Assembly (NCBI GenBank): GCA_010671905.1
Contig: JAAHII010000001.1
Location: 2,418,001-2,482,000, forward strand
Source: Leptolyngbya sp. SIOISBB
GTDB taxonomy: Bacteria; Cyanobacteriota; Cyanobacteriia; Phormidesmidales; Phormidesmidaceae
DNA: 64,000 nt
Reading direction: 5' to 3'
The translations under genes and the position numbers were made by a program. The notes under the pieces were generated by a model. That model saw only the letters and a program-made list of their open reading frames with translations. It was not told the DNA's origin and did no database searches. Of this stretch, positions 1-64,000 are shown piece by piece (the stretch's first letter is position 1; every line of letters begins with the position of its first letter).

Positions 1-436
1 TTTTGATATCACCGTCAAAGCTTCCAATGCTCGGGATTTAGTTTTTCACGATGGTCCAGCGACCAGCCCTAACAATACAAACAAAGGCGCTTGGCAGTTT
101 TATCTGCATCCCAATCAGGAAGATAATTTGCTCGCGGTTTCAGGGGGGCGGACGTTTTATTTGGTCAATTTTGCCTGGGAATATCCGTTCCATGAAGTGC
201 GCTTGGATGCCAACCGCCACATTTTGCGCTTACCGCCAGGCACTTTTCACCGTTCAGTGTCAGATCCGCATGGCTCACTAGTCATCAACCAAGCGGTGCG
301 CACAGCCCAAGCCACGGTGACGAGCGAATTCCGGGTTTACAGCAGCGACGAGATCCCACGCTTACGTCGATTGCTAAACTCTGGTTTACAGCCCATGCGC
401 CACGGCTTTATCGAAGACTGGCCGATGGCGGCTTAA
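1..436 (+). CDS. C-terminal part of a small cupin-like protein (5' truncated)
   Basis: An open frame enters from the left edge (first full codon at position 2) and stops with TAA at 434-436, giving 144 residues. The piece has alternating hydrophobic strands and a segment reading HPNQEDNLLAVSGGRTF, then LRLPPGTFHRSVSDPHGS. The spacing of His, acidic residues, a Gly-rich turn and a Pro-Gly-x-x-His segment resembles cupin barrels, but I do not recognise the family. The start lies outside the window. It converges on the terminator region of the giant minus-strand gene. The fold is inferred; the reading frame is certain. Confidence 0.6.
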   Translation, partial: FDITVKASNARDLVFHDGPATSPNNTNKGAWQFYLHPNQEDNLLAVSGGRTFYLVNFAWEYPFHEVRLDANRHILRLPPGTFHRSVSDPHGSLVINQAVRTAQATVTSEFRVYSSDEIPRLRRLLNSGLQPMRHGFIEDWPMAA

Positions 437-684
437 AAAACACCTAAAGCTGACACGCCATTTCGCGCATCTGCCCCCGCCGAGATGGGTGCGGGGGAGA
501 ACAGCTTAAGCGCTGAGAACGGCCTGCTGGGTAACATTGAGATGACTGTACTCAGACGTCATTGAAGGCATCTGATGGTAGGCTGCGATTCGCTCAAATC
601 ATTTTAGATCGCTGAAACCCTTGCTCAGCAAGAGTTTCCAATTCTGCATTCCAGATTTTGTAGGGCCTTCTTGGATATTAAAAA

Positions 685-720
685 ACGAGTCCCTGCTGGA
701 CAATACCAGCAGGGACTCGT
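685..720 (-). terminator. Rho-independent terminator, duplicated copy 2
   Basis: Same 15-bp perfect hairpin and T-run as the copy at 870-905, produced by the tandem duplication. Minus-strand transcripts from the giant gene would meet the 870-905 copy first and this one second. Confidence 0.75.
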
Positions 721-869
721 AGATCAGCACATTAGTCATGCTGGAGAGTGCAACGTACTGATGGTAGGCTGCGATTCGCTCAAATCATTTTAGATCGCTG
801 AAACCCTTGCTCAGCAAGAGTTTCAATTCTGCATTCCAGATTTTGTAGGGCCTTCTTGGATATTAAAAA

Positions 870-905
870 ACGAGTCCCTGCTGGACAATACCAGCAGGGA
901 CTCGT
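870..905 (-). terminator. Rho-independent terminator, copy 1 for minus-strand transcription
   Basis: The arms ACGAGTCCCTGCTGG and CCAGCAGGGACTCGT form a perfect 15-bp stem around a 6-nt loop. Read on the minus strand, the stem is followed by TTTTTTAATA. It lies about 240 nt downstream of the stop codon of the giant gene ending at 1145. Confidence 0.8.
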
Positions 906-1000
906 AGATCAGCACATTAGTCATGCTGGAGAGTGCAACGTACCCTAACGTCAGTTCGGGTTAAAAAAGCTCCCGTCAGATCAGCATCTTAGGTGTGCAT

Positions 1001-1112
1001 TTCCCCCCTTAGGAGGGGGCAGGGGTGGGTTTTTCGACCCTTTTAAGTCTCCTTCGGACCCACCCCGCCCTGCGGGCACCTCTCCTAAGGAGGGGATTGG
1101 GGTCACTGGTTA
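1001..1112. repeat. Imperfect palindromic repeat of the CCTTAGGAGGGG type
   Basis: The left arm CCTTAGGAGGGGGCAGGGGT and a right arm that is its approximate reverse complement (ACCCACCCCGCC... to ...CTCCTAAGG) enclose about 30 nt. Such GC-rich palindromes commonly occur between genes in bacterial genomes. Only one copy is seen here, so family membership is inferred. Confidence 0.55.
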
Positions 1113-1144
1113 ACGAAGAAACGTTATCCCAAATTCACGTTACC

Positions 1145-3698
1145 CTAGGCAAACACTTCGCGCCCTTCAAATCGGCCAAAAGCTTCATAATGCTGGAAGC
1201 CATTGGCAATTGTTCCAGCATTGACGGCATTGGCAATATCCCCATGGAGAGATAGGTAGCTCGCTTCGTTATACAAGGCGCTCGGTTGCCGCCCCTCAAA
1301 CTGACCGAATAGAGTGAAGTGTGCATAAGCATCAATCCCCACCACATCCGGATTATTCGCCAAGTAGAACGCCTCATCAAACAGCGATAGATTAGGTCCT
1401 CTGCCCTCGTCAGCGCCCAATAGAATGTAATGCTGGAAACCGCTTGCCAAAGAGCCTTGAGCAACTCCCAGAGCCACATCCGGGTTATTGAGCAGATAAT
1501 CGCTCTCATCAAAGAAGGCGCTGGGATCGCGGCCTTCAAGGTGACCGAAATTCAAGAAATGGCTTAGGCCGCTGGCCAGAGATCCGTTGGCAACAGCCCC
1601 AGCAATATCTGGGTTTTGGTTGAGATAGAACGACTCGTTGTAGAGCACACTCGGGTTGCGGCCCTCATTAATGCCAAAGGCCACAAAGTGCTGGTATCCA
1701 GAACTCAGTACCCCGGCTGTTACCAAACCGGCAACATCTGGGTTTTGGGCCAGGTAGAACGATTCGTCATAAAGTTGAGCAAGGGGTAAGAAGCCCACTG
1801 TATCCCCTGGAACAATCGCAGCTAGATTTTGGAGCTGCAGTTGTTGCTCAAAGTCGACGAATTCACTGAGCAGCCCGGTGATGCCAATGGTAACTGTGGT
1901 CGTCGTCGTCAGCCCGAGGTCATCGCTGACGGTGTAGCTAAAGGTGTCGGTAGCGGTACGCCCCTGGGCCAGGGTATTAAACACCCCGTTGGGATCGTAA
2001 TTAAAGGTACCGTCACCATTATTGGTAACCAAGCCTTGAGTGCCAGAGGTATCAAGGCCTACCAGGCTCAACGCCGCCCCCTCAGGATCGCTGTCATTCG
2101 CCAGCACATTGGCGGTGGTAAACGCCGTTGCCTCGTTAGTGGTAAAGCCAGTGCCGCTGTCAGCACCTGCGATCGGGGCATCGTTAACCCCCGTCACTAA
2201 GACTTGCACCGTGGCAGATTCGCTCACCGCAATGCCATCAGTCATCGTGTAAGTAAAGGTTTCCAGGGCTGTTTCACCCGCGATTAGTGAGAGTGACGGC
2301 ACATAGGTCAGACTGTCGCCATTATTGATCACTGAGCCTGACAGGCCCGTAGTATCAACGCTCTCAATCGTCAGCTCATCGTTAAAGTCAATGTCGGTGT
2401 CATTAAGTAACACCTCCAGCAGTAGATTTGTGCCTTCTACAGTGGCAAAACTGAGATCATCGACGGCCACCGGTGCTTCATTCGCGCCATTGACCACGAT
2501 GTTGACGGTTGCCGTACTCTCGCCACCGTTATCGTCGGTAATGGTGTAAGTGAAGCTATCAGGTATCGTTTCGCCAACGGACGCTAGTCGAAAGGCCTCA
2601 GCAGGCATGTAGGTGATTGAGCCGTCCTCATTCAAGACTGCCGTGGCACTGTCTGTCGATACCGTCTCGCCTGGATTGACGGTCGCGTCATTGATTTTGA
2701 TGATCCGGAAGTTATCGCCGTCGGGATCTTCATCGTTGATCAATGGTGTCATGGTGAAAGACTCGTTGTCGAGAGTCGAGAAGCCTTCGCCCTCGTCATC
2801 GACAGCAATAGGGGCATCATTGACGCCATTGATGGTGACAGTCACGGTGGTGGTATCAGTACCGCCATTGCCATCACTCACCGTGTAGGTAAAGCTATCT
2901 TCGGTGCTCTCACCCAGCGGCAGTTGGAAGGCACCATTGGGGTCGTAGTTGATGGTGCCATTACCGGCCAAGGAGACGATCGCCCCCGAAGCAAGTTCAA
3001 TATCTCCAACCCCGACAGCTTGCCCCTCAATTTCAATGACCTCTAGATTGGCCACATCATCCGGATCGACATCCGTGTCATTGGCCACAACACTGGCGGT
3101 GGTGAATGGCGTGTTTTCATCCGTCTCGAAGCCCATACCGCTATCCGGTACAGCAACTGGGTCATCGTTGGTGTTGATGAAGTCCAAAATGTTGACTGGC
3201 AACGTCTCGCTGTCAAATTCACCATCGTTAACGGTGACGCTAAAGCTCGGTGCGTCTTGGTCACCGTCGTCGACAAATTCCACCTCACCTGCAATGAGTT
3301 CGGCTTGAGTAAAGGTGAGAATCCCTTCCTCAACCACGACTCCATCGGCCAGCCGGTTAAAGGTACCACCCTCTAAAGCTGAAATCGTAATCGTCAGATC
3401 TTCAGGGAGGTTATCGGTGTCAGTAATGACAATATCCGCTGGGGTCAGGAGAGTCGCTGCGTCCTCAGTGACAGTGAGTTGAACGGCATCCAGCGTGGGC
3501 CGGTCGTTGACCGGGTTGAATTGGATGACATTACCCGCAACTGTGGCTTCGCCGCCATCGGCATCTTTAACCGTAATGTCAAAGGTCGGGACGGTTTCAG
3601 AACCATCATGAACAAAGCTAATGAGACCGTTATTGAGGTCATCCTGGGTAAAGGAATCATTTTCCCCAATGGGATTGGCGTCGAAATCGAAGAAGCTA
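1145..3698 (-). CDS. Giant cadherin/CSPG-repeat protein 1, C-terminal part (downstream of frameshift)
   Basis: This frame continues the gene that starts at 8550, after a one-base slip at the C run 3699-3702; its first internal ATG is at 3337. It first completes CSPG-type modules (pattern FTQAEL..GEVEFVDDGD..AP), then has four VCBS/tandem-95-like modules starting with NDAP-type motifs (for example GVNDAPIAVDD). It ends in five repeats of about 40 residues of the type YLxxNPDVAxxVxxG...HFxxFGxxEGRxPS. The same C-terminal repeats end the second giant protein, so they probably act as a common export or anchoring tail; that is inference. The reconstructed gene 1145-8550 would encode 2468 residues. 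No transmembrane segment is visible. Likely role: large extracellular adhesin or matrix protein. Confidence 0.8.
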
Positions 3699-6600
3699 CC
3701 CCTTCAACGTTGCTGACGAAGAATCTGAGTTCGTCAGCCGGGGTCTCTTGATCCGTCGCGGCAAGATTGACGGTGTCCGTATTAAGTTCGAGCCGTTCGC
3801 CTTCGGTAATGGTGAAGGTATTAGTCTCTATAACAGGGTCGTCATTGACTTTGTCTAGAATCACTGTTATGGATTCTTCGGTTTCACCGCCTGCCCCATC
3901 TTCAACCTTGACGGTATAGGTGGCGGCTTCTTCATCGCCGTCATCTTTGAAGGTCAGCTCTTCAAAGGCGATCGCGGCAGCGGTAAACGTTTCATTTAGT
4001 GCTAGTGCCTCCCCCTTGAGGAAAAACTCGCCCCCGTTGACGGCGGTGATGCTAAAGCGGAGGTCACTGGGCAGGTTATCCACATCGCTAGCCGACAAGT
4101 TTTCTGCCGTCAGCGCCACCTCGGCCCCCTCGGTCACCGTGAGGGTGTTGAAATCAAAGGTGGGGGCATCGTTGAGATTGTTAAATTTCTCGATGATGCC
4201 GTCAAAGGTTTCACTCGTCGCTTCATCATCGGGGGTCAGCGGCTCATCTTCCACCTTTAGCGAAAAGGTGGGAGCCTCTTCTGAACCATTGTGGAGAAAC
4301 TGAATATCACCCGCATTCACCTCTGCTTGGGTAAAGGTGCCATCGATCGCGATATCGGTACCGGTGCCCTGGTCATCTAGACGCTGGAATGAGCCATTCG
4401 TGGTAGCCACGACTGTGTAAGTCAACCCTTCTGGTGGCGTCTCTTCATCAGTTGTCAATAGATCGTCTGAACTCAGGATGAGGGGTTCACCTTCGTTAAT
4501 CGAGACGCTCTTGTTCACAACCACTAAGGAATCGTTCGTGGCGTTTAAGGTCGCCGTCAGCTCTACCGGCAGTTCAAACGGCTCACCAAACTCTTCGGGG
4601 AAGGTGTCTGTAACCGTTGCCGTTAACGTGGCAATGGTGTTCGAGCCACCATGCACAAATGTGACGCGGCCCTCATTCACATCTTCTTGAGTAAAGGTGA
4701 CCGACTCCGTTTGCAGTTCCCCGTCGCCAATCCGAAAACCGTCGGGTTGATCTTCGTCGTTATTGGTGAGTATGACGGTATAGGTGAGTTCGGCTGGCCC
4801 GCTCTCTCCTGGATCATCAACGGTCAACAACTCCGCTGTGGTCAGGGTAAAGGGGTTCCCTTCGGTCACCGCAAAGGGGTTGGAGGTGACCGTGGGCTCA
4901 TCATTCACGGGGATGAAATCGACATTGGCGGCGATCGGCGGCGTTAGCTCACCACCATCAGTATCCTTGACGATTATGTTAAAGGACGGTTCTGGGCTAC
5001 TGCCATCTTGCAAGAAACTAATTGTCCCGGTATTAAGGAGCGCCTGAGTGATTTCCGTCCCGGCTGGAATCTCTTGGGCATTCGCGTCAAAGAACGCGCC
5101 CCCGTTGATATCCGTAAAGATGAAGATCAGCTCATCGGCAGGTGTCTCAAAATCGCTCGCCTGTAAATTGACGATCTCAGCATTGAGGGCGAGGCGCTCC
5201 CCTTCCTTAATGGTGAAGATGTTCTCCTCCAACATCGGAAAGTCATTCACCTCATCAAAAATGACATCGGCGGCGGTTGTGGCGTTGCCCCCCAAGGGGT
5301 CGAGCACGGTCACGTCGTAGGAAGGTGGTGTTTCATCGCCATCGTCTTGAAATATCAGATCGCCAAAAGCAAGGTCGGCCACTGTAAAGTTTTTGCCTTC
5401 GACCAAGGCCTCACCCTGGAAGGTAAAGGTCCCCCCCTTGACATTGGTAATGTTAAATCGCAGCTCACTCTGATCATGATCGGGGTCGCTCGCTGCTATA
5501 TTTTCAGCATCAAAGATCTTTTCTTCCCCTTCTTTGATGATGAGCTGATTGACATCTAAGGTGGGGTCATCGTTGAGGTTATTGAATTTGATGATGTTGC
5601 TAGCGATCGGCACAGAGGTGACCTCACCGCCCATTTCTAGAGGAGTGTCGACCACGCTCAGCTCATAGGTGGGGGCGTCTTCGCCGCCATCATGCACAAA
5701 ACGAATTTCCCCCGCGTTAATTTCTGCCTGGGTAAAGGTCTCGCCCACCAGAATGGTCGTTGAGGTGCCTTGATCCAGATCAACCCGCTCAAAGGTGCCG
5801 TTATTGACCCCAGTGATGGTATAGACCAAGTCCTCGGCGGCCGTTTCTTCATCCGTTGTTAGCAGATTGTCCGCACCAAGAGGCTCGATTCCCCCCTCAT
5901 TAATTTCGAGGATGATGTTGTTTTCGACAATGGGGGCATCGTTGAGCGCATCAAAGCCTACAGTCAGGGGCACGTCAATGGTAATGGGCTCGCCAAATTC
6001 TTCTGGAAAGGTGTCTTTGACAGTAGCGGTCAGCGTGGCGATGCTGTTGGAACCACCGTGAATGAATTTGACCAACCCCGCGTTGACATCGGCTTGGGTG
6101 AAGGTGACTGTTTCCCCCACCTCAATGACTCCATCTATCTGGAAGCGATCAGGATTGTCCTCATCATTGTTCGTGATGGTGATGGTGTAGGTCAGGTCCT
6201 CGGGGGCACTTTCTTCATCCTCTACCAGCAGATTTTCGGCGGTCAGGGTGATGGGTACTGGATTGTTGGGATCGCCCTCTGGCACAGTAAAGGAGCTTAC
6301 CGCCACTGTGGGGTCATCGTTGATGGGGGTATAGTTCACCCCTTGCCCCGATTGGTCTGTGACTTCAATCTCGTTGGTGCCATCACTCACCGTCAGGGTA
6401 AATGTGGGGCCATCGTTCAAACCGTCATGCTTAAAGATGAGGACGTCACCCGCATCAATCTCGGCTTGAGTGAAGGTTTCGGCAAGCGTTGGGTCGCCAC
6501 CGGGGTCAGTTGGCAAGCGGAAGAAATCACCCCCCGACACTGCCTTAACGGTATAGGTAATCTCGGCGGCCGCTGCCTCTTCATCCTTGACAGACAGAAC

Positions 6601-8550
6601 ATCTGAGGTCAGCTCGACCGTGTCGCCCTCACTGAGGGTAAAGGCGAACGTCTCTAGGAGCGGTGGATCATTCTCATCGTTGAAGGCGATGAAGTCGTTG
6701 AGGGGTACGTCGATCGTGTTGGCATCGCCGCCAACCGCTGTATCGGTGAGCGTCACTGTCAAATCGGGGGCATCGTTCGACCCGCCGTGGACAAAAACCA
6801 CCTCTCCGTCGTTGATTTGCTGCTGTGTAAAGGTAACAGTCGCCCCCACTTCGACCGCCCCATTGATAATGAAGCGGTCATCTGTATCCTGGGGATTATC
6901 GGGGTCGATATTGTTGATGGTGACGGTATAGGTCAGATCGCTGGCTGCCGATTCTTCATCGGTGTAAAGCAAGTTGTCTGCTGTGATGGGTACGATGGCC
7001 CCCTCATCAACGATGAGGGCTAAGTTTTCACGCTCTGGAGCGGCATTCTCTGGCAGGAAATTGAAGATCTCACTGCTGTCAATCTCGACTTCCTTCCCAC
7101 CTTCATCCGTCACCGTCAGGAGGAAACTGGGTGCCTCGGTGACCCCAAAATAGTCAAAGGCGATCGCCTCGGCATCAATATCAGCCTGGGTAAAGGTCGT
7201 GACGGGCGTGGGGGCGCCACCGCCGGAGTCGAGCCTGACGAATTGACCGGCGGGAGTGTCGTCTAAATCCTTCACGGTGTAAGTCAGGTTACTGGCATCC
7301 GACTCTTCGTCTTTTACAAATAGGTCAGCCGCCGTTAATGTGACCTGGCTTTGCTCCATCAAGTCAATTAACGTTGGATTTTCACTGTCGGGTAAGACGA
7401 CGATCGGCGTATCGTTGACCGTCGTATAGTCAACCTTTGCCTCTGAAGGTTCAGAGGCTTCTACTAAGTCGGGGTTGGGGTCATCAGTCGCAGTCAGTTG
7501 CCCCGAATCCTTCACCACGACGGTATAGCTAGGCTCGGTTTCAGTCGCTGGATCATTAACAAATTGAATCAGCCCAGCGGTGACTTGAGCCTGAGTAAAG
7601 CCGACGGACTCTTGTCCAGGTGCGGCTAGCACTTGCACTACGTTGCCCTCAGGGGCGTCGAGCAATTCAAAGCGGCCCTGAGCGATCGCGGTAATGGTGA
7701 AGGTCAGGGTCGCGTCATCTTCTTCAACATCGGTGGCGGCCAAGTTCTCCACCGTGATGGGAACGATGTCGCCCTCAAACAGGGAGATCTCGTTGACAGT
7801 GATTTTGGGGGCGTCGTTGATGGGAAAAAATTCAATGTCGACATCGAAGGTTTGACCGATGGGGGCCAGGTCAATCAACCGACCTGGGGGGTCATCGTCA
7901 CTCATGGGTAAGCCGCTATCGACTATCCGCAGCTCAATGGTGGGCGCTTGCTCGCTACCGTCATGAACAAACTGAATGAGATTGTTGTCGATATCCGCCT
8001 GGGTGAAGGCAGCATCAGACACTCCTAAATCAACTGTGCCACCATCGACCAATCGCTGAAAGGTGCCATTCGTGACTTTCGTGATGCCATAGGTCAGCTC
8101 AGCGGGCGTAGACTCTCCCGGCTCGTCAGTGGCCAGCAGATTGACCATGTCAAGGTTGAAAACAACCGTGCCGCCCTCTGTAATCGTCAGCTCTTTGGTG
8201 TCGATCGTCGGGGCATCATTGACCGCATCAAAAAAGACGAGTGCCTGCTGGGCATCGGATTGGTCACCGTTGTTACTCGCAATGACGCTGTAGCTGGGGG
8301 TGAAATTGGAGTTATCGTGAGCAAATTCGACTTGCCCAGTTTCGACCTGAGCCAGCGTAAAGCTCAGCGTGGGCGCGTCATTCAGCAAAAACTGCCCAGC
8401 TAGCGAGGTGTCGGAATCGGGCACGATCGTGATGAGAATGTCGGCGGTCGTCGCTCCCTCTGCGGTGGCATTCAAGTTGTTCAGCGACAGGGTGCGCGTA
8501 TTCCCTTCTTCTATGCTGAGAATGTTGTTGATAATTGTGGGTATAGCCAT
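3445..8550 (-). CDS. Giant cadherin/CSPG-repeat protein 1, N-terminal part
   Basis: It starts with ATG at 8550 (MAIPTIINNILSIEEGN) and has no Sec signal peptide, which fits type I secretion. It contains about 13 CSPG/cadherin_3-like modules of roughly 110 residues. A typical module has NDxPxx, then EG..v.L...NLlatDeE, then YTVT..nG.F, then FTQADI..G.v.FvHDG, then tltV.D. From about position 3699 the track runs out of frame (ASSISTPIPLGK...) and stops at 3445, because a G is missing from a run. Modules fall into a higher-order repeat of four. The protein is very acidic, consistent with calcium-dependent extracellular folding. Family knowledge: such modules occur in adhesion and matrix proteins; the ligand is unknown. 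The weak AAGAG before the ATG is the only Shine-Dalgarno candidate. Confidence 0.85.
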   Translation of the reverse strand: MAIPTIINNILSIEEGNTRTLSLNNLNATAEGATTADILITIVPDSDTSLAGQFLLNDAPTLSFTLAQVETGQVEFAHDNSNFTPSYSVIASNNGDQSDAQQALVFFDAVNDAPTIDTKELTITEGGTVVFNLDMVNLLATDEPGESTPAELTYGITKVTNGTFQRLVDGGTVDLGVSDAAFTQADIDNNLIQFVHDGSEQAPTIELRIVDSGLPMSDDDPPGRLIDLAPIGQTFDVDIEFFPINDAPKITVNEISLFEGDIVPITVENLAATDVEEDDATLTFTITAIAQGRFELLDAPEGNVVQVLAAPGQESVGFTQAQVTAGLIQFVNDPATETEPSYTVVVKDSGQLTATDDPNPDLVEASEPSEAKVDYTTVNDTPIVVLPDSENPTLIDLMEQSQVTLTAADLFVKDEESDASNLTYTVKDLDDTPAGQFVRLDSGGGAPTPVTTFTQADIDAEAIAFDYFGVTEAPSFLLTVTDEGGKEVEIDSSEIFNFLPENAAPERENLALIVDEGAIVPITADNLLYTDEESAASDLTYTVTINNIDPDNPQDTDDRFIINGAVEVGATVTFTQQQINDGEVVFVHGGSNDAPDLTVTLTDTAVGGDANTIDVPLNDFIAFNDENDPPLLETFAFTLSEGDTVELTSDVLSVKDEEAAAAEITYTVKAVSGGDFFRLPTDPGGDPTLAETFTQAEIDAGDVLIFKHDGLNDGPTFTLTVSDGTNEIEVTDQSGQGVNYTPINDDPTVAVSSFTVPEGDPNNPVPITLTAENLLVEDEESAPEDLTYTITITNNDEDNPDRFQIDGVIEVGETVTFTQADVNAGLVKFIHGGSNSIATLTATVKDTFPEEFGEPITIDVPLTVGFDALNDAPIVENNIILEINEGGIEPLGADNLLTTDEETAAEDLVYTITGVNNGTFERVDLDQGTSTTILVGETFTQAEINAGEIRFVHDGGEDAPTYELSVVDTPLEMGGEVTSVPIASNIIKFNNLNDDPTLDVNQLIIKEGEEKIFDAENIAASDPDHDQSELRFNITNVKGGTFTFQGEALVEGKNFTVADLAFGDLIFQDDGDETPPSYDVTVLDPLGGNATTAADVIFDEVNDFPMLEENIFTIKEGERLALNAEIVNLQASDFETPADELIFIFTDINGGAFFDANAQEIPAGTEITQALLNTGTISFLQDGSSPEPSFNIIVKDTDGGELTPPIAANVDFIPVNDEPTVTSNPFAVTEGNPFTLTTAELLTVDDPGESGPAELTYTVILTNNDEDQPDGFRIGDGELQTESVTFTQEDVNEGRVTFVHGGSNTIATLTATVTDTFPEEFGEPFELPVELTATLNATNDSLVVVNKSVSINEGEPLILSSDDLLTTDEETPPEGLTYTVVATTNGSFQRLDDQGTGTDIAIDGTFTQAEVNAGDIQFLHNGSEEAPTFSLKVEDEPLTPDDEATSETFDGIIEKFNNLNDAPTFDFNTLTVTEGAEVALTAENLSASDVDNLPSDLRFSITAVNGGEFFLKGEALALNETFTAAAIAFEELTFKDDGDEEAATYTVKVEDGAGGETEESITVILDKVNDDPVIETNTFTITEGERLELNTDTVNLAATDQETPADELRFFVSNVEGVASSISTPIPLGKMIPLPRMTSITVSLALFMMVLKPSRPLTLRLKMPMAAKPQLRVMSSNSTRSTTGPRWMPFNSLSLRTQRLS
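3699..3702 (-). other. Frameshift in giant gene 1 (C4 run)
   Basis: On the minus strand GAAGGGGTAGC gives EGVAS and leads to an early stop. Adding one G gives E-G-G-S-F-F-D, which matches the module consensus and joins the two frames into 2469 codons. Confidence 0.85.
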
Positions 8551-9773
8551 GGAATTTACTCTTGAATTTCAACGCAGTGAAAGGTTTTACTCAATCTCGA
8601 TCGCGGTCGTTTAGGAACCTGTTAGCTCGCAATCAATGCTCATGAAGGCTGACTAGAAATCGGCACTATCCAGTCATAAAATACTCATCACCAAGCCAAA
8701 GCTATCTGTGTGTAAAAAGCCACATAAACTTTACCTCATCTTTTTGAAAATGAGCACAATTTCGCTGCTAATTTTCATGTAATGCAAGATACTAATATCG
8801 CTTTATTTTTAGCGATCGCAAAATACTGATTGAGCAAATTTTCCACAGCTCAAACAAGCTTATTTTGCCATCAAAATATATTGATCTTTATGGGCCTCAG
8901 CGCCATAACTGCAATCGCGGAGTATCGTCAGGGTTCGACAGTTCTGATTGGCAATCGGCCCATTATTTTCGCTGCCTAAAGTTCATGTCACTCATCGACA
9001 ACAGAGAAATTGTGTTAATTGTGTCGATTATTCTCTAGCTTGCTCACAACCCCGTAGAACGAAGGTGAAGGGGGGAGGTCAGACAGCTAGACAATACGTG
9101 TAACTGAGCCAGCAATAGCGATCGGGCTCAGTTACACGCCCAGGAGCCGGTCAAGATGAGTCAGTGACATCAGCTAAATTGGCGACTCAAAATAGCGACA
9201 AGAGCGTCAATCTAAGATTGACCAATTGGAGGAGTGCGATCGTTCATCACTCATCTGAACATCTAGGCAAACACATTCGAGACTCAAACAGTCAAGCAAT
9301 AAAGATTCTCATCAACAGAGAGCTTGAGCTGATGATTGACTAACTTACACTAAAGGAGATCTGATTTGCCGTCTCAGGCATCTTCAGTAAAGTAACAAAA
9401 AGGGATTTATGACAGCAGTAAGACCATGTCATTTCACATCTCATTTACATAGATACTAACGGACGTTCAAGAGAGGCTTGAATGAACTTTATGGCTGAGA
9501 AGGAAAGGTGCAAAGGAATGCTCAAATCACAGCCTAGATAGCAAAGGTCATGCTAGTCATTGACTCAGGGAAATTCACAAACTGCGATAAGCATCATGGA
9601 TTGAATTGCGTTTTGTACACCCTGACCTGGATTTCTGGCGGCTTGCTGACAAGCAGTTTAGATCATCTGTAAAAACCACCCTCCTGATTACATTCTGGGA
9701 ATCTCTAGACTCAGATCTCATCAAGGACGAAGAGTCTGAGTCTAGAGGCCACGCGATGTCTAACCAATACGCC
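8551..9773. other. 1.2-kb intergenic region between the two giant genes
   Basis: No convincing gene. It holds one perfect 14-bp inverted repeat at 9097-9138 and should contain the promoter and leader of the gene starting at 8550. Several long AT-rich stretches (8690-8890) are compatible with a promoter, but I could not choose one. Confidence 0.6.
9097..9138. repeat. Perfect 14-bp inverted repeat
   Basis: The arms CGTGTAACTGAGCC (9097-9110) and GGCTCAGTTACACG (9125-9138) flank a 14-nt loop that includes GCGATCG. No T-run follows on either strand, so a cruciform or mRNA-end structure is more likely than a classical terminator. Confidence 0.7.
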
Positions 9774-12700
9774 TTAGACAGGGAATACAAACCGCCCTTC
9801 AAAGCGGCCCGCTGCTTGATAATGCTGGAAGCCACTTGGAAGACTCCCATTACTGACAGCTCCGGCAATATCAGGCTGGAGAGCTAGATAGCTTGCTTCG
9901 CTATAAGCAGCACTTGGTTGCCGCCCCTCAAACTGCCCGAATGCCACAAAGTGATCGTAGGCAGTGGCGGTAGTAATGCCACCTGCAATCAAGTCAGAAT
10001 TATTAGCCAGATAGAACTGCGCGTCAAACAGTGACAGATCAGGCAGGCGGTTTTCGTCGACTCCAAATAAGACGTAGTGTTGGAAAGCACTTGCCAAAGA
10101 GCCATTGTTAACCGCGGCCGCTACTCCGGGATTGTTGAGCAGATAATCACTCTGGTCAAAGAAGGCACTGGGGTCACGACCTTCAATATGACCAAAATTC
10201 AAGAAATGTGCTAAACCACTGCTCACAGAGCCATTGGCGACACCGTTAGCCACAAGGGGATTCTGACTGAGATAGAACGCCTCGTCGTAGAGCACGCTCG
10301 GGTTGCGTCCCTCATTAATCCCAAAGGCGACAAAGTGCTGATAACCAGAACTCAATACCCCGCCCGCTACGAGGGCAGCAACGTCTGGGTTTTGGTCGAG
10401 GTAGAAGGCTTCATCATAAAGTTGGGCAAGCGGCAAACCACCAATAGTATCCCCAGGGGCGATCGCGGCTGGGTTTTGCAATTTCAGTTGCTTCTCAAAG
10501 TCAAAGAAGGAACTGAGCTGCCCGGTCACGATGATGCTGACACTGGTTGTTGCCGTCGCCCCTTGGTCGTCACTGATGGTGTAGCTAAAGGTGTCAATAG
10601 TAGATTGATTCACGGGCAAGGCATTAAACACCCCGTTGGGATCATAGGTAAAGGTGCCATTGCCGTTATTAATGATCAAGCCACGCACGCCAGACGTATC
10701 AACGCTTTGTAAGGTAAGGACACCGCCTTCAGGGTCAAAGTCATTGGCGAGCACATTGGCAGTCGTAAAGGCGGTCGACTCGTTCGTGACAAACCCAGCA
10801 CCACTATCGGCTACAGCAACCGGTGGGTCATTGATGCCCGTGACATCAATCGTGATTTGCCCAGTCACCGTGCCACCTTGACCATCACTGACGGTATAAG
10901 TGAGATTTTCGGTCTCGACTTGACCACCTAAGAGGCCCTGCCCCGGTGTATAGGTCAAGCTGGTGCCGTTGTTGGTAATGATGCCAAAGCTACCAGCGGT
11001 GACGCTTTCAATCGTCAGCGTGTCACCCAGGTCAACATCATCGGCCCCAGCCGCCACGAGTACATCGAGTGGAATAGGTGTCCCTTCGGTAGTCGTGAAA
11101 TTGAGGAGATTGTTGAGCAGGGTCGGCGCTTCATTGACGCCATTGACCACGATAGAAGCGGTCGCTGTATCAGTGCCGCCATTGGCATCTTCGATGGTGT
11201 AAGTAAAGGTCTCCGTTTGAGTCTGACCGACCGAAAGCCCCCGCAGTGCCGCTGAAGTCGTCGGATCATACTTGACCGTACCGTCGAAGTTCAGGGTGAG
11301 CTCGGCCCCAGATGCCAGCGTGATTGTACTCCCTGTCCCAACTGGAGAAGAGTTGAGCTGAGTAATTTCAATGGCGTCATTATCAGGGTCTTCATCATTG
11401 GCGAGCAGATCGAGCGCCATCAAGGCCTGATTGTCATCGGTCTCAAACCCAACACCGCTGTCATCTTCGGCGATGGGCAAATCATTCACCCCAGTAACAG
11501 TGACGGTGACGGTGGCGGTTTGAGTGCCGCCATTGCCGTCATCAACTACGTAGCTAAAGGTGTCAGTGGTTGTTGCTCCGGCCGCTAGGGTGAACTTACC
11601 CGTGGGGTCATAATTAATGACGCCGCCGTTGATCGTCACTACTCCCGTTGTGCCAGCCGTATTCACGCTGCTGATTGAGAGCTTGTCACTCGTGTCGGGG
11701 TCAGAGTCATTGGCTAAGACGTTGATAGTAATGTCCCCATTTTCAAAGGCAGTGTCGATATCGGCATTGGCGATGGGCGCGTCGTTCTTACCTTCAATCG
11801 TGATGGTGACAGTACCTGTTGCGGTCTGGTTATTCGGCGCGTTCGTAGTGTCGTTGTCATTCACCGTGTACGTAAAGGTGTCAGTCACTGACTCCCCAAC
11901 GGCTAAGAAGTTGAAGGCGTTACCCGGATTGTAATTAATCGCGCTGCCCACGATCGTCACTTCAGCACCGCCTGCAGTCGTGACTATGCCGGTCTGACCA
12001 TCGATCGCGGTAATGGCCAAAGTGGTGCCGCTGTCATCAGTGTCGTTGGCCGTCAACGCAAGATTCGTCAGCGTGGTGTCTTCATCCGTGGTGAAAGCAT
12101 CATCGACCACCACTGGTGGATCGTTGACCGGGGTAAAGTCGATGCCGCCACCGGCATCCGTCGTCAAGGTCACACTGTCAGAGCTAGTCCCATCTGTGAC
12201 CGTAATCTTGAAACTCGGGGGCGTATCTGAGCCGTCTGGCTTAAAGCTAATAGCCCCGTCTGATATTTGCTCCTGTGTGAAGGTGGTCACAATCGTTGAG
12301 GTGACTGTGCCGCCAACGTCTTCAGTGAGGAAAAAGTCACCCCCAGCGACAGGGGTACCGGTGTTTACACCAGTAACGGTATAAACCAGATCCGCGTCAT
12401 CGGTATCTCGATCAGTCGTGTCAAGAATCGTGTTATCTAACTCTAATGACTGCCCCTCAGTCAGCGAGAAAGCAGCAGTGGTGATTTCGGGCGCATTATC
12501 CACTGGGAACTGTGAATCGTCGATAATGGCCGCTGCCGGTGTGCTGGCGAGTCCGTCGGAGTCAATAACGATCACGTCGTAGCTGGGCAGATCATCGTCT
12601 AGACCATCATCTTTGAAGGTGAGTTCGCCGAGGCTGACCTGGGTGATGGTGAAACTATCGAGCCCCCCGGTAGGATCAGTGTCTAATTCAACTCCGTTGA

Positions 12701-15700
12701 GGAAGAAGCTGCCGCCAACCACATTGGTGATTTGGAAGGTGAGCTCAGTGACCGCGTCTTCGCGATCGCTCGCCGAAAGATTGTCTTGAGTCAGGACTAC
12801 TTCATCACCCTCAATCGGACTGAGCGTATTGTTGATGAGCATCGGTGCTTCGTTTGCCAGCTCAAACGCAGGCGCAAAGGCCTGAGTGAGGACGTTGGCA
12901 CCAGCACCGCCATTGTTGTCTTCCAGCTTGAGGGTAAAGGTCGGCGCTTGGTCGCCCTGAGGGACAAACTCAACATTAACCGCTGCGTTGTCAATATCAG
13001 CTTGAGTAAAGCTACTAACCTGAGTGCCATTCAGGGTAAAGAAGCCATTGACTGAGTCCACTACCGTGTACTTTAAGTCAGCAGCCGGACTCTCTTCATC
13101 CGTGACCGCAATTTTGAATTCGGTAGCATCGACAGGAGTGGTCGAGACGATTTCAATGGAGGTATTTTCCGTCACTAGTGGGAAGGCCAGAGCAAAGTCA
13201 CCTTCCGGAATGGTCATGTCAACCGGCATCGGCACATCGTTGACGGCGATGAAGTTGGCGGCAACAGCAAAGTCGGCATCTGTTAGAGCCTTAGTATTGA
13301 TCGTCGCATCCGATGGAATGCCCTGATCAGCAAGCTCCAAGCTAAAGGTCGGCGGCGCGTCATCCAAGCCATCATCGACAAAGATCACTTCCCCGGCGTT
13401 GACCTGCGCTTGCGTGAAGGAAGCAAGCGGATTAATGAGATCACTGCTGAGGAAGAAGTCCCCGCCATTGGTGGCGTTCACCGTGTAAGTCAAGTCTGCT
13501 GGAGCGGACTCTTCATCAACGAATTCCAGCACCGAGTCGTCGAGGGTAAACGGTTCGCCTTCGGTGAGGGCGATCGTGGCCACTGTCACCTGCTGCGGTA
13601 CATCATTCGTCGCCGTTAGTGTGCCGATAAAATCCAGAAAAGCGCTCTTTGCTCCCAGAGCATCAACATCTGTCACCGTCACGCGATAAGTCGGTGGGTC
13701 ATTGCTGTCTAGATCATTTTCAAAGAGCAAATCGCCATTCTGAATATTGTCGCGGGTAAAGGTATCGGTAGCCGTGAGGGCTTGTCCGGCAACGCCCGTA
13801 ATGTTGCCAGCAATATCAATAAAGCTACCGCCTGAGACCTCAGAAACGCTAAATATTAGATCGGCGGCGGGAGTCTCGCCGGCCTCATCAATGGCGTCAA
13901 TATTAGCCAGCGTCACGGGGGCGCTGCCGCCCTCATTCACATCGATCGCCGCTAAAGCCGTCGTGCCATCAGCCTGCACCAGCGTCGGCTGATCGTTGAC
14001 ACGATCAAAGGTGATTGTGGCCAACTCCGGGGCCGTCGTAATAGCTGGTCCCGTGACGCCCGTTTCCATCATGTCCGTCACCGTGACGGAATACGTGGGC
14101 GCGTCTTCGGTACCGTCGTGAGTAAAGGTGACATTACCGACAATGACGTCTTCGTAAGAGAAGGAGCCCGTCGCCGCTACTTGCCCCTCGCCAAAAACAC
14201 CGGCGTTAGGGCCAACGATGGTAAAGAACCCATTGGTGATATCGGCAATATTGAACGTCAGGTCAAAGGCATTAGTCTCGATATCTGTCGCGCTCAGATT
14301 AGCTGGCCCGATGAGCAGGTTCGTCACCCCTTCCTCAACGACGAGTTCGTTTTTACCGAGTACCGGCGCATCATTATCGTTCGTAAAGTTACCCGCCAAA
14401 TCAACCTTAAAGGTAAAGGGTTCAGACGGTAACGTTTCAGTAAGCGAGACCTGCAGGCCTTGATCATTAGCAGTCAGCTGATAGCTGGGCGCATCATTAC
14501 TCCCGTCATGAATGAACGAAATCACACCCTGGTTGATATCGTCCTGCGTAAACTCAGTCACCGGTGCCAACACCGGCAGCCCCGAAACAGGATCGATCTC
14601 AGTAGAGCCATCACTAAAGAAGCCATTTTGCACCTCATCAACGGTAAAGACGATGCGCGTCGGTGAACCGGCCAGCACCGTATCGCCCACTGCATTCAGG
14701 CGATAATCTTCTTCATCCACCACTAAGATGTCGTCTTTCGTGAGAATGGTGACCCCACCTTGAGTCACATCAAAAATGCCAAAGTCTGCAGGGGCAATCA
14801 GATCACTAGCGGTGGGGGCATCGTTCACTGGCGTGTAAACCAGCGTCACCGGGCTCGGATCGCTATCTTTGGCCCCCAAGGCACCAGCTTGCGACCCTGT
14901 ACCATCGTCAGTCACCGTTAGCGTATAGGTAGGTGCATCGCCAAAGCCCTCGTATTGAAAGCTGACCCGTTGATCAATGACATCCTGCTGAGTAAACGCA
15001 TCCGTCAAATCAAACGCGTCAGCACCATTAGAGTCGGTAATCACGACACCATCCAGCAAAAATTGACCATTCGTTAAATTGCTGACGCTGTAAGTCAAAC
15101 CAGCAGGGCCGGTCTCTTCATCAGTAGCTTGCAGATTGAGCGTTGTGATGGGCACCGTGGTGTCTTCGGTGATAGCCAGCGTGTTGAGCCCAATCTTCGG
15201 CGCATCATTTTCGGTGACCAGCGTGGGCGCATAAATCTCAGTATCGGTGCTATTGCCATCGGTGACTTCGAGAGTATACGTGGGGTTGGTATTGTCGCCC
15301 CCGTGAATGTACACCACCACCCCATCATTCACCTGGGCCTGGGTAAAGGTATTGGTCTCAATGGGCATAGCAGCCGGTGAACCATCAGGATTTTGCGTAA
15401 AGGCAAATTTCCCTCCCACCGAATTAGTGACGGTATAGAACAACTGTTCGGGTGGGGTGTCAGGGTCGAGGGCGTTGATGTTGGTAGACGTCATCAACAG
15501 GGTTTGCCCCTCGTTGATGCTAAAGGGCACCCCGTCATCAGCGGTGTCAAACGTCTCTTCTAGCACTGGGGTGTCATCGATGTCGTTGAGAGTGACATCA
15601 ATCGTCACGATTGGGGATAACTCATCGGTTAATCCCGTACCCGCATCACCACCGATATCTCTCACCTGCACCTTAAAGCTGGGAGACAGGTCAGCAACCG

Positions 15701-16791
15701 TGAACTCGTTGCTGTCGTCATGCTTAAAGATGACCTGACTCTGCAACACATCTTGCACAGTGAATTCGATATCACCACCCGTCGCGTCCTCGAAGGTCAG
15801 ACCACCGTTGGTACTGATGAAACCATTGGTAATCTCTGACACGACAAAGGTCAGGTCAAAGGCATTCGTTTCGATATCACTGGCGTTGAGGTTCGCCTGG
15901 GTGATGGTGATCGTTTGACCTTCATTCACCGAGATGGGGTTACCCACAATCAGTGTGGGCACATCATTGACGTTCTCAAAGGTGAAGTCAGTGGGCGATT
16001 CGACATCCACCGTGACTTCCTTAGACTCCGGGAATGCAGTGCCGTCAAAGGTAAAGCCATTGTCATTGAGAGTGACGCTGAAGCTAGGCGCGTCTTCGCC
16101 CCCATCGTGCACAAACTGCACGACATTGCCTGCAATAACATCAGCATGGGTAAAGAACGTGGTGATTGCATTACCATCGGCGTCGGCAAAGAAACCGTTC
16201 TTGGCCGTGAAGGTATAGACCAGTTGATCAGCGGTTTGCTGACCGGCCGCAAACTCGACATCGGTCAGGGCAAACACTGCTGTATCAATGAAGAAGGAAC
16301 CGCCTTCGGAAATTGTTGCGCCCGGAATGGTTACCGTCAGCGCTGGCACATCATTGGTGGGCGTAAAGGCAACATTGCCCTCAACATTCGTTAAGTCGGC
16401 AGGGGTGGTGGTCTGGTCATTCACCGTAATGGTAAATTCTGGGCGATCTTCTCCCTCATACAGGAAGAAGATATTGCCATCGATAATGTCTTGCAGGGTG
16501 AAGTCGGTATCAGGTGTGAGGGTCACCCCTCCGTCGTTGCTAAAGTTAAAGCTCGCTGCATCGGTTCCACCGATGGTGAAGTCAATGTCTGACGGTAGCG
16601 TGTCAGCGTCTGTAACACTCAACTGTGCCGTCGTTACCTGGAACTGCACCCCCTCGGTCACAGCAAAATTGTTGACCAGGTTTGATGGCGCATCATCAAC
16701 TGCGGCAATGGTGCCAGTACCACTAGCGGTCGTAATGTTGGTCGGGTCATCGTCACTGACTTGAATGTCATAGCTGATGGTATTAGGCGTA
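9774..16791 (-). CDS. Giant DUF4347/cadherin-repeat protein 2, C-terminal part
   Basis: This is the largest frame of the second giant gene. After the slip at 16792-16796 it reads VTEGVQFQVTTAQLSVTDAD and continues with many CSPG-type modules. It then has VCBS/tandem-95-like modules (NDPPVVVDDAFTTDEDTT, then GKNDAPIANAD, then GVNDLPIAEDDSG). It ends with five repeats of the form YDEAFYLDQNPDVAALVAGG...GYQHFVAFGINEGRNPS and finishes RFEGRFVFPV. The first internal ATG is at 16661. The domain order and the tail match giant protein 1, so the two genes are tandem paralogues. Predicted location is outside the cell or on its surface; the function is unknown beyond the adhesin-like architecture. Confidence 0.8.
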
Positions 16792-18735
16792 CCCCCACTG
16801 GCACTTCGTCAGTGTTTTCGCCGTTGTTGACAAAGAAGACCAGCCCCGACTCGATATCGTTTTGGGTAAAGGTGGTCGTAATGTTGGCAGCTTCGATGCC
16901 GTTGAGGGTAAAGTTGCCCCCCACGACATTGCTGACGGTGTAGGTCAGGTCGGCACCGACTGGCAAGTCCACATCAGTGGCAGAGATGATCGCTGTGGTG
17001 ATCGCGACAAAACTGTCTTCTGTAACGGCGATCGCCCCTAATTGAATGCCGGGAGTCCCTCCATCCTGATCGACAAACACTGGCGCATCATTCGTATTTT
17101 GGAAGTTAAGAATGTTAGCAGCCACCGTCGTCGATTCAGTCGCGGCAGTGGGTGCCCCAGCTGGGGTGAGGCGGCCATCATCTGTGACCGTAATCTCAAA
17201 TTCCGGCTCAACTTCGCCATCATAGGTGAAGGTAACATTGCCCAGCACCACATCCTGATAGGTAAAGGTGGTTTGCGAGAAAGCGGCCAGCACTTCCGCC
17301 GAATTCGCCGCTGCCGACGTGATTTCAATAGTGAGGTTGGCACTGTTCAGCGTTTCTTCGTCTTTGATCTGCAGCACCGAGGTGTTGATCGTCAGGGGCT
17401 GCCCCTCGACCACCGAGAACTGGTTTAACTCAATGGTGGGCGCGTCATTGGTAGCATTGAACGCGCCGAAATCAGTTGTCAGTACCGTAGCTGTTGCCGA
17501 CTCTGATGTAGGGAAGGCACGGCCATCGCTCAGCGTGAAGCCGTTATCTGCGACCGTGACGGTAAAGCTGGGGGCGGCAGGGGTGCCATCTTGAATAAAC
17601 TGAACGACATTGCCCGCCAAGACATCAGCGTGGGTAAAGTTGTTGATTTGGCTACCAGCGGCGTCAGCAAAGAAGCCATTCGTCGCCGTGTAGGTGTAGA
17701 TGATCTGCTCGGCGTCTTGCAGCGATGGCGTCGCGTCAAACTCGGCATCCGTGAACGTAAAGATAGTATCGGTAATGAAGAAGGAACCGCCTTCATTCAG
17801 GGTCACGCCACCCACATTAATGGCGAGGGTAGGCGTATCGTTGACAGGATCATAGTCACGCACGTTGCCAGCAGCAGTGGCATCCGCACTCGCGGCATCC
17901 CCGTCAGACACGGTAATGGTGAATTCAGGCGTATCCTCTCCTTCATAGTTGAAGAAGACCTTGTTATTGAGCAGATCTTCGCGAGTGAAGGTGGTGTTGG
18001 GCACGGGACCAGCACCTGCGTCCACCAAGAAAGCAGTTGAGGCATCACCCGTGATCGTGAACGTTAGATCCGCATCCACAGTGTCAATATCTTCAGCATC
18101 TAAGATGGCTGTCGTCACCTGGAACTGGCTTTCTTCCGTGATGTTAAAGGTGTTGGTGGTGATTACCGGGGCCGAAGCGACCACATCCGTAAAGGTGGCT
18201 GTGAGCGTGGTTTCGACCACACCGCCCTCGCCGTCATCAACAGTGAGCTTAAAGGCTGGTAGAGAGTCGCCAGCAGCCCCCGTAAAGGTGCCGTCATCGA
18301 CAAAGAAAACGAGATTACCCGCATTAAGCTGGGCCTGAGTAAAGGTGTTGGTCTCAACACCCGCGACAAAGAAGGTACCGCCAGTGACGTTACCGCCGTT
18401 GATATCAGTGACGGTGTAGACCAGGTTGCTGGCGCTGGTTTCTTCGTCAGTGGCGTCGATGTCGCCCGCATTGAGGGGTTGGGGAGTGCCTTCCTTCAGT
18501 TCAAATTCAAACTGCACCCCATCCGTCACGGCATCGCTATCAATAAAGTCGTTAAGGACAGGCAGATCGTTTTTGTCGGTAAAGTTAAGAACATTACCCA
18601 CTTCGGTGACAGAGGCACCGTCATCATCAGCCACGGTAATGGTGAAATCAGGTCCAATGGGATTGCCACCGGCATCGGTCAAGTTCGCTTCATTCTTAAA
18701 GAGGAAGAAGACATTGCCATCAATGACGTCCTGCA
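16658..18735 (-). CDS. Giant protein 2, middle part (between two frameshifts)
   Basis: The reading frame here lies between a one-base insertion at 18736-18739 and a one-base deletion at 16792-16796. It encodes about six CSPG-like modules, with motifs such as FTQAQLNAGNLVFFVDDGT and TFTYQDVVLGNVTFTYDGE. The stretch after 16792 (VRLIPSAMTFKSV...) is out of frame and ends at 16658. An ORF finder gives a start at 18787, which is out of the true frame until about 18738. It should not be read as a separate protein. Confidence 0.75.
16792..16796 (-). other. Frameshift in giant gene 2 (C5 run)
   Basis: On the minus strand GTGGGGGTACGCCT reads V-G-V-R-L. With one more G it reads V-G-G-T-P-N-T-I-S-Y-D, matching the expected strand sequence and joining the two frames. 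Confidence 0.8.
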
Positions 18736-21700
18736 GGGGTGAATACAGTATCGGTGACCCCATTAACGTCAACAAAACTATCGGCATCTGGCCCAGTGAT
18801 GGTGAAAGTCAGCTGTCCAGGGCCGTCAGTCACATCTTCATCCGTCGCATTGAGAATGAGCGGCGTGATTGGCAGCAGTTCGTCTTCAACAATAGTGAAT
18901 TCATTGAACAAGATTTCCGGCGCGTCATTGGCCTCGGTAACTGTACCGCCACCCGTGAGCGTAGCCGAACCGCCCTGCCCATCACTCACAGTGATGGTGT
19001 AGCTGGGGTCAGTCGTGCTGCCATCATTAATAAAGCGCACCCGACCGGCATTGATTTCGGCTTGGGTAAAGGTGTTAGTCTCGCTGCCATCGAGCAAGAA
19101 GTTGCCGCCGTCAACATCGCTCACCACGAAGGACAGATCCCCATCAGCAGTCTCCTCATCAGTGGCCGCAATAATGCTGTTATTGATGAGGACAGAGGGG
19201 CCATCTTCAGTGACGTTGATATCGCCCAGCTGAATACCGAGAGTTCCTCCATCTTGATCAACAAAGACGGGATCGTCATTTTGAGCAGTAAAGGACTCGG
19301 GCGGAATTTGAACAAACTGACTCGCCTCTAGCGACGGGGCCCCGTCATCCGCCACGGTCACGGTAAAGGCGAGCCCATCAACCCCCAGATCGTTGGCATT
19401 CTCATACAGCAAACTGACGTTGCCGTTATCAATATCCGCCAGGGTAAAGGTAGTCGCAGCAACCCCATTGACTAAAAAGCTACCGGCACCCGGACCAGTA
19501 ATCGTAAAGGTGAGGTTAGCCGGATCTGTGGTCTCGTCATCGATCGCATCTAGCAGGCTGCGATTAATGGGGAGTTCCTGATCTTCGGTGACGACAAAAT
19601 TGCCCACCAAGAGAGTAGGCGGATCATTGGTACCGGCGACATTGACGGTGTACTCGATGCTTTCAAATCCGCCGTCCCCATCACCAACCTGCAACGTGAA
19701 AGTGTCGGTGCCGTTAAAGTCGGCGTTAGGAGTATAAATGACATTCTGAACCCCGTTTTCGGGGCTACTACCAAAGGTGAGGGTGCCATTGTCGGGGGCA
19801 TCGATCTCACTCCAAACCAGGATGTCTTCGACGCCGACATCGGTGGCTTTCACCGTAAAGGCGATCGGGGTATCTTCGGTCGCGGCTAGTGGGGTGGCCG
19901 TGGTATCCGGTGGCGCTGAGATGACCGGGGCGACATTACTGACCTGAATTTCGCGGGTGGCTTTGTCGGTTGCCCCCAATTTATCAGTGACGGTGACCTC
20001 GATGGTATAGGTGCCGCTACCCTCGTCCGCATAGGTATGGGTCAGGTTATCAAAAGAGACCGTTCCTTGATCGGTGTCGGTAAAGATGCCAAGGTCAGCT
20101 TCGGTAAAGGTCTTAACGGTGCCGTCGCCCCAATCAATGGTGATGGAGTGAACATCATCAATTAACAGCTCAGTCGAGTTATCAACATCATCAAAGGTGC
20201 CAGAGAGGGTAACCGTATCGCCCTCATTAATCGTGTCATCGTCAGGAGTGAAGACCAGATTTGTCGGGTCGTCATTAACTGACTTAACAATGACAGCGAC
20301 GTTGACGGCAGTGACGTCGTCGCCATCGCTCACCTCGATAATGACGTTGTCGCCGCCAAAGAAGTCGGCATCGGGGGTGTAGGTCAGGGTTTGGGTTGTG
20401 CCAGTCGTGCTTGTCAAGCTGACAGTGCCATTGTCAGGTCCATCGATGATCTGCCAAGTAAAGTTGGTGGCAGTCGTGTCGCTAGCGTTGAAGATCGTAG
20501 TTCCAGTCGTGTCTTCATTAATGGAGAGGAAGGTGCTGGCAGGATCGACCACTGGCGGCAGATTATTGATAGTGATGGCTTCTGAGGCGATATCGGTGAG
20601 GCCAGCATCGTCTCGAACCGTGACCACTACAGAGACGTCATCATTCGCCAAAAAATCGTGAGCGACATTGAAGGAGTAGGTAGTCCCGTTGCGCTGCAAG
20701 TCCCCAGTAGTGAGCTCAGTGGGAGTGGAGCCATCACCCCAGTCGATCGTGACTGTGAATTCGTCACCGACATCGGGATCTTGGAAGGTGCCGCTGAGGA
20801 TAATGTTGCCACCCTCGTCAATATTGTTGTCAGAGGCCGACAAGGTGAGCCCGGTAGGCGCATCGGCCTCAGGGGTCACCGTGACATTGAACTGGACGGT
20901 ATCGAGGCCGCCGTCGTCATCTCGCACCTGAATTTCAAACGTTTCAGTGCCGTTGAAATTCAGATCTGGCGTGTACGTGAAGAACTGAGTCGCATCATTG
21001 CCAACGGGAGCCGTCAGACTACCACCGTTGGAGGGTGAACCGACACTCCATGTCAGTACATCGACTGAAGATGGATCTGTCGCTGTGAGGAAAAAGCTCT
21101 GAGAGCCATCTTCTGCCAGGGTGAAATTGAGGGGAATCGAAGGCGTAATCTCGGGGGCAACATTGAGCACAGAGATGTTGCGAGTGACGGGGTCAGTTGT
21201 GCCAACAGCTCCCGCCGCATCTTCAACCGTAACCGAGATCTCGCCCTGGAAATCATCGGCATAGGTATTGCTAGCGGAAAACATCCCGTTGCTATCGACG
21301 GTGACGGTGATATCATCAGCCGTCGCGCCGTCATTGGTCCAGTCAATAGTGACCTTTTGAGTGTCACCGGCATCCGGATCGGATACCTGTCCCGTCAGGG
21401 TCACAGTTTCGCCTTCGTTCACCGTCCCTAGGGCACTGAGACTAGTGATTTCCGGGGCTTCGTTGACATCTTTGACCTGCACAAAGACCGCTTCGCTGTC
21501 GCTAAACCCAGCCGCATCGCTAGCGGTGACCGTGAGCTGATAAGTGTTCGGGGAACCTTCAAAGTCGAGGTCATCGGCGTCATTGACAGAGATCACGCCT
21601 GTGTTGTCGATCGCAAACGCCGCGTTGCCATCACCATCGTTATCGAGGTTACCGGCAGTGATCGCCCACGTATCGACAGTGCCCGTGACGGCTACCTGGC

Positions 21701-22727
21701 CACCCCCATCGAGAGGCGTTGCGGCCGCGCTATTTTCATCAATGGTGAAGATCTGAGCCGGGGTAATCACCGGGGGCACATCAAGCTCAATGGTGATGCC
21801 AGTGTCATTCCCGGTCGTCTGCTGGAAACCAGTGCCATCAACGGCGAAATAATACGTGACGCCATTGACGGCATTAAAGTTAACACTGGCCCCCGTCGTG
21901 GCTCCGCCTATCGCCGTAAAGTCGGTATCAATCAGGGAAAAACTGCCGAAATCGGCGCTGGTAGCGTTGACTGGCCCGCTATATACCGCCAACACGGTAC
22001 CAATATCGCTGCCGATCGTGTTGATATTGACCAAGCCATCGATGTTCGCGGTCCAGCTCCACCAGACAGAGTCGTTAGCCAAAATTTGACCAGCGACATC
22101 TTGCCCAAACCCGGTGGGGTCATGTAGTGGTTCACCTAGTTGCGCATCGGCATCGGCATTGCCGTCTTGCAGCGGGCCTCCGGGCGTGATGGGAGTGGCA
22201 TTTTCAATGTCGTTCGCCAAGCTGCCAGGATAGGTGGAGATCGCGTCAGCCGTCAGGAGCGATCGCCGCTCGACTTCGCCCCAGAAGGCATCGAGCGTCC
22301 AGTCACCACCCTGATCCGCGTGGCCCAGCAAATGAGTCGAGGCCGCAATATTGGCGTTAGTTAGGGCATGGACGGCCGACAAAAACTCAGTCCCGGCATC
22401 GCCAGCGGCGACTCGACAACCATAAAAGTGAATGTTTTTGATTTTCGTAGTAGCTGTCCATTGGCGGAGGCGATCGCCATAACGCGGCAGCGTTGACAAA
22501 CTCAATTCTGTATTGCCTAAAAAGAGTTGCCCGGGCGCACCGTGGGCCACGACATAGACATCAGTCGTCTCGGGACGCGCTTGCAATGCCGCAGCAATGT
22601 GCGCGACACCATCGCGATCGTAGGGCAAAATCAGGATTTCAGCGTCAAAAGCAAGCCCTGCGGCCAACTGCAAAGGAGCTTCAATACCAGCATCAACAAC
22701 AACAACAGAATTCGCTTTATTCGCCAT
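18720..22727 (-). CDS. Giant protein 2, N-terminal part with DUF4347 domain
   Basis: The best start is the ATG at 22727 (MANKANSVVVVDAG). A GTG at 22772 is also open but less likely. Residues about 1-165 form a DUF4347 domain with VVAHGAPGQLFLG and HFYGCRVAAGDAG. The conserved His-Gly and Gly-Cys pair resembles clan CD (caspase/CHAT) peptidase sites; this is inference. Next comes a pre-peptidase-like beta domain (WWSWTANIDGLVNINT), then a cadherin-like domain (FTIDENSAAATPLDGG), PKD/VCBS-like modules (TVNEGETVTLTGQVSDPD) and CSPG modules. A base insertion at 18736-18739 truncates the frame (TVFTPAGRH). The corrected gene 22727-9774 encodes about 4317 residues. DUF4347 is common at the N-terminus of giant cyanobacterial surface proteins. 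Confidence 0.8.
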   Translation of the reverse strand: MANKANSVVVVDAGIEAPLQLAAGLAFDAEILILPYDRDGVAHIAAALQARPETTDVYVVAHGAPGQLFLGNTELSLSTLPRYGDRLRQWTATTKIKNIHFYGCRVAAGDAGTEFLSAVHALTNANIAASTHLLGHADQGGDWTLDAFWGEVERRSLLTADAISTYPGSLANDIENATPITPGGPLQDGNADADAQLGEPLHDPTGFGQDVAGQILANDSVWWSWTANIDGLVNINTIGSDIGTVLAVYSGPVNATSADFGSFSLIDTDFTAIGGATTGASVNFNAVNGVTYYFAVDGTGFQQTTGNDTGITIELDVPPVITPAQIFTIDENSAAATPLDGGGQVAVTGTVDTWAITAGNLDNDGDGNAAFAIDNTGVISVNDADDLDFEGSPNTYQLTVTASDAAGFSDSEAVFVQVKDVNEAPEITSLSALGTVNEGETVTLTGQVSDPDAGDTQKVTIDWTNDGATADDITVTVDSNGMFSASNTYADDFQGEISVTVEDAAGAVGTTDPVTRNISVLNVAPEITPSIPLNFTLAEDGSQSFFLTATDPSSVDVLTWSVGSPSNGGSLTAPVGNDATQFFTYTPDLNFNGTETFEIQVRDDDGGLDTVQFNVTVTPEADAPTGLTLSASDNNIDEGGNIILSGTFQDPDVGDEFTVTIDWGDGSTPTELTTGDLQRNGTTYSFNVAHDFLANDDVSVVVTVRDDAGLTDIASEAITINNLPPVVDPASTFLSINEDTTGTTIFNASDTTATNFTWQIIDGPDNGTVSLTSTTGTTQTLTYTPDADFFGGDNVIIEVSDGDDVTAVNVAVIVKSVNDDPTNLVFTPDDDTINEGDTVTLSGTFDDVDNSTELLIDDVHSITIDWGDGTVKTFTEADLGIFTDTDQGTVSFDNLTHTYADEGSGTYTIEVTVTDKLGATDKATREIQVSNVAPVISAPPDTTATPLAATEDTPIAFTVKATDVGVEDILVWSEIDAPDNGTLTFGSSPENGVQNVIYTPNADFNGTDTFTLQVGDGDGGFESIEYTVNVAGTNDPPTLLVGNFVVTEDQELPINRSLLDAIDDETTDPANLTFTITGPGAGSFLVNGVAATTFTLADIDNGNVSLLYENANDLGVDGLAFTVTVADDGAPSLEASQFVQIPPESFTAQNDDPVFVDQDGGTLGIQLGDINVTEDGPSVLINNSIIAATDEETADGDLSFVVSDVDGGNFLLDGSETNTFTQAEINAGRVRFINDGSTTDPSYTITVSDGQGGSATLTGGGTVTEANDAPEILFNEFTIVEDELLPITPLILNATDEDVTDGPGQLTFTITGPDADSFVDVNGVTDTVFTPAGRH
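18736..18739 (-). other. Frameshift in giant gene 2 (G4 run)
   Basis: On the minus strand TTCACCCCTGCAGGACGTCATTGA gives F-T-P-A-G-R-H-stop. With one C fewer it reads F-T-L-Q-D-V-I-D-G, the normal module sequence, and continues in the next frame. Confidence 0.85.
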
Positions 22728-22772
22728 GATTCGCATCCCAAAAAAAATCGACAAGCTACACACCGAGCCCAC

Positions 22773-24622
22773 TTTTATTGCTCACATATATACGCTTTGA
22801 TTGCGACTAACACGCTCCCAAAGTGTATAAGAGGTTTTCCCAAAGATCACAGAAAAAATTACACCTTCGATCCACTTAGCAACTCAAAATCATCACTCCC
22901 ACCCTCTCAATGCGGCTTCTTTAAACTCACCTTCATTCCAGAAATCTCAGTCATTAATTAGAGTCGGCCCTTCATCTTTACGCTTCTCAAGCACTCGCTC
23001 ACTCTATGGGGTGACATCAACTTATGCGTCCGAAAAAGCACTTAGCATCCCTAATGGGATTCATCAAAGCTTCAAGCAAGGCGGGCACTCAGGAACTTCT
23101 ATAGATCGCTGCAGATCCCATGAACGAGATCAATGAATCCCCTGCCTCAAAAAGATTTCAGACGTATCGAAGCTAACCGACAACTACTCATCGCCTCACC
23201 CAGAGTTCATCTACCATTCATATACGCGTGACACTCAGTGAGGGTACCCAGCATGTCATTTAAAACACTCACTGCTGATCAGCTTTTTGTAAAGAACTGT
23301 AGTTTTAGAAGTGAGCAGTGGAGAAATAAGTGTTTTTTCAATCTCGTCAATTGCAAAATCCCAGGGATTTTGCAGCCCGTTCACCCAAAAAAGCTCACAA
23401 TAATAGTTCAGAGAGATCAAGATTCCGGAAATCCTTAACAAACCGTAACATAGGTGAATGTGAAACGCTGCCTCGATCCGAGTCTGTTAAGTGAAAACAT
23501 CCGATCCCGGATTTTATTGAAGCTACATCCGCATAACCCGGATCCGGAATTCCATGCTTTTGGCATTTGTTTGCGACACCGAAATTATGTTCATCTTGAT
23601 GGATGGTGACTGATCAACGAGATAGCTCAATAAATTTGATTGATGACCAAAAGAGTCATCGATATGAATCGATACAAACTGTTCGTCATCATTGTCAAGA
23701 TATTTTCCGACTCAAATGTCTGTACAGGTAGCATTTTTAGTGTGAATTAAAGTCTGGAAGCGCTAAGGGTAGAGTTTGTTGTTGTTCACTCAATCTGATC
23801 TATGACCTGGAGTCTCAGGTCACCCGCAAACAGCAACGTTGCCCAAACCAACTTGTGCAACCGCGAGCCTCCCGCTCAGTGAATGAGCGCATCGTAGCGC
23901 CCCACATGAGTGGGTGCTGCAGGCTCACGAAATCTACTTGCAATAGCCGAACGTGCCTGTGGCATCACTCACCCATGCACTGCTCGATCTCGACATAGCG
24001 AGGCTTCAGTCTGCCGCGTTCAGCCTGCTCGACTCCGCTCGTCAGCAGCGGCCTCGGCGCCAGCAGTGAGGGAGAATTTGATGGCTATCGTTAACGATCA
24101 CCTCAGCCATCGCATCCAGTCGGTCAAAATCGCTGACTGTCAGCATTTATTTAGGCGATCGCGCCATGGGGAGGAACCCTCTTGGGAAAGGATTGGAGCG
24201 ATTGACGGCTAGACAAATAAACACCAACGCGTGAAATAAAGCAACATTTTCTAATTAATCCAAGCGCTCTGTGGCTAGATAAGAGAAGGGTGCTGTATCT
24301 ATTTTCTGGCTTCTTAGAACGTTAGGGAAAGTGTGTAAACAATTGGGCGTTGTTGAATAGCCACATGATTACCCCCTGAGCCTTAATCCTGAGCAGAACT
24401 AAGTTTTGAGGAGAGCTTGCAGTTCTCAGGGCTAGTCAGCGCAGTGGGCGTGAAATCTCGCTGTTTGCCCCATTCAGAGTCTGAATGAGCAACGCTCCGA
24501 CAAAACGGTCAGGCGATCGCGCAGGGAGTGCCAAAGTCATTACATCCTCAGGCGACGCCTCGGAAATCTCGTCGAAGCCGATGTATTGAAATCAATAGCC
24601 CTCAAGTGAATAGTGTCGTCCC
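22773..24622. other. 1.85-kb gene-poor intergenic region
   Basis: Short open frames exist on both strands (for example around 23240-23440 and 23910-24212), but they overlap each other, lack good ribosome sites and resemble no family. I see no tRNA and no large repeat. The left end should hold the promoter of giant gene 2 and the right end that of the sensor at 24623. Confidence 0.5.
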
Positions 24623-25561
24623 ATGATTAAGCTCAAAAATCTGCAATTAGGTCAAAAGTTTACGCTCTTGCTGGTGTTGGTATTTCTCGGCGGGGTGCTT
24701 GCCAGCAGTGTGGCCTTATCCTCGGTACTCAATCGCAGCACCCAAGGTCAACTCACCACCAAAGCCTTGATGCTGATGGAAACGATGAATTCCATTCGCG
24801 GGTATACCAGTGAGCATGTACAACCCGAAATTGCTGATCGCCTTGACGAAGAATTTTTGCCGGAAAGCGTCCCCGCTTATTCTGCCCGAGAGGTCTTTGA
24901 AACCTTTCGCTTAAACCCTACCTACAGCGACTTTTTCTATAAAGAAGCCACCCTGAACCCCACCAACCTACGAGATAAAGCCGATGCTTTTGAAACTGAG
25001 TTGGTGAATGATTTTCGCGCCAACCCTAACAGTGCCGCAGAAGTTAGCGGCTTTCGCAGCACCCCCGCAGGCGATCTCTATTACATTGCTCGCCCGATCA
25101 AAATTAGCCAGCCCAGCTGTTTGGAATGCCACAGTACGCCAGCGGCAGCTCCTGCCAGCATGATCGAGCGCTATGGGGCCGATAATGGCTTTGGCTGGGA
25201 ACTCGATGAAATTGTTGGCGCTCAGATGATTTCTGTACCGGCAGAGCGAGTGGTACAAGGAGCCCGGCAGTCTCTAGTGTTGATTTTAGGTATCTTTATC
25301 ATCGCTTTTGCGGTCGCGATCGTGTTGGTCAATCTCTGGCTCAAGCGATTCGTCGTTCGGCCGCTCAACCGCATGGCCCAAGTTGCCGAGGCCGTCAGCA
25401 TGGGGGATACCGCAGCCGAATTCACCCAAGATACGCAAGACGAAGTGGGTAAGTTGGCGGAAGCCTTTAACCGCATGCGCTTGAGCCTGCAAATGGCCAT
25501 GCAACGGTTAGATCGTTACCGCGAAGGACGGCGCAGTTCGGCCAATGACTTATCCCAGTAG
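24623..25561 (+). CDS. Membrane heme-sensor-like protein: DUF3365 (Tll0287-type) domain plus HAMP
   Basis: This 312-residue protein has a transmembrane helix at about 13-35, a periplasmic domain at about 40-212, a second helix at about 216-238 and a HAMP segment at about 240-295. It stops there, with no kinase, cyclase or MCP output. The periplasmic domain has the c-type heme motif C166-LE-C169-H170 in a context typical of Tll0287/DUF3365 sensors, which bind heme covalently. It would therefore sense redox state or a gas and pass the signal by HAMP contact to a partner. The convergent neighbour is an adenylate cyclase-kinase protein, a plausible but unproven partner. The start MIKLKNLQLGQKF fits the membrane topology. 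Confidence 0.85.
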   Translation: MIKLKNLQLGQKFTLLLVLVFLGGVLASSVALSSVLNRSTQGQLTTKALMLMETMNSIRGYTSEHVQPEIADRLDEEFLPESVPAYSAREVFETFRLNPTYSDFFYKEATLNPTNLRDKADAFETELVNDFRANPNSAAEVSGFRSTPAGDLYYIARPIKISQPSCLECHSTPAAAPASMIERYGADNGFGWELDEIVGAQMISVPAERVVQGARQSLVLILGIFIIAFAVAIVLVNLWLKRFVVRPLNRMAQVAEAVSMGDTAAEFTQDTQDEVGKLAEAFNRMRLSLQMAMQRLDRYREGRRSSANDLSQ

Positions 25562-25583
25562 CTAACGACTTATCCCAGTAGCT
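25547..25583. repeat. Short tandem duplication across two convergent stop codons
   Basis: GACTTATCCCAGTAGCT occurs at 25547-25563 and again at 25567-25583 (period 20). The first copy holds the stop codon of the plus-strand sensor. The second holds the last codons and stop of the minus-strand kinase. Confidence 0.9.
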
Positions 25584-27747
25584 GTTGTTGAAATTCCTGA
25601 GCCTTTTGGGGGTCAGGAATTTCCGCTGCCAGTTGGGTCACAAAGTCGCGTTGCGACAGGTGGGCATAATCGGCCAGGGCATCTTCCAGCAGTAGGGTGG
25701 CCATCGGACCAACACAACGGGTAAGTACCTGCTGACACCGATCAATAAAATCTGGCCCGAGACCGGAAACCGGCTCACCGGAAAGCTGGGCACCGCTAAT
25801 CGAGGCTCCAGACGTCGCCACGGAGCCCGTCCCGGAGGGCAAGTTGCCGCCTCGGCTAATGGCACGAGCCGTACTAGTTGCCCCTTGCGATCGCGTGAGG
25901 CCTTGGTTATTAGTCGCTTGACTATAGGCGACTGACGACGGCGCTGGTAAATGAATACTGCTGACAAATTGCTCAGCTTGTTTACCATCAGACAGTTGCG
26001 ACGCCAAAAGTTCCACCAATTCATGGGGATTAGCGTCGGGATGTTGCTCAATGGCGTCTTCGACGATGAGGGTCGCCATGGGACCAATGCAGCGAGTCAA
26101 TTCCTCTCGGCAGCGCGTTACAAAAGCTTCGTCCTGAAGTACCGAAGTCGACCGAATCTGCATCGGGGCATGGAACTCCGGAGCTGCCTGAGGATCCGGT
26201 GAAAGATCAATGCGCGTCATGGTGAGCATCGACTGGGGCAGGGGCGAACTCACTTCATCCGCATCTAACAGCGGAGTCAGCGCTTCGAGCACCTCTAAAG
26301 CAGTCTGAAACCGTTGCTGGGGTTGACGATGAGTCAGCTGAGCAAGCAGCGCGGCAAACGCATGACTGACGGAAACATACTGCTGCCAATGCCAGTCGAG
26401 GGTTTGGCGATCCATCAGTTCGCGGGGATAGCGACCGGTGAGCAGCACGATCGCCGTCACCCCTAACGCGTAGAGATCGCTACAGGGAAAACATTGACCC
26501 AATTGAATCTGCTCGGGGGGCGAATAGCCAAATTTGCCGACCACGGTGGCTGTGTGGGGTGAGTCATCATCTTGCTCCACCTCCCCCGACAAGATTTCGT
26601 TCATGGCGTCGTTGACCAAGCCAAAGTCAATCAGGATGGGCAAGTCGCGATCGCTGCAGTACATCACATTGTCGGGGGAAATATCACGATGCACGATATT
26701 CAAACCATGCAGATATTCCAGCACTTGCAGCATGTGTACCAACCAACGCTTCACCTCCGGTTCGGAAAAGGCGTGGCCGCTACGCTTGCGTTCTTTCAGC
26801 AGGTGCGAGTAGGTCACGCCATCAATATATTCCTGCACGATAAACAGGCGCTGCTCCTGGGTAAACCCAGCGAGAAATTTGGGCACCTGGGGATGATTAA
26901 TTTGATAGAGCGTTTTGGCTTCTCGTTTGAACAGATCGAGGGCCTTTTGCAGCGATCGCTTCGAGGCATTACGCGGAAAAAATTCCTTCAGGACACAGGC
27001 TTCGCCAAAGCGCTGGGAATCTTCCACGAGGTAAGAGCGACCAAAGCCGCCCTGTCCCAACACCCGCTGAATCACATAGCGGCCGCCGATTTTGCTGCCG
27101 GGACCCAGTCTGGTGCGGGGCGCGCCGACACCGCGCCCCGTCTCGCGCCGTGGAGCCTCTGGTGCGGGAGTGGTTTCCAGGTCAGCGGAGGGGGCGTTAG
27201 CTTCGCCCTGGGGGTCAATATGGTACGCGGGTTGCGGATCCTGAATATTCTTGAGCTGTAGCGGCCCCGCATAGGCCGCATTCAACTCAACTCGAGATTT
27301 CACCACATCGTAAACAATCTGCGAAATGCAGATCCCCCCAGGATGTGCTTCTGTCTGCAGACGGGCGGCAATGTTTACCCCATTGCCCATGACATCGCCA
27401 TCTTTAAAGAAGACGTCTCCCAAATGAACCCCAATACGATGTTCGAGTCGCTGCTCTGGGGCGATCGCTTGATAGATCTCCGTGAGTTGATGCTGCATTT
27501 CTAAACTGCAGTTCACCGCTTGCACGGCACTGGAGAAGCACATCAGCAAGCCATCCCCGGTGGACTTAATCACTCGGCCTTCAAAGCGCTGGCATAGTGA
27601 TTCCATCAGTCCCAAATCGCGATGAATCAGGTTCAGGGTATCTTCTTCATCTACTGACATGCGGGCACTAAAGCCTACCGCATCAGTCAAAATAATCGCC
27701 GCAAGGGTTCTCTGTCCTTGGGACTTGTCAGGAATCGGATAATTCAT
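25570..27747 (-). CDS. Class III adenylate cyclase fused to a Ser/Thr protein kinase
   Basis: This is a 725-residue soluble protein. Residues about 12-178 form a class III cyclase. D22 and D65 are the metal ligands, K61 and D118 (DVMG) are the adenine-selecting pair, and N125 and R129 (NIAAR) complete the site, so it should be an active adenylate cyclase. Residues about 222-495 form a Hanks-type kinase with the loop LGQGGFG (230-236), K254, H353-R-D355, N360 and D374-FG, all present. The C-terminal part has two copies of an about 55-residue module (about 544-597 and 667-722), both with the core LTRC[IV]GPMATL[IL][VL]EDA, joined by a Ser/Gly-rich linker. The fusion couples cAMP production with protein phosphorylation. 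It converges with the heme-sensor gene. Confidence 0.9.
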   Translation of the reverse strand: MNYPIPDKSQGQRTLAAIILTDAVGFSARMSVDEEDTLNLIHRDLGLMESLCQRFEGRVIKSTGDGLLMCFSSAVQAVNCSLEMQHQLTEIYQAIAPEQRLEHRIGVHLGDVFFKDGDVMGNGVNIAARLQTEAHPGGICISQIVYDVVKSRVELNAAYAGPLQLKNIQDPQPAYHIDPQGEANAPSADLETTPAPEAPRRETGRGVGAPRTRLGPGSKIGGRYVIQRVLGQGGFGRSYLVEDSQRFGEACVLKEFFPRNASKRSLQKALDLFKREAKTLYQINHPQVPKFLAGFTQEQRLFIVQEYIDGVTYSHLLKERKRSGHAFSEPEVKRWLVHMLQVLEYLHGLNIVHRDISPDNVMYCSDRDLPILIDFGLVNDAMNEILSGEVEQDDDSPHTATVVGKFGYSPPEQIQLGQCFPCSDLYALGVTAIVLLTGRYPRELMDRQTLDWHWQQYVSVSHAFAALLAQLTHRQPQQRFQTALEVLEALTPLLDADEVSSPLPQSMLTMTRIDLSPDPQAAPEFHAPMQIRSTSVLQDEAFVTRCREELTRCIGPMATLIVEDAIEQHPDANPHELVELLASQLSDGKQAEQFVSSIHLPAPSSVAYSQATNNQGLTRSQGATSTARAISRGGNLPSGTGSVATSGASISGAQLSGEPVSGLGPDFIDRCQQVLTRCVGPMATLLLEDALADYAHLSQRDFVTQLAAEIPDPQKAQEFQQQLLG

Positions 27748-28314
27748 AACTGGTAAAAATAGGTCACCAATCGTCAGACCCTTTACTCAAAAAGTCCTGT
27801 CGTTACTTAGATGCTTCACCCCTAACTCCCTGATTTACCTACGGTTTAGCGTAGGACACTTAAAAAAGTGGACGATAGATGCGGGACTAACCGAGGAATC
27901 ATCAAGACCGATCATCCCGGTTGCTTATTATCCATACCGTAGCTCAAGCACCTGAGAATTTAGTAAACATTGAGCAGGTTTTATGGAATCTTACGGATGA
28001 CATCGGGAAAAGAAGTTATCTAGCACAGGGCTTTATATTACGGTTGCCCAATAATCCTGACGCCTCTGCCTTCATCAGGCTATGGCAGAATGCGGAATTG
28101 AAATACCTGCCAGCCAGCGGCTTCAACAATCCAGGGCGACCTGCTCAAATGGCGGCCTGCTATACGAGTGCCCGGGTGGAGAGCCCGCCCTTGACTCCAG
28201 TCATCCAGACTCATGTCTAGAGTTATGAGGGTTCAGCCTTCAGGGTCAGTTGCTTCAACGGAGAGCCCGCCCTTGACTCCAGTCATCCAGACTCATGTCT
28301 AGAGTTATGAGGGT
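27748..28314. other. Intergenic region with a MITE-like copy and an 82-bp duplication
   Basis: No supported gene. An open frame at 27921-28220 (+) covers the repeat and the duplicated 3' end of the next gene and is not considered coding. The cyclase-kinase promoter should lie near 27750-27900. Confidence 0.6.
28080..28166 (+). repeat. MITE-like dispersed repeat, copy A
   Basis: Bounded by CTATGGCAG and CTGCTATAC (near-inverted ends), with an internal GAATGCGGAATTGAAA and a CAATCCAGGGCGACCTG core. It shares this plan with the copies at 30589, 41281 and 56246. Confidence 0.75.
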
Positions 28315-28341
28315 TCAGCCTTCAGGGTCAGTTGCTTCAAC
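28178..28341. repeat. 82-bp tandem duplication at the 3' end of the PhnD-like gene
   Basis: Copies at 28178-28259 and 28260-28341 are identical by eye. The right copy contains the last codons and stop of the minus-strand gene; the left copy is a silent duplicate downstream of it. Confidence 0.9.
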
Positions 28342-29217
28342 TTCGATGGTCAAGACGGCCGGTTGTTCGCGCACCTTGGCTTCCAGCGGGCGCACCTTGT
28401 CGACGAGTTGAATGAGCGAGTCAAAGGTCGGGGCAGCGGCATTGGCAATATATCCCGCGTCTGATGCCACACTAGCTGGGGCCGCTTTCATGGCTTCTTC
28501 GATCAATCGTTGCTGATTACGCTCGATCGCGGGACTCAGTAACACAGCACCGTTGTTAATAGTGCGGCTCTCATGCAACACCCGAAAGGTATCTGCCGGA
28601 AATTCATTGCGATATTGCTGAAACCCCTCTTCAGAGATGGCTCCGGCGGCCACTTCGCCGGCGGCGACCCACTCCAAGACAGTTTTGGGAGTCGGGGCAA
28701 AGCGAATTTCACCCAAGGTCAGACCATACAGGTCATATAGAGGCAGGTAATAGCCTGTTGCCGAGCCGGGTTCCCCCAGAGCAATGACTTCATTAGCCAA
28801 GTCGGATAAAGCTTCAGCCGTGCTATCCGTGGGCACAACTAACACCGATCGCTGTTGAGGACTGCCCTGTAAGGGAAACAGCGGCACATATTGCGCATCA
28901 TCAACCGCGATCGCGGCCAATCCAGCAGGCGCAAAAGCCAAGTCCCAAGCCTGCGACTGGATCTGTTCAACCGCACGCAGTTCATTAAACACAGGCTCTA
29001 GCTCGACTTGGGCCTTGAGAGCTTCGCCCAAATAATCTTGCAAGGGAGCATAGGCCTCGACTGACGCCGCGCCCGTATCGTAGCTGACCAGCCCCACCAC
29101 TAACCGGCTCGGCCCTCCTGATGTTGCTGACGGATCATGACAACCGCCTAAGTTGACTAGCAGGGCCAGACAGAGGCCAAAAATACTTAAAATTCCTAGC
29201 CGCTGTAATCGTTTCAT
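28315..29217 (-). CDS. PhnD-like phosphate/phosphonate-type periplasmic binding lipoprotein
   Basis: The frame is open from 29238, but MKRLQRLG at 29217 begins a proper lipoprotein signal, so I prefer that start. A hydrophobic stretch ends in LVNLGGC, a lipobox, so the mature protein is tethered by its cysteine. The mature part reads LVVGLVSYDTGAA...APLQDYLGEAL, then WDLAFAPAGLAAIA, then VIALGEPGSATGYYLP. This is the order seen in PhnD/PtxB-type solute-binding proteins (family PF12974). No permease or ATPase gene adjoins it, so it may act as an orphan binding or sensory component near the signalling genes. Substrate (phosphate, phosphite or phosphonate) is not decided by the sequence. Confidence 0.85.
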   Translation of the reverse strand: MKRLQRLGILSIFGLCLALLVNLGGCHDPSATSGGPSRLVVGLVSYDTGAASVEAYAPLQDYLGEALKAQVELEPVFNELRAVEQIQSQAWDLAFAPAGLAAIAVDDAQYVPLFPLQGSPQQRSVLVVPTDSTAEALSDLANEVIALGEPGSATGYYLPLYDLYGLTLGEIRFAPTPKTVLEWVAAGEVAAGAISEEGFQQYRNEFPADTFRVLHESRTINNGAVLLSPAIERNQQRLIEEAMKAAPASVASDAGYIANAAAPTFDSLIQLVDKVRPLEAKVREQPAVLTIEVEATDPEG

Positions 29218-29233
29218 AACGCTGACTCGCGAT

Positions 29234-29384
29234 ATCAAGAAAAAGGGTGCTTATTGAGGAGATTACCTGAAGATGTCTCAGCTAGTACGGAGACTTTACG
29301 CTTTGTGTTTGTTGATGTCTGACAACCCTGTTGAGACCCCCTTTGTCGTGTCGTCAATGGAGATCTTCAGGTACTTTTCTTGAT
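29234..29384. repeat. Nested inverted repeats in the 29.2-29.5 kb intergenic region
   Basis: ATCAAGAAAA (29234-29243) pairs with TTTTCTTGAT (29375-29384). Inside it ACCTGAAGAT (29265-29274) pairs with ATCTTCAGGT (29363-29372). The nested order suggests one folded element between the divergent PhnD-like and BtuF-like genes, covering both probable leaders. Confidence 0.55.
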
Positions 29385-29517
29385 GAGAACGTCAAGATTC
29401 GGCTGCTTTGCACAATGACAGAACATCGACCAGCCTTAGAGCAAGTCAAGTCATGACGGTTGCGTTCTTTCAAGACTTTGGCCCATCCTTGTTCCAGAAA
29501 CAAGTCGGCGCTTTATA

Positions 29518-30510
29518 GTGTCACTAAGTCGACGACTTGAGGGCATCGCCATGCTGCCACTAAAAATCGTTTCCCTGCTACCTAGTGCGACTGAAATCAT
29601 TCATACCCTCGGCCTGAGCGAGTATCAGGTGGGCCGTAGTCACGAGTGCGATTTCCCCGCTGAGGTAACAGCCTTGCCAACCTGCACTGCACCAAAATTC
29701 AATCCGCAGGGCACCAGTCGTGAAATTCACGATCGCGTCACAGAACTGCTGCAATCGGCTCTCAGTGTGTATCAAATCAAGACAGACGTACTGGAAGCGC
29801 TGCAGCCCACCCACATCTTGACCCAAGCCCAATGCGAAGTGTGTGCCGTGAGCCTACCCGAGGTGGAAGCAGCAGTGGCCTCAGTGACGGGCGTGCATCC
29901 ACAAATTCTCTCGCTGCAACCCAATTTATTGCAGGACGTCTGGTCAGATATTCGGCAGGTGGCGATCGCGCTCTTGGGCGACGCGGGCAACGCTCGGGCT
30001 GATGCCGCGATCGCGGCGCTGCAGGCCCGCGTTAGCGACTGCCAAGAGCGGGTTTCCACGGTTTCTCGACGGCCCACAGTCGTCTGCATCGAGTGGCCGG
30101 AACCGCTGATGTCGGCAGGTAATTGGGTACCAGAACTCGTGTCCTTGGCGGGCGGCTTTCCCCTGCTGGCCCAAGTCGGGCAACATTCGCCGTGGATTAA
30201 CTGGAATGATCTGGTGAAGGCCGATCCAGAGGTCATTATTCTCATGCCCTGCGGCTATGACATGATCACCTCACTGCAAGAAAGCCAACCCCTGCTGCAA
30301 CACCCTTACTGGTCACTGCTACGAGCGGTGAAAACGGAGCGGGTGTACGTGACTGACGGTAATCAATATTTCAACCGTCCCGGTCCTCGACTCGTCGATT
30401 CCCTCGAAATTTTGGCGGAGATATTACATCCGGAGTTGATGCCATCGCGATATGAGGGCCAGGGATGGCGATCGCTGCAGGATGCTTTAATCACCCTGTC
30501 GGTGACCTAG
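29518..30510 (+). CDS. BtuF/FepB-family binding protein without signal peptide
   Basis: This 330-residue protein has the fold signature of class III periplasmic binding proteins (PF01497): KIVSLLPSATEIIHTLGL near the start, then VGRSHECDFP, a central helix-rich linker around 135-175, and VYVTDGNQYFNRPGPRLVDSLEIL near the end. The first ATG is at 29551 (MLPLKIVSLLPS); the frame is also open from 29518. No export signal is visible with either start. Cyanobacteria often carry such cytosolic-looking forms, usually annotated as cobalamin-binding. Ligand and location are undecided. No transporter subunits are adjacent and I saw no cobalamin riboswitch upstream. Confidence 0.75.
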   Translation: MSLSRRLEGIAMLPLKIVSLLPSATEIIHTLGLSEYQVGRSHECDFPAEVTALPTCTAPKFNPQGTSREIHDRVTELLQSALSVYQIKTDVLEALQPTHILTQAQCEVCAVSLPEVEAAVASVTGVHPQILSLQPNLLQDVWSDIRQVAIALLGDAGNARADAAIAALQARVSDCQERVSTVSRRPTVVCIEWPEPLMSAGNWVPELVSLAGGFPLLAQVGQHSPWINWNDLVKADPEVIILMPCGYDMITSLQESQPLLQHPYWSLLRAVKTERVYVTDGNQYFNRPGPRLVDSLEILAEILHPELMPSRYEGQGWRSLQDALITLSVT

Positions 30511-30817
30511 ACGTTCCTAGGGCGGTCATCCATTAACCCTAAAAACATTGAGGCCCCAGCATCACTGTGCCTGCATTCATGCAATCAGCTATAGCGGAAT
30601 GCGGAATGCGGAATGCGGAGGTCGGAATGCGGAATTGCAATGCCTGCCAGAAGGCGGTTTTAAAAATCCAGGGCAGATTGCGATAGGGGCTGCTATCCTC
30701 TGACCTCAAGGGTTTAACCACTAACTGATGCGGCAGTTTATGAGCCACATGTGAGGGGCGATCGCGAACTGCGCTACTCACGATTCTCCTGACAGTTGGC
30801 ATGGCGGCAAAGTCGCG
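30511..30817. other. Short intergenic region filled by a MITE-like copy
   Basis: Between the convergent BtuF-like and ABC exporter genes. Most of it is the repeat at 30589-30698; no gene or clear terminator is seen. Confidence 0.6.
30589..30698 (+). repeat. MITE-like dispersed repeat, copy B
   Basis: It starts CTATAGCGGAATGCGG, has several GGAATGC heptamer-like units, then CCTGCCAGAAGGCGG and AAAATCCAGGGCAG, and ends CTGCTATCC. It is the copy with the most heptamer units. Confidence 0.75.
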
Positions 30818-32608
30818 CTACAGCAAAACCTCTTCTAGCTGGTGTTGCTCCCACAGCTCTTGGTAAAGGCCCGGTTGGCGCACCAATTCATCATGGGTAC
30901 CGATTTGAGCAATGTGGCCCTGATCCATCACCATGATCCGGTCTGACAAGGCGGCAACTCCCATTTGGTGAGAGATGAAGAGCACCGTTTGGTTTTGGGT
31001 ACCGGTTTTGAGGTTGTTGAGAATATCCGTAGCGGTCTGGTTATCCACACTAGAGAGGGCATCATCGAGCACGACAACCGGTGCCTCGACCATCAGCGCT
31101 CGGGCAAGGGCAGAGCGCTGTCGTTGCCCCCCCGAAAGAGTAATGCCGCGTTCCCCCACGACGGTTTCATACTGTTTGGGGAAGTTCTCGATCTCGGGAG
31201 CCATTTGGGCCAGTTTGGCCGCGTATTTCACTTCCGGCAGTTCCGCCAATGGTTCCCCATAACGGATGTTGTTGTTGATGGTGGTGCTAAAGAGAAAGCT
31301 CTCTTGGGGCACGTAAGCGATCGCCTTTCGCAAATCGGCTAACGGAATATCTGTAATATCTTGACCATCGAGAAAAATTTGGCCCGGCACAATATCCAGC
31401 AGGCGCGGCAACGCATTCGCCAACGTTGATTTACCTGCCCCAATCGGCCCGACGATCGCCACCGTTTCCCCCGGTTGAATGGTGAAAGACACGTCATTCA
31501 GCGCCGGTACTTGGCTGTCTGGGTAAGCAAAATTGAGATTGGTGGCCGTGAGCTGGCCGCGTACTGTGGCGCTAGGCAGAGCGTGGACTGTGGGCGCATC
31601 GACAATCTTCGGCTCACTACGAAGAATGGCCTCCACCCGGTCAATACTGACCTCACCTCGCTGATAAGCCGTAATGGTAAAACCCAGTAATGCGGTAGGA
31701 AAAACCAGCCGTTCCACGTACAACAGCATCGCCACAAAATCGCCGACGGTAATGAAGCCATCGGCAATTTCTCCAGCTCCCGCCGCCAAAATCAGCAGCA
31801 GGCTAATGCTCGCTAGTCCTCCCAACAGAGGAAACAACGTGTTGCGGGTACGGGCCAAGGTTAGATTGGCCTCTAACAAGTTGTCATTCAATTCACCAAA
31901 GGCGCGCCGCTCATTCTCTTCTTGAGCGTAAATTTTGATCAGAGAGATGCCACTCAAGTCTTCCTGAATCAGTTCACTCAGGCGAGATGTGGACTCCTGC
32001 ACCCGGAGTTGTTGATTGCGTAGGCGATCGCTAAAGAGCCCCACCAAGATCAACATAATGGGATAGACCAACAGCGCCACCCCGGTCAGCCGGACGCTCA
32101 ACGACAGCATCACTGGCACTGTGAGCGCATAGGCAAACAGCGTATTGGCCAGGCTCAATATGGCAAAACCCAGTAAGCGACGAATATTATCCACATCGCT
32201 GGTGGAACGACTAATTAGCTCACCAATGGTATTGGTGGCAAAGTAGCTCGGCTCCATGCTCAACAGATGCTGAAAAATGCGCTGCTTGAGGTCAAACTCG
32301 ACCTGCCGCCCCACACCAAAGAGCCAAATGCGTGACACCATCCGGAGTCCCCACATAAGCGAGGCCAGTACCAGCACAACAACTGAGTAGTAGGCAATGC
32401 GGTCAAAGCTAAAGGTGACTTGCAGTTCATCAATGCCGTCGCGGATCAGCAGCGGAATCCGCACGCCCACCAAATTCACCAGCAACAACGAACCGATGCC
32501 CAAGGCCGACTTCTGCCAGTGGGGACGGATATATTCACCCAGTTTCTTCAGATGCCAATTGCGCTGAGAGGACTTGCTTGAACGCGCCATACTGCTGCCA
32601 AATTCCAA
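30818..32608 (-). CDS. ABC exporter with fused membrane and ATPase domains (MsbA/multidrug type)
   Basis: This 596-residue half-transporter has an N-terminal six-helix membrane domain (about 30-335) beginning with hydrophobic LGIGSLLLVNLVGVRIPLL. An ATPase domain (about 355-590) has Walker A GPIGAGKST, Q-loop YVPQESFLF, signature LSGGQRQRSALARAL, Walker B VVVLDDALSS and H-loop FISHQ. All catalytic elements are present, so it should work as a homodimer exporting lipids or drugs; the substrate cannot be read from sequence. The first codons (MEFGSSMARSSKSS) include a later ATG that could be the true start. It is transcribed alone. Confidence 0.92.
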   Translation of the reverse strand: MEFGSSMARSSKSSQRNWHLKKLGEYIRPHWQKSALGIGSLLLVNLVGVRIPLLIRDGIDELQVTFSFDRIAYYSVVVLVLASLMWGLRMVSRIWLFGVGRQVEFDLKQRIFQHLLSMEPSYFATNTIGELISRSTSDVDNIRRLLGFAILSLANTLFAYALTVPVMLSLSVRLTGVALLVYPIMLILVGLFSDRLRNQQLRVQESTSRLSELIQEDLSGISLIKIYAQEENERRAFGELNDNLLEANLTLARTRNTLFPLLGGLASISLLLILAAGAGEIADGFITVGDFVAMLLYVERLVFPTALLGFTITAYQRGEVSIDRVEAILRSEPKIVDAPTVHALPSATVRGQLTATNLNFAYPDSQVPALNDVSFTIQPGETVAIVGPIGAGKSTLANALPRLLDIVPGQIFLDGQDITDIPLADLRKAIAYVPQESFLFSTTINNNIRYGEPLAELPEVKYAAKLAQMAPEIENFPKQYETVVGERGITLSGGQRQRSALARALMVEAPVVVLDDALSSVDNQTATDILNNLKTGTQNQTVLFISHQMGVAALSDRIMVMDQGHIAQIGTHDELVRQPGLYQELWEQHQLEEVLL

Positions 32609-32897
32609 CCTTCCTCATCCTAGACGACGATGCTGATTCGCCTGGGGTGATCACCCTAGTGCAGCGGGGGAGATTCGCCCCCATCGGAGTAGTGCAGTCG
32701 GCAGTCATTGCCGACCTGATTCGTCACCTTCCCGAGTTTTTCCCGAAACCGCCATACCTTCTAGATCAGAGACCGTTCAGGCCTAGCTAACAGACCCGCA
32801 ACCTCGAAAACCCACAATCGGCTTCTATATATTGAGACAAGTAGGTTCCTAAATCTTTATTGTTTTCTGTATCTCCTGATACAGTTTTCTGGTCAAA

Positions 32898-33509
32898 ATG
32901 GAAATCTGGGTAGCTCATGGCCGCGTTTGTCCCTCACCTCCATCTATCGCTATGCTTTCAGCTCACCGCCCTGATTTATTTAAGACTCACTTTGACGAAA
33001 TTGCGATCGCTGATTTTGGGCCATTTCAGCTCGCTGTGCCGACAACGATCACCTCATTAGAGTCCACTCCCCAGTCTCAGCGTCTAGTACCACCAAAACG
33101 CCGCTATAGCGGCGAGGGCTGGGTCATTTGTCGTGATCGCGTTGTCGGCGTCCTCTCAGAACTCAAAATTGGTGAGGCTCCAACAGCATCGGGAATTTTT
33201 CAACCAATTCAACGGTTTAGTCCCGCGATTCCGGTCGCGTTTGAGGTCAGCAGTCACCAACCATTGCCTATGGCGATCAGCCAATTAGCTCAGTTTGCCT
33301 GTCCTTGGCAGGATGCAAAATCTCAGTATTTCACCGTGTTTCGACACGTTTCACCTCGCTTCACCCGAGTTTATGCGGTATTCAACTGGCAGTATTTTCC
33401 GGTGATTAATCAGGTCAGACGATTCCTGGCTGAAGAATCGCAATTTATTGCTACCAACCGCAAGAATCTGCAGCAAGTTCCGTTTTATCGAGAACGATTT
33501 GATCTTTAA
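32898..33509 (+). CDS. Protein of unknown function, 203 aa
   Basis: I do not recognise the family. The frame starts MEIWVAHGRVCPSPP and shows normal codon use with two HIP1-like GCGATCGC-type sites nearby. It is rich in Phe, Pro and Arg, with no signal peptide or membrane helix. The C-terminal part (YFTVFRHVSPRFTRVYAVFNWQ) looks like amphipathic strands. Preceded by a 289-bp gap after the divergent ABC exporter and followed by a 356-bp gap. It could be a cyanobacteria-specific gene. Confidence 0.6.
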   Translation: MEIWVAHGRVCPSPPSIAMLSAHRPDLFKTHFDEIAIADFGPFQLAVPTTITSLESTPQSQRLVPPKRRYSGEGWVICRDRVVGVLSELKIGEAPTASGIFQPIQRFSPAIPVAFEVSSHQPLPMAISQLAQFACPWQDAKSQYFTVFRHVSPRFTRVYAVFNWQYFPVINQVRRFLAEESQFIATNRKNLQQVPFYRERFDL

Positions 33510-33865
33510 AGAAGACGATTTTGTAGGCCGAGAGCAAGTTTAAAGACTTTACTGGCGTATTCAGAAAACTGGGCTTGAACCGGCTGAGATTCTTATTTTT
33601 TGGCATCGGTATTGACTCCAAAAAGCAGCATGATTCTTCCTGCCTGAATAGGCATTCCAGCGCTTGTTTCACTCAATCTTTGCCGCGATCGCTCAATAAT
33701 GGGTCACTCAGGCTCAAGGTTGACATACTAGAAAATTCGACTGCCATGTTGCAAGCCTGTGATTCCGAATAATCACGGACTTTTGGTCAGACAGCCAGGT
33801 CATAGGATTAGCTTGAGTTCAAGTAAAAATACCCTCTATGCCAGATATCTAGCTTTTACCAGTGA
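33510..33865. other. Intergenic region before the histidine kinase
   Basis: Nothing convincing: short frames at 33575-33772 (+) and 33451-33672 (-) lack support. The promoter of the histidine kinase is expected here. Confidence 0.5.
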
Positions 33866-33949
33866 ATGCTGTCTGGAGATGGGAATAATTCATTCAGGTT
33901 CAAACTCTCTTATCTGTTAGGCCTGTCTCACCCATTATCCAAAGAACAG

Positions 33950-36223
33950 ATGAAATCGCCTACCAACCACCGCTTTAAGCTACCGTTGCAGATGCTCCTG
34001 GTTGTGCCGTTTGTGGCGCAAATATTCGCCGTAGTGGGAACCGTAGGATACCTCTCTTTCCAAAATGGACACAAGGCGATTGATGATCTGGCTGACTCAC
34101 TCATCGACAAAACCAACAATTCTGTCACCGATCACTTAGAGAACTATCTCTCTGTGCCCCATCGCCTCAATCAAATCAACGCCGATGCCATTCGCATGGG
34201 AGTCCTTGATGTGAATGATCCAGAGCAGGTGACCCAATTTTTTTGGAGTCAGATGCGGACTTATGATCTGACCTACATCGGCTATGGCCTAACTGATGGC
34301 ACCGGGGCCGGAGCGGCAAAGTACGACGGGGAGACGATCACTGTAGAAGCCTGGGATAATGAGCTACCGGATAACGTGGCGAATTACGCCGCCGATGACC
34401 AAGGCAGACGAGCGGGCTTCAATGAATCCTGGAGTTATGATCTGTTTAGCGAGGCTTGGTACACTCAGCCGATCGCTGCGGGCCAGCCAACTTGGTCCTC
34501 AATTTACGTTTGGTCATCATCCGGAGATAATCCTTACATCTCAGCTTCCGCTGGTCGCCCCATTTACGATGCCAGCAACCAACTGCTAGGCATGGTCGCT
34601 GTCGATATCCATCTTTTGAAGCTGAGTGACTTTCTGCAGGGTTTGAAGATCAGTCCATCGGGTCAGATCTTCATCATGGATCGCGACGGCATGCTCATCG
34701 CGAACTCTGGCGACTATCCCCCGTTTAAAGGCACAGGCGAAGACATTGAACGGATAGATGTGCAGGCCAGCCCCGACCCGGTCATTCAAGGGATTAGTCA
34801 AGCCCTACAGACCGAGGTAGACAACTGGCAGCAAGTAACCACCAGCCAGGCCCTGAAGCTGGAACTGCAAGGGGAGCAAAACTATGTGCGGATGGAGCCC
34901 TGGCAGGATGAGTTTGGGCTTGATTGGGTCGTGGTGACCGTCGTGCCTGAGTCCGACTTTATGGCGGACATCCATGCCAATACTCGCATGACCATTATGC
35001 TGTGTATCGGGGCTTTAGCCATCGCCACTGTGGTGGGCATCTACACGTCTCGGCGAATTACCCACCCCATCTTTAAGCTCAGTCAGGCGAGCCAGATGCT
35101 GGCAAGTTCTGCCCGCGCTCGTTTTACCACCCACAAACATCAAAAAGACAAGCACAAGCCCTTGGAGATCAACCTTGATCGGGCCGGTATTCGAGAATTG
35201 GATGCGCTGGCTGATTCCTTTAGCCAAATGGCGCAACAACTGCAAGAAACTTTTGGCGAATTGGAAACCCTCAACGACGAACTAGAAGCCCGCGTTGATC
35301 TACGCACTCAGGAACTCAAAAATACCCTGCAGGAACTGCACCAGACCCAGGCTCAGATGCTGCAAAGCGAGAAAATGTCAGCACTGGGGCAAATGGTCGC
35401 CGGAGTGGCCCATGAGATTAACAATCCCATCAACTTTATCTTTGGCAACCTGAGTCACGCCCAAACGTATGTCAACGATTTGTTAGCGCTGATAGAGCTT
35501 TATCAACAAAAGCAGGCAGGCACCGACCCAGAGATTAATGAATTAGCCGACTCGATTGACCTCGACTTTTTAACCGAAGATTTGCCCAAGCTAGTCGGCT
35601 CTATGCGGGTAGGGGCCGAACGGATTCGCGAAATTGTCACATCTCTACGCACCTTCTCGCGGTTAGATGAAGCGGAATTTAAAATAGCTGACATTCACGA
35701 TGGCATTGACAGCACCTTGATGATTTTGCACCATCGCACGAAGAGCAAACCCGATCACCCTGCGATCAAAATTGTCAAAGACTACGACACACTCCCATCG
35801 GTCGAGTGCTATCCGGGACAACTCAACCAAGTCTTTATGAATATTCTCTCGAATGCGATCGATGCGTTAGAAGACTGGTTTACGTCAGCGAGAGCTGCCG
35901 ATGGCGATGCCGAAACTGCTGTGAAGGAACCGATGATTTGCATCCAAACTCGTCGCACGGCAGAAGATTCAGTGATGATTTCGATCAAGGATAATGGCCC
36001 CGGCATTCCACTAGAAATCGGCGATCGCCTGTTTGACCCCTTTTTCACGACCAAGCCGGTCGGCAAGGGTACGGGCATGGGCATGGCGATTAGCTATGAG
36101 ATTATCAACCAAAAGCATCAGGGCTATCTCACCTATACCTCGACACCTGGACAGGGAACCGAGTTTGTGATTGAAATTCCCATTCATCAGAAGCAACTTG
36201 CCGTTGCAGGCAAACACGCGTAA
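33950..36223 (+). CDS. Membrane sensor histidine kinase with periplasmic Cache domain
   Basis: The frame opens at 33866, but MKSPTNHRFKLPLQM at 33950 places a start just before the first membrane helix, so I prefer it. Numbering from 33866: helix 1 at 39-62; large periplasmic region 63-373 with Cache-like strands (GRPIYDASNQLLGMVAVDI); helix 2 at 375-393; HAMP at about 394-460; coiled coil 455-500. The kinase core has H516 in GVAHEINNP, N663 in LSNAIDAL, D709 in DNGPGIP and G-rich GKGTGMGMAIS. All boxes are intact. The H-box type and the coiled coil are typical of cyanobacterial kinases related to the NtrB/HisKA_7-like group. No receiver domain or regulator is adjacent, so the partner is unknown. 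Confidence 0.88.
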   Translation: MKSPTNHRFKLPLQMLLVVPFVAQIFAVVGTVGYLSFQNGHKAIDDLADSLIDKTNNSVTDHLENYLSVPHRLNQINADAIRMGVLDVNDPEQVTQFFWSQMRTYDLTYIGYGLTDGTGAGAAKYDGETITVEAWDNELPDNVANYAADDQGRRAGFNESWSYDLFSEAWYTQPIAAGQPTWSSIYVWSSSGDNPYISASAGRPIYDASNQLLGMVAVDIHLLKLSDFLQGLKISPSGQIFIMDRDGMLIANSGDYPPFKGTGEDIERIDVQASPDPVIQGISQALQTEVDNWQQVTTSQALKLELQGEQNYVRMEPWQDEFGLDWVVVTVVPESDFMADIHANTRMTIMLCIGALAIATVVGIYTSRRITHPIFKLSQASQMLASSARARFTTHKHQKDKHKPLEINLDRAGIRELDALADSFSQMAQQLQETFGELETLNDELEARVDLRTQELKNTLQELHQTQAQMLQSEKMSALGQMVAGVAHEINNPINFIFGNLSHAQTYVNDLLALIELYQQKQAGTDPEINELADSIDLDFLTEDLPKLVGSMRVGAERIREIVTSLRTFSRLDEAEFKIADIHDGIDSTLMILHHRTKSKPDHPAIKIVKDYDTLPSVECYPGQLNQVFMNILSNAIDALEDWFTSARAADGDAETAVKEPMICIQTRRTAEDSVMISIKDNGPGIPLEIGDRLFDPFFTTKPVGKGTGMGMAISYEIINQKHQGYLTYTSTPGQGTEFVIEIPIHQKQLAVAGKHA

Positions 36224-36996
36224 AACCTCAAGCACCCGACAACGAAGCCATCAAATAACGCGATCGCTCCTGATCTGCCTGAGACCATTCTGTACTCATG
36301 CAGCGGCCCGGAGTTTTTTGTCGATTGCTCATAAGAGCATCGCCAAGTCAAAACTGACCGACGACTTCTCACATAAGCTAAAACCCATCGACTTTGCGTA
36401 TTTGGATAACAGGAAAAACTCGTTAGATAGGCGTCCTCGCCTGTCCCCCCCACCTAAAGTTGAGCAGTTGTGCAAATTAAAGGGCAAGCAGCTTACAACT
36501 ACTTGTCGAAGGCGCATTTCCTACTCAGACTGAGCCTTCGATCAGTAGCCATGACCACACACTGCTCAGATCACTGGTAACACTAGCTACATCTATATTT
36601 TTATTGAGGAATATTAAGAAATTCTTGCAGCTGGGGAGCTTCCACAACTATCGCCTCTTAATTTGTCAGCATAAACAACCATAAAAACTTTATAGATGGT
36701 GTTATTTTAACTTTAGTCCGACAGTGCATTTACGCATTCTCTAAATATAAATTCACGAAATCTTATAAAAGTATTAAGTGTTTGTACCGAAGCCTTAAGG
36801 AGATATCCGTAGATATTCTGAGTTCTAGAGCCAGCCCCCAGGCCTTTGCCTAAATCTCCAGAGCAAATCTGCGGGATCCCTTGAGTTTTTGAAAAGTTAG
36901 CAGGTTTTTGCCTGTTCAGATGCCAATTGCCTGAGTCGATTGGTACCTGATGATGGTGTCTCAAAAATCACCCTGTAGTTATTAGTTCCAAAAACC
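36224..36996. other. 773-bp intergenic region
   Basis: No supported gene; open frames at 36171-36533 (+) and 36713-36964 (-) look like chance. 36590-36780 is AT-rich and may hold the promoter of the NRPS-like gene. No repeat of the window's families is present. Confidence 0.5.
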
Positions 36997-39900
36997 ATGC
37001 TTCAACCTTGCGTTTCCACTTTGGTTCATCAGCAATTTGAGCTTTGGGCTGAGCAAACTCCCGATGCGATCGCTTTGGTCGCTCAAGGGCGAGAGTATAC
37101 GTATCAGCAGCTCAATGTCCGGGCTAATCAACTCGCCCGGTTCTTGCAGCAGCGAGGAGTCGGCCCTGAAGTCCTAGTGGGGGTCTGTCTCCCTCGTTCG
37201 CCTGAGCTGATCATCGCCTTGCTCGCCATTCTTAAAGCCGGTGGGGCTTATGTGCCGATGGATCCTGGCTATCCGGCCGAGCGGTTGGAGATGATGCGGA
37301 CCGATGCCCAAATGCCCTTGTTGCTAACCAATCGCGCTAGCCAGGCGGAGTGGATGCAGTCCACTGACACCCAGGTGATTTGTCTCGACGCCCGATGGGA
37401 GGATATCGGCCAAGCGTCAGCAACAGATTTGCCCTGCCAGGCGCAGTCCCATCATCTGGCTTACATCATCTACACCTCCGGATCGACTGGTAAGCCTAAG
37501 GGTGTGATGATTGAGCATCGCTCGATCTCGGCCTATGCCCAAATCGCTGGGGCAGCCTACAATTTGCAGCCCAGCGATCGCGTGCTGCAGTTTTGTTCGA
37601 TCAGCTTTGACACGGCAGCCGAAGAGATTTTTTGCTGTTTGGGGCGAGGGTCGACGCTGGTGCTGCGAACAGAAGACATGATCGGCTCGGTGCAAACATT
37701 TTTGGAGCGATCGCAGGCGTGGGGCGTCACCATCTGGGTCTTTCCGACCGCGTTTTGGCATTTCTTGGCGACCGAGTTGGCACGCACTGGCCTGACGCCG
37801 CCAGCCAGTCTACGGCTGGTGACCATGGGTGGCGAAAAGGCCATTCCCGCACAGCTCGCCCAGTGGCGGCAGCAGGTCGGCGATCACATTCGGCTGGTCA
37901 ACACTTACGGTCCCACTGAAGCGACCATCGTGGCGACCATGTGCGATATCGCTGGTCCCGAGGCTGTTGCCGGGGCTGAAACCTCCCCCTATTGGCAGCG
38001 CGATTCCTCAGGTACAGACTTATGTGCTCGATGAGGCTCGGCAACCTGTAGCTCCTGGCACAGCGGGTGAACTTTACATTGGCGGGGTTGGGGTCGGTCG
38101 GGGCTACCTCAATCGCCCAAATATAACGGCAGAGCGGTTTTTACCCGATCCGTTTGCGGCGGATGAGACTGCCCGCATGTACAAAAGTGGTGATCGCGTG
38201 CGCGATCGCGGTGACGGCATTTTGGAATTTTTGGGTCGGGCCGATCACCAGGTCAAAATTCGCGGCTTTCGGGTCGAGCTGTTTGAAATTGAAGCCTTGC
38301 TGAACCAGCATTCCACTGTGCAAGAGGGGATTGTACTCGCCCCTGAAGATGCCCTGGGCAACAAGCGGTTGGTCGCTTACGTGCTGCCAAACGATCCGCA
38401 AACCGCGACGGATAATGACTGGATCGCGGCCCTTAAATCGCATCTGCAAACCCAGCTACCCAGCTACATGGTGCCTGCCCAGTTTTGCGTATTAGAGAGC
38501 CTGCCGCTGACTCCTAGTGGCAAAGTCGATCGCAAAGCCCTCCCGGCCCTCGATGACCTCGGCAGTGCGCCACTTGCCCCCGAAGATCAACCCCAAACCA
38601 CGCTTGAAAAACAAGTCGCCAAAATCTGGAGCCAGGTGCTAGGAATACCCACTATTGGGCTTTACGACGATTTCTTTGAATTGGGGGGCAGCTCGCTACT
38701 AGCAGCCCAATTAGTCAGCCTGATCGCTGAAGATTTGAACATCGAGTTGCCGATTCGTTGTGTTTATGAGTCGCCCACTGTCGCCACGCTCGCCCAAACC
38801 GTAGAGATTCTGAGACAGGCAGGGGGCAATGCCTTCAGTGTGCTGACGGACTTGACCACGCAAGCGATTCCGCAACCGCCCAGCATCACTGCTCGCCAGC
38901 AGACGCAAACTGCTCCAGCGAGCCCCGAGGCAGTATTTTTGACCGGTGCCACTGGTTTTTTGGGGGCGTTTTTACTGCATGAGCTGTTGCAGCAAACCCA
39001 GGCCCAGGTCTTTTGCCTAGTCCGCGCAGACAATCGCCAGGAAGCCTTTGCGCGTCTACAAGACACGTTTACAAAATACGGACTGCCCGTTGCTAACCTC
39101 ACAGGACGAGCCGTGCCCGTACCCGGTAATCTCAATCAACTGCGCTTGGGTCTTTCAAAAATTCAGTTTGCCCGGTTAGCCGACCAAGTGGACGTGATTT
39201 ATCACTCTGGGGCGATGGTGAATTTCGTGAAGCCGTACTCGGCGCTAGAGGCCGAAAACGTGCTGGGGACGCGGGAGGTTCTGAAGCTGGCCGGTCAAGG
39301 AAAACTGAAGCCGATGAACTATATCTCAACAGTGGGGGTGTTTGGGGCGATCGCCTACTTTACGGGCCAGTCCATGGTCTACGAAGACGATGATCTTGAC
39401 CTGAGCCGCGACTTCCTTTGCTGGGACGATGGCTATGCGCAGAGCAAGTGGGTCACCGAAAAAATGTTGCTAGCCGCCAAAGCGCAAGGTCTGCCGATCA
39501 CGGTATTTCGTCCTGGGTTCATCGCCGGCAACAGTCACACAGGCGCGACCAACCTGCGCGACTTTCTCTCCCGTTCCCTGTTGGGATGCATTCAACTGGG
39601 AGCCTATCCCGATTTAGCCAACTTTAAGAACCAGGTCGTGACGGTGGACTACGCGAGCCAGGCCATCTTGCACATCTCTCAGCAGCCGGAGTCCGTCGGC
39701 GGCACATTCCACATTACCCCTTGGTCACCGGCCCGTGACTTTGCCTGGAACAACCTCTTTGCCTGGGCACAAGATTACGGCTATACCCTCCAGCGGCTGC
39801 CTTATCGTCGTTGGAAAGAGCAACTTTCTGAACACTGTCGTCATGCCCAAGACAATGTTCTCTATCCGCTGTTGCCCTTTCTCAACGAGACCATCTATGA

Positions 39901-40090
39901 GCAGAAGCTCACGGTTTTGGAACTCTACGAAAACACGGCTGATTTTGACTGTAGCAATGCGATCGCCGCTCTCAAAGGCAGCGGCATCCAATGTCCCGTG
40001 GTTGACCGGCAAATGCTGTTCACCTACTTAGATGCCTTCGTCCACCAGCAACAATTACCTCAGTCGCCACCGCTATCGCTATCGGCATAG
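36997..40090 (+). pseudogene. NRPS-like adenylation-carrier-thioester reductase protein, one frameshift
   Basis: Two frames, 36997-38034 and about 37990-40090, join if one C is removed from 37985-37989, giving 1030 residues. Domain order: adenylation (about 1-500; core A3 YTSGSTGKPKG at 159-169, FDTAAEEIF, NTYGPTEAT, then after the slip PIGSAIPQVQTYVLD, KSGDRVRDRGDG, GRADHQVKIRGFR, and SGKVDRKAL). A carrier follows with LGGSSLL and Ser at about 566. A reductase begins at about 640 (VFLTGATGFLGAFLL, later YAQSKWVTEKMLL). No condensation domain exists. This A-T-R plan activates one acid and releases an aldehyde or alcohol reductively, as in Lys2 or carboxylate reductases. The substrate is not assignable. 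A SET-domain gene follows. Probably functional if the slip is a sequencing error. Confidence 0.85.
37985..37989 (+). other. Frameshift in the NRPS-like gene (C5 run)
   Basis: GAAACCTCCCCCTATTGG reads E-T-S-P-Y-W. With four Cs it reads E-T-S-P-I-G-S-A-I-P-Q, the conserved adenylation motif, and continues in the second frame. Confidence 0.88.
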
Positions 40091-40133
40091 GCGCTGTTGA
40101 TATGGGCAAAATTAACCGGCCCAACAGACTTCT

Positions 40134-40261
40134 TGAATCAACAACATGCAGCTCTTTGCCATCAGATTTATGGCAATGGGGACTTCTGACCTGGGGCCAG
40201 CCAGCGCGGCAGCAGTCCGCTGCCTTAGCTATGGCGTAAAGCGGCTGCCCTTGTTGATTCA
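40134..40261. repeat. Structured 128-bp element between the NRPS-like and SET genes
   Basis: TGAATCAACAA (40134-40144) pairs with TTGTTGATTCA (40251-40261). Inside are TTGCCAT/ATGGCAA (40156-40176) and GGCAGC/GCTGCC (40208-40224). As RNA this would give an outer stem with two inner hairpins. It may be a cis-regulatory leader of the SET gene or an inserted MITE. Confidence 0.55.
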
Positions 40262-40289
40262 CTATCTATCCACGCTATTTTGTTAGGAG

Positions 40290-40772
40290 ATGACCGTCAT
40301 GCTACAGGTTCAACAAACTGCCGATGGTAAGGGTAAGCGTCTGACGACAACGATGCCCATTCCACGCGATACAGCGTTTCATCTGATTCGCCAGTACCGC
40401 CCGGCGACTGAGAAAACCTACACCAGCGTTCAAATCGACATCGATCACAGTATTGAAGAGTTTTATCTGGCCCATCTGAACCACAGCTGTGAACCTAACG
40501 TCATCATCGATACGACAAAGTTAGAGTTGCGTGCCATTCGAGATATTGCTCCCGGAGAAGATTTGACCTTCTTTTACCCCAGTACGGAATGGCAAATGAC
40601 GCAGCCGTTTCAATGCTTATGTGGAGCAACTGACTGCATCGGCACAGTTTCTGGGGCCAGAGACCTGCCGCTCAATGTGCTAGGAGAATATTTTATCAAT
40701 CAGCATATTGGGGCAATGGCAATGGAACACCTGTTGGGTGCCCAGCAACTCAAGACGCCAATCGCGGTGTAG
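40290..40772 (+). CDS. SET-domain protein (putative lysine methyltransferase)
   Basis: This is a 160-residue single-domain protein. The SET signature is clear: LNHSCEPNVIID (the NHSC AdoMet-binding pseudoknot strand), then IAPGEDLTFFYPSTEW, and a post-SET-like cysteine cluster FQCLCGATDC. The family transfers methyl groups to protein lysines. The start may be 40299 (MLQVQQTADG), since AGGAG sits at a better distance from that ATG than from the one at 40290. It lies 199 bp after the NRPS-like gene in the same direction, and the pair may form a pathway; that link is inferred only from adjacency. The substrate is unknown. Confidence 0.85.
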   Translation: MTVMLQVQQTADGKGKRLTTTMPIPRDTAFHLIRQYRPATEKTYTSVQIDIDHSIEEFYLAHLNHSCEPNVIIDTTKLELRAIRDIAPGEDLTFFYPSTEWQMTQPFQCLCGATDCIGTVSGARDLPLNVLGEYFINQHIGAMAMEHLLGAQQLKTPIAV

Positions 40773-40790
40773 CCGATCGTTCCCCCTAGG

Positions 40791-40848
40791 GACTGTCATC
40801 CGGTCGCGATCAAATCCTTATAGTGAAAGGGCTACAGCCCCTAGCTAG
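40791..40848 (-). repeat. Second dispersed repeat family, copy 1
   Basis: Reverse complement of the segment at 58949-59007. The shared core includes GGATTTGATCGCGACCGGAT followed by GACAG, and both copies have CTAGGGGCTG-type sequence on the other side. Confidence 0.75.
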
Positions 40849-41280
40849 ATTTACAGGGCGGGCGCGGTAATGCTTATACCGCAAGGTTTTCGAGTTTAAT
40901 TGATGACGCGCCCTAGCAACGGGCCTTTTAGAATCTAAAGTTCTGGCCCTTGCATGGGTACATGCGTATCTGACATTCGCCACCTCGGATCTTAAAAACC
41001 AGGACGGTAGACCGACGCGCCCTTGTCTTTGGGATTGACCAGCAATAGTGAGTTAGGCAGAAACTCTACTCTGAATGCACTCTCAAGTGTTACTGAGCTT
41101 GCGGCTTAGATTAAGAGCCCCCTCCACCGCTGGTCAATTCCAGTTTCTCTAGAAACAAGTAGCAACGGTAAACCGCGATGGTGCGAACCTCGCCCAGCAC
41201 ATGACTCGCTGCAAGGACAGTAGCAGCCACCCAACAGCATCATTGGGATTGGCGAGAGCATGGCGACACGAGTCTTGAGG

Positions 41281-41387
41281 CTATAGATAACCGCAGTTTG
41301 ATCAGGTTGCCCTGGATTGTTAAAACCGTTGTCTAGCGTACATTTCAATTCCGAATTCCGACCTCTGCATTCCGAATTCTGCTATAC
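41281..41387 (-). repeat. MITE-like dispersed repeat, copy C (inverted)
   Basis: Reads on the minus strand GTATAGCAGAATTCGGAATG..., then GGAATTGAAATG, CAATCCAGGGCAACCTG and an end in ATCTATAG. Opposite orientation to the other three copies. Confidence 0.78.
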
Positions 41388-42514
41388 GAGGCCAAGCTCA
41401 GTATTGTCCAGAATGCCGTGCGTTCTGATTTAGTAGTGCCCACGCTCACTCTAAAATCAACTGCGTAAGTCCTGACTAAAAAGGCCCAGTGAGGCGCTAT
41501 TCTACGGAGCAGGACTGGGCAACGGGTAAAGGGAACTCCTGGCATGCTGTTGAGTTGGCGCAAGGATAGTGATTTGAGGCGGGTGGTGGCGATCGCGGCG
41601 GCCTTCTTCTTTCTGATTGCGGGCCTGCTACTGCATCGCTATTGCACCTATTACGCCTCGTTTGACCAGGGCATCTTTAACCAGGTGTTCTGGAACAATG
41701 CCCACGGCAATTTTTTTCAGAGTACGCTGTCATCCCAGCTCTCCACCAATGTCATTCATGCGGGGGAAATTCCGCGAGTTGACTATCGTCGTTTGGGGCA
41801 GCATTTCACGCCAGCGTTGCTGATTTGGTGGCCGATTTATAAGCTATTTCCCTCACCAGTCACGCTTTCGGTCTTGCAAGCGGCGTTTGCCGCGATCGCG
41901 GGGCTACTCCTCTACTTTCTTGCTCGCAAGCATCTGGAACACCGCTTGTCGCTAGCGCTCATGGTGAGCTTTTATGGGGCGATCGCGGTTTTGAACCCCT
42001 ACTTAGCGAACTTCCATGATCTGGGACAAATTCCCTTATTCATTTTCGCCCTGCTGCTAGCGATGGAATATCGTCGCTGGGGGCTGCTGGCGCTACTGTG
42101 CTTAGTCATTTTGGCTGTACGCGAAGACAGCTCCATTCCCCTGTTTGGGGTCGGTGCTTATTTGCTTGCCAGCCGCCGTCAGCCTTGGGTCGGGGCCGGT
42201 ATTTGTGCCGTGAGCGTCAGCTATTTTGTGCTGGTGACAAATGTCTTCATGCCAATCTTTTCCGACGACATTTCCAAGCGCTTCATGATTGAGGAGTTTG
42301 GTCAATACATCGATAACGAAGAAGCCTCGACCTTGGAAGTGATTGGGGCCATGCTCACGCAACCAGGATTGCTGCTGCGGGAACTGGTAACGCCATTGGA
42401 TGGCACGCTGGAATATTTGGTCGGACACTGGCTACCGTTGGCTTTTGTGCCCGCCCTGTCACCCACCGCCTGGTTGATGTCTGGCCCACCACTGCTCAAG
42501 CTGACCCTCACCGA

Positions 42515-42520
42515 GGGGGG
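42515..42520 (+). other. Frameshift in the DUF2079 gene (G6 run)
   Basis: GAGGGGGGATTCGGG reads E-G-G-F-G-T-Q-H-stop. With five Gs it reads E-G-D-S-G-L-N-T-S-I-R-Y, which continues in the next frame. Confidence 0.85.
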
Positions 42521-42878
42521 ATTCGGGACTCAACACTAGTATTCGCTACGCGCTCAATGTGGTACCGGGGATGTTTTATGGAGCCATCATTTGGTGGCGG
42601 GGGCAGGGGTTTCGTCGCTTTTGGCAGCCGTTCGCCCAAGTTACAACGAGATCGCCGTCGCGAGGCTTTCGTCGCTTCTGGAGTGTGTGCCTGATCATCT
42701 CCTTGGTCCTCGTGCCGTTTACCAATCCCAGTCGGGCCTTTGCCTTTGTCCTGCCAGACTCATACCAACCTTGGGTGTATGTACCTTGGCCACAGCAGTG
42801 GCAGCGAGCTGGGGAGATAAATCAACTGCTGGCGCAAATCCCGCCCGAGGCGAGTGTGACCGCCTCTACCTATCTCGT

Positions 42879-42884
42879 CCCCCC
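42879..42884 (+). other. Frameshift in the DUF2079 gene (C6 run)
   Basis: CTCGTCCCCCCACGT reads L-V-P-P-R. With five Cs it reads L-V-P-H-V-S-G-R-R-A-I-L-R, which continues to the true end at 43189. Confidence 0.85.
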
Positions 42885-43251
42885 ACGTTTCAGGACGACG
42901 GGCCATTTTGCGAATGCCCCGCATTGACTATTTGAGTGATGAGGGGCAGCCTCAGGCTGTAGACTACATCGCCGCCGATTTTTGGCGATTGCGGCGCTAT
43001 CAAGTCGCTTTTGGCCGCGATCGCGATCGCTATGAAACGTTCATTCCTTTCATCAACAGCTTGATTGAGAGTGGACAATACGGTCTGGTGGATGCCCGTG
43101 ATGGCCTAGTGCTGCTGCATCAAGGAGTGCCCTCTGACCCAGCAGCCTTAAGCAATTGGTACACCTTCTTGACCGACGACGAAACATAAATACAAATGCA
43201 CATAACCCAGGCCGAAAAGCTGACATAACTCAAAAATAGAGCCATTAAAAG

Positions 43252-43279
43252 TTGACAATGTCGGATTTAATGCTATCTT
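43252..43279 (+). promoter_or_regulatory. Sigma-70-type promoter of the four-gene operon
   Basis: TTGACA (43252-43257), 16-bp spacer, TATCTT (43274-43279) with TG one base before it (43271-43272). The 9-bp palindrome GACAATGTC (43254-43262) overlaps the -35 box and could be an operator for the operon's own XRE protein. AGGCGGAGG (43302-43310) is the ribosome site for the ATG at 43316. Confidence 0.6.
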
Positions 43280-43315
43280 TGGCGTATCAACTAACTCCGA
43301 GAGGCGGAGGTTGCT

Positions 43316-43948
43316 ATGCCAGATGGGGATATTGTTCACAGAAAGATTAAGCGGCTTTATCAAAAACCTTACAAGTGGCTTTGTGAAGGAGCCGCAGACA
43401 GCGAAGAATGTGCAAGGATTTTGCTGACGAATCTCAAGCGAGATCTTCAAGCTAGAGGTAATCTACCCATCACGCTGTCTCAAGCGATGGCAGACAGGAT
43501 AGAACAAACTATTAGCAGTCCTGAGACAGCTAAAGAAAGTGACTTCATTAAGCTCAGTAGAGAATTCGACAATATAGCTCAGCAGGCGGATGGCTCACCT
43601 GATCTTAAAGAGCTCGTATTACGTGCGGGCAAAGCATATCTAAACGACCTGAGACATGGGCGAGAAGTCGATATTGCTAATACTTCAGATGCCATTTGGA
43701 GTCGGTATGCACATGAAGTTTATGAATCGGAATTTAAAGAACGTATTCCGTTAACTTCCGATCACCACACAGGCGTTTCACAAGAAATGCTGGAACAACG
43801 GATTGAGGCGATGCAATCAGGTGTAGATGCCGGAATTCAAAAATTCGCTCAAGACGCTATCAAAAATCAGAATATAGCTAAGCTTTCCCTTCCCCGACGT
43901 TCTTCTCAGAAACCAATTGACTTAGATGAAAACCTCTTAGCAGGTTAA
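43316..43948 (+). CDS. Unknown 210-aa protein, first gene of the QueC-like operon
   Basis: I do not recognise a family. The protein is mostly alpha-helical by composition, charged, without signal peptide or membrane helix. The N-terminus is MPDGDIVHRKIKRLYQKPYKWLCEGAADS, interrupted here for clarity at the first 20 residues as MPDGDIVHRKIKRLY. The C-terminus (DLDENLLAG) is acidic. The start has a strong ribosome site. The next gene begins 5 bp after the stop, so the two are cotranslated. In Qat and type IV CBASS, a small or effector partner beside the QueC-like enzyme is modified at its N-terminus; this protein sits in that position, but its second residue is Pro rather than Gly. A role as substrate or partner is therefore a hypothesis. 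AT-rich codon use differs from flanking genes. Confidence 0.8.
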   Translation: MPDGDIVHRKIKRLYQKPYKWLCEGAADSEECARILLTNLKRDLQARGNLPITLSQAMADRIEQTISSPETAKESDFIKLSREFDNIAQQADGSPDLKELVLRAGKAYLNDLRHGREVDIANTSDAIWSRYAHEVYESEFKERIPLTSDHHTGVSQEMLEQRIEAMQSGVDAGIQKFAQDAIKNQNIAKLSLPRRSSQKPIDLDENLLAG

Positions 43949-43953
43949 GCAAA

Positions 43954-45390
43954 ATGAAAAATCATAATGTACAGAATTATAAATACACTCTAACTTTTGA
44001 CTCCATAATGAATAATTCTGGAAATGTTTGTGTATATGATCATTTCAGAGATAGAAAAAGGCATGTCAAAATTTCTGTAGAGGACAAGATATTTAGCTGC
44101 CGTACACAAAAACATTTTCCTTCTGTGATAGCTGATCTTATTGATTTAGCTGTGGCTATTCATGCATCAGACAGATTATCCTTTCAAAGCTTAAGACAAC
44201 AGCAAGCTCAGATTTCCGTTATTCTTCCAGTGCGTCATCCGGAACTTCTGAATGCAAGCTCTTTTCAAGGAAGACTCTCCAGTCTTTTGGCATGGGCCAC
44301 TGGAAGTAAATGGAGATTTGAATTCCCTAGAAGGAAAGACTTGGGGCGCGCTATTGAACAACAACCTCTAATTGAATCTACTCATTCTCATGTAGATGAG
44401 GTGACGCTCTGGAGCGGTGGTCTTGATGCCCTAGCAGGGCTTTATACTCGTCTGAAGGAAAATCGAGACATAGCTTTCATGTTATTTGGAACAGGAAGCA
44501 ATGATAACGTTTATGCACGGCAAGATCAGGTTTTTCAATCACTCCTTCCATCTTTTCCTAATCGATTAAATCTCTGTAGAGTTCCAATTCGTTTTTCTGA
44601 GAGCAATATTCACAAGAAAAACAAGATTTCCCGCGCAAGAGGTATTGTGTTTACATTGCTCGGTTCTGCTTGTGCCTATCTAATGGGTCAAAATTCTTTA
44701 AACTTGTATGAAAACGGTATTGGTGCGATCAATCTGCCTTATCGAAAATCGGCTATAGGCTTAGATCATACAAGATCGGTCCATCCCTTAACCCTTCTTG
44801 GTGTTAGTAATCTTGTCTCAGAGCTTATAGGAGAGAAATTGAAAGTCCAAAATCCTTTTTTGTTTAGAACAAAAGCTGAGATGTGTCAACAACTAGCAGA
44901 AGATGCAAGATATGATTTACCGGCCTTAACCATTTCATGTGATAGTCCACATCGTAAACAGCCTATTCAATGCGGTTACTGCTCATCTTGTATTTTGAGA
45001 AAACAAGCACTGGCTGCCTCAGGGATGATTGACCAAACCAACTATATAGTGCCTCATGGTGCTCCTCCAGCTAGCGATCCTAGGCTCTTTCTGCAAAACA
45101 TGCTGGTGCAAGTTTCTATTCTAAAAGAGTTGCTGAGTTACGCAGAAAACACTGCTTTCCAATGGAAGTCTTTAACTCGAAGATTTCCTGAACTGGATGA
45201 CATAGTAGATAGGACTTATGAGATAGAAGGTTTAACAGCTTACGAAATGAGGAAACAATTGATCAATCTATATCAAACCTATGTTTCTGAGTGGAGTATT
45301 GTAGAATCTCAAATCTCTACAGATTTTTCTCGTCAAGTAACTGTGCCGCAGGTATCTCAAGACTTGCAGATGGCAATTCAGGAAGGGTGA
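43954..45390 (+). CDS. QueC-like ATP-pyrophosphatase (QatC/Cap9-like), defence-type
   Basis: This 478-residue protein is about twice the length of housekeeping QueC. Residues 1-145 are an N-terminal extension. The PP-loop is at 153-158 (WSGGLD), with SRARG at 226-230 and NLYENGIGAINLPY at 254-267. A QueC-type zinc site follows: C329, C340, C343 and C346 in CGYCSSCILRKQAL, with R349. QueC makes 7-cyano-7-deazaguanine (preQ0) from carboxy-deazaguanine using ATP. QueC-like members of Qat and type IV CBASS instead attach a deazaguanine to a protein. The extension, the operon and the lack of other queuosine genes favour the defence type. GC content is visibly low. It is followed after 12 bp by the XRE/ImmA gene. 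Confidence 0.8.
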   Translation: MKNHNVQNYKYTLTFDSIMNNSGNVCVYDHFRDRKRHVKISVEDKIFSCRTQKHFPSVIADLIDLAVAIHASDRLSFQSLRQQQAQISVILPVRHPELLNASSFQGRLSSLLAWATGSKWRFEFPRRKDLGRAIEQQPLIESTHSHVDEVTLWSGGLDALAGLYTRLKENRDIAFMLFGTGSNDNVYARQDQVFQSLLPSFPNRLNLCRVPIRFSESNIHKKNKISRARGIVFTLLGSACAYLMGQNSLNLYENGIGAINLPYRKSAIGLDHTRSVHPLTLLGVSNLVSELIGEKLKVQNPFLFRTKAEMCQQLAEDARYDLPALTISCDSPHRKQPIQCGYCSSCILRKQALAASGMIDQTNYIVPHGAPPASDPRLFLQNMLVQVSILKELLSYAENTAFQWKSLTRRFPELDDIVDRTYEIEGLTAYEMRKQLINLYQTYVSEWSIVESQISTDFSRQVTVPQVSQDLQMAIQEG

Positions 45391-45402
45391 AAGGAAAATG
45401 CT

Positions 45403-46596
45403 ATGGCGACCAACATTCTTGACAGTATTGATTTACGCAAACTAGGAGAACTTCTGCAACAAGCACGAAAAAAAAGTGGCATGACCCAAGCAGATGCCGC
45501 AAAAGTTATTGATGCGGCTCGTACTACCATTGTTGCTATTGAGAAAGGGGAGCGGCGTCTTAAGCCAAAAGAATTAATCAAGTTAGCTCGGGCCTACGGA
45601 CGAGCCGTCAGCGATTTCGTTCGTTCAAGTCCTGTTACTGAACCATTCGAGGTTCAGTTCCGCGCGGCTTACCAACGAAACCATCAGGAAGAGGCAAGAA
45701 TTACTCCAATTATCCAGCGTTTCGAGGAACTGTGTCGTAATTATTTGGAGCTCGAAAAGATAATGGATGCTCCACTTCCTCGTAACTATCCCCAAGAATA
45801 TGACGTGGCCAATATGCCGATAGAAGCGGCAGCAGAAAGTATTGCAATTTCGGAGCGTCAGAGGCTTGGCCTAGGAGATGGCCCAATTCAAATGCTGCGA
45901 GACATCCTAGAGCAAAGTGTAGGGATCAGGGTGTTTTACCTAAACATGCCAGCAAAGTATTCGGAAATTTATAGCTACGATGACCAACTTGGTGGCTGTA
46001 TGGCTATAAACCTGGGGCATTACGAGGAGCGTCGTCGTTGGTCTATGGCTCATGGTTATCTCCATTTTCTTGCCCATAGACGAAAGCCCGTCGTTGATTT
46101 TGAGGGGCAATACAAGAGAATTCCAGAAAGTGAACGCCTGGCTGAGGCTTTTCCAAAATATTTTCTAATGCCTACAAGCAGTTTGCTAAGTCGATTTAAT
46201 GATATGCATCGAACTCATGGCAAATTCACTCCAACTAATTTATTTACCCTTTCCCATTACTATGGAGTCTCTATAGAAGCACTTGGTTATCGGCTAGAAG
46301 ATATGAAACTCATTCCATCCGGGACTTTAGATCGTTTACGAGATAGAGGTTTGAAGGTTAGGAAAGTTCAAGAAGAACTGGGTTTAGAAGAAATTGATCA
46401 ACGGGCTGATATACTCCCCACTCACTATCAACATCTTGCTATTGAAGCCTTGGACCAGGGACTTATAACCGAGGGTCGCTTTGCGGACTTCTTTAGTATG
46501 GACCGCCTAGAGGCTCGTCGCATAGCAGAATCATTACGCAAATATTCCAGCGGCATGTTGGACGAATCTGCTTATCTAGATCTGCGTCAAGCGTAG
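45403..46596 (+). CDS. XRE helix-turn-helix plus ImmA/IrrE-like protein with altered HExxH
   Basis: This 397-residue protein has an N-terminal XRE helix-turn-helix at about 12-66 (LGELLQQARKKSGMTQADAA, then AIEKGERRLKP). The middle (about 130-270) has the ImmA/IrrE (COG2856) layout: GIRVFYL, GGCMAINLGHYEERRRW, the metal-site helix and E244RLAEAFPKYFLMP. The usual HExxH reads H217-G-Y-L-H221 here, so the catalytic Glu is absent while both His and the following Glu remain. It probably binds DNA and a ligand or metal without classic protease activity, acting as sensor and repressor. The C-terminal part (270-397) adds helix-rich sequence. It is the likely autoregulator of the operon. The ribosome site AAAGGA precedes the ATG. 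Confidence 0.82.
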   Translation: MATNILDSIDLRKLGELLQQARKKSGMTQADAAKVIDAARTTIVAIEKGERRLKPKELIKLARAYGRAVSDFVRSSPVTEPFEVQFRAAYQRNHQEEARITPIIQRFEELCRNYLELEKIMDAPLPRNYPQEYDVANMPIEAAAESIAISERQRLGLGDGPIQMLRDILEQSVGIRVFYLNMPAKYSEIYSYDDQLGGCMAINLGHYEERRRWSMAHGYLHFLAHRRKPVVDFEGQYKRIPESERLAEAFPKYFLMPTSSLLSRFNDMHRTHGKFTPTNLFTLSHYYGVSIEALGYRLEDMKLIPSGTLDRLRDRGLKVRKVQEELGLEEIDQRADILPTHYQHLAIEALDQGLITEGRFADFFSMDRLEARRIAESLRKYSSGMLDESAYLDLRQA

Positions 46597-46614
46597 AGTA
46601 TTGGGAGATAAAAC

Positions 46615-47166
46615 ATGGAAATCAAACACTCCCATGTAGTCCTTGACGCCTGTTGTGTCTTGAACTTCTGTGCTTCAGGATATTTGATCGAGATTTTAGA
46701 GTCTATTCCGGCTCAAGTCGTAGTCACTGAGGTAGTTAGAGAAAGAGAGTTACTTACTCTTCAAAGAGTAAAAGATGAGAACAATGAAGATGTGAGTCAG
46801 TTTGAAACATCTATTGAAAAAGGCCTACTCTCAGTTGCTGATTTTAATTCTGAGAATGAAGAGGAAACATTTCTCAACTATGTTTTTGAGCTACGAGATG
46901 ATGGCGAATCGGCAACTGGCTCAATTGCATTGCACCGAGATTGGGCCATAGCTACTGACGATAAGAAAGCAATTTCTTTTTTCCGACGAGAAACACCCCA
47001 TCTACAAATATTATCGACTTTAGCCATAGTCAAGTACTGGTCAGATAAAGAAAAGCTTTTTTCCTCTACTGTGCGCTCTGCACTCAATGCTATTCAAACT
47101 AAGGGAAGCTATAAGCCAAGTCCGAAACATCCTTTATGGAGTTGGTGGAAAGATGTAATGCGATGA
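46615..47166 (+). CDS. PIN-like domain protein, last gene of the operon
   Basis: This 183-residue protein begins MEIKHSHVVLDACCVLNF, where D11 is the first PIN acidic residue. It then has VVVTEVVREREL (E39 region), DDGESATGSIAL (E98) and AIATDDKKAISFF (D115, D116). The acidic set and order fit PIN ribonucleases (VapC/DUF3368/DUF4411-like). The gene starts 18 bp after the XRE/ImmA stop, a pairing known from toxin-antitoxin-like loci. It could be the RNase effector of the operon. It ends 61 bp before dnaX, where GC content and HIP1 sites return to the host pattern. Confidence 0.8.
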   Translation: MEIKHSHVVLDACCVLNFCASGYLIEILESIPAQVVVTEVVRERELLTLQRVKDENNEDVSQFETSIEKGLLSVADFNSENEEETFLNYVFELRDDGESATGSIALHRDWAIATDDKKAISFFRRETPHLQILSTLAIVKYWSDKEKLFSSTVRSALNAIQTKGSYKPSPKHPLWSWWKDVMR

Positions 47167-47227
47167 CCTTAGAATTTGTTCAATGGGTTCGTCTAGATAG
47201 CTATCAGCAACTTGTGTTGGCGTAAAC

Positions 47228-49195
47228 ATGGGATATGAGCCACTCCATCATAAATATCGTCCGCAAACCTTCACCGAGTTGGTGGGGCAAGACGCGATCG
47301 CGCAAACCCTCAGCCACGCCCTAGAACAACAACGCATTGCCCCGGCTTATCTGTTCTGTGGCCCCCGAGGCACCGGTAAAACCTCTAGCGCCCGCATTCT
47401 GGCCAAGTCTCTCAACTGCCTCACCCAAGGGCAGCCTGACCCTCACCCCTGCGGTCAGTGCGACGTTTGTCGGGGCATCAGTAATGGCTCCATTCTCGAC
47501 ATTGTCGAAATCGACGCTGCCAGCAATACTGGCGTCGACAACATTCGCGAATTGATTGAGCGGGCGCAGTTTGCCCCGGTGCAGTGTCGCTTTAAGGTCT
47601 ACGTCATCGACGAGTGTCACATGCTCAGCACGGCAGCCTTCAACGCCTTGCTCAAGACGCTGGAGGAACCACCAGAACAAGTCATTTTTGTGCTGGCCAC
47701 GACGGATCCTCAGCGGGTGCTGCCAACGATTATTTCTCGCTGTCAGCGGTTCGACTTTCGCCGCATTCCCCTAGAGGCGATGGTGAGCCATCTGCAGGTA
47801 ATTGCTCAAAAAGAAGCGATTGACATTACTGAAGATGCCGTGCGTCTCGTCGCCCAAATCGCCCAAGGGGGACTACGCGATGCCCAAAGTTTGCTCGACC
47901 AGTTGAGTTTGCTAGAACCACCGATCAATGCGGAAAAAGTGTGGGATCTGGTCGGTGCGGTGCCAGAACGTGACTTGCTGGAATTGGTGCAGGCGATCGC
48001 CACCGACGATGGCGTCACCACCCTCGATACTGTGCGCCGCCTGATGGATCGTGGGCGCGAGCCCATGATCGTGCTGCAAAACTTGGCGGGCTTCTACCGC
48101 GACCTGATCATTGCTAAAACGGCTGGAGAGCGGGCGGATCTCGTGCCCGTGACGCCTCCCACCTGGGAGGCCATGAAAGACTTTAGCCAGTCCCTCGCGC
48201 TACCGCTATTACTGACCGGGCAGAAAACCTTGCGAGAGGCAGAAATCCAGATTCGTAACACAACACAGCCACGCCTCTGGCTCGAAGTCACCCTAATGAA
48301 TCTACTGCCGTCCGCTCAGGTGAGCGTGGGCACAAGTGAAGCGATCTCTCCTCGTCCCGCAACGGTGACAGCTCGTCCTGTGGTGGTATCGCCTCCCACA
48401 AATGCGCCACTTCCCGTGCCATCTACAGCCCCGGTTTCGCCGCCTATGTCGTCCGCGCCGACCACCGCTTCCCCAGCCCCGATCGTCGCTTCAGCGCCTG
48501 TTTCAGCGACTCCCGCGCCGCTTCCAGAATCCTCTACTGCACCCAGCACGCCACCAACACCGCTGGTGTCATCGCCAGTATCCGAACCGGAACCTGCCAC
48601 GACGCCTGATTTGGTGACCTTATGGGCACAAGTCATTGCCCAGGTGAAACCGATGGGAACCCGCGCCCTGCTACAGCAGCAGGGACACCTGATTAACCAC
48701 GACGGCAAGGCGGCCCGCGTCGGCATCAAATCAGAAAAACTGCTCAAGATGGCCCAGAGCAAGCTGCCCAATATCGAAGCCGCGTTTCAGCAGTTGCTCA
48801 ATCAGCCCGTCAAAGTGTCATTGGAAGTGGCCGCGCCGCCGCCAGGCAGTGCGCCGCCCCCAGCCGCCGTCGCTCCCTCAACACAGACCAATGGGGATCG
48901 TCCGCCACCCGCTCCTAGTTCACCTGAGCCGCCCCCTCGCATCGCGGAAAGGCCTGCCCCACCAGTTTTGCAGAATCCCACCCCCGACGTGGCCCCAGCC
49001 ATGGCCCCAACCGCCCACAGTTGGCAACCAACCTCAGACGTTGATCGGGCCGTGAAAAGTTTTGCCGAGTTCTTCAACGGCCAAATCGTTGATTTATCCG
49101 ATGACGATGAGGCGGACGACCCAGGCAAAGACACTAAAGCCCAAAAGGACAAGGCGAAGCCGTCTTCATCCCCTGGCAGCGACGTGCCCTTTTGA
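47228..49195 (+). CDS. dnaX: DNA polymerase III subunit gamma/tau
   Basis: This 655-residue clamp-loader ATPase starts MGYEPLHHKYRPQTFTELVGQD, with Walker A GPRGTGKTSSAR (45-56), a zinc module with four Cys around HPCGQCDVCRG, DEAD-like VIDECHMLS, sensor 1 LATTDPQRV and the SRC motif (IISRCQRFDFR). A Pro/Ala-rich linker (about 375-600) follows a conserved ATPase and collar. It forms the replisome clamp loader with HolA/HolB. No A-rich slippery site for tau/gamma frameshifting was seen, though not excluded. The stop lies 17 bp from the convergent MIF-like gene. Confidence 0.95.
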   Translation: MGYEPLHHKYRPQTFTELVGQDAIAQTLSHALEQQRIAPAYLFCGPRGTGKTSSARILAKSLNCLTQGQPDPHPCGQCDVCRGISNGSILDIVEIDAASNTGVDNIRELIERAQFAPVQCRFKVYVIDECHMLSTAAFNALLKTLEEPPEQVIFVLATTDPQRVLPTIISRCQRFDFRRIPLEAMVSHLQVIAQKEAIDITEDAVRLVAQIAQGGLRDAQSLLDQLSLLEPPINAEKVWDLVGAVPERDLLELVQAIATDDGVTTLDTVRRLMDRGREPMIVLQNLAGFYRDLIIAKTAGERADLVPVTPPTWEAMKDFSQSLALPLLLTGQKTLREAEIQIRNTTQPRLWLEVTLMNLLPSAQVSVGTSEAISPRPATVTARPVVVSPPTNAPLPVPSTAPVSPPMSSAPTTASPAPIVASAPVSATPAPLPESSTAPSTPPTPLVSSPVSEPEPATTPDLVTLWAQVIAQVKPMGTRALLQQQGHLINHDGKAARVGIKSEKLLKMAQSKLPNIEAAFQQLLNQPVKVSLEVAAPPPGSAPPPAAVAPSTQTNGDRPPPAPSSPEPPPRIAERPAPPVLQNPTPDVAPAMAPTAHSWQPTSDVDRAVKSFAEFFNGQIVDLSDDDEADDPGKDTKAQKDKAKPSSSPGSDVPF

Positions 49196-49212
49196 ACCTA
49201 GCCCGCGTGCTT

Positions 49213-49563
49213 CTAGCCAAAAGTCCTGCCGTTCCAGCCCCACATCGCCCCAGCGGCATCAGCAAACTCGATGTAGGTGCGATTTTTCGGTACGCCCAAA
49301 GTACTCTCGACTTTGCTGCAAAAATCTTCGCTCATGGCCTTGGTTTTAGCGCCCATTGTGCCGACGCTTTTGATTTCGACATAACATACGGGGTCAGTAG
49401 TGCCGGCAAAAGTCATCGGCACGTCCCCTTCAAAAGCAGTCATCACGTAAGATTCTGGCTTGCCCAAATGCGACGCTAAACTGCTCGACAAATCCTTGAG
49501 CATGGCTTCGACTGTCGCTTTTTCGGGGGTGGGTAATGAGGTCTGTACTTTAATCAGTGGCAT
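49213..49563 (-). CDS. MIF-like phenylpyruvate tautomerase family protein
   Basis: This 116-residue protein belongs to the macrophage migration inhibitory factor family of the tautomerase superfamily. Pro2 follows the initiator Met (MPLIKVQTSLP) and would be the catalytic base after Met removal. Typical features are YVMTAFEGDVPMTFAGTTDP and NRTYIEFADAAGAMWGWNG near the end. MIF proteins form trimers and interconvert keto and enol forms of phenylpyruvate or dopachrome; the physiological substrate in cyanobacteria is unclear. Cytosolic; no signal peptide. Confidence 0.92.
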   Translation of the reverse strand: MPLIKVQTSLPTPEKATVEAMLKDLSSSLASHLGKPESYVMTAFEGDVPMTFAGTTDPVCYVEIKSVGTMGAKTKAMSEDFCSKVESTLGVPKNRTYIEFADAAGAMWGWNGRTFG

Positions 49564-49778
49564 AGTTTCAAACTCTCAAAACAGTACAATTCCCATGTAA
49601 CCAGGGATGCGGAGAATGGGAAAGGGGTAACGGCTACCCCATGGGGTCGAGATCATGGGATGACCGCGATCGCCGTATCCAGCTTGGCGATCTCGGCCTG
49701 GTATCAGCAGTATGGTGCAAAATGCCAGTCTCGCTGGGCTAAATAGCTGCTCTAACCTGCATTGAGACGAAAGCGAAC

Positions 49779-51140
49779 ATGTCTTTGAATAGACCGCATA
49801 GTGACATTGAGAATGGGGGAGTCGCACCGGTGCGAGCCATCCGAGGAGCCTTTTTAGACTTTGTGGCAGATCCCTTTTTTACCCATGAAGCAGATGCGGT
49901 GCGCTATCACCAAGATGGACTGCTGGTAATTAACGAAACCGGACATATTCAAGCGTTTGGTGACTACGCCACGATAGCTGATCGCTATGGCGACATCCCG
50001 ACGCAACTTTATCGCGATCGCCTGATCATGCCAGGCTTTATTGATACCCATATTCATTTCCCGCAAATTGGGATGATGGCCGCCTATGGTGAGCAACTGT
50101 TGGAATGGCTCAATAAATACACTTTTCCCACGGAGCGTAAGTTTCAAGACCCGGACTACGCTCGGGACATGGCCGACAAGTTTTTAGACGAACTCTTGCG
50201 TAATGGCACCACCACGGCCCTGGTCTTTGCGGCCGTTTTTCCGCAATCCGTTGACGCCTTTTTTGAGGCCGCGCAAGCCCGTAATCTGCGGATGATTGCG
50301 GGAAAAGTGATGATGGATCGCCACGCTCCTGACTATTTACGCGACACCGCCGAGTCTGCTTATACAGAAACGAAAGCCCTGATCGAAAAGTGGCACAAAA
50401 AGGAGCGGTTGCTCTACGCCGTCACGCCTCGATTTGCCGTCACCTCTAGTCCAGCACAACTGCAAAAAGCAGGACAGCTATTGACTGAATATCCCGACGT
50501 TTATCTGCACACCCACCTCTCAGAAAACATCAACGAAGTCGCGTTTGTGCAAGACCTGTTTCCCGAGTGCGATGGCTATTTGGACACCTACGATCAAGCG
50601 GGTCTCGTCAAGGATAAGTCTATTTTTGCCCATGGCGTACAGCTCACAGATCAGGAATTTCAGCGATTATCCGCAGCAGGAGCCGCGATCGCTTTTTGTC
50701 CCACCTCCAATCTGTTTCTCGGCAGCGGCCTGTTCAAAATTGAGCAGGCCAAAGCTCGCGAAAATCCTGTAAAGCTGGGACTCGGTACCGATGTGGGAGC
50801 TGGCACCAGTTTCTCGATCTTGCAAACCGCTAACGAAGCTTACAAAGTTGCCCAACTCCGTCAGCAAAAGCTATCCCCATTCAAAGCCCTATTTTTAGCA
50901 ACCTTAGGAGGCGCGAGAGCACTGTCTCTCGATCATCAGCTCGGCAGTTTTGACCCTGGCAAAGAAGCGGACTTTATCGTGCTCCATCCTCAAGCCACTC
51001 CTTTAATGGCCCTCCGCAATCCCGAACCGACAGCTAAAACAGTCGCAGCCTTAGCCGATCTCACCTTCTCCCTGGTCATCATGGGGGACGATCGCACGGT
51101 CGAAGCCACGTACATCATGGGAGAGAAAAGCTGGGGTTAG
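49779..51140 (+). CDS. guaD: Guanine deaminase
   Basis: This 453-residue amidohydrolase has PGFIDTHIHFPQIGMMAAYGEQLLEW, with H91 and H93 of the zinc site, then TTALVFAAVFPQS, HTHLSEN, the GTDVGAG segment (Asp metal ligand) and FDPGKEADFIVLHP near the end. PGFIDTHIHFPQ followed by LLEWL is specific for GuaD. It converts guanine to xanthine and ammonia for purine nitrogen recycling. The first 20 residues vary in the family, and another Met downstream could be the start. It converges with psaL. Confidence 0.92.
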   Translation: MSLNRPHSDIENGGVAPVRAIRGAFLDFVADPFFTHEADAVRYHQDGLLVINETGHIQAFGDYATIADRYGDIPTQLYRDRLIMPGFIDTHIHFPQIGMMAAYGEQLLEWLNKYTFPTERKFQDPDYARDMADKFLDELLRNGTTTALVFAAVFPQSVDAFFEAAQARNLRMIAGKVMMDRHAPDYLRDTAESAYTETKALIEKWHKKERLLYAVTPRFAVTSSPAQLQKAGQLLTEYPDVYLHTHLSENINEVAFVQDLFPECDGYLDTYDQAGLVKDKSIFAHGVQLTDQEFQRLSAAGAAIAFCPTSNLFLGSGLFKIEQAKARENPVKLGLGTDVGAGTSFSILQTANEAYKVAQLRQQKLSPFKALFLATLGGARALSLDHQLGSFDPGKEADFIVLHPQATPLMALRNPEPTAKTVAALADLTFSLVIMGDDRTVEATYIMGEKSWG

Positions 51141-51175
51141 CCCCCAGCCTGACTGCCAATAGACGGATCATTCCA

Positions 51176-51203
51176 TAAAAAAAGGACGTCCGTAGACGCC
51201 CTT
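51176..51203 (-). terminator. Terminator downstream of psaL
   Basis: Read on the minus strand: AAGGGCGTC, loop TACG, GACGTCCTT (9-bp stem with one G-T pair), then a run of Ts. It lies 27 bp after the psaL stop and 36 bp after the guaD stop on the other strand. Confidence 0.75.
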
Positions 51204-51229
51204 CACAGCAGAGTTTTTAAGGATGGCAA

Positions 51230-51712
51230 CTAGCTATGACCACCAGATACCACCGCCAATAAAGTCGACATATTGGCTGCTAGCAGATAAGCAAAGGTTG
51301 CTCCACCAATGCCACCAATCAAAAAGCCACCCGCAAACTCACTCCAGCCTTCATCAGTGCTGAGTGCTTCTGGGGGCGTAAACGGTGCAGTTGTTTTAGC
51401 TACGGCAGGGTTGACCCCAGCACCAGAATAAATAGATAGGCAAGCAGTCAAAATTACCACCAAGCTAGCAGCCCCTAATAGGCCAGCCAACCCCGGAATA
51501 TCAGAATCCCGCAGGGGGCCTAGCAGTGCAAATGGACCGTACAGCAAGTAGCCGTGGGCCATGCCAATTTCTAAGCCGCGACGTTGAGGCGACAACCCCT
51601 TGCGATAGGCAGGCAGATTACCAATAAACGCCTTGGTAAATCCTGAAGAATTTAACGGCGTTTCTAAGTTGCCAATTTGGGAATCTCCCATTGGCTGAAT
51701 CGCATCGGACAT
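51230..51712 (-). CDS. psaL: Photosystem I reaction center subunit XI
   Basis: This 160-residue thylakoid membrane protein starts MSDAIQPMGDSQIGNLETPL. It has NLPAYRKGLSPQRRGLEIGMAHGY and hydrophobic helices in the middle and at the end (GGFLIGGIGGATFAYLLAANM). PsaL forms the trimerization domain of photosystem I. It follows psaF and psaJ on the same strand after a 161-bp gap, so it may have its own promoter. No psaI was found beside it. Confidence 0.95.
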   Translation of the reverse strand: MSDAIQPMGDSQIGNLETPLNSSGFTKAFIGNLPAYRKGLSPQRRGLEIGMAHGYLLYGPFALLGPLRDSDIPGLAGLLGAASLVVILTACLSIYSGAGVNPAVAKTTAPFTPPEALSTDEGWSEFAGGFLIGGIGGATFAYLLAANMSTLLAVVSGGHS

Positions 51713-51873
51713 AGTCTTGAGTTCTCCTACTCAAAAAGACGGACAAAACACAGCAAATGATTCAATCGCGATTTTTCAAAGTCTTTAATCGCTTCAAGCC
51801 TAAGGGAAATAGAGTTTCACTTGAGTAAAGCCAGGAAGCAGGCTTCCCAGCAATGACTCAAGTCAACTCTTTC

Positions 51874-51999
51874 CTAAGGATGAAGAAGCAAGTCTGGGAA
51901 AAAACGGTTGAATTCAATCAAAATACCCGCTGTGATGACCATCCAGACAGCGGCAAGAACCGGAGCTGTTGACAAATAAGTCAGCAAGTTTTTACTCAT
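51874..51999 (-). CDS. psaJ: Photosystem I reaction center subunit IX
   Basis: A 41-residue single-helix protein: [18 protein letters not shown], then [18 protein letters not shown], ending LLLHP. The helix covers about residues 10-31. PsaJ lies next to PsaF and supports its docking and chlorophyll binding. The gene is 35 bp downstream of psaF, the usual psaFJ operon. Confidence 0.96.
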
Positions 52000-52034
52000 G
52001 AATGCTCTCCAACAAGCGTGAATGAACGGAGTGT

Positions 52035-52535
52035 CTAGCGGGGAGACACAGTGATCTCATCATCCTTAGCAAACATTTCACCGCTGAGCATGTCTTTGAC
52101 CGCAGCCAAAGGCCAAGCGAACCCAGAGATAGAGCACTTGACAGCCAAAGGCACATCAATGATAATCTCTTTCTCTTCGGGGCTCTTCTCACCGCGCACC
52201 GCAATAAGATAGGCACGGCCAACCCAGCCGATCCATCCAGCGATGTACAAGAACAGCAAGCTCGGAATAATGAACTCACCAAGATGAGCAATATCGCCAT
52301 CCACGATCAAGTGGGGCAGCCCATCTTCGCCGCAGAGCAGACTAGAGTTGCCATAAAACTCAAACCGAGCCTTGGCAGTATCAGAAGTGGCGTTAGCGGC
52401 ACGCTGCTGGAAGGCAGCATTCTCGCCACAGGGGGTCAGGCCAGACACATTGTCACCTGCAATGCTTGCCGATGCAGGCATTGCAAAGCCAAACCAGAGT
52501 GAAATTACTAGAGCCAGTGCAAACAACCGTCGCAT
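52035..52535 (-). CDS. psaF: Photosystem I reaction center subunit III
   Basis: A 166-residue precursor with signal peptide [20 protein letters not shown] and a cut near ASASIA, so the N-terminal domain faces the thylakoid lumen. It has two conserved Cys (LTPCGEN, LLCGEDG) and a membrane segment [20 protein letters not shown]. The C-terminal part ends EITVSPR. PsaF is a peripheral-lumenal subunit that docks plastocyanin or cytochrome c6. It is divergent from tsaD. Confidence 0.96.
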
Positions 52536-52625
52536 ACAGTGGTTTCCCTTTATTACGCAAAGGTCAAAGTTTTGAAGTCAAAACGTTAAGTTATTTGTAG
52601 GCATTTTCGCCTAACATTGCAGGCC

Positions 52626-52654
52626 ATAATACCCTGCCCCCGATACCCGGTAAA
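52626..52654 (-). promoter_or_regulatory. Candidate psaF promoter
   Basis: Read on the minus strand: TTTACC, 17-bp spacer, TATTAT, about 90 bp before the psaF ATG. The -35 box is weak, which is common for light-regulated photosystem genes. No experimental support. Confidence 0.35.
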
Positions 52655-52707
52655 GCAAAGCTGGGAAGGGGTTTACATCTCTCAAAGTTTTATGTTGTGT
52701 TTTGTAA

Positions 52708-53754
52708 ATGAAGACTGTTTTAGCAATTGAAACAAGCTGTGATGAGACCGCTGCGGCGGTGGTGCGATCTCGCACCGTGCTCAGCAATGTCGTTGCCTCG
52801 CAAATTGACATTCATCGTCGTTATGGCGGTGTGGTGCCCGAAGTTGCCTCTCGTGCCCATGTGGAAAATTTAGGGGCCGTTACGGAAACCGCTCTAGAGA
52901 ACGCAGGGCTAGGCTGGTCTGAAATTGACGGTATTGCCTCGACCTGTGCGCCTGGTTTGGTCGGCGCGTTGATGGTGGGCGTCACCGCTGGCAAAACCCT
53001 CGCGATGCTACACAGCAAACCGTTTCTCGGCATTCATCATTTAGAAGGTCACATCTACGCCTCTTATCTAAGTCAGCCGGAACTGCACCCCCCTTATCTC
53101 TGCCTGCTTGTCTCCGGCGGCCACACGAGCCTGATTCACGTCCAAGATTGCGGCCAGTATGAAATGCTGGGCAAAACCCGCGACGATGCAGCTGGAGAAG
53201 CCTTTGACAAGGTGGCGCGGCTGCTGGATTTGGGCTATCCCGGTGGTCCAGTTATTGATAAATTAGCCGCGCAGGGTAATCCCACAGCGTTTAAGTTGCC
53301 TGAAGGCAACATTTCGCTTCCCGGTGGGGGGATTCATCCCTACGACTCTAGCTTTAGCGGGTTAAAGACAGCGGTGCTGCGACTGGTGCAGTCCTTGCAA
53401 GCCGAGGGTGTTGATCCTCTGCCTGTGACCGATTTGTGTGCCAGCTTTCAGAAAACGGTCGCGAAAGGACTGACGAAGCGGGCCATTCGTTGCGCGCTCG
53501 ATCATGGCCTGACCAAGATCGCGATCGGCGGCGGCGTCGCGGCCAATAGCGGTCTCCGTCAACATCTCGCCGCCGCTGCGGAGGAAAATAACTTGCAGGT
53601 ATTATTTCCCCCGTTAAAGTACTGCACCGATAATGCCGCCATGATCGGCTGTGCCGCTGCCGATCATCTCGAACGAGGTCACCAGTCTGATTTTGCCTTG
53701 GGGACGCGATCGCGGATGGATTTGGCCGATGTCATGACCTTATATGGGCGCTAG
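52708..53754 (+). CDS. tsaD: tRNA N6-adenosine threonylcarbamoyltransferase
   Basis: This 348-residue protein begins [19 protein letters not shown]. It contains HLEGHIYA (metal-binding His pair), [32 protein letters not shown] and SGLKTAV, all diagnostic of TsaD/Kae1/Gcp. With TsaB and TsaE it adds threonylcarbamoyl to A37 of ANN-decoding tRNAs. It is divergent from psaF, with 172 bp between. Start chosen by the family's conserved N-terminus. Confidence 0.97.
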
Positions 53755-53893
53755 CAGGCCCGACCAAGCGCACACCTCTGGCAATTATCGCCCCCTATAA
53801 CCGTTCCAACCGCTAGATAGCTACAAACGCTGAGATAAAGCCCTCTTGGCGATCGCTGAGTGTTGAGTGGATGATGCAGCAATTGCTCCATCA

Positions 53894-54379
53894 TCAAAGG
53901 CTTTTGAAATATCGAGCGACTGGCCACAACTCAAAGCCGACCTTCTCATAGGTTTGACGGGCTGGCGCATGACCAGGGTCGCCACCAGTTTCCACCATCG
54001 CGATCTCCATCCCGGCATCTTTCATCCAATCAAGCGCAAAATCAAGCAGAGCGGTACCAATGCCGCGGCCTTGAAAGGCTGGATCAACCGCAACCATATA
54101 GATTTCGCCCATGCAATCTTCTGGGTGAAGTTTCACGGCGACAAAACCGACTGTCGTATCTTCTTCGATCGCGAGCCATACTGGGGTGTCTTCAGCGGCA
54201 CACACAGTCTCAACCGCCGCCTGTTGGCTAATACGCCAATGCTCAGGATAGAACGCCTGATAAACATCCACGTTCATCGTGCGCTGCATCGAATCAAAAA
54301 CCGGGGTCCAGGCCTGTAGCGACAACCGTACTACAGCCTCAAGGTAACAAGGGGCGTATGACTCAATTCGGATTCCCAT
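53894..54379 (-). CDS. GNAT family N-acetyltransferase
   Basis: This 161-residue protein has the GNAT fold: IRIESYAPCYLEAVVRLS at the start, GEIYMVAVDPAFQGRGIGTALL carrying the acetyl-CoA loop Q-G-R-G-I-G, and a C-terminal KVGFELWPVARYFK. It would acetylate a small molecule or protein amine; the substrate is unknown. Single gene, minus strand. Confidence 0.88.
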   Translation of the reverse strand: MGIRIESYAPCYLEAVVRLSLQAWTPVFDSMQRTMNVDVYQAFYPEHWRISQQAAVETVCAAEDTPVWLAIEEDTTVGFVAVKLHPEDCMGEIYMVAVDPAFQGRGIGTALLDFALDWMKDAGMEIAMVETGGDPGHAPARQTYEKVGFELWPVARYFKSL

Positions 54380-54542
54380 ACAGATAAGCTTCAGAGAACT
54401 TTGTCAGCATCGACAATAATATTACATATACTACAAAAATCAATGTCTACATGATGGTGGACAGCGCAGCGCTCATGCCACCTTTGTTGAATGCAGCATG
54501 GGCTGAGCCGCAGCTGTGCGATCGCGCTTGTTATCGACCGAT

Positions 54543-54576
54543 AAAAAATCCCCGCTAGAGCAAACCAGCGAGGATT
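54543..54576 (-). terminator. Terminator for the repeat-protein gene
   Basis: On the minus strand AATCCTCGCT, a 10-nt loop and AGCGGGGATT form a 10-bp stem with one G-T pair, followed by TTTTTATCG. It lies about 75 bp after the stop at 54651. Confidence 0.75.
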
Positions 54577-54650
54577 CGTATTACAGGAGAGGAGTGAACA
54601 CACACAAACGAACAGAAAGAACACACACAAACAGAAATGAGTAAATCACC

Positions 54651-55331
54651 CTAATCTTTATCGAGATTCTCACGACGAATGTCATCAGCATTGATGGCAT
54701 CTTTATCGAGATTTTCTTGACGCAGTGCGTCAAACTTTGCGCCTTTTTCTAAGTTCTCTTGGCGCAATTCATCCAGCACAGATGCGTCCTTATCCAGGTT
54801 TTCTTGACGCAATTCGTCAAAATCAGTTCCCCCAATCTGGATTTCGGTGACTGCGTCTTTTTCCAAGTTCTCTTGGCGCAGCTCATCAAAGTCAGCTGCA
54901 TCTTTGTCTAAATTTTCGCGACGTAGTTCGTCAAACTTATTCCCTTTTTCTAAGTTTTCTTGGCGCAACTCATCCAGAATTGAGGCATCTTTATCCAGAT
55001 TTTCCTGACGCAACTCATCAAAATCAACGCCTTTTATATACACCTCAGTGATGGCGTCTTTGTCGAGATTTTCCTGGCGCAGTTCATCAAAATTGACGGC
55101 ATCCTTATCCAAATTCTCGCGACGCAATTCATCGAGGCTGATGGATTTGACTGTGATTTCTTGGATAGCATCTTTGTCGAGATTTTCCTGGCGCAGCTCA
55201 TCGAAGTTGACGGCATCTTTATCGAGGTTCTCTTGGCGCAGCTCATCAAAATCAGGAGCGGCATAGGCGGCAGGTGCGACAGCAATCGTGGCCACGGTCA
55301 AAACAGTTAGAGCAATGGCAAAACGTTTCAT
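54651..55331 (-). CDS. Exported protein of 12 repeats of DELRQENLDKD
   Basis: This 226-residue protein has a Sec signal peptide (MKRFAIALTVLTVATIAVAP, cut near AYA-AP). The mature part is almost entirely 12 copies of a 13-residue unit, consensus FDELRQENLDKDA. Units follow each other with 1-3-residue links, or with 10-residue inserts such as IQEITVKSIS, ITEVYIKGVD and VTEIQIGGTD after repeats 2, 4 and 8. It has no Cys, is strongly acidic and very regular. Each unit is amphipathic and may form a helical or solenoid layer. I know no function. A perfect AAGGAG at 55340-55345 sets the start. It sits alone before a good terminator. Confidence 0.9.
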   Translation of the reverse strand: MKRFAIALTVLTVATIAVAPAAYAAPDFDELRQENLDKDAVNFDELRQENLDKDAIQEITVKSISLDELRRENLDKDAVNFDELRQENLDKDAITEVYIKGVDFDELRQENLDKDASILDELRQENLEKGNKFDELRRENLDKDAADFDELRQENLEKDAVTEIQIGGTDFDELRQENLDKDASVLDELRQENLEKGAKFDALRQENLDKDAINADDIRRENLDKD

Positions 55332-55697
55332 GGTTTGAACTCCTTAGCGGTGTTAAGTGAATCAATCATCTTGAGTTCTATAGTGCGGCTCAGTCCTGAA
55401 GACTCTCTGACTGGCAAATAAGTGCGGCTTAACAGCTCCCTGAGAATTCTGAGAACATTCCTCGGTTGACCTGAGAAGCGGTGACCAACATCACTGATGA
55501 TCGTGAAAACCCTTGAAGTTAGGTGTCATTAGGAGTTTGGCTGAGTAGTATTAAGCCATCAGAGATGATCTGAATAGCTGTCGATGGGCTTGGTCATTGT
55601 GAATCGACTACAGGCAGGTTCAGGTCCCTGATGCTGTAGCCGCAGAGAGCGAAGCAATTTTAGGCATGTCAAGCGTAGTGGGATGTAGGCGATCGCG
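55332..55697. other. Divergent intergenic region of the repeat protein and the XRE gene
   Basis: Contains AGTGCGGCT twice (near 55382 and 55421). Promoters of both divergent genes are expected here; none could be fixed with confidence. Confidence 0.5.
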
Positions 55698-56201
55698 ATG
55701 AAACCCGGCAGCAAATACTATCCTCTATACCAACGCTTTTCCCAGATTGGGGCGGAGACTTTTACCCTCACGATTGATGAAATCCAAGCTCACGTCGAGA
55801 GCCAGCTACCCACCACTGCTCGGACCAAAACTTCATGGTGGGCCAACCGTCGCAAAGGTGGATACCAGTCTCAAGCGTGGATCAAAGCTGGCTACCGGGT
55901 AGCCCAGGTGGAGCTGGCACAACAACGAGTCACCTTCAAAAAGTTTCAGGCTGAGTACAAAATTCAGCGAGAAGCCGGAGCCATCAAGTGGGACCAAGCA
56001 GCAATTCGAGCATTGCGCTTGCATATGAATTTGACGCAATCTCAATTTGCGGAAGCGATCGGCGTGCGGCGTCAAACTATTAGTGAGTGGGAAAATGGCG
56101 TTTACGCGCCTGATCGCTCCACCATGAAACATCTAGGCCTAGTTGCTGAAAAAGAAGCCTTTGCCCCTGCTAACTACTACATCCCACCAGCAGCAGAATG
56201 A
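55698..56201 (+). CDS. Transcription regulator: DUF7662-like domain plus XRE helix-turn-helix
   Basis: A 167-residue protein. The N-terminal half (YYPLYQRFSQIGAETFTLTI, then WWANRRKGGYQSQAWIKAGY) resembles the small DUF7662 domain found in bacterial and phage-associated proteins. Residues about 103-150 are an XRE helix-turn-helix (LRLHMNLTQSQFAEAIGVRR). It probably binds DNA; target unknown. Not in an operon. A MITE-like copy follows. Confidence 0.75.
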   Translation: MKPGSKYYPLYQRFSQIGAETFTLTIDEIQAHVESQLPTTARTKTSWWANRRKGGYQSQAWIKAGYRVAQVELAQQRVTFKKFQAEYKIQREAGAIKWDQAAIRALRLHMNLTQSQFAEAIGVRRQTISEWENGVYAPDRSTMKHLGLVAEKEAFAPANYYIPPAAE

Positions 56202-56245
56202 ATCCTGACGCTGGCAACCCTGAACGTCAGCTCGCTTTGATGGAG

Positions 56246-56353
56246 GTATAGCAGAATTCGGAATGTAGAGTTCGGAATGCGGAATTGAAACTGCTTTCTG
56301 GAAAGCCGTTTCAGCAATCCAGGACGACCTGATTAAACTGCGGCTTGCCATAC
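56246..56353 (+). repeat. MITE-like dispersed repeat, copy D
   Basis: Begins GTATAGCAGAATTCGG, has GGAATGCGGAATTGAAA and CAATCCAGGACGACCTG, ends TTGCCATAC. Ends are near-inverted. It lies between the XRE gene and the sigC terminator. Confidence 0.8.
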
Positions 56354-56380
56354 GAGGGAATGAATTTGCCCCTTGAGCTC

Positions 56381-56426
56381 AAAACCCTCCCAACGGGTAT
56401 CGGAATACCAGCGTTAGGAGGGTTTT
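56381..56426 (-). terminator. Terminator of the sigma factor gene
   Basis: AAAACCCTCCCAACG pairs with CGTTAGGAGGGTTTT (15-bp stem, one G-T pair), with the smaller hairpin GGTAT/ATACC in the loop. The A/T-rich flanks make it usable on both strands. It begins 27 bp after the stop at 56454. Confidence 0.75.
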
Positions 56427-56453
56427 AGAGACGATGTACAGAGAGTCCGCAGC

Positions 56454-57710
56454 TTAACCGAGCGCCTCTAGATAGTCGCGGACACGATTGCGGCGCTTGG
56501 GCTGACGGAGCTTTTGCAGAGCCTTGGACTCGATTTGCCGAACGCGTTCACGCGATAGTTCCAAGGTGCGCCCAATCTCGGCCAAAGAGTAGGGGGTGCC
56601 ATCTTTGAGGCCAAACCGCAGATGAATCACATCCCGTTCCCGATCAGTCAACTCCGACATGAGTTGCTTCAGATCACGGCGTAGCGACTCGCGCATCATC
56701 AATTCTTCGGGAGAGATGCTGTCCGTTTCGAGCAGTTCGCCCAATTCAGTGTCACGCTCTTTACCCACCTTGGTGTCGAGCGACACCGATCGCGGCACGC
56801 GAACTAACACTTCTCGCACTTGTTCGGGTTCCATCTGTAGCTCTTTAGCAATATCGTCTAAAGATGGAGTGTGCCCTTTATCTTGAGACAGCTTACGCTG
56901 GGCCTTTTTGATTTTGTTGAGCTTTTCAGTGATGTGAACTGGGAGGCGAATGGTACGACTTTGGGTGGCGATCGCCCGCGTAATGCCCTGACGAATCCAC
57001 CAGTAAGCATAGGTGCTAAATCGATAGCCTTTCGTCGGGTCAAATTTCTCGACTGCCCGTTCCAAACCCAGCGTGCCTTCTTGAATCAGATCGAGAAGTT
57101 CCAGACCTCGGTTTTGATATTTTTTCGCTACGGAAACGACCAGACGTAAATTCGCCTTGATCATGTGCTCTTTCGCGCGGACGCCCTCCCGAATGACCAC
57201 ATCCAGCTCATCGGTAGAGATTTCTGCCAATTCGGCCCAAACCCGTTTGCCTTCTACGAGGGTGGGCTTGAGATCCGCCAAGGGCACTTCGGCTTCCTTA
57301 GCCCACTTTTCCAAACAGGGACGATAGCCCAAGTGAGACGTGAGGCGATCGCGGGTGCGCATTAGCCGGACATAAGTTTCGAGGACGCCACCACTCTGCT
57401 CACCAGTACTGTCACGCAGCTCAATGAGCTCCATATAGCGCTGCACATGCTGAGCTTCCGAGACTTCTTCGTCCCGCTGTAACAACCGGACACGACCAAT
57501 CTCTTGGAGATAAAGGCGCACCAAATCCGTGGTTCGACGAGTTTTGGTCTGACTCACACCGACGGTGACACCGGCCATCAGATCATCATCAGAGGCCATC
57601 AAATCGGCATCGTCCGGAGGGGCCACCTCATTCAGCGCCTTGTCATCATCCAAGTCTGCATCAGTCAAAACCTTGCTCTCGGTTGCCGGTTGGCTGGTGG
57701 TGTAAGTCAT
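56454..57710 (-). CDS. sigC: Group 2 RNA polymerase sigma factor, SigC type
   Basis: This 418-residue sigma-70 protein has TTDLVRLYLQEIGRVRLLQR (region 1.2), ANLRLVVSVAKKYQNRGLEL (2.1), LLDLIQEGTLGLERAVEKFD (2.2), FSTYAYWWIRQGITRAIA (2.4), region 3, and SLAEIGRTLELSRERVRQIE (region 4.2 helix-turn-helix). The short N-terminus and the region 1.2 sequence fit cyanobacterial SigC rather than the primary SigA. SigC supports carbon/nitrogen and stationary-phase expression in Synechocystis. Group 1 cannot be fully excluded. The ATG at 57710 gives MTYTTSQPATESKVL. Confidence 0.85.
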   Translation of the reverse strand: MTYTTSQPATESKVLTDADLDDDKALNEVAPPDDADLMASDDDLMAGVTVGVSQTKTRRTTDLVRLYLQEIGRVRLLQRDEEVSEAQHVQRYMELIELRDSTGEQSGGVLETYVRLMRTRDRLTSHLGYRPCLEKWAKEAEVPLADLKPTLVEGKRVWAELAEISTDELDVVIREGVRAKEHMIKANLRLVVSVAKKYQNRGLELLDLIQEGTLGLERAVEKFDPTKGYRFSTYAYWWIRQGITRAIATQSRTIRLPVHITEKLNKIKKAQRKLSQDKGHTPSLDDIAKELQMEPEQVREVLVRVPRSVSLDTKVGKERDTELGELLETDSISPEELMMRESLRRDLKQLMSELTDRERDVIHLRFGLKDGTPYSLAEIGRTLELSRERVRQIESKALQKLRQPKRRNRVRDYLEALG

Positions 57711-58109
57711 AGGACGTATGAAGTATTTCCAGGGTGAGCACTATTCGGTGCTGTCGGATGTAGGGCTAATATGCCCAGTTGCCACGACTTAGCATCAAGC
57801 GACTAAGTTCCCTATCAGGAACTGTATTGACACTAGAAGCAGACAAATTGGGATAAACCCAGTGTACGGAGTCTGTTGAGTTAGCTATGTGACCTGCGTC
57901 AGGTCGGTAAGATAATCTACGTCACGCGATCGCATGATTCCAGAACTTTACTGAGATTAATGACGATTCATCTTGTTAGCGCAGTGCCCCGATCGAGCCC
58001 AGAAGGCGACTATTCATAGGGGCTAGCGGCTGCCACTTAGCGTCAAAACTTTTACCTAGCTAAAGTCAACCAAGTCGGCCACCATATTAAGAGAGCGTTA
58101 CAGACATGG
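57711..58109. other. Divergent intergenic region of sigC and the SDR gene
   Basis: Promoters for both genes are expected. I see no repeat or RNA gene. Confidence 0.5.
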
Positions 58110-58874
58110 GTGAAAGCATTGACACAGACTTGGCAGCAGGGAACCGTACTCGTCGTTGGCGCTAGTCAAGGCATTGGCTTGGGGTTTGTCCAGCATCTAC
58201 TTGCCGACGATCGCATTAGTCAGGTTTTTGCCACTTACCGCCAACCCACGACTGCCGCCGCTTTGCTAGCGCTCCAACACCCACAACTTCAGTGCTTGCC
58301 ACTGGAAGCGACAGAAGAGGGAGAAGTCGCGCAATTAGCAGCCCAACTTCAAGCTCAAAAATGCAGCTTAGACCTGGTGGTGAACTGTGTTGGGGTCTTA
58401 CACCAAGGCGACTTGCAACCCGAAAAAAGCCTCCGACAGATCGACGCCAAGCAGCTCTTGCACTATTTCCAAATCAACAGCATTCCTGCAGTACTGCTGG
58501 CTAAACACTTGCAACCTCTACTCCGGAAAGAAGGACGCACCGTGTTTGCGAACCTTTCTGCCAAAATTGGGAGCATTGAAGATAATCGGTTGGGAGGCTG
58601 GTATGGCTATCGAGCCTCAAAGGCAGCACTCAACATGTTGCTGAAGACAACAGCGATCGAATACAGCCGCAAAAACCCCCATACCGTTATCTTGGCGTTG
58701 CATCCAGGCACCACTGATACTCGCCTGTCCGAACCTTTTCAACGTAATGTACCGCCAGAAAAACTGTTCTCAGTAGATCGTACAGTAAAGCAACTGCTGA
58801 CCATTATCGACGAGGCCACGGAAGCAGATAACGGCACCTTCTTCTCTTGGGATGGCAGTCAATTACCGTGGTGA
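58110..58874 (+). CDS. Short-chain dehydrogenase/reductase (C-factor type)
   Basis: A 254-residue enzyme with GTG start. The cofactor loop is VVGASQGIGLGF; NCVG follows, and the active site has Ser in FANLSAKIGS and Tyr-Lys in WYGYRASKAALN. It uses NAD(P)H; substrate unknown. The sequence resembles CsgA/C-factor-like reductases found widely in cyanobacteria. The GTG is supported by in-frame conservation from residue 1, and no ATG is better placed. Confidence 0.88.
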   Translation: MKALTQTWQQGTVLVVGASQGIGLGFVQHLLADDRISQVFATYRQPTTAAALLALQHPQLQCLPLEATEEGEVAQLAAQLQAQKCSLDLVVNCVGVLHQGDLQPEKSLRQIDAKQLLHYFQINSIPAVLLAKHLQPLLRKEGRTVFANLSAKIGSIEDNRLGGWYGYRASKAALNMLLKTTAIEYSRKNPHTVILALHPGTTDTRLSEPFQRNVPPEKLFSVDRTVKQLLTIIDEATEADNGTFFSWDGSQLPW

Positions 58875-59247
58875 CGGTAGCCTAGAGCGCATCATCAATG
58901 AATCTCAGAAATCTTAGGGTCCAGCATTTCCGCGCCCGCATTCATGCCCTAGGCTAGGGGCTGTTGTTCCTTTACTGAAAGGATTTGATCGCGACCGGAT
59001 GACAGGCCAGCCAGCAGAGGGCAGTGTCTCACCTGAGCAAATCCCAAAACTTAGATCAACCCACTTGCCGCACTTTGACGTGTCACACGCAGGCATTAAC
59101 ACTGGAACCTTTAAATAACAAAACCTTCATGGCATGAAGTTCATTGGAACCACTAGCAAGCAATTTTCAATAAGATCCTCCTCCTGAGAGTTATGCTTGA
59201 TTAGTGTCTCTGAAAACCTCATTGCCTCGTTTAAATCGCTACTCACG
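58875..59247. other. Intergenic region with second-family repeat
   Basis: Between the convergent SDR and LptF/G-like genes. It holds the repeat at 58949-59007. No gene is seen. Confidence 0.55.
58949..59007 (+). repeat. Second dispersed repeat family, copy 2
   Basis: Same core as the inverted copy at 40791-40848: CTAGGGGCTG on one side and GGATTTGATCGCGACCGGAT followed by GACAG on the other. Confidence 0.75.
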
Positions 59248-60432
59248 CTAATTAGAAGCTCGCTGCAGTAAGAGAACGCCGACTCCCAGGAACAAAGCGA
59301 TCGGAAACCAGGCCGACATGACTGGTGAGAATACGCCGACTTCGCCCATCGCATTACAAATAAAGGCGATGAGATAGTAGCTGAAAATAATCACCACGCT
59401 GATGCCAAAACTCGTGGCCTTACCCGTGCGCTGGGGGCGCACGCCTAAAGAAGCGCCGACTAGCCCAAAGACAACGCACACAAACGGTAGCGAATACTTT
59501 TGTTGAATCCGAATCGTAAACGTGCGGATTTCTTTTTCGTCTCCCGTTTTCCGAATGACTTCATCTAGATAACGAGTCGCTTCGGCAATGTTCATCTCTT
59601 CATCGTCTTTGGTGCGATTCGCGATATCAAACGGCGTACTAGGTAGCTGAATTTCTTGTGTTTCGAACTTGACCGTGTGCCGAAATGAGCCATCGGGCGA
59701 CACGGCATAAAGCGTGCCGTCATAAAAGTCCCAGGTTTTTTCTTCGACATCGAAAATGGCAGAGTCAGCACTGACAATCTGGCTCAGCCCTGCTTGGGTG
59801 TAATCCAACACGGTGAGTTCATACATTCGCTCACCATCAAAGCGCTCGGCATAAAACAAACGCTTCATACGCTGTTCATCATCGTCGCCATTGATATCCT
59901 CAAACTCGCGATAGAGAATATTGCGTTCTCGAAAGGGAGGGCGATCAGAATTGAGAGCCCGATCGAGGGTGAGATCAGCTCGATAGTTGGCAGCGGGCGT
60001 AATCATCTCGTTAAAGGCAAATGTCACCCCAGTCACCGCAATACTGAAAATGATCGCGGGCGCCACGATTCGCCGAATGCTCACTCCACAGCCCCGTAGC
60101 GCAATCAACTCACTGTCTGCTGAGAATCGGCTATAGGCCATCATCGTGGCCAACAATGTTGACATGGGAAACGCCAGCACAATGAACTCAGGCAGTTTCA
60201 GGGCGAAGATTTGCATTGCCAGCGCAATGGAAAGTCCAGACTCTGTGACCCGACGAATGAGTTCGAACAAGGCCCCGACTGAGATGCCAATGGACGAAAA
60301 TGCGCCGACGCCGAACAAGAAGGGCGACAAAATCTCCCGCACGATGTACCCGTCCATGACGGAGACTTGGAACCAGTCAAAAGGATGACGTACGGGTTGT
60401 GGCACAGTGGGCTTAGGAAAGGGAGTATCCAT
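59248..60432 (-). CDS. LptF/LptG-family permease of LPS export
   Basis: A 394-residue YjgP/YjgQ protein with helices at the start (about 30-130; FLFGVGAFSSIGISVGALFE, then IVLAFPMSTLLATMMAYSRF) and end (about 305-394; LPFVCVVFGLVGASLGVRPQ), plus a central periplasmic beta-jellyroll (about 150-290). Together with LptB it would drive lipopolysaccharide export. Cyanobacteria usually have one such permease, so it may form a homodimer. It lies 59 bp downstream of lptB in the same direction. Confidence 0.9.
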   Translation of the reverse strand: MDTPFPKPTVPQPVRHPFDWFQVSVMDGYIVREILSPFLFGVGAFSSIGISVGALFELIRRVTESGLSIALAMQIFALKLPEFIVLAFPMSTLLATMMAYSRFSADSELIALRGCGVSIRRIVAPAIIFSIAVTGVTFAFNEMITPAANYRADLTLDRALNSDRPPFRERNILYREFEDINGDDDEQRMKRLFYAERFDGERMYELTVLDYTQAGLSQIVSADSAIFDVEEKTWDFYDGTLYAVSPDGSFRHTVKFETQEIQLPSTPFDIANRTKDDEEMNIAEATRYLDEVIRKTGDEKEIRTFTIRIQQKYSLPFVCVVFGLVGASLGVRPQRTGKATSFGISVVIIFSYYLIAFICNAMGEVGVFSPVMSAWFPIALFLGVGVLLLQRASN

Positions 60433-60491
60433 AGGGGGATGGCAAAGATCGTAGTCGTAGCAGCAGAACAGCAGGCATTAAGAGGGGCAGT

Positions 60492-61220
60492 CTAGAGTTT
60501 AAAATCCTCTCCTAAATAATGTTGCCTTACCAGAGGATTGTTGTAGAGATCCTTGGCAGTGCCGGAGGCCAGAATTCGCCCTTCGCTCATGATGTAGGCG
60601 CGATCGATAATTTGTAGCGTTTCCCGCACGTTATGGTCTGTGATGAGAATGCCAATATCGCGATCGCGTAGCTGGGCAACCATACCTTGAATTTCTTTCA
60701 CCGCAATGGGGTCAACTCCGGCAAAGGGCTCATCTAAAAACAGAAAACGCGGGCCATCTTCCCCAGCGGCGAGGGCTCTCGCGAGTTCTGTGCGCCGCCG
60801 TTCGCCACCAGACACTAGATTACCCTGGGTCTTAGCGACAGTCTCTAAGCGAAACTCTTTGAGCAAGTCGTTTAATCTGGTGTGATATCGTTCGGGCGGC
60901 ACGCTCGTTTGCTCCATCACCAGTAACAAATTATCTTGCACGGATAAGTTGCGAAAAATACTGGGCTCTTGGGCTAAATAGCCGATTCCCAGGCGGGCGC
61001 GCTGATGCATGGGCAAATCGGTGATGTCGATTTGGTCTAGGCAGACGCGCCCGCGATCGGGGCGTTCTAACCCAGTTGCCATATAAAACGTTGTTGTTTT
61101 ACCTGCGCCATTGGGTCCCAATAGCCCCACAACCTCGCCCTGAGCGACCGACAAACTTACTTGGTGGACCACTTGGCGCTTGCCGTAGGTCTTTTCCACA
61201 TTTTCTAGAATGATTTTCAA
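60492..61220 (-). CDS. lptB: LPS export ABC transporter ATP-binding protein
   Basis: A 242-residue ATPase with Walker A GPNGAGKTT, Q-loop YLAQEPSIF, signature SGGERRRTELARAL, Walker B FLFLDEPFAGVDP and H-loop ITDHNVRETL. The DEPFAGVDPIAV and YLAQEPSIF segments identify LptB. It energises the LptF/G permease encoded next. Upstream is the lptA-like gene after 346 bp. Confidence 0.94.
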   Translation of the reverse strand: MKIILENVEKTYGKRQVVHQVSLSVAQGEVVGLLGPNGAGKTTTFYMATGLERPDRGRVCLDQIDITDLPMHQRARLGIGYLAQEPSIFRNLSVQDNLLLVMEQTSVPPERYHTRLNDLLKEFRLETVAKTQGNLVSGGERRRTELARALAAGEDGPRFLFLDEPFAGVDPIAVKEIQGMVAQLRDRDIGILITDHNVRETLQIIDRAYIMSEGRILASGTAKDLYNNPLVRQHYLGEDFKL

Positions 61221-61566
61221 GAGGCTATGTACCCAGCAGGTTTACCAAGACTTGGCTCAGATTTTATCAAAGCACTCTGTCTCTAACTAGCATGATTTAG
61301 GTTGATATGTTGCCAATTGGCGATCGCACCCGCAAAAAATGATGGCTGTTAGGGCCTAGGCAAAACCGTGCTTGTCGTTGAACTGCATCTGCAGCCTTAG
61401 AGTGCTCCTCTCGGTTTGCTTCAGAGTGCCCATTGATGAAGGCAACTATCCAGAATGCCTAGTCATCCTTGAGAATGGCCGAGCTCTGACTGGCTATGTC
61501 CTGAGGGTGGCAGTCTTGTGAAAGCGACGATCGTTGGAAACCTACGGCCACTTGAGAAAATCTATC
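61221..61566. other. Intergenic region between lptA-like and lptB
   Basis: 346 bp with no gene or repeat that I recognise. It may hold a separate lptB promoter. Confidence 0.45.
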
Positions 61567-62118
61567 CTAATCCAACGGTGTAATTCTCAAAGTCTCATCA
61601 GGGGTGATGGCTTCGCTCTCAGCCTCAGTTTCCTCATCAGTATCAGTAGCCGCTGGACTGGTGGGATTGTCTTGAATCAAATAAGTGGTTTCTACTTGGT
61701 TATTCGGTTGCGGTAGGGCAATAAAGCGTCCTTCGTCCACTAGGTAGGTGACCGTTTCGGCTTCTAGGCGATTGCCCTCCTGCAGTACGACCACATTGCC
61801 ACTCAAGATCATGCGATTCTCTTGGCTAAAATATTGGGCCTGGGCTGAAGTCGCGATGATGTCTCGGGCGGGATAGTCAATCCGCACGTTGCCCCGGGCC
61901 ACAATCACCCCCGTAATCGCATTCGCTTCTTGAATATCAGCTTTTAAGGTAATCGTGCCGGTTCCCGCCGTTTGGGCTTGGGCCGAAGGCAGCGGCGTGG
62001 GTGTGATCGCGAGCCATAGACCCAGACCGCCTAAAGTCATCCAAGCCCAGAAAGAGCGTTGGCTACGCCTCATATGCGCAACTAAACTCCCGGTTCTTCC
62101 CCCAGACTTGTCGCCCAT
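61567..62118 (-). CDS. LptA/OstA-like LPS transport protein
   Basis: A 183-residue protein with a hydrophobic N-terminal anchor or signal (FWAWMTLGGLGLWLAITPT). An OstA/LptA beta-jellyroll follows (GTITLKADIQEANAITGVIV, then NVRIDYPARDIIATSAQAQY, and NRMILSGNVVVLQEGNRLEA). It is thought to bridge inner and outer membranes for LPS. The acidic tail (EETEAESEAITPDE) is unusual. Its position before lptB and lptF/G supports the role. Confidence 0.85.
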   Translation of the reverse strand: MGDKSGGRTGSLVAHMRRSQRSFWAWMTLGGLGLWLAITPTPLPSAQAQTAGTGTITLKADIQEANAITGVIVARGNVRIDYPARDIIATSAQAQYFSQENRMILSGNVVVLQEGNRLEAETVTYLVDEGRFIALPQPNNQVETTYLIQDNPTSPAATDTDEETEAESEAITPDETLRITPLD

Positions 62119-62251
62119 TATTCGCCCCTCACATCAGTTACTAAAGACGCTTCCCTATTATTGTCAGTTCCCGTCGCCTGATCCCGCATCCGTATTAATT
62201 TTTGTGCGATCGCTGCTCCATTCCGTCGTTTATATACACACTTGATGACAT

Positions 62252-62710
62252 TCAATCTGTAGTTTGATTGGTCTCGTCGACATAGTGAATTTGCCATCGA
62301 GGCAAAGTGTGTGCGGCTGCCGTAGCAGGCTGACCGAGTTGGCTTTGGCTAAGGGCCTCTGCCAGTAGCGTTACCTGCTCAGCCCCTAACTGTTGCGCCG
62401 CCTCTAACCAAGGACTGGCGCAATCCAGTAAATCGGTGACATTCACGTTGTAGTAATGGGGTTCAAAAGGTGCCAGCCGACTGATGCCCTCCCCCAGCAA
62501 AATGGCTGTGCCACGCCAGTTATGGTTGCCGAGATGATAAAGCGCCACCGCCAGCTGCAAAATGCCTTGAAAGAAAGGTTTTTCAGCGATCGGGGCGGTC
62601 ATCCAGATGGCTTCTAAGGTGTCATGGCAGGCGTAATAATCGCCCTGATTAAACTGCTGAATGCCTGTATGCAGTGGGTGATGATCAGCGGACAGTGGGT
62701 CTAGAGACAT
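62252..62710 (-). CDS. DUF309 protein
   Basis: A 152-residue all-helical protein with the DUF309 signature: HTGIQQFNQGDYYACHDTLE (His and Glu of a potential metal site), then EKPFFQGILQLAVALYHLG. Function unknown; widespread in cyanobacteria and plastids. Divergent from glmM, with 119 bp between. Confidence 0.9.
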   Translation of the reverse strand: MSLDPLSADHHPLHTGIQQFNQGDYYACHDTLEAIWMTAPIAEKPFFQGILQLAVALYHLGNHNWRGTAILLGEGISRLAPFEPHYYNVNVTDLLDCASPWLEAAQQLGAEQVTLLAEALSQSQLGQPATAAAHTLPRWQIHYVDETNQTTD

Positions 62711-62829
62711 AAGTCAGGCGATCGGTGGACAAATTCATCCTCATTCAGATTGAGGATTGTGCCAATAGACTACAGATTATTAAGCATAGGTGGTATTCTC
62801 CACTGATGAGTGTGTGAGGAGTCGGTTTT

Positions 62830-64000
62830 ATGGTAAGCACCCCAACACGGCCTTTGAGTCGTCAAAATTTGTCACTGCCGCAGGGCTTAGGCTGGCACGC
62901 TTTGGCGTTGCCTGAGACCAAGCTGTTTGGTACTGATGGCATTCGCGGTCCTGCAGGTGACTTGTTGAATGCTCCTCTAGCGACCCAGATTGGCTACTGG
63001 GCAGGGCGGGTGTTGCAACAGCACTATGGCACTCAGGGACCCGTGCTGCTCGGCCAAGACTCCCGTAATTCTGGACATATGTTGGCCTCTGCTTTGGCAG
63101 CTGGTCTGACGTCAGCGGGTTTAGAAGTCTGGAATTTGGGTTTATGCCCGACTGCGGCAGTCGCGAATTTAACGCCGACGGTTGGGGCCATCGGCGGCGT
63201 GATGATTTCGGCCAGTCACAATCCCCCTCAGGACAATGGCATCAAGTTTTTTGGCCCAGAGGGCACCAAATTGCCGACCGAGGTACAGCAGCAGATTGAG
63301 CGATCGCTGCGAGGATTAGAGGCCCCAGCTCAGACCACCAATACAGTCTGGGGGCAATGGCATCATCGCCCTGAATTAGTGGGTCAATATCTCAACTTTT
63401 TGCGAGAACCGTTACCTAGTCTCAACTTGAGCGGTTTGAAAATCGTACTAGATATGGCCTGGGGAGCCGCTGCCGGCATTGCGACCCAGGCGTTTGATAG
63501 TACCGGCGCAGAGGTGATTGGGATTCACGGATTGCCGGATGGCGATCACATCAACGTGAATTGCGGTTCCACTCATTTAGAGCCGCTCAAAGCGGCTGTG
63601 CGAGAACATCAAGCCCATATCGGCTTTGCCTTCGACGGTGATGCTGATCGCGTGATTGCGGTGGATGGCCAAGGTCGTGTGGTCGATGGTGACTATATTT
63701 TGTATTTCTGGGGCAAGACGCTGAAGGCAGCGCAGCGCCTGCCAGACAATTTAATTGTCTCAACGGTAATGGCGAATTTGGGGTTTGAGCGTGCCTGGAA
63801 TGCGTTAGGCGGCTCCCTGTTACGCACTAAGGTGGGTGACCAGCACGTCCATGCTGAGATGGTTGGCCGTGGGGCCAAGTTGGGCGGTGAGCAATCAGGA
63901 CACATTCTTTGCCATCATTACAGCCTGACGGGTGACGGCATTTTGACCGCCCTACATCTTGCGGATCTGGTACAGCAAGTAGGGGGGTCCCTGGCAGCTT
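62830..64000 (+). CDS. glmM: Phosphoglucosamine mutase, cut by the window edge
   Basis: 390 codons of the gene are present, from the ATG at 62830 to the end. It has [14 protein letters not shown] near the start, the phosphoserine loop [19 protein letters not shown], metal-binding [15 protein letters not shown] and GGEQSGHI. It interconverts glucosamine-6-phosphate and -1-phosphate for peptidoglycan and LPS precursors. The C-terminal domain lies outside the window. Confidence 0.96.

What the first reader, a model, noticed from the sequence alone, without database searches (positions are those of the whole stretch)
54651..55331. Exported protein of 12 near-perfect DELRQENLDKD repeats
The whole mature protein is one 13-residue unit repeated with 10-residue inserts at regular places. 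I cannot match it to a known family. Its regularity, acidity and signal peptide suggest a structural or ion-binding periplasmic or matrix protein.
Basis: seen in the sequence. Interest (0 to 1): 0.62.

Follow-up and report, generated by a model that had tools for sequence, protein, structure and literature searches.

The report
Exported repeat echo of secreted peptide
A cyanobacterial exported protein built of twelve near-identical units is a many-copy echo of a small peptide for which the same genome has a separate export pump, and the two match each other in several lineages, including two whose unit sequence is unrelated to this one.

Summary
The repeat gene is real: window 54651-55331 (-), 226 aa, Sec-type signal peptide, 12 units of FDELRQENLDKD on a 15-residue period. 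It is one of nine dispersed Sec-type genes of this kind in its genome. The same two-unit module is the core of a small double-glycine (GG) precursor encoded beside a C39-peptidase/NHLM peptide exporter in that genome. I compared 26 genomes that hold a GG peptide and a Sec-exported tandem array of its core. Units differ by lineage (RRENLDKD, RLEHLDNQTK, RFxxxRxxxLNK, GRSAQEFTDGLGNK). A 27th genome, with an unrelated proline-rich core, was found by a prediction test; a second such test (G304) failed. Synonymous sites between partners are near saturation, so the match looks kept by selection, not by recent copying. An 11-bp-phased promoter array, of the sort OmpR/PhoB-type regulators use, precedes 54 of 80 Sec genes and 0 of 37 GG genes examined. 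Function is unproven. Best guess: like-with-like assembly of an inducible extracytoplasmic polymer, with the GG peptide as seed or cap. Rivals: decoy immunity, two-route signal, common descent only. My searches of an open-access library showed no description of such pairs.

The parts
54651..55331 (-). Coding sequence of the Sec-exported tandem-repeat protein, 226 aa, stop included
   Evidence: ORF listing and translation; checked again
55260..55331 (-). Signal-peptide-like start MKRFAIALTVLTVATIAVAPAAYA (24 residues; cleavage site judged by eye)
   Evidence: Sequence; similar starts in paralogues and relatives. No signal-peptide predictor was available
54654..55250 (-). Array of 12 units (FDELRQENLDKD and variants)
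55137..55169 (-). Long linker AIQEITVKSIS after unit 2
55023..55055 (-). Long linker AITEVYIKGVD after unit 4
54822..54854 (-). Long linker AVTEIQIGGTD after unit 8
55369..55453 (-). Conserved 85-bp promoter element with CTCAG-like sites on an 11-bp comb, ending in TATAGA..CTCAAG
   Evidence: Ungapped in 33 of 45 Sec-type upstream regions; matrix scan; comb test; coordinates
55377..55382 (-). Putative -10 element TATAGA inside that element
   Evidence: Conserved in the alignment; the sigma-70 consensus scan listed no promoter here
55340..55345 (-). Ribosome-binding-site-like AAGGAG
   Evidence: Conserved upstream of the Sec genes

Best explanation
Shown by sequence: the gene encodes a tandem-repeat form, with a Sec-type signal peptide, of a module whose one- to four-unit form is the core of a GG-leader precursor, most often encoded beside genes of a C39-peptidase ABC exporter of the NHLM type. 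Where I compared them, partners in one genome or lineage match in protein sequence although their synonymous sites have diverged almost fully. Inferred, not shown: both products leave the cytoplasm, meet, and bind like with like. The Sec proteins (nine genes in this genome, of different lengths) would be multivalent backbone subunits of an extracytoplasmic polymer or sheath, induced together, where they carry the 11-bp array, by an OmpR/PhoB-type response regulator. The GG peptide, sent out by its own pump and not under that promoter, would be the short seed, cap or cross-bridge. Like-with-like binding would explain why partners must match whatever the sequence is.
For: Same module behind a GG leader in the same genome (L044), divergent to cyc_nuc_ocin (216.3 bits, cut-off 161.05), an NHLM HlyD-like gene (69.9 bits, below its cut-off of 156.2) and NHLM_micro_ABC1 (1093 bits, cut-off 853.3). 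At least one such gene lies in the fetched flank of 28 of 36 distinct GG peptides. GG core and Sec array match in 26 genomes: mean local scores within clades 139, 116, 79, 150 against 15-59 between clades; within-clade label permutation gives fractions 0.0013, 0.024 and 0.0007. Prediction test passed in G301 with an unrelated core; G038 likewise has an unrelated unit. Synonymous differences GG-Sec 0.59-1.15 per site in 25 genomes, nonsynonymous/synonymous 0.03-0.60. Shared 11-bp comb in Sec genes of four clades, 54 of 80, against 0 of 37 GG genes. Precedent for GG peptides as matrix parts: EbfG1-4 are needed for biofilm, and EbfG1-3 form amyloid (passages of PMC4997328, and PMC9981879).
Against: No localisation, expression or binding data. 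The proline-rich G301 unit is unlike the helical prediction for L166, so no single fold explains all pairs. The model of the window protein itself is poor (pLDDT 60.4, pTM 0.23). Pairing is not strict: in family f24, 10 of the 28 genomes without a full-length GG hit still have Sec arrays, and G265 (83% complete) has the GG gene without one found. G304 failed the prediction test. The own-genome partner ranks first among all genomes in only 8 of 26. 26 of 80 Sec genes lack the comb, and none was seen at the G301 array.
Confidence: 0.4

Rival explanations
1. Decoy immunity. The GG peptide is an interbacterial toxin with an extracytoplasmic target, and the multi-copy array occupies that target or soaks up the peptide, protecting the producer; a change of peptide forces a change of array.
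For: NHLM/C39 clusters are usually annotated as bacteriocin systems (TIGR names; PMC3140520). Matching of partners is what a mimic would need.
Against: Sec genes are dispersed and were not seen next to the GG gene in the loci read; no recurrent neighbour joins the dispersed loci. Sec genes are multi-copy and carry a promoter element that the GG genes lack. Genomes with a GG gene but no Sec array found exist (G265).
Confidence: 0.2
2. Two-route signal. The array is a polyprotein cut outside the cytoplasm into the same peptide that the C39 pump exports directly; both feed one receptor.
For: The array is a head-to-tail copy of the core; the response-regulator-like promoter would fit feedback. Some GG precursors themselves carry two leader-like GG segments.
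Against: No processing protease identified; long linkers differ between paralogues; no receptor gene identified near the GG loci in the ORFs that I read.
Confidence: 0.2
3. History only. Arrays arose from GG cores within each lineage, and the match reflects descent, without present cooperation.
For: Related genomes share units by descent, and the permutation test ignores phylogeny.
Against: Synonymous sites have diverged almost fully while protein matches. The promoter element is shared by Sec genes of four clades whose units differ, which fits one old Sec family whose unit changed in step with the GG core.
Confidence: 0.15

Closest known systems
Cyanobacterial NHLM/C39 'bacteriocin' gene clusters, group V of Wang et al. 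2011 (PMC3140520; Results and Discussion read)
   Same: C39 ABC transporter, HlyD, protein with two CAP_ED (cyclic-nucleotide-binding) domains, GG precursors with diverse cores
   Different: The Results and Discussion do not mention a Sec-exported tandem array of the core; the GG cores here lie near no modification enzyme that I recognised
EbfG1-4/PteB of Synechococcus elongatus (PMC4997328, PMC9981879; passages read)
   Same: Small GG proteins exported by a C39 transporter, needed for biofilm; EbfG1-3 amyloid-forming, EbfG4 on surface and in matrix
   Different: No Sec-exported array in the passages read; I made no sequence comparison with EbfG
Curli CsgA/CsgB (recalled; named in a passage of PMC9981879)
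   Same: Repeat-built fibre subunit plus a homologous minor nucleator
   Different: Both curli proteins use one outer-membrane exporter and are beta-rich; here two inner-membrane routes and at least one helix-predicted lineage
Pediocin-like bacteriocins with Sec or GG leaders (recalled, no call)
   Same: One core type found behind either kind of export signal
   Different: There the leaders are alternatives for single cores, not a co-resident peptide and tandem array
TIGR02953 pentapeptide MXKDX repeat protein (NCBIfam)
   Same: Signal peptide plus low-complexity K/D-rich repeat; window protein scores above the cut-off
   Different: No Met in the mature protein; below cut-off without the signal peptide

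Membership tests
TIGR02953 pentapeptide MXKDX repeat protein | Score above the curated cut-off | tested here: met
   47.2 vs 41 for the whole window protein; but 32.7 for it without signal peptide, and 32.7 and 25.6 for relatives L042 and L063
TIGR02953 pentapeptide MXKDX repeat protein | Repeated M-x-K-D-x pentapeptide | tested here: not met
   No Met among the 201 residues after position 25
NHLM/C39 GG-peptide system (for the partner L044, not the window gene) | C39-peptidase ABC transporter next to the precursor | tested here: met
   TIGR03796 1093 bits, cut-off 853.3; Peptidase_C39 in the L077 homologue, 117.1 bits
NHLM/C39 GG-peptide system (for the partner L044, not the window gene) | HlyD-type secretion protein at the curated cut-off | tested here: not met
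   TIGR03794 69.9 vs 156.2 bits, 192 aa only
NHLM/C39 GG-peptide system (for the window gene) | GG leader | tested here: not met
   Window protein starts with a Sec-type signal, and units follow directly
CTB family bacteriocin NF038167 (for the GG peptides) | Score above the curated cut-off | tested here: not met
   17.6, 24.4 and 21.3 vs 32 for three GG peptides, leader region only
EF-hand calcium-binding protein | Pfam EF-hand match | tested here: not met
   Not among the window protein's Pfam matches up to E 10; relative L045 15.3 vs 25.4 bits
Curli-like fibre | Extracellular fibre formation | not testable with these tools
   Needs purified protein or microscopy

The most novel reading that the evidence does not exclude
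Several cyanobacterial lineages run a general 'echo' arrangement: whatever core peptide the C39/NHLM pump exports, the genome also carries Sec-exported tandem arrays of that same core, often expanded to many loci and placed under a response-regulator promoter. Core and array evolve together as a lineage-specific code for assembly or self-recognition outside the cell.
Probability: 0.35. Interest if true: 0.85.

Novelty: categorically new. Interest (0 to 1): 0.72.

Why it matters
Many cyanobacterial GG peptides are listed as putative bacteriocins with unknown products (290 precursors in PMC3140520), and EbfG suggests that some are matrix parts. A matching Sec-exported array gives such peptides a candidate partner, a shared promoter to follow and a direct binding test. 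The export half is a known kind of system; the pairing is what I could not place in any known kind. That statement rests on the searches and 97 of an open-access library, so a description in a subscription paper would have been missed.

Tried and rejected
Known repeat family: best Pfam match DUF5716_C, 17.8 vs 34.7 bits; best solved-structure match E 0.17; no Rfam match in 54300-55800. Viral or mobile origin: no relative among viral contigs; two uncultured phage records at 30-32% identity and five Priestia plasmid records at 20-22% were taken as composition matches and not followed. Shared neighbours: among 26 Sec loci compared, the recurring neighbour genes did not join the dispersed paralogues; the window locus and L049 are syntenic. 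A helical rod for all members: supported by a model for one relative (L166), poor for the window protein, and unlikely for the proline-rich G301 unit. No structure-library search was run, because one model is poor and the other is a plain helix. Two further sites with the promoter pattern in the own genome (L133, L134) are not followed by a repeat gene; the backwards control of that looser pattern also gave 2 sites in the genome against 10.

Limits of the data sets: the GG and Sec sets come from fetched loci only, with ORFs taken by regular expression. A few Sec ORFs are probably miscalled (e.g. the second frames in L117 and L101). The script lists G028, G032, G265, G280 and G363 as GG-only, but G028 does have a Sec array (L274), and not all matches in the others were fetched. 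Units were picked by motif, which lowers the nonsynonymous figure, and G038 gave none. The permutation test does not correct for phylogeny. G291, G209 and G252 (partial or other GG matches) and G326 (weak hit) were not resolved.

Full report
Observation. The unit is 12 conserved residues on a 15-residue period, with 8 extra residues after units 2, 4 and 8. Between units, synonymous differences reach 0.93 per site and nonsynonymous 0.11 (66 pairs), so the array is not a recent duplication and its protein sequence is constrained.

Own genome and relatives. A protein search gave 15 matches at E<=1. Reading the loci resolved these to nine Sec-type genes (L001-L008 and L045, the window gene included), one gene with another kind of start (L044) and one short fragment at C1:747529. 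Of 59 genomes (own plus relatives), 20 match at E<=0.001, all in the same family; 0 of the 23 outside it do at that sensitivity.

The partner. L044 encodes MAENTNKETLSDDQLKDVSGG followed by two units, then a second GG and two more units. Compact versions with one two-unit core occur in e.g. Nodosilinea nodulosa PCC 7104 (L077)...LSDDQLEEVAGG-VDFDQLRQENLDKDASRLDEIRRENLDKD. L044 is divergent to cyc_nuc_ocin, a short HlyD-like gene and the C39 transporter NHLM_micro_ABC1; the HlyD-like gene is below its curated cut-off. Of 36 distinct GG peptides, 28 have at least one homologue of these genes in the fetched flank and 8 have none; many flanks were only about 1.5 kb. The set resembles group V of Wang et al. 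2011, where proteins with two CAP_ED domains are reported (Results and Discussion read).

Pairing across lineages. A profile of eight GG peptides matched 49 of 388 genomes drawn from the class; several of the weak matches cover the leader only. Reading those loci gave GG peptides with other cores. (a) Genera g2 and g13: core HQTRLEHLDNQTKSVKDIQQARLEHLDNQTK. Eight genomes were searched with the G019 peptide; seven have GG forms and repeat proteins with that motif, and the eighth, G326, has one hit at E 0.09. (b) Family f24: GG-LTQRFEDARLENLDKG... beside the exporter, and Sec arrays SDRFDEARRENLDKGISAEVSLT in the same genomes. (c) G038, family f4: core SGRSAEEFKDGLGNK, and a Sec protein of ten LTGRSAQEFTDGLGNK-like units. 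(d) Prediction test, G301: the GG core ARPPSGDSNPSDAKNTTVDDRDII is unlike the others. The search of its genome gave three consecutive matches in one frame (E 0.001-0.002 each), and the ORF starts MKSLLFIALSTLSLSVAFVSQQQA and goes on with three copies of an LPPSGDMNPSDRGNRTVDTSDII-like repeat. Local score 81, against a maximum of 53 in 2000 shuffles of the core; homologues of the CAP and HlyD genes lie beside the G301 GG gene. (e) The same test in G304, family f15, found only the GG gene itself, although a CAP homologue lies near GG genes there too. These tests are few and not a random sample.

Strength of the match. In 26 genomes where I had both forms, mean local scores of GG core against Sec array are 139, 116, 79 and 150 within the four clades and 15-59 between them; the highest between-clade value, 59, reflects that the first and third clades share part of the motif. 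Permuting genome labels within clades reaches the observed sum in fractions 0.0013 (n=11), 0.024 (n=7) and 0.0007 (n=7). The own partner ranks first among all 26 for 8 genomes only, so the match is mostly at the level of lineages. Synonymous differences between GG and Sec units are 0.59-1.15 per site in the 25 genomes measured, and nonsynonymous/synonymous ratios are 0.03-0.60; I read this as selection on protein rather than recent gene conversion or duplication. Co-occurrence is not strict: in f24, 8 of 36 genomes have a full-length GG hit, and 7 of these 8 have Sec arrays, as do 10 of the other 28 (one of the 18 genomes, G265, was hit only at its GG gene).

Promoter. In 33 of 45 Sec-type upstream regions an ungapped 85-bp element is found, with CTCAG-like sites every 11 bp followed by TATAGA. 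A matrix trained on these also scores far above shuffles upstream of Sec genes in the other three clades, with exceptions in each larger clade; no GG gene scored so. A matrix-free comb test gave 54 of 80 Sec genes (33/45, 8/12, 12/22, 1/1 by clade), 0 of 37 GG genes and 0 of 2340 shuffles. An exact pattern occurs in 36 of 388 genomes, all in families f1 and f24, with none for the backwards control. Of the 36 distinct sites that I read, 27 precede Sec arrays, 3 precede DUF4278-like genes, 2 precede DEP-domain-like genes and 4 are unresolved (one gene of each of the two kinds checked by Pfam). An 11-bp comb is typical of OmpR/PhoB-family response regulators (recalled); the regulator is unknown. 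So the Sec genes look like one old family whose unit changed in step with the GG core. The G301 array shows no comb in the locus read.

Structure. AlphaFold2 for the window protein is poor (pLDDT 60.4, pTM 0.23). For a relative with 18-residue units (L166) it gives one helix over residues 28-169 (mean pLDDT 86.6, pTM 0.39). Periods of 15 and 18 are both compatible with long helices or coiled coils (recalled), but the G301 repeat is proline-rich, so helix formation is not the general principle.

Mechanism. Shown: one module behind two kinds of export signal, exporter neighbourhood of the GG form, lineage-level matching with diverged synonymous sites, shared promoter on the Sec side. Inferred: export of both, meeting outside the cytoplasm, like-with-like binding, matrix role. 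I put about 0.4 on inducible homotypic assembly, 0.2 on decoy immunity, 0.2 on a two-route signal, 0.15 on descent only. Dispersed genes, many copies, variable length and separate regulation speak for a bulk product more than for an immunity factor; that is judgement.

Known or new. The GG/C39 half is known. The window gene exceeds the TIGR02953 cut-off but lacks its defining repeat. Motif strings were found in no paper; term combinations on cyanobacteria, GG peptides, C39/PCAT, repeats and signal peptides gave listings in which I saw no such pairing; apart from the papers named, only listings were seen. I call the pairing categorically new on that footing, and would lower this to a new variant if subscription literature describes it.

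Noticed in passing
L267, L270, L279 and L263, L280 (loci with the promoter pattern): The same promoter pattern precedes small DUF4278-like genes (three loci, one checked by Pfam) and DEP-domain-like genes (two loci, one checked): possible other members of the same regulon.
   Followed up: partly
L014, L015, L020, L065, L066, L070 (upstream of Sec-type genes): These Sec genes (Nodosilinea-type genomes) share a different conserved upstream stretch with GGAACG-like repeats instead of the CTCAG comb.
   Followed up: no
L133 (G000:C2:283364): An orphan copy of the promoter element in the own genome, near umuD/umuC-like and transposase-like ORFs, with no repeat gene after it.
   Followed up: no
L079 2861-3424 and similar ORFs in L026, L073, L074, L078: A chlorite-dismutase-like gene (Pfam, 42.4 bits, L079 only tested) follows the GG gene in these loci.
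   Followed up: no
window 54545-54585: By eye, a hairpin followed by T's downstream of the gene on the minus strand, perhaps a terminator; the consensus scan did not list it.
   Followed up: partly
L288 (G304): Several further GG-leader peptides with yet other cores lie in one locus near a CAP homologue; their genomes were not searched for arrays of those cores.
   Followed up: no
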